From IMG/VR virus record IMGVR_UViG_3300017727_000186, positions 1-22,055 of that record: a DNA stretch of 22,055 nt; one strand, given 5' to 3'. Source of the stretch: a virus. Positions 1 through 22,055 of this stretch are shown one piece after another (positions within the stretch are counted from its first letter, which is position 1; every line of letters starts with the position of its first letter). The notes under the pieces were generated by a model that saw only the letters and a list, made by a program, of their open reading frames with translations, was not told the origin of the DNA and did no database searches. The position numbers and the translations under genes are program-made.

Positions 1-1
1 A

Positions 2-127
2 TTAAACAAAGATGTTCTGGAAAGTATGGATGATCAGCAGCTGGCTAAAGAGTTAGAAACTAAAAGGCTTGAATGGAACAAGAGCCTAAGTATCATGGCA
101 AGGGAGAACCCAGATGGAACAGAGTAA
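2..127 (+). CDS. C-terminal end of an unrecognised plus-strand protein (partial)
   Basis: An open frame enters from the left edge and ends in TAA at 125-127. The visible 41 residues are highly charged and likely helical (for example QQLAKELETKRLEWNKS). An ATG at 26 lies in frame, but no convincing ribosome binding site sits at the right distance before it, so the gene more likely begins outside the window. It overlaps the start of the LexA-like gene by 14 bp, which suggests co-transcription and translational coupling. I do not recognise the family. The product may be a small early-region protein; that is inferred only from its strand, opposite to the late genes. Confidence 0.55.
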   Translation, partial: LNKDVLESMDDQQLAKELETKRLEWNKSLSIMARENPDGTE

Positions 128-365
128 ACAACGAATAGGTTTAACACCTAGACAACAACAGGTCCTGGCATTCTTAGTTGCTTATCAAAAAAATTCTGGA
201 GTGTATCCAACAGTAAGAGAGATATGCAAAGGTAGGATAGATGGCAAGCAGGCTATGCCTAAGATGGCAGCGCAATCTAATGTTCATAGAATATTAAACT
301 GCCTAGCCAGGAAAGGTTATATCCTTAAAGAGATTAATAGTCCAAGAGGTATAGCAGTTATATAA
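114..365 (+). CDS. Stand-alone LexA-type winged-helix DNA-binding protein
   Basis: This 83-residue protein resembles the N-terminal DNA-binding domain of LexA. It has LTPRQQQVLAF at 10-20, YPTVREI at 31-37 (the first HTH helix), SNVHRILNCLARKGYI at 55-70 (recognition helix and following helix) and a final PRGIAVI strand. LexA itself continues into an S24 autopeptidase domain; here the protein ends after the wing, so RecA-triggered self-cleavage is not possible. Compared with E. coli LexA there are roughly eight to nine extra residues between the HTH helices (around KGRIDGKQAMPK). An AGGGAG ribosome-binding-like sequence precedes the ATG. It is likely a transcriptional regulator of phage or host promoters; its target is unknown. 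It is the last plus-strand gene before the convergent late operon. Confidence 0.85.
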   Translation: MEQSKQRIGLTPRQQQVLAFLVAYQKNSGVYPTVREICKGRIDGKQAMPKMAAQSNVHRILNCLARKGYILKEINSPRGIAVI

Positions 366-807
366 GTTCAAAATGGGGAGCGTCTATAAATGGTCGCTTC
401 CCTTCACTACGTCTGATGTCTATGTATCTATTCATTGCTTGTTCCATTGTACCATCCCAATCAATTATATCTGGTACGGTCCAGGCTCCACCCCATCTAA
501 CTGATGTACCTAGTTCTGTAGCAGCAATCTTAAATGCATCAGCTACATCATCATAGACGTTAGCTTCCCAACAAACCCTGCCACTTACATAAGCAACAAC
601 ATCAACAGCCTGACCTGTTATATGTTTACTGTTCATGGTTTGTGATGCGCCACTGTCTACCAATGCACGTTGCTCCTCAATGGTACGCAGTCCACACGTT
701 ACACCAAAATCTATTTTAGTATATTCAATAGCTAGTTCAGTCACAGCTACAAGCGCATCGTCTACACCATTAAGTTTATCAATACTTCGTTGCGATAGTT
801 TGAACAT
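358..807 (-). CDS. Endolysin, M15-type D-Ala-D-Ala / L-Ala-D-Glu peptidase
   Basis: This is a zinc peptidase that would cleave peptidoglycan peptide bonds at the end of infection. With the start used here it has 149 residues, typical for single-domain M15 endolysins. The substrate-binding segment GLRTIEEQ is at 39-46. The zinc motif SKHITGQAVD supplies His62 and Asp69. VRWGGAW is at 104-110, and IDAPHFEL at the C-terminus supplies the catalytic Asp142 and zinc ligand His145. No signal peptide or membrane helix is visible, so it should need the holin for release. The start at 807 is chosen because GGAGGT lies 5 bp upstream; an ATG 12 bp further up has no such site. It is the last gene of the late operon and converges with the LexA-like gene, overlapping it by 8 bp. 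Confidence 0.9.
   Translation of the reverse strand: MFKLSQRSIDKLNGVDDALVAVTELAIEYTKIDFGVTCGLRTIEEQRALVDSGASQTMNSKHITGQAVDVVAYVSGRVCWEANVYDDVADAFKIAATELGTSVRWGGAWTVPDIIDWDGTMEQAMNRYIDIRRSEGKRPFIDAPHFELI
375..402. terminator. Hairpin at the convergent gene junction (possible terminator)
   Basis: GGGGAGCG (375-382) and CGCTTCCC (395-402) pair over 8 bp with one G-U wobble in plus-strand RNA, around a 12-nt loop. It begins 9 bp after the LexA-like stop codon and lies inside the end of the endolysin gene. In minus-strand RNA the wobble becomes an A-C mismatch, but ATTTTG follows the stem there. There is no true U-tract on the plus side. It could limit read-through in either direction, but it may simply be coding sequence that folds. 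Confidence 0.3.
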
Positions 808-988
808 TGGTACCTCCATTACCCAAGCCAGCAGACATAGACATTCCTGTCATAGTTCTCTTGCGTCTTTGACTTATTGTTTGTTTCTTTTGTTTATCGA
901 TTATGCCTCTCATTTGTTTAGCACCAGCTGCGCTAGGTCTGTACATAAATGATAGAGCCTGCATGAATGCTTCGTTATCCTTTGCCAT
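779..988 (-). CDS. Small basic protein of unknown function
   Basis: The protein has 69 residues and starts at 988, where GGAGG lies 7 bp before the ATG; an in-frame ATG at 1009 lacks such a site. The N-terminal half is helical (AFMQALSFMYRP). The middle is strongly basic (DKQKKQTISQRRKRTMTG, about residues 31-48), and the tail is rich in Gly, Ser and Thr. No membrane helix or known motif is seen. It overlaps the endolysin start by 29 bp and the preceding gene by 14 bp, so it belongs to the same late transcript. The basic patch could bind nucleic acid or a membrane surface. I do not recognise a family. Confidence 0.75.
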   Translation of the reverse strand: MAKDNEAFMQALSFMYRPSAAGAKQMRGIIDKQKKQTISQRRKRTMTGMSMSAGLGNGGTNVQTIATKY

Positions 989-1193
989 TATCACCTCCTT
1001 CATATACATGGACGATCTCTGTTGTTGCAGCTTCTAAACAATCTTCTTTCATATCAGGCCATGTGTTATTAGTTTCTTGACACATTTTTAAATAGTGTTC
1101 TGACAGCTGTCGTGATTGCCTCATCACTACACTTCTGTACAGTTCAGCTTGCCGCTCTTTACTAAGGTTCTTTTCTCCTGGTTGTAGTTTCAT
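975..1193 (-). CDS. Small hydrophilic protein of unknown function
   Basis: This is a 72-residue protein with no membrane segment. A charged, helical body (LSKERQAELYRSVVMRQS, residues 10-27) is followed by two cysteines, in KMCQE and EDCLEAA. Its ATG overlaps the stop codon of the preceding 58-residue gene (TAATG), which indicates translational coupling; an AGAGAG sequence serves as a weak ribosome binding site. The C-terminal residues YEGGDNGKG are encoded across the ribosome binding site of the next gene. The position between holin and endolysin suggests a late role, but no function can be assigned. Confidence 0.7.
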   Translation of the reverse strand: MKLQPGEKNLSKERQAELYRSVVMRQSRQLSEHYLKMCQETNNTWPDMKEDCLEAATTEIVHVYEGGDNGKG

Positions 1194-1369
1194 TACGCTC
1201 TCTTTATTTTATATTTCTTAACAGCTGATTGCTTTAGTGCCTTGGCTGTTGGCGAACCTTTTGCTCCAGGCTTACGCATCTTCTCACCACTACCTTCAGC
1301 TATACGCTTACGCTTGTGATGTATGTTAGCCCAGAGGCCTGGCTTCTTTGTTCCTTTTGTATGTGCCAT
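1193..1369 (-). CDS. Very small, highly basic conserved-type phage protein (58 aa)
   Basis: This short ORF of 58 residues starts with an ATG at 1369, preceded by GGAGGTAAGTA, a strong ribosome binding site. The product begins MAHTKGTKKPGLWANIHHKR and continues with GSGEKMRKPGAKGSPTAKAL. About a third of residues are Lys, Arg or His; there is one Trp, no Cys and no membrane helix. It has TAATG overlaps with both neighbours (holin before, 72-residue protein after), so it is clearly a translated member of the operon. From memory, proteins with the GLW.NI..KRKRI..GSGEKMRKPG pattern recur in marine phages; this was not checked here. The charge suggests binding to DNA, RNA or phospholipid. It is easily missed because it is under 60 residues. 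Confidence 0.8.
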   Translation of the reverse strand: MAHTKGTKKPGLWANIHHKRKRIAEGSGEKMRKPGAKGSPTAKALKQSAVKKYKIKRA

Positions 1370-1761
1370 TACTTACCTCCTTTTGTATCTGTTTTCTTTG
1401 CCTTGTCAAAGCTACGCATTCCCCCAATGCCAAGCATTCCAAACATTAATGGCATCATCACACTCATGTCAGCTTGTGGTATAACAACACCAAAGCCAGC
1501 GCAGATAGGTGACACCATATAATTTATTCCCAGGGATAATCCGCAGATCCAACCAATCAATGGTCGCCATGATGCCTGGAACCAGTTACCTTTTGCGTCA
1601 GCTTTGAGTACCTCAATCTGTGCAAGCATAGCTTCCTGTGCATGACGTTGTGACATCGTTGCAATCTCATGGGCCAAAGCATTCTTCTGATCTTTGTCCT
1701 CAATAAATTTATCAAGCAGCCCTGTCACTGGACCAACAAGATTACCTAGTAGATTAATCAT
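1369..1761 (-). CDS. Holin of the 3TM (GTA-holin-like) type
   Basis: This 130-residue protein resembles the three-transmembrane holins found in gene transfer agents and alphaproteobacterial prophages. An amphipathic N-terminus (1-20) and a charged helical linker (20-58) lead to WFQASWRPLIGW (60-71), the hallmark entry into the first membrane helix (about 66-84). Further hydrophobic segments follow at about 84-94 and 101-115, then a basic tail (FDKAKKTDTKGGK). It would form inner-membrane lesions that release the endolysin encoded four genes downstream. The start at 1761 has GGAGGAGGT upstream and overlaps the previous stop by 4 bp; the stop overlaps the next ATG (TAATG). It is the best holin candidate among several membrane proteins here. 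Confidence 0.8.
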   Translation of the reverse strand: MINLLGNLVGPVTGLLDKFIEDKDQKNALAHEIATMSQRHAQEAMLAQIEVLKADAKGNWFQASWRPLIGWICGLSLGINYMVSPICAGFGVVIPQADMSVMMPLMFGMLGIGGMRSFDKAKKTDTKGGK

Positions 1762-1997
1762 CGTGATACCTCCTCCATTATTTTTGTTATATCCCAGCTG
1801 CCATCACTACTCTGTTCCATCTGGACCTTTAATTGTTTACACTGCCACTGGCTATCAAAGTCTACACTTCCAGTAGTGTGCTGCTTTATCTTACGCTTAG
1901 TCGATAAGCATTCAGATAAGTTTTCATAAGGCGTATACTCTAACGGTTCAGTACCACCTGATGTCCACAACAATAAAACAAAAACCATCTCAATCAT
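1758..1997 (-). CDS. Small exported or membrane-anchored protein
   Basis: This 79-residue protein has a short hydrophobic N-terminus (MIEMVFVLLLW) resembling a signal sequence or anchor, then a hydrophilic body with two cysteines at 30 and 53 that could form a disulfide in the periplasm. There is no lipobox cysteine near the N-terminus, so it is not a canonical lipoprotein o-spanin. It starts with an ATGA overlap on the preceding coiled-coil membrane protein and ends with a 4-bp overlap on the holin gene, so all three are likely translated together. A role at the envelope during lysis is plausible from context only. Confidence 0.7.
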   Translation of the reverse strand: MIEMVFVLLLWTSGGTEPLEYTPYENLSECLSTKRKIKQHTTGSVDFDSQWQCKQLKVQMEQSSDGSWDITKIMEEVSR

Positions 1998-2407
1998 TTT
2001 GTACCGTAACCATTAACTCTTATCTTTTCTATTCTCTCTTCTATATCGTTAATTCTTTTTTCATAAAACTCCAATGTTAATTTCTGCTGTTGATCATATG
2101 GAGCCTGACCATTTTCTATTTGTTTCTGTAGCTTTTCTAATTCTTTTGCTAGATGTTCGATGAGCATGAATTGCTCACTGTCAGCAGGCAAGGAACCCAT
2201 CTCACCCCTGGGCCACTTGATACGAAACTCTGTATTTTTTTCTAGATCTGATTTCATCATAGTTTGATTTGTCTGAATAGCATTTAGCTTTTCAACAATA
2301 CCAAAGTATGCCCATGTCGCTACGCTTGCGGCTGCAATCATGCTAAGTATATTTCTAAGAGGAAGTGCAACCTCTGAGTTCTCATTTATCCTTGTCGTTT
2401 TTGCCAT
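1994..2407 (-). CDS. Membrane-anchored coiled-coil protein, possible i-spanin-like
   Basis: This protein has 137 residues. One hydrophobic helix at about 18-37 (LRNILSMIAAASVATWAYFG) is followed by a KWPRGEMGSLPADSEQF segment (64-80) and a long charged helical region (82-130) rich in Glu, Lys and Gln with heptad-like spacing. A single N-terminal anchor plus coiled coil is the architecture of Rz-type inner-membrane spanins, and the gene sits in a lysis region. The sequence itself does not match a spanin that I know, and the WPRGE segment is unusual. It overlaps the previous gene by 26 bp and has a 4-bp ATGA overlap with the next. Confidence 0.7.
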   Translation of the reverse strand: MAKTTRINENSEVALPLRNILSMIAAASVATWAYFGIVEKLNAIQTNQTMMKSDLEKNTEFRIKWPRGEMGSLPADSEQFMLIEHLAKELEKLQKQIENGQAPYDQQQKLTLEFYEKRINDIEERIEKIRVNGYGTK

Positions 2408-2627
2408 AAGTTATAACTTGTTTTCCCTCTGCTCCTAGCCATAAACCAAAAGCACCAGTCATTGCACCTGTTACTACACTGACAAGAGCAGCCTGGCTAT
2501 TGCTAGGGTTATCTAATGACATAAACCAATTAGTCACCACGAAATATTGATAACTCATTATTATCATCATGGCCCTAGGAAGCACCTGGTGTTTCTTTGA
2601 TGCTTCTAATATCTTACCTACCATCAT
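2382..2627 (-). CDS. Small two-helix membrane protein, holin-like
   Basis: This 81-residue protein has two predicted membrane helices: about 18-36 (RAMMIIMSYQYFVVTNWFM) and 46-64 (ALVSVVTGAMTGAFGLWLG). They are joined by a short polar turn (SLDNPSNSQ), and the tail is charged (GKNDKDK). The start at 2627 is chosen because it forms an ATGA overlap with the previous stop and has AGAGGA five bases upstream; a longer reading frame to 2702 lies wholly inside the previous gene. Size and topology fit class II holins or antiholins. With a 3TM holin nearby, it may be a second holin or an antiholin. The family was not identified with certainty. Confidence 0.75.
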   Translation of the reverse strand: MMVGKILEASKKHQVLPRAMMIIMSYQYFVVTNWFMSLDNPSNSQAALVSVVTGAMTGAFGLWLGAEGKQVITYGKNDKDK

Positions 2628-3094
2628 AACATTCCTCTTCTTTGCATCCCATATAACACAGCAAAGAGTAGCCCTATAAATACAAAGAACCCAATTACCC
2701 ACAGTAAGGTAACGCCTATGTTTTCTTTTAACTCTTCAATCTTTCTTGCTCTGTCTTTAACATCTTGTTGTCTTTGCTTTCTAGCCTCAACACAGAACCT
2801 TACATAGTCTTGATGTAACCCTGGCCTACCCAGGTATATCATCATTTGTTTTAGTTCATCTTCTTTCTGTTTTATCCCTTCGAGATGCATAAATGTTTCT
2901 AAATCGTTTTCTTCTTTCCCAGTAAATGTTGACCAGATACTGTTCTTTCTTTTATTGTGAGCAGCTGCAAGAGCATCTTTGCTATCAACGAATTTAGCAA
3001 TGTGTTGCGCACAGTCAGTTAGTTCCCTGCCATTGCTGACAAATTTCTTTATAACTGAATAAGCAGCATTGGCTGCTGCAACATACTCTAACAA
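2624..3094 (-). CDS. Helical protein with C-terminal membrane anchor (TTG start)
   Basis: This protein has 156 residues: mostly soluble helix (YVAAANAAYSVIKKFVSN at 4-21, then a charged region with YLGRPGLHQDYVRF at 87-100) ending in one strong membrane helix (about 126-148). The only usable start is TTG at 3094, directly after an in-frame TGA; an AGGGG motif lies 7 bp upstream. The ATGs next to it are in another frame and stop quickly. The product would be a tail-anchored protein facing the cytoplasm. From memory, similar proteins occur in marine phage late regions without an assigned function. It is translationally linked to the two-helix protein by an ATGA overlap. Confidence 0.75.
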   Translation of the reverse strand: MLEYVAAANAAYSVIKKFVSNGRELTDCAQHIAKFVDSKDALAAAHNKRKNSIWSTFTGKEENDLETFMHLEGIKQKEDELKQMMIYLGRPGLHQDYVRFCVEARKQRQQDVKDRARKIEELKENIGVTLLWVIGFFVFIGLLFAVLYGMQRRGML

Positions 3095-3104
3095 TCATCA
3101 TCCC

Positions 3105-3227
3105 CTATTTGTTAACCTTCTTAGGTCTACCCCTCTTCTTAGCTTTAGGTTTATCTTCAGTAGGTTTCTTCTCTACCTTCTTACCTTTAGCTAGCTTTGG
3201 GTTTAGTTGTAGTAAACTCATAACCAT
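3105..3227 (-). CDS. 40-residue basic mini-protein with AT-hook-like motif
   Basis: The ATG at 3227 (possibly the one two codons later) opens a 40-codon frame ending in TAG at 3105-3107. GGAGGT lies 11 bp upstream, a little far but usable, and nothing else occupies this gap. The product starts MVMSLLQLNPKLAKGKK and ends in AKKRGRPKKVNK; about 40% of residues are Lys or Arg. The RGRP core flanked by lysines matches the AT-hook that binds the minor groove of AT-rich DNA. The same RGRPKKV sequence occurs at the N-terminus of the neighbouring 80-residue protein. Coding status rests on the RBS, the fit between neighbours and the motif. Confidence 0.6.
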   Translation of the reverse strand: MVMSLLQLNPKLAKGKKVEKKPTEDKPKAKKRGRPKKVNK

Positions 3228-3244
3228 ATTTTTTATCCACCTCC

Positions 3245-3487
3245 TCACTTAATAAGTCCTTCGTAAATAGCAACCACTCCACCTAGGATTGCGCCTAGCC
3301 AAATGATAACTTTAATACCGCCTCTTCCCATAGCAACCTGGTGACGCAAAGCCTTAATCTCTGTGGTGTTTTCTTCTGTACACCTGTGTATGTGTTCAAT
3401 CTTTTCTTCCATGCGAGCAAGTCTAGTAACGACATCATTCATAGGTGCCGCCTCTATTACCTTCTTTGGTCTGCCTCTTGCCGCCAT
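3245..3487 (-). CDS. AT-hook-like, coiled-coil, C-terminally membrane-anchored protein
   Basis: This 80-residue protein has three parts: ARGRPKK at 3-9 (AT-hook-like core), a charged helical stretch at 15-50 (RLARMEEKIEHIHR and TEIKALRHQ), and one membrane helix at 59-77 (KVIIWLGAILGGVVAIYEG). A helix followed by a C-terminal anchor resembles the XhlA haemolysin family, which works with holins. The N-terminal RGRPKK is not part of that family as I know it. The ATG at 3487 has GGAG about 9 bp upstream, overlapping the previous stop region. It could tether DNA to the inner membrane or be a lysis accessory; the basic tail may also be only a positive-inside topology signal. Confidence 0.75.
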   Translation of the reverse strand: MAARGRPKKVIEAAPMNDVVTRLARMEEKIEHIHRCTEENTTEIKALRHQVAMGRGGIKVIIWLGAILGGVVAIYEGLIK

Positions 3488-3493
3488 GTGTTA

Positions 3494-3841
3494 TCACTCC
3501 TCTAGTAGTGTTGGGTCAATCGCATTAATCTCATCATCTGTCATAGATAGTTTTCTGTATGCAGAAAGTTTATCATCTAATTGTTTTTGAGCAGCGGTAG
3601 TTAGTTCTGTTTGTTTTGTTTGTACCTCTGTCCAAGTTGGTGCAGTCGTACTTTCTTTCCAAACAGTTTTAGTTTTTGTTCCACCTATTGCTTTTAAATT
3701 TTTAAACTGTGTTGCGGTTGTTGGTGGTTCTCCTTGATAACCTAAAAAATTATCAAACGCACAAAGAGCATCATCAATATGAACCTTAGTTCTTTTACCG
3801 TTTTCATCTTCGTGCCATCTATATTTATTGTGTATTGCCAT
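3494..3841 (-). CDS. Probable tail-fibre-associated or chaperone-like protein
   Basis: This is a soluble 115-residue protein with no membrane helix. An N-terminal MAIHNKYRWHEDENGKR segment is followed by a Thr-rich middle (50-85) and a helical C-terminus (LDDKLSAYRKLSMTDDEINA). It starts with GGAGGTATGTA before the ATG and lies directly downstream of the 266-residue fibre. Small proteins following fibre genes are often assembly chaperones or tail accessory factors; the assignment here rests on position and size only. The other short fibre is also followed by a 115-residue soluble protein, which gives a parallel fibre-plus-helper arrangement, but the two helpers are not obviously alike in sequence. 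Confidence 0.7.
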   Translation of the reverse strand: MAIHNKYRWHEDENGKRTKVHIDDALCAFDNFLGYQGEPPTTATQFKNLKAIGGTKTKTVWKESTTAPTWTEVQTKQTELTTAAQKQLDDKLSAYRKLSMTDDEINAIDPTLLEE

Positions 3842-3853
3842 ATTACATACCTC

Positions 3854-4654
3854 CTATTTTAATATCTCATCAATGAAACAATAGAACCCAGAATTGTGCA
3901 TTCTAGTGTCATCACTTTGATTTGGATTTAAAACGCTACCAGGTTTGTTAGAAGAGCCAGTTCTTACCCTCCAACCCCATATTACATTGTGGCCTCCAGC
4001 ATCTAAACTTGCTCTGTCTACTTTTTTATGACCCCAATGCATGGCTTGCTCACCATTGTCTGTGTAACCAACACCATAAAAAGCATCTGAGTTATCACTG
4101 CCATGTGTAGTTCCAGTATCTATATCAAAGTAAACACCAGAAAAATCCGCACTACTACCATAAGACTTTGCCATCCAAGTAAGATATATACATGACGTTG
4201 CATCATCATGTACTTTTGTAAAACTGCCTGACCAAACATTTCCACTATCACTAACGCTGCTGTGTGAATATCTAGTGTTGTTAAATATTGATGTTCTTTT
4301 TACAAAAGTTTGAGATACCGTAGCAAAATCAAATCCGTTTCCAGCTAAATTTGTACGCAGAAATTGTCCAGCACTGCCAAGAGATGTGCCTTGTAAATTA
4401 CCAGAGGCATCGGATGTAACAACCTTATTATTACCAACAGCCAAGGCTACGCCTTTAGCTAAGAATTTCCAATAACTACCATTCTCCGTTCCAGAAGAAG
4501 ATGGTGCCTGGTTTTGTGAAGCAGCCACTGCAATGTAAGTTGATACAACACCACTGTCTGTGTACTGCACAAAGTCATCGATTGCATATGTAGTGCCTGA
4601 TGCCCATACGCCTTTATTTACTAGCTTAATACGTCCAAGATTTATCGTTGCCAT
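3854..4654 (-). CDS. Short tail fibre / receptor-binding protein 2
   Basis: This 266-residue protein has an N-terminal part of about 115 residues clearly paralogous to that of the 422-residue fibre upstream; both share MAT..LG.I..VNKG, TTY, TDSG, WxK/SKF, LGNNK or GNNK, and a SGNL segment. That part includes a carbohydrate-binding-like stretch (TTYAIDDFVQYTDSG, then a conserved W). The C-terminal half (115-266) is unrelated to the paralogue, is rich in aromatic and Gly/Ser residues and looks all-beta, so it is the likely receptor-contact domain. It is translated from a GGAGGTAACA site and has a TAATG overlap with the previous gene. A common adaptor with different tips suggests two alternative or stacked receptor binders on one tail. 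Confidence 0.75.
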   Translation of the reverse strand: MATINLGRIKLVNKGVWASGTTYAIDDFVQYTDSGVVSTYIAVAASQNQAPSSSGTENGSYWKFLAKGVALAVGNNKVVTSDASGNLQGTSLGSAGQFLRTNLAGNGFDFATVSQTFVKRTSIFNNTRYSHSSVSDSGNVWSGSFTKVHDDATSCIYLTWMAKSYGSSADFSGVYFDIDTGTTHGSDNSDAFYGVGYTDNGEQAMHWGHKKVDRASLDAGGHNVIWGWRVRTGSSNKPGSVLNPNQSDDTRMHNSGFYCFIDEILK

Positions 4655-4983
4655 TATACTGTTACCTCCAAGTTTCCTGTTGTTGCATTGATAGAGAAAG
4701 TTAGGTTCCTACTAGCAAAGAAACTTTCATCAAATAGATCAGAGGCAGTGCCATCTGTATTTGTTATAGCAATATTGTCTGCTCCTCCGTTAGTTGTTGT
4801 CACCTGTAAATCTTCTGCCACTCCATCACTGTTAGTATCTACGAATTTAAAACCATAAAATTCACTTGTGCCTGCATCACCATAAACAAGATCATTACCA
4901 GCATCATTAACAACAATAGCTTTAGTCTGGTTGTTAGCCATGTCACTTACTATGTCTGCTATAATTCTTGCTTTAGTTGCCAT
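4654..4983 (-). CDS. Small tail-fibre module protein (repeat of the main fibre C-terminus)
   Basis: This 109-residue protein begins MATKARIIADIVSDMANN. From about residue 38 it repeats the C-terminal module of the main fibre: EFYGFKFVDTNSDGVAEDLQ matches EVYGFVLSDSNSDNVADKLQ, and both continue with TTTNGGADNI and end in a short hydrophobic beta strand (NLEVTV versus HLIATI). The shared part is therefore a portable domain that can end a fibre or stand alone. It sits between two fibre-type genes and has a weak GGCGGA ribosome binding site. It is likely a tail-tip or fibre-cap protein; the exact role is unknown. Confidence 0.7.
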   Translation of the reverse strand: MATKARIIADIVSDMANNQTKAIVVNDAGNDLVYGDAGTSEFYGFKFVDTNSDGVAEDLQVTTTNGGADNIAITNTDGTASDLFDESFFASRNLTFSINATTGNLEVTV

Positions 4984-4986
4984 AAT

Positions 4987-5334
4987 CTATTCCGCCTTTG
5001 GGTATTTATCTTTTACCGCTTTTAATGCTGCATAAAACTCACCTGTTTTATCTAGCTTGTTGTTATTAATATCATGCCACAAAGCATCTAGTTGCTGTTT
5101 GTAAACTGGATAAGAATGTTGCCTATCCCTTATGTGGCCTAGTTCTTTAGTTTTAGTATCACACATATTACCTAGTTCAGTTAAGGTAAAAGGCCTATCT
5201 CTTTTATCACACCAATCAATATCGTTTTCTAAATCAACAACACCATTATCATTTCTCAATATTGAAAACTCAAACTGTGGGTCCATGTCTTTAGTCAGTT
5301 CATTGATGGCATCTTCTACAAATCTTTTTTTCAT
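4987..5334 (-). CDS. Tail fibre assembly / chaperone-like protein
   Basis: This is a soluble 115-residue protein. The C-terminal part YPVYKQQLDALWHDINNNK (75-93) followed by FYAALKAVKDKYPKA (100-114) matches a pattern I know from small proteins beside phage tail fibre genes, where a YP...QLDALWHD motif leads into a helix ending in KYPK. The N-terminus is acidic and helical. It starts at 5334 with GGAGGGATGAT before the ATG and lies directly after the 422-residue glycine-rich fibre, as expected for a dedicated chaperone. No membrane segment or enzyme motif is seen. Confidence 0.7.
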   Translation of the reverse strand: MKKRFVEDAINELTKDMDPQFEFSILRNDNGVVDLENDIDWCDKRDRPFTLTELGNMCDTKTKELGHIRDRQHSYPVYKQQLDALWHDINNNKLDKTGEFYAALKAVKDKYPKAE

Positions 5335-5344
5335 ATCATCCCTC

Positions 5345-6613
5345 CTATAACTTTCTTATCTTGACGTAACCCATACCTGAATTTCCACCAACCTGGTATC
5401 CGCCTGTGTTACTATTAAAGCCTCCAAGGTAACCAGAGCCTCCGCCACCAGCACCATTATCGGCTCCTCCGCCTCCGCCCCAGTAGCCTCCGCCTCCGCC
5501 ACCAGCATCATTACTAGTGTAGGCGTTACCTCCTTGAGCCTGCGTTCCAGTAGAACCATGATCTGACGTACCACCGCCAGATTGAGTTCCACCTCTTGAT
5601 GTACTTGACTGTCCTTGGCCTCCTGATCCTACAGTTCCGCCCCCTTCACCGCCACCATACCAGCCAGTATGTGAAGATCCTGATGTTGCTTCAATGTAAC
5701 AGCCACCACCAGCACCAGCTACTGCCATTCTATCTGCTATAGCATCACTAAATGTTGCACCAGCAAAGTTATTGCCATTTGCTAATCGTAGCCTTACGTC
5801 TGTAGATCCACCACCTGACCCAGCAAATTGACTAGATTGCCCACCTTTAGAACCACCGTATCCACCATAACTAGTAGACGATGTGTTACTGTTACTAAAC
5901 CTTGATGTATCGTAAGGGTTGGTTATAGGCGTTGCGCTAGATGTTGACTGTCCAATGTTACCCATTTGACCAACACGAATATATAATTTATCACCAACAG
6001 CTAAAGTTTTTTGACCCCAAACAATTCCGCCATGACCGCCGCCACCGTTGCCGCCACCCATAGCCCCAGCTAATTCCATATAATAAGTTCCAGCTTCATA
6101 CACAGTCCAAATTTGTGACCCTGCTCCATCAGTAGCTAGATTTCCAAATGATGCCCCTGATATTAAAGGCTGGTCTATATATCTAAGTGCTAGAGAATTT
6201 GCACTAGGGCCTGCTGGCCCATGCGCTCCTGCGTTATCAAAGAATAAATGTCCATCTGACAAGGCACTAAAACCAGAACCAAAACCTAGAGTATTAGTTC
6301 CTGTTACTTTTACCACTTGGTCTACTGACCCAATAGCTGTTCCTGTAAGATTACCACTTCCATCTGTTGTAACTATTTTATTATTACCTAGAGATAAAGA
6401 AACACCTCCAGCAAATTTACTCCAATGAGAAGAATTTACTGTTCCTCCAGATGATGGAGTTTGTCCAGCAGCTGGTGTTCCGTTTACATAAACGTATGAA
6501 GATAACTCACCGCTATCTGTAAATTGTACAACATCCCTTTCTTCGTATGTCGTGCCTGCTGCATAGGTTCCTTTATTTACAAAAGAAATTTTTCCTAAAT
6601 CAACGGTTGCCAT
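5345..6613 (-). CDS. Glycine-rich short tail fibre / receptor-binding protein 1
   Basis: This 422-residue protein has an adaptor at about 1-118 shared with the 266-residue fibre, then a beta-rich region and a glycine-rich C-terminal domain (about 185-422) with long G/S runs (GGGGGGYWGGGGGADNGAGG). It ends in GYVKIRKL, a terminal beta strand typical of glycine-rich tip domains. Runs of glycine in phage tips often form polyglycine-II-like bundles that carry variable receptor loops; here that is inference. AAGGAGGTAACAG precedes the ATG. The Gly codons make this stretch locally GC-rich and internally repetitive. Confidence 0.8.
   Translation of the reverse strand: MATVDLGKISFVNKGTYAAGTTYEERDVVQFTDSGELSSYVYVNGTPAAGQTPSSGGTVNSSHWSKFAGGVSLSLGNNKIVTTDGSGNLTGTAIGSVDQVVKVTGTNTLGFGSGFSALSDGHLFFDNAGAHGPAGPSANSLALRYIDQPLISGASFGNLATDGAGSQIWTVYEAGTYYMELAGAMGGGNGGGGHGGIVWGQKTLAVGDKLYIRVGQMGNIGQSTSSATPITNPYDTSRFSNSNTSSTSYGGYGGSKGGQSSQFAGSGGGSTDVRLRLANGNNFAGATFSDAIADRMAVAGAGGGCYIEATSGSSHTGWYGGGEGGGTVGSGGQGQSSTSRGGTQSGGGTSDHGSTGTQAQGGNAYTSNDAGGGGGGYWGGGGGADNGAGGGGSGYLGGFNSNTGGYQVGGNSGMGYVKIRKL
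5400..5515 (-). repeat. Glycine-codon-rich low-complexity tract
   Basis: Repeated CCTCCGCC-type units on the plus strand (GGCGGAGG in the coding sense) encode glycine runs near the end of the glycine-rich fibre. The imperfect repeats could permit slippage or recombination and so length variation at the receptor-binding tip. This is coding sequence, not an independent element. Confidence 0.6.
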
Positions 6614-6624
6614 CTGTTACCTCC

Positions 6625-8385
6625 TTATATCGTTGCTATCAAATGACCACTTGCATTAAGTGACCAGGTGAAACCTGTTGCTGCGTACACAACATCGCTA
6701 AATGTGTTATATGTACTGTTTGTTATATTATCTGCCCCACCGTTAGTTGTAGTGATTTGCAATTTATCTGCTACGTTATCACTATTACTATCTGATAGGA
6801 CGAACCCATAAACTTCTGCGCTACTTGCTGCGCCTGGTTGAAATCTATTGTTAGCTGAAGAATAAATTAATGCATCGCCATCGCTAACGCCTGACGTAAC
6901 TACATCGTTTGCAGCAGAAATAGAAAAATTAGCCAGGGTAAATGTACCGTAAGCTATAATATCTACTCTATCCGTACCACTAACACCTATAGCACTAGCA
7001 AAGACTACTGACGTACCATTAGTTACTGTCACGTCTACGCCATTTACCATCTTAATACCATTTAGGTACACGTCCACAAAGCCTGCATCGTAAACTAACG
7101 TATTACTATTGGCATCAGATCCTGTAATTGTTGTGGTGCTGCTAGTTACAGCATACTGGAAGCGGTTTGCTGTGCCATTGATTGCGCTGGCAGCCGTAAT
7201 AAAACCGCCTGAGGCGAAAACTTTAAGTGCTTGCTGACCAGATTGTGTATGAAAATATAGGTCACCAATTTGTAAGGCCGAACCGTCATTTCTATTAGCT
7301 GGTGCGGTTGCAAACCCACCAAGGTAAACATCCGCAAAATTTGTAATGTCTGTTACGTTGTTTGCAGCTGTTGTTATCTTAGCTGATATAGGTCCAAGCG
7401 CACTTATCTGTGTATTTAGACCAGCTACTGTTCCAATAGTGTTGGCTCCAGATAGATTAGCACCTACTGTGTTGACGTTTGCTAGGTTAGTAGCATTGCC
7501 ACCAATAGTGTTAACATTGCCAATATTATTTCCTACATTATTAACATTAGTAATAGCAGCGGCTACTGTATCTATTTCAGATACGGCTTCATTCAAATCA
7601 TTAGCTACTGTTTCTACTTCAGATACAGCTTCGTTTAAATCATCAGCTACTTTAATAATATCGTTAATGTTTGTAGCACAGGTATTAACTGAATTTATGT
7701 TTGTGTTTACTGTACTAATTGCAGCTGCTGCATTTCCAACAGCCTGCACTTGAGTTCGTATTGCATTTACATTTTGAATAGCATCTGTTGCATCTGTGCC
7801 ATCTTCTATGTCTGCCAAGGTAGCAATGTCAGCTGTTATAGCAACTAGGGTTGATACGTCAGCAATCTTAGGACCAGCTTCTGGGTTACCAGTTGTTGCA
7901 TTAAAACCTAATACAGTTCCTAATCTGCTTGCCTTTACAGGCATAGTCATATCAATGTTGTCTGGGTCACCTACTGGTGCTTTTATAGATCTATTTAATT
8001 CTTCTTTGTTATCACCAAGCTGCATAGTGATTGTATCAAAGTCAGCTTCTAGAGATGCCGCTGTAATATTACCACCAGCTGTATAAACACTGGTTCTTGA
8101 TTTAGGAACATCAGATTTAATAGCTACAGTTTGATTAGCAGTTGGTGTGTAGTTAGTAGGGCTAGTAATAAAAACAATTTTACCAGTGCCGTTTGTATTT
8201 AACCCAGCAGCGTTGTTACTATCTTTTATAGAGTAATGTACACTTTCTGTTTTCTGTACGTTATCTACAAATACTTTAATGTCAGAGGTAGCGTTGACCT
8301 GGAAGCTAAAAGAAAACTCTGTTAGTGATCCATTAGCAACAGCTTGTACCTTCCTTGTATTACTGTTAACATCAAAATTAGCCAT
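6625..8385 (-). CDS. Main tail fibre, T7 gp17-like N-terminus
   Basis: This 586-residue protein has an N-terminal domain of about 150 residues with the T7 gp17 tail-attachment pattern: VQAVANGSLTEFSFSFQV at 14-31, a YTAGG.ITAASLEADFDTI stretch, then QLGDNKEELNRSI. A long low-complexity shaft (about 190-350) follows, with repeated NVNTIG/VNTVG and DLNEAVSE units, probably a trimeric coiled or beta-helical stalk. Next is a GDLYFHTQSGQQALKV segment often seen in marine phage fibres, a VYLNGIKM module, and a C-terminal module (about 525-586) duplicated in the 109-residue protein nearby. It would anchor at the tail and begin host recognition. The start has GCGAGG upstream and is preceded by a promoter-like sequence. 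Confidence 0.85.
   Translation of the reverse strand: MANFDVNSNTRKVQAVANGSLTEFSFSFQVNATSDIKVFVDNVQKTESVHYSIKDSNNAAGLNTNGTGKIVFITSPTNYTPTANQTVAIKSDVPKSRTSVYTAGGNITAASLEADFDTITMQLGDNKEELNRSIKAPVGDPDNIDMTMPVKASRLGTVLGFNATTGNPEAGPKIADVSTLVAITADIATLADIEDGTDATDAIQNVNAIRTQVQAVGNAAAAISTVNTNINSVNTCATNINDIIKVADDLNEAVSEVETVANDLNEAVSEIDTVAAAITNVNNVGNNIGNVNTIGGNATNLANVNTVGANLSGANTIGTVAGLNTQISALGPISAKITTAANNVTDITNFADVYLGGFATAPANRNDGSALQIGDLYFHTQSGQQALKVFASGGFITAASAINGTANRFQYAVTSSTTTITGSDANSNTLVYDAGFVDVYLNGIKMVNGVDVTVTNGTSVVFASAIGVSGTDRVDIIAYGTFTLANFSISAANDVVTSGVSDGDALIYSSANNRFQPGAASSAEVYGFVLSDSNSDNVADKLQITTTNGGADNITNSTYNTFSDVVYAATGFTWSLNASGHLIATI
7562..7645 (-). repeat. Two tandem 42-bp repeats in the fibre shaft
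   Basis: Two adjacent 42-bp copies (7562-7603 and 7604-7645) each begin GCTACTGT on the plus strand and encode 14 residues, DLNEAVSEVETVAN and DLNEAVSEIDTVAA. A third copy starts and then decays. A 14-residue period equals two heptads, so a repeat unit can be gained or lost without breaking a coiled-coil stalk. Confidence 0.75.
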
Positions 8386-8401
8386 AACATACCTCGCTTA
8401 A

Positions 8402-8430
8402 TGTATATACTAAATTGGATGTTTTGTCAT
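8402..8430 (-). promoter_or_regulatory. Sigma70-like promoter before the tail fibre gene
   Basis: In the 54-bp gap before the main tail fibre, the minus strand carries ATGACA (8430-8425), a 17-bp spacer and TATACA (8407-8402). These match the -35 box at 5 of 6 and the -10 box at 4 of 6 positions. Transcription would start near 8395, just upstream of the fibre ribosome binding site. AT-rich gaps give such matches by chance, so this is a candidate only. Confidence 0.35.
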
Positions 8431-8439
8431 TAGAGAACA

Positions 8440-11400
8440 TCATTTACCTACCCCAAACAATTCCTTTATGTTCTGCTCTCGTGCTGCTTCTACTTCCCCT
8501 AACGATGGTTTTATTAACAATCTAGGGTTAGTTCCCATCTCTTGTTTGAAACTATCTCGCTGTTGTATCAATGCAGCTAACTCAGGAAATTCATAAACCA
8601 TTAAGTCTTTTGCATATGATTTATATTCGTTATCAATACCTTTTAGGATTTCGATACGATGCGCCCTGGATGCTGGCTCTGTTACAGCACCTATAGTAGA
8701 TGTACTTTGTATCATCATGTTTTTATATGCATCGTTATTTATAGTTTCTTTTAATGTTTCTACTACGTTTCTAGGCATTAGGCTTTCGCCACCACTATAA
8801 ATATTTGTTTTAAAATATTCTTGAGCAAATGGTGATTTAGCAGGGTCATTGTACAGTTCTACATATCTTGCATACTGTTTAGCGTTTAGCCTTATCTGTG
8901 GCTCACCCATAGTCTGTGATAGATATGGGAAAGCAAAACTTAGAGTTTCTAACTCTTTATTAATTTTATTAGCACCAGGCTTAGTCATAATACGCCAAGG
9001 CTGTATTAGTTCCCAACCTGTACCTCTAGTTTGTGGAAGAGGCTCATTCCATCTGTTAGTCTTAACTGGTAGTTCGCTAGAGCATCCAGATGTTTTAGAA
9101 CAGATACTATTTAACATTTCATAGTATGCTCTTGTAATAGGATACATTCCTGTAGGCCTATCCCAAAAAGGCATATCAATATCTTTATACTGGTCATCTG
9201 GTATTATGCTAGACCCATACTCACTACCCAAGGTCATGTCACCAAACTTAGCACCTTCACCGTATCCTGATCTTTCAATGCTTCCTTTTATTTGAACACC
9301 ACCAAGACCACCTGACATAACGTGTTCTTTAACAATACCGCCTGCCATAAATGTTTGTTTGGTTAATAACTGTACTAGTCTTTCCATTTTACTTTCATGG
9401 CTTTCAAACTTAGATCCAGCCAGGTCAACCATTTCTCCTATAAACTGTGTCATAGGCAAAGCAGTAGCTGTGTATTTCATAGTAGCTGCACCGCCACCAA
9501 TCATAATATCTAGTGCCGTATCATCATTATCTAAATTGTAAATTATATCTGTAGCATCAGCTGCCATAGCTAGTGTTCCAGCTACAGGGTCATATCTTGC
9601 ATAGCTAATAAAATCCCATTTATTAGTTTCTGGGTTTCTTATACCTATAGAATAAGGTTCGTTGTTTTCTAACCACCTTCTACGCTGTTCTTTATCTCTT
9701 GGACCGTAACCATTTATTACAAAGTTTTCATCATAACCACCAGAGGCCACATACATTGTTGTTCCAAACAAGGCCATGCCTGTAGTCATACGAACCAAGG
9801 CTTCTTTCTTTTCCCTGGCGTTACCATTAATAATTTTATCCCTCATTACTGAAGGCATCATTAATGCTAATGGTGTACGCTCTGATACTCTTCGTACAAT
9901 TTGAGTTGGTGTTTTATAAAATGGAACCCAGATCTTAACGATTGGATTATTAAAGAAGCTACTAGCTGAACCTAATGTGCCAGGTAGGTCATCCTGGAAA
10001 GTAATCATTCTAGCAAACTCTGAAGCCTCATCGAATGTACCTTGGCTGTTTTGTGTTTTTACATATGTAGCCTGGTATACTTTTTGTGCAGCAGCATTTA
10101 TTTGTTCTATTGTTTTTCCGCTATCTTTCATAGATAGACGTTTTGCTTTTGCAGCATCACTAGCTGCACCATGTGCCAAGGCATCCATTTGCATACCTCT
10201 ACCCATAGTTTTAAAAAATTCATCAATAGCTATCATAGGACGATAACCCATTGCTCTCATCATTATGCCGAAACCATCTATAGATAGAGCAGCTGCGCTT
10301 TCAATGTTTCCCCCTCCTTCGCCCATCAATCGGTTACGCAATCCAAATGCGTGTCTAGTGATTGACCTACCACTTACATCTAACTTAGAAACATTTTCTG
10401 TCAGTGACTTTTCATGTACAAGTGCGTGTGACATAGCCATGAGTGCTTGAGGAAAATATGTAGCGTGTGCCTTAAGCATCTGCCAGCTTTCTCCAAACTC
10501 ACCCATGAAGAACCGCTCTATCATTTGCAGTTCCATCATTACAGCTGTACCAGCTGCGTTGTATGCATGGGTAACACCAGACGATAACAATGCTGTCTGA
10601 TATATTTCCATAATCATTCTTGGTGTCATCTTAGCTGTTTCTAAGAATGTGTTACGCAAGAATTTATTTCTAGTCTTATCGTTAGGTAAGTTTTTGTAGG
10701 CAACCAACATTGTCCTAACAACATCCTCACCACCATTTGCTTCTAGAAACTCATGTACATTTTTATCACTTATGTTTGCAGTAAAATCAGATACAGTATT
10801 AGTATCCATCCAGGACCGTAATGCGTTAATACGGCTTTTACCTGGTGATGCAATAATCTTATTTGATACTAATGCTCTACCAATATCTTCTTGTGCGCCT
10901 ACTAATTGTATTTGAGCATATGCACTAATGTTTAATGCCTGTAGTGCCTGGGCCATGTCTACAGCTTCACCAGACTTCTCATATTTCTTTAGAGATTTCT
11001 GTGCCATTATTTCAAATGACAGTACAGTACGTCTAGCTGCTAGTAGTTGGCTATCACTAAACAATCTATCACCAGGCTTACGCTCTAGTAATTGCAACAT
11101 AATATCTACTGAACCAATTTTATTAGCATCAGCTATAATTTGCTCAAAACCTCTTTCACCTTTTTGCAGTAAAGGTTTTCCATCTGGTCCTGTAGTTTTA
11201 CTGTAATGCTCATACATTGCTGCAATCAGTTTCTTAAACTGAACGTCAGCTGTATCGCCTTCTAATTTGCTATCTATTTTATTTAAGTTAGGAAGAACAA
11301 CATCAAAGTCTATGTCATCTCTTTTCATAAACTTTTTAACGTCATTAAGTTCTTCTAATGACATGGAACGTATTAAAACATTACCACTAGTATCAGTAGT

Positions 11401-11730
11401 TGATATAGGGTTCTCACCCTTAATATTAATTTTTTCTTTTGTTTTCTTTTGTGATGGGCTTCTTACTGCATCACCACCACCCATGGTATTTGTCCAGGCA
11501 TCAACAGCATCAGTTACAACACCAGTAATTTTTTTAGTAATATTTGCTTGAGCGTATTGTACTGGCTCCCCATCAGGGTATTCAGTCTGTACTGGATTTA
11601 TAAACTCTTCATCTGCTATCTGGCCTGTGCCATCAATAACAGTTTCTGTAGGTACATCACCACCTTGAGGATATTGTGGATCTACGACTACTGACGATTG
11701 TTTATCAATTTCGTCTTTAGGTATAGACAT
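8440..11730 (-). CDS. Large internal virion / DNA ejection protein (1096 aa)
   Basis: It occupies the position of T7 gene 16, the last internal core protein before the tail fibre; T7 gp16 has about 1318 residues. The first 110 residues are polar and probably disordered (acidic, then SQKKTKEKINIK). The body is helical. A segment at about 570-625 (FARMITFQDDLPGTLGS through VPFYKTPTQIVRRVSERTPL) resembles a recurrent C-terminal segment of large phage polyvalent proteins. No lysozyme or transglycosylase motif was recognised. GGGAGGTGAATA precedes the ATG, which overlaps the previous stop (TAATG). The protein would be packed inside the capsid and ejected with the DNA to form or line the channel through the envelope. 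Confidence 0.7.
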   Translation of the reverse strand: MSIPKDEIDKQSSVVVDPQYPQGGDVPTETVIDGTGQIADEEFINPVQTEYPDGEPVQYAQANITKKITGVVTDAVDAWTNTMGGGDAVRSPSQKKTKEKINIKGENPISTTDTSGNVLIRSMSLEELNDVKKFMKRDDIDFDVVLPNLNKIDSKLEGDTADVQFKKLIAAMYEHYSKTTGPDGKPLLQKGERGFEQIIADANKIGSVDIMLQLLERKPGDRLFSDSQLLAARRTVLSFEIMAQKSLKKYEKSGEAVDMAQALQALNISAYAQIQLVGAQEDIGRALVSNKIIASPGKSRINALRSWMDTNTVSDFTANISDKNVHEFLEANGGEDVVRTMLVAYKNLPNDKTRNKFLRNTFLETAKMTPRMIMEIYQTALLSSGVTHAYNAAGTAVMMELQMIERFFMGEFGESWQMLKAHATYFPQALMAMSHALVHEKSLTENVSKLDVSGRSITRHAFGLRNRLMGEGGGNIESAAALSIDGFGIMMRAMGYRPMIAIDEFFKTMGRGMQMDALAHGAASDAAKAKRLSMKDSGKTIEQINAAAQKVYQATYVKTQNSQGTFDEASEFARMITFQDDLPGTLGSASSFFNNPIVKIWVPFYKTPTQIVRRVSERTPLALMMPSVMRDKIINGNAREKKEALVRMTTGMALFGTTMYVASGGYDENFVINGYGPRDKEQRRRWLENNEPYSIGIRNPETNKWDFISYARYDPVAGTLAMAADATDIIYNLDNDDTALDIMIGGGAATMKYTATALPMTQFIGEMVDLAGSKFESHESKMERLVQLLTKQTFMAGGIVKEHVMSGGLGGVQIKGSIERSGYGEGAKFGDMTLGSEYGSSIIPDDQYKDIDMPFWDRPTGMYPITRAYYEMLNSICSKTSGCSSELPVKTNRWNEPLPQTRGTGWELIQPWRIMTKPGANKINKELETLSFAFPYLSQTMGEPQIRLNAKQYARYVELYNDPAKSPFAQEYFKTNIYSGGESLMPRNVVETLKETINNDAYKNMMIQSTSTIGAVTEPASRAHRIEILKGIDNEYKSYAKDLMVYEFPELAALIQQRDSFKQEMGTNPRLLIKPSLGEVEAAREQNIKELFGVGK

Positions 11731-14372
11731 TATTCACCTCCCTCATTGTTTATAGGAGGTGTAGTTGTGTCTACTCCTCCGTCTGTTTGTTTTCCTCTGT
11801 AGGCTGAGTTGTAGCTGTCTGATTTTGTCCATCCATATTTGGTGACGATTTCATCTTCTGCTGCTTCAACCCTGTCTGCATATTTACTGACGATAGAACG
11901 AACCCTTTCTTGAAGATCGGATCGTCCTCCGAAAGTTCCTTCCAAATAATATTCTCCATTAGGATACTCCTTCCAGCCTTTGCCACCATCATTCCAATTA
12001 GTATTGGTGACGTATACTTTTTGAGAGGACGCTGTACCAGCTTCTAACTTACCACTCGATGTCTTTATATCAGATATCTGTAGAATATTCAAGACTTTCC
12101 TAACTCTATTTTGGAAATCTGTAAAATCCTCTGCTCCTCTTTCACCCATCCAATGTACAATATTTACGCCAGTTTCTGTAGATGCTGGTGAATAATCAGA
12201 AGAACCAAATTCAGTAGTAAGTAATTCGTCTAGCTTTTTTGTTTCTGTTTCAGTAAATGGTCTACCAATGTTAACAACAACAGCATCTCTGTCTGCTGCT
12301 TTACCAGCTTTATAAAACACTCTATGTGCGCCAACGCTATCTTGTTTTAACAAAATACCTCTTGCTGCTGCATAAACTTTTACAAGGTCTAATGTAGCCT
12401 CATCAACCTCACCAGGTTGACCTTTGTACTTCATAGGCATTAATGCATATGTTTGTGTACCAGGGCTTACAACGCCTTCAAATATACCAGGAGCATCAAA
12501 ACTGCCTGGAGATAGTAATCCTACTTCTTTAGCTATTAAATCTTTACCATCATCACCTGTTAATGATTTTGACAATGTAAAATGAAAATCAGCTTGTTCA
12601 TTCATTGGAGCATTAAATATTTCTGGAAAGTGTCCACTAGTTTGAGATGGTTTTGTTTCCCATGATATCTGTCCTAGGTTTCTTTCTAATGCATCTTTGT
12701 AATCAAACTTCATTTGAGATACAGGCTTACCAGCTTTTTCTGCTTTCTGTACAACCCACATAGCTGCTTGGACCTGGTAAGGTGTCCAGCCTAGCTTGTT
12801 AGATATTCTGTTAACTTCATTTTCAATAAACGTATATTGTGCATCTGTAGGCATTTCATTCTTTTTATCAAAACCAAATATTCTTAACATATGCATATCA
12901 ACAGTAACGCCTTGCGCTCTTGATGGATCTACGCTTGCCATAATATTATTATAGAAAGTATTTGTTTTTCTGCCTGCCCAATCCTCACCATCAAACATCT
13001 TTTGCAATCTAGCACTCATGGCTGTAGGAAATTTACCTGTTAATATTTTTTGCCCAGCTTTGTGTTGATTGTATGCTTGAATAGCAAATTGAAAATTAGA
13101 TAATACAGGTGTAGATCCAGCACTTGTTATAGCAATAGCTTGTGCTATTTTATCTGCTTCATCTACATTACCATCAACTAAATCTAATATTGCTGTTCCA
13201 GAACGCTCATACCAGAAACGTCCTTCTTCTCCAGCCTCTGCTACTTTTAATAAATTCTTTCTATAGGCTCCTAGTTTTTGTGGATTGTTTATTTCTCTTG
13301 GTGCGCCAACATATTCGCCACTATCTCCTGGCCTACGTTTTACAGGGATAACATTAGCTGGTGTAATCTCGTTTGTTTCTACTGTAGGCGTTTCTGCAAC
13401 ACCAGTTGTATCATCAATAATTTGATCTACATTTCTAGCTGCAACACTTTCAGCTGAAGGTGCAATCATATCTCCTACTTTATTTACGACACGCTTACCG
13501 CCTTCCATAAAAACCTGACCGCCTCTACTTAAGGCAGGGCCTATTGCGCTTCCTATAGCTGTTGAGGTAGCCGCTTCACCTACATTTATTTCATCTTGTT
13601 TGCCTGCGTTTACTTTTACTTTTTGCTGACCTACGTTAAAACCACCAGCATATGTTGCGCCTTCTACAATCATAGCCAGGTCAGATGCATCAGGCTTTGC
13701 TGTTACAATTCTTTTAACTGCTTCTTTAAATCCTACTTTACTTAACTGCTTACCAGCTGCTTTACCAATAAGACCAATTCCCATAGTTCCCAGACCCACC
13801 AAATTAGAATAATCAAATACAGTGTAATAGGCACCACGCCAGAAATTCTCCGCTAACATTCCTTCACGATCAGATGTTTCCATTAGATAGTACATAGCGT
13901 GCATGGCTTGAGCAGGCGCACTTTCTAATTTAACAATATCAAAAACCATATTAGTAAAATTGTTTTCAAAGCTAGACATAAAATCTATGCCCCACTCTGA
14001 ATATTCTTTATCTGTTTTTAATTCATCAGCACCAGGCATCATAAAGCCTCTAAGCATTTTAGATGCTCTTGACCAGTTAGGATCATCGACTACTGTTTCT
14101 TGTCGTAGCTTTTTAACTCTTTCTATTTCGCTATCTGAAATAAGATCATATGGGAAACCATAAACTTTTATTTGTTCTTTTTTATATGCCATAGCTTCTG
14201 GTGTACCTTCCTCAATCTCAGGAGGCAGACCTGTTTTTAAAGGTAATTCACCAGGATAATATTTTTGTTCTTTTGTGTTTGGGTCGTAGTAGATTGAATA
14301 ATTATCTCCAGAGCCTTTATCGCTTCCGCTACCATGCCAATCTTTAGACCACTGCTTACTAAATATATCCAT
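11730..14372 (-). CDS. Large internal virion protein with polyvalent-protein-type domain (880 aa)
   Basis: This 880-residue protein sits between a gp15-like and a gp16-like gene. The N-terminal third is helical with a Gly/Ala-rich hydrophobic stretch (about 190-210). At about 365-550 lies a domain with KNLLKVAEAGEEGRFWYERS, GVTVDMHMLRIFGF and LGWTPYQVQAAMWVVQKA. I associate this pattern with a DUF found in phage polyvalent proteins (DUF7178-like, from memory) and thought to act on or bind nucleic acid; no catalytic residues are claimed. The C-terminal 250 residues are mixed alpha/beta. The ATG directly abuts the previous stop. T7 has no clear counterpart, so this looks like an extra ejected protein. 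Confidence 0.65.
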   Translation of the reverse strand: MDIFSKQWSKDWHGSGSDKGSGDNYSIYYDPNTKEQKYYPGELPLKTGLPPEIEEGTPEAMAYKKEQIKVYGFPYDLISDSEIERVKKLRQETVVDDPNWSRASKMLRGFMMPGADELKTDKEYSEWGIDFMSSFENNFTNMVFDIVKLESAPAQAMHAMYYLMETSDREGMLAENFWRGAYYTVFDYSNLVGLGTMGIGLIGKAAGKQLSKVGFKEAVKRIVTAKPDASDLAMIVEGATYAGGFNVGQQKVKVNAGKQDEINVGEAATSTAIGSAIGPALSRGGQVFMEGGKRVVNKVGDMIAPSAESVAARNVDQIIDDTTGVAETPTVETNEITPANVIPVKRRPGDSGEYVGAPREINNPQKLGAYRKNLLKVAEAGEEGRFWYERSGTAILDLVDGNVDEADKIAQAIAITSAGSTPVLSNFQFAIQAYNQHKAGQKILTGKFPTAMSARLQKMFDGEDWAGRKTNTFYNNIMASVDPSRAQGVTVDMHMLRIFGFDKKNEMPTDAQYTFIENEVNRISNKLGWTPYQVQAAMWVVQKAEKAGKPVSQMKFDYKDALERNLGQISWETKPSQTSGHFPEIFNAPMNEQADFHFTLSKSLTGDDGKDLIAKEVGLLSPGSFDAPGIFEGVVSPGTQTYALMPMKYKGQPGEVDEATLDLVKVYAAARGILLKQDSVGAHRVFYKAGKAADRDAVVVNIGRPFTETETKKLDELLTTEFGSSDYSPASTETGVNIVHWMGERGAEDFTDFQNRVRKVLNILQISDIKTSSGKLEAGTASSQKVYVTNTNWNDGGKGWKEYPNGEYYLEGTFGGRSDLQERVRSIVSKYADRVEAAEDEIVTKYGWTKSDSYNSAYRGKQTDGGVDTTTPPINNEGGE

Positions 14373-16241
14373 CTAATCCCCCAACCATAGCGGTAGCCTG
14401 GACTGGTCAAACGCTGGGTCAGCAAACAACGCATCTACATCGTCCAGTAATTTTTCGTAATACAGCAATCTTTCATCATCTCCAGCATCAGTAGCCATTT
14501 CTATAAAATCCAAAACTTGCGCCCTTGTAATTGCCATAGATTTAACTCTGGAAACCAAACTACTATTTTGTCCATCTTGCCCTGGTATTTGCTGTGTCAT
14601 AATTCTAGGCAAATTATCAGTTACCCATTGGTCAGCATCAAATGTACCAGTAGTATCATTACGTCTTGCATTATTCATAGCAGCTATAGCAGCTGACAAA
14701 ACATTAGCCTCTTGAGTTTTAAGCCAGGTTTTATCTAAATACATATCTGCTGGTACGCCTAATTCTTCTTTCATTCTTTTGATTGCATTCTTCATATTGT
14801 CATCGTAAAGACTGCTATATTTAGCAACGATTGTTTTGTAATAATCAAAAGTAATCTTTTTATCGTTTAAGGCTTTAGTAACATCAGACATATCATACTG
14901 TGGTGTTACCCTAACTAAATCCATTTCAAAATTAGCTTCAGTATTAACATCATTTCTTAATGCAAAAGAATAATCACCAGCACCTACTTTGGTATGAAGA
15001 TCATATGCTCTTTTCATTTCTTCGTATTTTTCAGGATCGCTTTTCTTTATAGCAGCAAGTGCATTTTCCATAGTAGTTAGAGCAGCAGATTTATCGTTTG
15101 CATTATTTGTATCGTTGTAAATAATCAAAGATTGATTAAAGTTTGTACTTTCTACTCTTACAGTTTCTTCTCTAACTGTATTATTAAATCCAATTTCTTT
15201 AGTAGTATCATCCATAATATTATTCCAACCTGTACGCAGATTATTAATAATATTATTTCTATCTTCAGCTTTAGTAGAAAACAAAGCAGCCCTTACACTA
15301 GGTGGTAACTCTTGTGCTATTTTACTTTGTGGTCCTTTTTCTACAGCCAGCTTAACTCTATTATAAAAAGTTCCCCTGGTAGCAGATCCTTGTTTATACA
15401 TTTCTTCTAGAACAACATTTGATTGTATCTGTAATACTCTTGCATCAAATGCATTAGCTAATTTGATAACCTGACTTTCACTCATACCAACACTAATAGC
15501 ACCAGTTAACATTTTCTTTTTTTCTGTTTGGATAATCTCTGCTAACACTGCACCACTAGCTTTTGTTTCTACTAACTCACCTTTTTCATTTTCTGTTTGT
15601 TGGCTTACTGAACCAAGAATAAGGCTACGCAATCCACCATTTGTATTATCAAGAAACAATTCTGCACCAGCTGCATATGTAGCTATACGCTCATCTTTCT
15701 CACGTTTAATATATGCACTAGCTTCTGTACTTACTTTTCCATAAGCATACAGGCCCATCTCTGCTCTAAACTTTTTAGCCAGGGCTGGTGATGTTTGGTC
15801 AAATGTTGCAGCATACCCATCTATTACAGTGTTAAATTTATCCTGTAACATTGCAGGGTCTAAGTTTTGTTTTTCGTAATCAGTTAAATCAGTAAGGATA
15901 ATTCTTTTAGCTGATAGAGTAACATCATCATATACAGCTGTAAGAGCAGCATTTTGTGCAGCCCTTCCATAAACACTATACTTATCTCCAGGTAACTCTA
16001 CTTCTTTACCAGTAGATCTTGCAGCTTCTAATTGTTCTGCTGTTGGTGCGTTTTCTGCTCCAAACTCTGCACCTTCTATTTTTGCCATTCCTTCAGCTTG
16101 ACGCATAAAGAAATTAGACATTTGATCTAGCTTGTTAGAGATAGCACCGTATCCCCTCGCTATTTCTTTTTCAGCAGCAAAGTCTACATTAGGTAAGTTT
16201 AACCTTTGTAGTTGCTGTTCATATCTAAGTTGCTCTGCCAT
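14373..16241 (-). CDS. Internal virion protein, gp15-like
   Basis: This 622-residue, almost wholly helical protein is in the position of T7 gp15 (747 residues), directly after the gp14-like gene. The N-terminus (LRYEQQLQRLNLPNVDFAAE) resembles the start of other podovirus core proteins. It contains repeated charged helices and no membrane segment, signal peptide or enzyme motif. In T7, gp14, gp15 and gp16 form the internal core and after ejection assemble a trans-envelope tunnel. The assignment rests on synteny, size and helical character rather than a diagnostic motif. It starts in a TAATG overlap with gp14-like and abuts the next gene. Confidence 0.7.
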   Translation of the reverse strand: MAEQLRYEQQLQRLNLPNVDFAAEKEIARGYGAISNKLDQMSNFFMRQAEGMAKIEGAEFGAENAPTAEQLEAARSTGKEVELPGDKYSVYGRAAQNAALTAVYDDVTLSAKRIILTDLTDYEKQNLDPAMLQDKFNTVIDGYAATFDQTSPALAKKFRAEMGLYAYGKVSTEASAYIKREKDERIATYAAGAELFLDNTNGGLRSLILGSVSQQTENEKGELVETKASGAVLAEIIQTEKKKMLTGAISVGMSESQVIKLANAFDARVLQIQSNVVLEEMYKQGSATRGTFYNRVKLAVEKGPQSKIAQELPPSVRAALFSTKAEDRNNIINNLRTGWNNIMDDTTKEIGFNNTVREETVRVESTNFNQSLIIYNDTNNANDKSAALTTMENALAAIKKSDPEKYEEMKRAYDLHTKVGAGDYSFALRNDVNTEANFEMDLVRVTPQYDMSDVTKALNDKKITFDYYKTIVAKYSSLYDDNMKNAIKRMKEELGVPADMYLDKTWLKTQEANVLSAAIAAMNNARRNDTTGTFDADQWVTDNLPRIMTQQIPGQDGQNSSLVSRVKSMAITRAQVLDFIEMATDAGDDERLLYYEKLLDDVDALFADPAFDQSRLPLWLGD

Positions 16242-16819
16242 TATACAATGGCCCTCATATACCCATCAGATAATGTTGCTTTTGCTGGTGCCATATATGA
16301 TCCAGCTGCTGTAGTTGTGGCAGCTGTATTAGATGCAAACATTCCTGTTAGTCCTGATGTTCCGTAAACCTGACCAGCTGTTACAAAAGACATACCAATG
16401 TTTACAGCAGCCATAGTCTTAGCATTAGATACTGCTACCTGGCCTGCATATCTATAATTATCAGCCTGGTATTTACCCATCTTCTTAGCAATGGTTGCAT
16501 TATCTCTAGCTATAGTAAAATCATTTACCCCTTGCCTTAGATTATATGTAGCAATTACATCTGCACTATCATAAGAAGCATAAGGATCTAGGTTACCAGC
16601 TGCTGCTCTTGCAGTATTAGCTGCTAAGACCCTGTTAAGTTTTTTAATAGAGTTAACACCTTGCTGTTTATATGCCAGGGCATCAAGACGTGACTGACGT
16701 TCTGTTATGTCAGCTTGTCTGTTGTACATTTTCTGTTGTGCTTTTGCTTGCTGTATAGATGCATAACTTCCAACAACAGCAGAAGCGATTGCAATTACGG
16801 CTAAAGTTGGTCCACTCAT
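16241..16819 (-). CDS. Internal virion protein, gp14-like
   Basis: This 192-residue protein is close in length to T7 gp14 (196). It begins with a hydrophobic helix (LAVIAIASAVVGSYASIQQAK, residues 6-26). A long helical region with QQKMYNRQADITERQSRLDA follows, then a Gly/Ala-rich hydrophobic C-terminal part. This is typical of the small podovirus core protein, which inserts in the outer membrane during ejection in T7. ATGA overlap with tail tubular protein B and TAATG overlap with the gp15-like gene show tight coupling. The family pattern is clear. Confidence 0.8.
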   Translation of the reverse strand: MSGPTLAVIAIASAVVGSYASIQQAKAQQKMYNRQADITERQSRLDALAYKQQGVNSIKKLNRVLAANTARAAAGNLDPYASYDSADVIATYNLRQGVNDFTIARDNATIAKKMGKYQADNYRYAGQVAVSNAKTMAAVNIGMSFVTAGQVYGTSGLTGMFASNTAATTTAAGSYMAPAKATLSDGYMRAIV

Positions 16820-18873
16820 TGTCCTACACTCACTTTATAATCTAAACTCAAAACCGTCAGGAATACTGGTTGAGTTTGGGTTATTGTTATTTGTGCATCC
16901 CTGGAATAACCAAGGAAGCCATGTTGTTTCTTTTTTCCTGTAAATGATGTAACGCCACCAGCACCACCAAGTGCAGCTGTAGTTTGCAAAGGAACAATCT
17001 TTCCATTAAGTGCTAGGTTTTGTGATAGATATACATTAGGTGTAACTTCTAATATTCTTTTTCTTTGTCCAGCAACAACGCCACTAGGCAATCTAAGTTC
17101 TATTGGATTAGTTTTTACTTCAACGCTGTAATCTAAACCAACCTCAAGATATGTAGATGGCTGACCACCAGCTGTTATGTTACCGCTAGAAACCACTTGA
17201 TCTGCATCTACAATATCATCTCGTATTACTTTTGTAGTCTTGCCATCTAAATGTGAATGACCTCCATAAGTAGTGCCTGAAAATCCTGTAGTCTTTTGTA
17301 CTGCACTATCTGTTGTAAAATCTTCATCAAATATTTCTAAATAGTATTTTGTTGCGCCACCTACAGTTCTTTTAACTATTGTGTAGATGTCATCAATATC
17401 TACAGCTACATCTTTAAAAGTTCCATCTGTTACCAGGTGTGATGGTGCTACAATGCTTTGTCCTTTGTTTAACATGAATGCAGCTATCTGACCTGAATGT
17501 TGTAGACTTGCTGCTCTGTATCCTGTTGTGTCCTCTCCATTAACAATAAGAAATAAATCACCTTCAGTAGTATCCGTTGCAGAACGCAACGCCATCTTCT
17601 GTGGATCTACAAGTAAATGAGATGCAAGCAATGATATGTTATTAGCAACGTATGAAAGTTCTACATCACTAAACAATAGTTCTCTTATAGCTTTACCAGA
17701 TCTTTGTATAAATAATGTGCCACCTTCGGCAGCTGCTGGTTTAATAAAAGGTTTTGCTCCACGTTTTGTACTAGACTTAGCAACAACATTAGAAGGTGTT
17801 ATTGGGTCTAGGTCACCTTGTGGAATGAAAAACTCAGCCCCTGTGGTAAAGACTTGTAAATCTCTACCAGAACGTAAACCAGTAATAGTATTAACGCTGT
17901 CAGTAGCTAACGTAATTTTAATAGCATCATCATCTAATCCTTCAGCTGCTTTAAAGTTAAAAAAGTTTCCAACCTTAGAACCACACAATGTTGATGGTAA
18001 TGATGCGCTGCCTCCAAAAAATAAACGTCCTTCATGGAACGTAGCGGTAAAAGGCCAGCCTCTAGTATTTGACCAGGCATCTTCATAACCACTTTCTTTT
18101 ATATAGTTTCCACTAGCTATAGCATCGGTACTAAAAAATGGTACCTCTACTACTGCTTCTACTTCTGTAGCAGAATTGAATTGTGTTATTCTTGCTCTAC
18201 CAAATCCATTATCAGCTTCTAGAAATTGATCTACATCACTTGAAGAAAATATACTAGATGACGCTGTGATTGTTACTGTGCCATCTACTTTATCTGATGT
18301 AATAGTCCCTGATGGACTTGTTGTGGTAAGAGTAAATGCGTGTTTAGGTACAGTAATTTCTGATACTAAACTGGTTGCTGTCCAGGTAGTATTGTTTGCT
18401 CCTCTTACTAATTTAAACGGTGCAAAGTTAGGATGAACAACAATCAACGTGTCAGCTGATTGTGTAAAACTTAATTGCTGTAAATCAAATGTAGATACGC
18501 TGTATAAACTTCCTACAGTGTAGTCTAAATAATTATTACCAGATCCATTTATATTAGTAAGCAAAGTGCCTGCTTGATAAAAATGCATACGAATTGTTGT
18601 TTGATTATTTATAGCAGTCATAACAATCATAAAAGATTGTGTAGATGAAAACTCAAATGGTACTAAGTGATGACTGTTAGCTGCGCCTTGTGCAGTTAAA
18701 TCTAAAAGAAACTTTAACCCAGGCCTTCTACTAAAACCTCCTTGAGGTTCAAAGATAACATTCTTTGCAGAAGAAACACTGGTGTAGTATTGCTGTAAGT
18801 CTAGTCGTCCATATAGTAATGGATCTATCTCACCAATACTAAACGATGCTTGATATTGCTGTACCCTACTCAT
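16816..18873 (-). CDS. Tail tubular protein B (nozzle)
   Basis: This 685-residue, beta-rich protein has the conserved nozzle start: FSIGEIDPLLYGRLDLQQYY (residues 11-30), then KNVIFEPQGGFSRRPGLKFL. Downstream are EGRLFFGGSASLPSTLCGSK and a central W/F-rich beta-propeller-like region. It corresponds to T7 gp12 (794 residues), which forms the tail tube end below the gp11 adaptor and carries the fibres. It overlaps tail tubular protein A by ATGA and the gp14-like gene by ATGA. The conserved N-terminus makes this one of the firmest calls in the window. Confidence 0.85.
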   Translation of the reverse strand: MSRVQQYQASFSIGEIDPLLYGRLDLQQYYTSVSSAKNVIFEPQGGFSRRPGLKFLLDLTAQGAANSHHLVPFEFSSTQSFMIVMTAINNQTTIRMHFYQAGTLLTNINGSGNNYLDYTVGSLYSVSTFDLQQLSFTQSADTLIVVHPNFAPFKLVRGANNTTWTATSLVSEITVPKHAFTLTTTSPSGTITSDKVDGTVTITASSSIFSSSDVDQFLEADNGFGRARITQFNSATEVEAVVEVPFFSTDAIASGNYIKESGYEDAWSNTRGWPFTATFHEGRLFFGGSASLPSTLCGSKVGNFFNFKAAEGLDDDAIKITLATDSVNTITGLRSGRDLQVFTTGAEFFIPQGDLDPITPSNVVAKSSTKRGAKPFIKPAAAEGGTLFIQRSGKAIRELLFSDVELSYVANNISLLASHLLVDPQKMALRSATDTTEGDLFLIVNGEDTTGYRAASLQHSGQIAAFMLNKGQSIVAPSHLVTDGTFKDVAVDIDDIYTIVKRTVGGATKYYLEIFDEDFTTDSAVQKTTGFSGTTYGGHSHLDGKTTKVIRDDIVDADQVVSSGNITAGGQPSTYLEVGLDYSVEVKTNPIELRLPSGVVAGQRKRILEVTPNVYLSQNLALNGKIVPLQTTAALGGAGGVTSFTGKKKQHGFLGYSRDAQITITQTQPVFLTVLSLDYKVSVGQ

Positions 18874-19499
18874 CTAATATCTGTAAGCAGATAGTCACCC
18901 ACTACAGATGGTGTCTGCCCTCCACTATCGATAGATGCAGCCTGTCTAAAAAAACCACCCCTCATGTTTTCAGCTACCGTTCCTAGTGCAATTTGTTTCC
19001 AATAATCTGATTTAGTTGTTTGGTCTGTAATTACTTCAGCTAAATGCCAAGCCATTTGATAGGCAAGTAATGTTACAAAATATGAAGGCATGGACCCTTC
19101 ACCTACTGCCTTCTGATAATCTATATGAATTTCTGTTGCGTCTGTTCTTAAAACAGCTACGCCACTAGCTGCTTGTCCTACTTCCCAATCTTTAAATAAT
19201 TGTGCGCCTGGTGTGCTGCTTGTTCTTACTGCTTCAGGTACACCTATAAGCATATCGTTAGGAAATAAATATTGATATGTCCATTCGTTTTGTGGTGTGT
19301 TGCTATCTCTTGAAAGCTGTGTCTTTGCAATAGTGAAAGACCACTTGTACATTCCTAATGTAGAAAACTTTACTTCTTTATAGATGGTGTTGCAGGCTTG
19401 TGCAGCTGGAGAACCATCAGAAAAACTTGTGATAGCTTCCGCTCCTAATAGTAACAACGATTTATTACAAATTGTTACATCTGTGTCACCTACTGCCAT
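18870..19499 (-). CDS. Tail tubular protein A (head-tail adaptor, gp11-like)
   Basis: This 209-residue protein (T7 gp11 has 196) shows the adaptor pattern: CNKSLLLLGAEAITSFSDGS (11-30), then QACNTIYKEVKFSTLGMYKW with the conserved W, and helical segments ending in a hydrophobic C-terminus. It forms the ring between portal and nozzle. TAAGGAGGCATAG precedes the ATG. It follows the strong G6/C6 hairpin, so it is likely the first gene after an attenuation point in the late transcript. Confidence 0.85.
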   Translation of the reverse strand: MAVGDTDVTICNKSLLLLGAEAITSFSDGSPAAQACNTIYKEVKFSTLGMYKWSFTIAKTQLSRDSNTPQNEWTYQYLFPNDMLIGVPEAVRTSSTPGAQLFKDWEVGQAASGVAVLRTDATEIHIDYQKAVGEGSMPSYFVTLLAYQMAWHLAEVITDQTTKSDYWKQIALGTVAENMRGGFFRQAASIDSGGQTPSVVGDYLLTDIR

Positions 19500-19516
19500 C
19501 TATGCCTCCTTATAAT

Positions 19517-19542
19517 AGGAAGGGGGGTTTCCCCCCCAACCT
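19517..19542 (-). terminator. Strong G/C hairpin after the capsid genes (T-phi-like position)
   Basis: In the coding sense GGGGGG pairs with CCCCCC around AAA (19522-19537), and an outer AGG/CCT helix extends the stem across a small internal loop. It is followed by TTCCTATTAT rather than a full U-tract. It sits between the capsid/decoration genes and tail tubular protein A. T7 has its T-phi terminator at this point, after gene 10, to lower expression of tail genes. It is likely a partial terminator or processing hairpin. Confidence 0.6.
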
Positions 19543-19550
19543 TGTTATTA

Positions 19551-19832
19551 TTAGTCGCCATCAGTGCTTGCTAGTGTAGTACCATCGTTCACATCAACAA
19601 CCGAACCAGTGTTCGATAAGACATAAACTAAAGTAGCAACCAACGTACCGCCTGTGCTTGAGTTGACAAAGATCATATCGCCAACGCTAACTTCTTGGGC
19701 TACTGAATTAAAGTAACCTTCAGTGTTAGCTGTAGCAATAGTATCTGCTGTCGTATAAGCGAACATCTGAGGGGCTGACCCTTTCTTAGACTGTCCACCG
19801 ATTGGGTTCCACCCATCTCTACTAAACGCCAT
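19551..19832 (-). CDS. Small head decoration-like protein
   Basis: This 93-residue protein lies 2 bp after the major capsid gene and is probably translated at a similarly high level. It has the pattern MAFSRDGWNPIGGQSKKGSA, then QMFAYTTAD and GYFNS, a small mainly beta protein with a DVNDGT tail. From memory, proteins with this opening sit directly after capsid genes in many podoviruses and siphoviruses. Position and size fit a decoration or head-stabilising protein, but that function is inferred. The strong hairpin follows its stop codon. Confidence 0.7.
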   Translation of the reverse strand: MAFSRDGWNPIGGQSKKGSAPQMFAYTTADTIATANTEGYFNSVAQEVSVGDMIFVNSSTGGTLVATLVYVLSNTGSVVDVNDGTTLASTDGD

Positions 19833-19834
19833 GA

Positions 19835-20695
19835 TTAAGCCTCCCTACAGACAACATCTACAATACCGTCAGTATCGATTGCGATACTTCCCATAGATAA
19901 CTTGGCTGTCACCAAGAAAGATGTTTTTTCTGCTATATAATTAATTTCAGTTGAAGCAGGCATCCCTACTGCAACCCCTAGTGCGGATTGATGAAACGCA
20001 AAACAAGTACGATCACTAGAACCATCAATAGATAATCCACCCTCATCCCTGTCACCAAGAATGTGGAATTGGAAACCCATCATGCTTCCGATCTGACCGC
20101 TTATCAAATTTTGTATATTCTGATAATCGGCACTAATTGCTCTTTCATCACCAAGTAGTCCAGCCAAGTTGTTCGCATGAATAATCATGTGACGATTTTG
20201 GGCTGGTACATTCTTAGCATCCATAGCTTTCTTCGCTGCAATGATCTTACCCATGTTAAGGTCAGATGCTGCTGCACTACCAGTTGTAACAATAGTGTTA
20301 GCCACTGTGCTACCAGCTGATGCAGCTGCCAACGCATCCAAGATGATTTGATCTTGTCTACGTCCGATAGCTGAACCAACAACCTGTGCAAGTTCTCTTC
20401 GCTCATCAAAGTTGATCTTGTTTTGAAGAAAGATATCGCTGTATTCTGATGCGGAAAAATCCGTAAGAGAACAAGCGACACTTGAAAAACTAGTGTTTAG
20501 AGGAACCACGTCAGTTCCTGGAGTTCGAACACTAGCTTGTCCTTTCCCTACCTTGGGAAAGTTAACCGTAGAACCGACAACGCCAGTTCTGGTTCGTGCT
20601 GCGCCAGTTAATACCGCTGATCCTTGGTACGCTTGATGTACCTCTGCTTCGAACAGCTGAGTAAACGCTGGCGACAAGTTTGCTCTTGTTGTCAT
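19835..20695 (-). CDS. Major capsid protein (HK97-fold type)
   Basis: This 286-residue protein is shorter than T7 gp10A (345). The N-terminal arm LSPAFTQLFEAEVHQAYQ (7-24) and RTRTGVVGSTVNFPKVG (34-50) lead to an E-loop-like region. A long spine-helix segment follows (FDERRELAQVVGSAIGRRQD, about 97-116), then P- and A-domain segments with HMIIHANNLAGLL and a FHILGDRD element. Synteny after a scaffold supports the call. AGGAGG with a 6-bp spacer precedes the ATG at 20695. The 177-bp leader is the longest non-coding stretch in the window and is highly structured. No slippery site for a T7-like 10B frameshift was found at the stop. Confidence 0.85.
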   Translation of the reverse strand: MTTRANLSPAFTQLFEAEVHQAYQGSAVLTGAARTRTGVVGSTVNFPKVGKGQASVRTPGTDVVPLNTSFSSVACSLTDFSASEYSDIFLQNKINFDERRELAQVVGSAIGRRQDQIILDALAAASAGSTVANTIVTTGSAAASDLNMGKIIAAKKAMDAKNVPAQNRHMIIHANNLAGLLGDERAISADYQNIQNLISGQIGSMMGFQFHILGDRDEGGLSIDGSSDRTCFAFHQSALGVAVGMPASTEINYIAEKTSFLVTAKLSMGSIAIDTDGIVDVVCREA

Positions 20696-20697
20696 AA

Positions 20698-20713
20698 TAT
20701 GCCTCCTAGCATA
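20698..20713 (-). promoter_or_regulatory. Hairpin presenting the capsid ribosome binding site
   Basis: In the mRNA sense TATGC and GCATA pair perfectly (5 bp) around a 6-nt loop TAGGAG, so the Shine-Dalgarno core is held in the loop immediately before the major capsid ATG. This could keep the site exposed or make it a target for a binding protein. The short AT-rich stem may be only marginally stable. Confidence 0.4.
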
Positions 20714-20759
20714 AAAGTTACGTTTACATTACTCGCAACAGTTATCCAGAAAGTCTGGG

Positions 20760-20826
20760 CTGTAACCTACGGCATACGCTGCCGCAACGACTGATTTCTC
20801 AGCTGCCAGAACGGCTGTGGTTACAG
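20760..20826 (-). ncRNA. Structured leader element upstream of the capsid gene
   Basis: CTGTAACC and GGTTACAG form a perfect 8-bp closing helix around 51 nt. Inside are CGGCA/TGCCG (5 bp, 5-nt loop, 20770-20784), CTGA/TCAG with a GAAA tetraloop in the minus RNA, and CAGC/GCTG, the last two being partly exclusive. The result is a multibranch fold in the 5' leader of the capsid mRNA. It is not a tRNA: there is no TTC T-loop, normal anticodon arm or CCA. A 9-bp direct repeat ACAGTTATC overlaps its right end and recurs just outside its left end (20738-20746 and 20823-20831). Function unknown. Confidence 0.4.
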
Positions 20827-20850
20827 TTATCGTTCACAATAAGTTATACC

Positions 20851-20870
20851 TTACAAGACCCATCTTGTAA
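20851..20870 (-). terminator. Inverted repeat just after the scaffold gene
   Basis: TTACAAGA and TCTTGTAA pair perfectly (8 bp) around a 4-nt loop, two bases past the scaffold stop. No U-tract follows, so it may be a processing or mRNA-stability hairpin rather than an intrinsic terminator. It separates scaffold from capsid, which need different amounts of product. Confidence 0.45.
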
Positions 20871-20872
20871 AG

Positions 20873-21703
20873 TTATTTGTATCGCTCCTCAAATTCCTTC
20901 TCTACTGACCTAGTGTAAGATGGGTCTGTTCCATATTTAGGATCTGCCATCTTAGAGTTAATCCTATTACGAAAATCATCTTCACTTTCTTTTCCAGCTT
21001 GATAAGCAGTAGTAGTTGGAATAGTGATATTCTCGCCTGTCATTGCTCTAACCTTTTGCAATAGACGTGCGCCTGTAGCTGTACCACCCCATATATCTAT
21101 TTCTGACAATTCATCTTCAGAGATAATTCCTTTACCTACTAAACCATTTGCCCAGGTAATATTAGATTTAATTATCTCATCTGCATTTTCACCTAACGCT
21201 TTTTTCTCCTGTGCGATAGATAGTGTTTCTGCTTCCGCATTGACCCCACCCATCTCCATAACTTTGCCTGCCAATCCTTCAAACGCTGCTTGTGAAATAC
21301 CATTGTCTTTTGCCCATCCAGAAAAAAAACCTAGAAGTTCATCACCTTCAGGAATGTTATCTCCTAAAAATTTTGTATCATACTTTCCATCTTCAGGGGC
21401 TTTGTGTTTTCCCTGAGAGAATTGTTTTTCTAGATTTGAATATGCATCCACAATCTTTTCTAGATTAGGACCATCATCATCCCAAAACTTTTCTGGATAC
21501 CATTCAGGTCTTTCATATGGACCATCATTAACATCTTCGTCTTGTGGCTCAAGATGTGGAATTTCTCCAGGCTCTTCAGTTTCAGTATTTGTTACTGGTT
21601 CACTTTTTCGTGCCTCATCCATTAAACCTTGAGGTTCAGGTTGTTGCTGCTCTTCTGTTTTTACAGTTTCATCAGCAGCCAGTGCCTCATTCGCTTGGCT
21701 CAT
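20873..21703 (-). CDS. Capsid assembly scaffolding protein (gp9-like)
   Basis: This 276-residue acidic protein has a disordered N-terminus rich in Glu, Gln and Pro (1-60), then ERPEWYPEKFWDDDGPN (64-80) and LEKIVDAYSNLEKQFSQGK (81-99), a pattern common in podovirus scaffolds. Helical segments follow, ending in a basic C-terminus (SVEKEFEERYK) that would contact the capsid protein. It resembles T7 gp9 (about 307 residues) in position and composition. It starts with AAGGAGAGCAA before the ATG and overlaps the previous gene by 17 bp. It would guide procapsid assembly and leave before packaging. Confidence 0.85.
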   Translation of the reverse strand: MSQANEALAADETVKTEEQQQPEPQGLMDEARKSEPVTNTETEEPGEIPHLEPQDEDVNDGPYERPEWYPEKFWDDDGPNLEKIVDAYSNLEKQFSQGKHKAPEDGKYDTKFLGDNIPEGDELLGFFSGWAKDNGISQAAFEGLAGKVMEMGGVNAEAETLSIAQEKKALGENADEIIKSNITWANGLVGKGIISEDELSEIDIWGGTATGARLLQKVRAMTGENITIPTTTAYQAGKESEDDFRNRINSKMADPKYGTDPSYTRSVEKEFEERYK

Positions 21704-21992
21704 TTGCTCTCCTTACACGTTGTTGTATCTCTCTCACAATAGAGTTCTGTCCTTCTCTAGCGTAGCCATAACTTGCGTCTGCGCCAGGAACCCAACAGGG
21801 TTGATCAAGAGTTATTTGTTTAAGATGTTCCAAAACTTCCCTGCCTTCTGCCGTTAAGAAACATTTCCTGTATGCGATATCTAGCTTTCGTTGTGCATCA
21901 ATATCGTTAATCCGTAGTTGGTGTACGTTAGCATCTATGCCATCCCATCCTACAGAATTAATATCTCTAATTTTATCTGCGTTGTTAGCCAT
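21687..21992 (-). CDS. Bbp19-like small structural-region protein
   Basis: This 101-residue protein lies between portal and scaffold. It has a central helix with YRKCFLTAEGREVLEHLKQI (42-61) and a C-terminal part with YAREGQNSIVREIQQRV (76-92). This combination, a cysteine-bearing F-T-x-x-G-x-x-V-L-x-x-L helix followed by a REGQ-S-helix, matches the Bbp19-like family of phage structural-region proteins. The molecular role of the family is not settled. The start overlaps the portal stop by 8 bp. Confidence 0.75.
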   Translation of the reverse strand: MANNADKIRDINSVGWDGIDANVHQLRINDIDAQRKLDIAYRKCFLTAEGREVLEHLKQITLDQPCWVPGADASYGYAREGQNSIVREIQQRVRRANEPSE

Positions 21993-22055
21993 CCATTACC
22001 TCTCCTTCTTGAGGTGGTGCAGCCCCAGCTTGGTCAGGTGCTGCTCCCTGGCCTG
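21985..22055 (-). CDS. C-terminal end of the portal protein (partial)
   Basis: The open frame enters from the right edge and stops with TAA at 21987-21985. The visible 22 residues (GQGAAPDQAGAAPPQEGEVM and DG) are a flexible Gly/Ala/Pro/Gln tail of the sort that often ends podovirus portal proteins. Identification depends on its place before the Bbp19-like and scaffold genes, because the conserved body is outside the window. Confidence 0.55.
   Translation of the reverse strand, partial: GQGAAPDQAGAAPPQEGEVMDG

What the first reader, a model, noticed from the sequence alone, without database searches (positions are those of the whole stretch)
20760..20826. Multibranch RNA-like fold in the leader of the major capsid gene
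A perfect 8-bp helix (CTGTAACC/GGTTACAG) closes a 51-nt domain holding a 5-bp hairpin (CGGCA/TGCCG), a CTGA-GAAA-TCAG tetraloop hairpin and an alternative CAGC/GCTG pairing. It lies in the longest gap of an otherwise gapless operon, upstream of the most highly expressed gene. A 9-bp direct repeat (ACAGTTATC) flanks or overlaps it. It could be a processing signal, a translation regulator, a ribozyme-like element or a stable 5' cap structure. I found no match to a named riboswitch, tRNA or ribozyme.
Basis: seen in the sequence. Interest (0 to 1): 0.65.

Follow-up and report, generated by a model that had tools for sequence, protein, structure and literature searches.

The report
Structured leader RNA of phage capsid genes
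Just upstream of the major capsid gene of this ocean phage lies a folded RNA about 100 letters long; hundreds of related phages, including relatives of the well-known ocean phage HTVC010P, keep the same fold, it matches no catalogued RNA family, and what it does has not yet been tested.

Summary
The RNA is the minus strand, 20835-20731, in the gap between the scaffold and major capsid (MCP) genes. It starts at the predicted +1 of a sigma70-type promoter. Related phages keep the fold: a covariance model trained only on distant relatives finds the window (E 2e-8), and 27 of 29 pairs show changes on both sides with pairing kept (score 0.84, shuffles 0.25).

A variable two-hairpin domain usually lies between them. 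Relatives include isolates MEP301, CKB-S2, HTVC100P and HTVC010P. Of 135 contigs found by RNA pattern that retain the downstream gene, all have MCP next. Rfam has no match.

Most likely it is a cis-acting 5' leader of a T7-like capsid cassette run on host RNA polymerase, with a factor recognising the two loops and raising or protecting capsid mRNA output. Put-like action on polymerase and capsid autoregulation remain open. Structure: near certain. Mechanism: about 0.4.

The parts
20866..20871 (-). -35 hexamer TTTACA of the capsid promoter, directly after the scaffold stop codon
   Evidence: sequence; promoter score peaks at P1 in groups A and C
20843..20848 (-). -10 hexamer TATAAC, 17-nt spacer; predicted +1 at about 20835
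   Evidence: sequence
20731..20835 (-). whole conserved leader RNA (covariance-model match)
   Evidence: R1 E 2.2e-8, R2 E 1.3e-16 (R2 was built with a near-identical sequence)
20809..20835 (-). hairpin I: P1 20831-20835/20809-20813, loop strand AUAA 20827-20830 opposite C 20814, P2 20824-20826/20815-20817
   Evidence: P1 100% paired with changes on both sides at all 5 pairs
20763..20808 (-). middle domain: P3 20805-20808/20763-20766, hairpin a (GAAA loop) 20790-20803, hairpin b 20769-20785; absent in reduced members
   Evidence: absent in CKB-S2
20739..20762 (-). hairpin II: P4 20760-20762/20739-20741, C 20759 opposite loop strand AUAA 20742-20745, P5 20755-20758/20746-20749
   Evidence: second copy of the loop of hairpin I
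20733..20738 (-). conserved tail UUGCGA
   Evidence: GCGA kept in most of groups A, B and C
   Evidence: favoured by nearest-neighbour energy
20698..20713 (-). small hairpin showing the Shine-Dalgarno AGGAGG (20702-20707)
   Evidence: folding; stem letters change on both sides in relatives
19835..20695 (-). major capsid protein, PF19821
19551..19832 (-). small gene of the capsid cassette (phrog_18004, unknown function)
19521..19537 (-). GC hairpin with weak U tract that ends the cassette
   Evidence: 103 of 114 relatives have one here

Best explanation
Shown: a conserved structured RNA forms the leader of the capsid cassette (promoter, leader, MCP, small gene, GC hairpin) in a large group of podoviruses. 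It consists of two hairpins that carry the same asymmetric 4x1 internal loop in mirror order, usually with a variable two-hairpin domain between them. Inferred: host RNA polymerase makes it as the first ~100 nt of the capsid mRNA; the two loops are recognised by a specific factor, host or phage; and the bound 5' end acts in cis to keep the capsid transcript highly productive, by shielding its 5' end and/or promoting translation. With the 3' hairpin it bounds the mRNA needed in greatest amount, much as phi10, leader and Tphi frame T7 gene 10.
For: Covariation in all helices. P1 begins at the predicted +1 in groups A and C. All 135 contigs found by RNA pattern that continue downstream have MCP directly after the RNA, one copy per genome. 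Cassette ends in a GC hairpin in 103 of 114. Layout equals T7 gene 9-phi10-gene 10-Tphi-gene 11. Hairpins I and II are thermodynamically weak (median -5.2 and -5.7 kcal/mol) while their loops hardly vary (A1), which points to recognition rather than mere stem strength.
Against: No expression, half-life or binding data exist here. Weak stems are poor passive 5' protectors. In HTVC010P-type phages hairpin I overlaps the end of an upstream ORF and no clear promoter abuts it, so the +1 position is not universal. The recognising factor is unknown. The patterns used for the 135 contigs come from known members.
Confidence: 0.4

Rival explanations
1. Put-like RNA: the nascent two-hairpin RNA binds host RNA polymerase and makes it resist pausing and termination, so that transcription from the capsid promoter passes the GC hairpin and reaches the tail genes.
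For: Two stem-loops at the start of a phage transcript, as in HK022 putL (PMC9378689). Phages rely on host polymerase (PMC8024684). Tail genes lie just beyond a GC hairpin with little room for a promoter.
Against: Never found at other promoters, unlike put, which serves two early operons. No match of model or descriptor to put. The GC hairpins have weak U tracts, so simple leakage may suffice.
Confidence: 0.25
2. Autoregulation: the capsid, scaffold or another phage protein binds the two loops and tunes capsid synthesis to assembly.
For: Exclusive association with MCP. Loop type (A or C first) switches in both hairpins together and follows phage clades.
Against: The RNA ends a median 42 nt before the start codon and leaves the Shine-Dalgarno free. 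Loops persist while MCP falls to about 31% identity. No known RNA-binding role for this capsid fold.
Confidence: 0.2
3. Ribozyme or ligand-sensing riboswitch.
For: Compact multi-helix fold with near-invariant loop letters; the window's lineage has two mutually exclusive foldings.
Against: No Rfam match. The alternative helix is not kept outside group A. The only gene context is a capsid gene.
Confidence: 0.05

Closest known systems
HK022 put RNA (putL, putR)
   Same: Phage RNA of two stem-loops with internal bulges, just downstream of a sigma70 promoter (putL), in phages using host polymerase (PMC9378689)
   Different: No sequence or model match; put serves early operons, this one only the capsid cassette; action on polymerase is untested here
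T7 phi10 promoter / gene 10 leader / Tphi cassette
   Same: Same gene order and punctuation: scaffold, promoter, structured 5' leader, capsid, terminator, tail tubular A
   Different: T7 uses its own polymerase; its 63-nt leader has a simple 5' hairpin without the 4x1 loops
Marine and cyanophage leader RNAs such as manA, wcaG, PhotoRC-II
   Same: Structured RNAs found by comparative genomics in marine sequences and phages (PMC2864571)
   Different: They lie before metabolic or photosynthesis genes; Rfam finds no similarity

Membership tests
Any Rfam 15 family | covariance-model score at or above gathering threshold | tested here: not met
   none in the window or in 18 relatives; none up to E 5 for 20600-20960
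HK022 put RNA | two stem-loops near the start of a phage transcript | tested here: met
   hairpins I and II from predicted +1
HK022 put RNA | sequence and structure similarity to putL/putR | tested here: not met
   descriptor finds nothing in the HK022 region; best R2 hit E 0.18. The test covers homology only
HK022 put RNA | binds the beta' zinc-binding domain and suppresses termination | not testable with these tools
   needs transcription assays
T7 gene 10 cassette | scaffold - promoter - leader - capsid - terminator hairpin - tail tubular A order | tested here: met
T7 gene 10 cassette | promoter of the phage's own RNA polymerase | tested here: inconclusive
   sigma70-type promoter; PF00940 search negative but its control failed; MEP301 reported without RNA polymerase (PMC8024684)

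The most novel reading that the evidence does not exclude
A new RNA class in abundant aquatic phages, HTVC010P-like ones included, that reprograms host RNA polymerase or recruits a capsid-linked factor through a duplicated 4x1 loop at the start of the late capsid transcript: a host-polymerase counterpart of T7's dedicated late transcription, unrelated to put.
Probability: 0.3. Interest if true: 0.9.

Novelty: new variant of a known kind. Interest (0 to 1): 0.75.

Why it matters
It is a strongly supported structured RNA absent from Rfam, tied to the capsid gene of a widespread phage group with isolates on Pelagibacter, Methylophilales and Vibrio. It makes testable how phages without their own RNA polymerase manage their most demanding gene, and the cultured isolates allow the experiments to be done.

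Tried and rejected
Rfam at both thresholds: nothing. HK022 put as a homologue: no match. Mimicry of E. coli rRNA: only scattered weak matches of the loop motif. A joint MAFFT alignment of groups A and B misplaces the inner hairpins by one base, so a group B model was built and used to align the rest. Further copies elsewhere in the genomes: none found. The promoter scan of the window missed the capsid promoter because it demands T at the last base of the -10. The RNA polymerase family search was uninformative because its control failed. A short motif-2 pattern scan gave mostly chance matches. Paper searches found no earlier description; the library lacks most subscription papers.

Full report
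What was checked. The quoted helices and the 9-bp repeat are present. The genes run on the minus strand: scaffold 21703-20873, major capsid protein (MCP, PF19821) 20695-19835, small gene 19832-19551, tail gene 19499-18870. The RNA is therefore the minus strand.

Relatives. MCP searches gave 80 IMG/VR contigs, then 80 MEP301-like and 80 mostly new ones. The leaders of the first 80 that are long enough to read carry the element, L016 in a reduced form. Three groups emerge: A (window), B (MCP about 75% identical) and C (MEP301-like).

Structure. In order: P1 with a 4-nt strand opposite one C, then P2; P3 closing hairpins a and b; P4 with one C opposite a 4-nt strand, then P5; a tail with GCGA. 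Thus the same internal loop, G-[4 nt]-Y opposite R-C-C, occurs twice in mirror order. RNAalifold on a plain sequence alignment of A and B independently found P1, P2 and P3, with 8 of 12 pairs compensatory.

Independent tests. A covariance model from group B alone finds the window at E 2.2e-8 and the more distant group A leaders, down to E 0.004 for L022 and 0.21 for the reduced L016. A second model from A and B finds 19 group C leaders in 20 loci searched, E 3e-5 to 0.8, each at the expected place. Pair counts: for A+B, 27 of 29 pairs have changes on both sides, covariation score 0.84 against 0.25 +/- 0.02 shuffled and 0.06-0.11 when slid. For group C, under the structure derived from A and B, 25 of 29 and 0.49 against 0.14. 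These alignments were fitted to the structure, so the slid and shuffled controls and the plain alignment matter.

Range. Distant members keep only the two hairpins: Vibrio phage CKB-S2, L309 with MCP about 31% identical, and bacterial-genome contigs such as L410, L415, L418 and a contig of the isolate Ferruginivarius sediminum, L423 (several of these I read by eye). Isolated pelagiphages HTVC100P, HTVC024P and HTVC203P score E 0.001-0.003, HTVC010P and Lederberg 0.05-0.07, at the same place. In these, hairpin I lies in the 3' end of a small upstream ORF.

Specificity. The double-motif descriptor hits 204 of 258 loci on the expected strand; all five reverse-strand hits were true copies in loci stored the other way round. 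Nearly complete genomes show one copy each. Contigs fetched by RNA pattern, not by capsid, have MCP directly downstream in 135 of 135 cases where the contig continues; one further descriptor hit, L498, looks like chance. The patterns themselves come from known members, so a version with diverged loops elsewhere would be missed.

Loop types. The 4-nt strand starts with A in both hairpins or with C in both: 107 and 97 loci, never mixed (the descriptor allowed either in each). This tracks clades and may be one coordinated change.

Context. A sigma70-like promoter ends 5-8 nt before P1 in most members; its score peaks at P1 and not elsewhere within 150 nt upstream. Just under half the loci have a strong U-tract terminator just upstream (52 of 116). 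After MCP and the small gene, 103 of 114 have a GC hairpin with a weak U tract. This is T7's gene 9 - phi10 - gene 10 - Tphi - gene 11 layout, in phages whose isolate MEP301 has no identified RNA polymerase (PMC8024684).

Alternative fold. Nearest-neighbour energies favour it once 76 nt are made (-36.3 for the best fold against -23.4 for the conserved fold over 105 nt), whereas P1/P2 forms first. This could be a switch in this lineage or an artefact of ignoring tertiary contacts and bound factors.

Mechanism. Weak hairpins with near-invariant duplicated loops argue for recognition. The exclusive tie to the capsid cassette and the +1 position argue for action in cis on that transcript. Whether this is protection or translation (0.4), put-like action on polymerase (0.25) or autoregulation (0.2) is not settled by sequence. 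All steps after 'the RNA exists and is conserved' are inference.

Noticed in passing
window 20851-20870, and the same place in most of groups A and B: A palindrome (TTACAAGA-tggg-TCTTGTAA) overlaps the -35 and the promoter spacer and is kept as a palindrome while its letters change; it may be an operator for a late regulator.
   Followed up: no
L434 (Alteromonas phage ZP6) and L435 (Vibrio phage K300), leader of the capsid gene: These relatives have a near-consensus sigma70 promoter followed by a different leader with two copies of GGGUAGC/GGUAGC, possibly a second, unrelated leader RNA.
   Followed up: no
L429 (HTVC010P) 563-667: Hairpin I overlaps the 3' end of the annotated ORF gp08, so the same bases encode a conserved peptide tail and the RNA.
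   Followed up: partly
window 20698-20713: The Shine-Dalgarno sequence is displayed in the loop of a small hairpin whose stem changes on both sides in relatives.
   Followed up: partly
window 20775-20779 and 20733-20738: The loop of hairpin b (often CGU) could pair with the conserved GCG of the tail as a pseudoknot; support from relatives is mixed.
   Followed up: partly
L417, L421, L085 (Pelagibacter phage Hodr): Capsid-family relatives without the RNA have short scaffold-capsid gaps with no evident promoter, as if RNA and promoter are gained or lost together.
   Followed up: no
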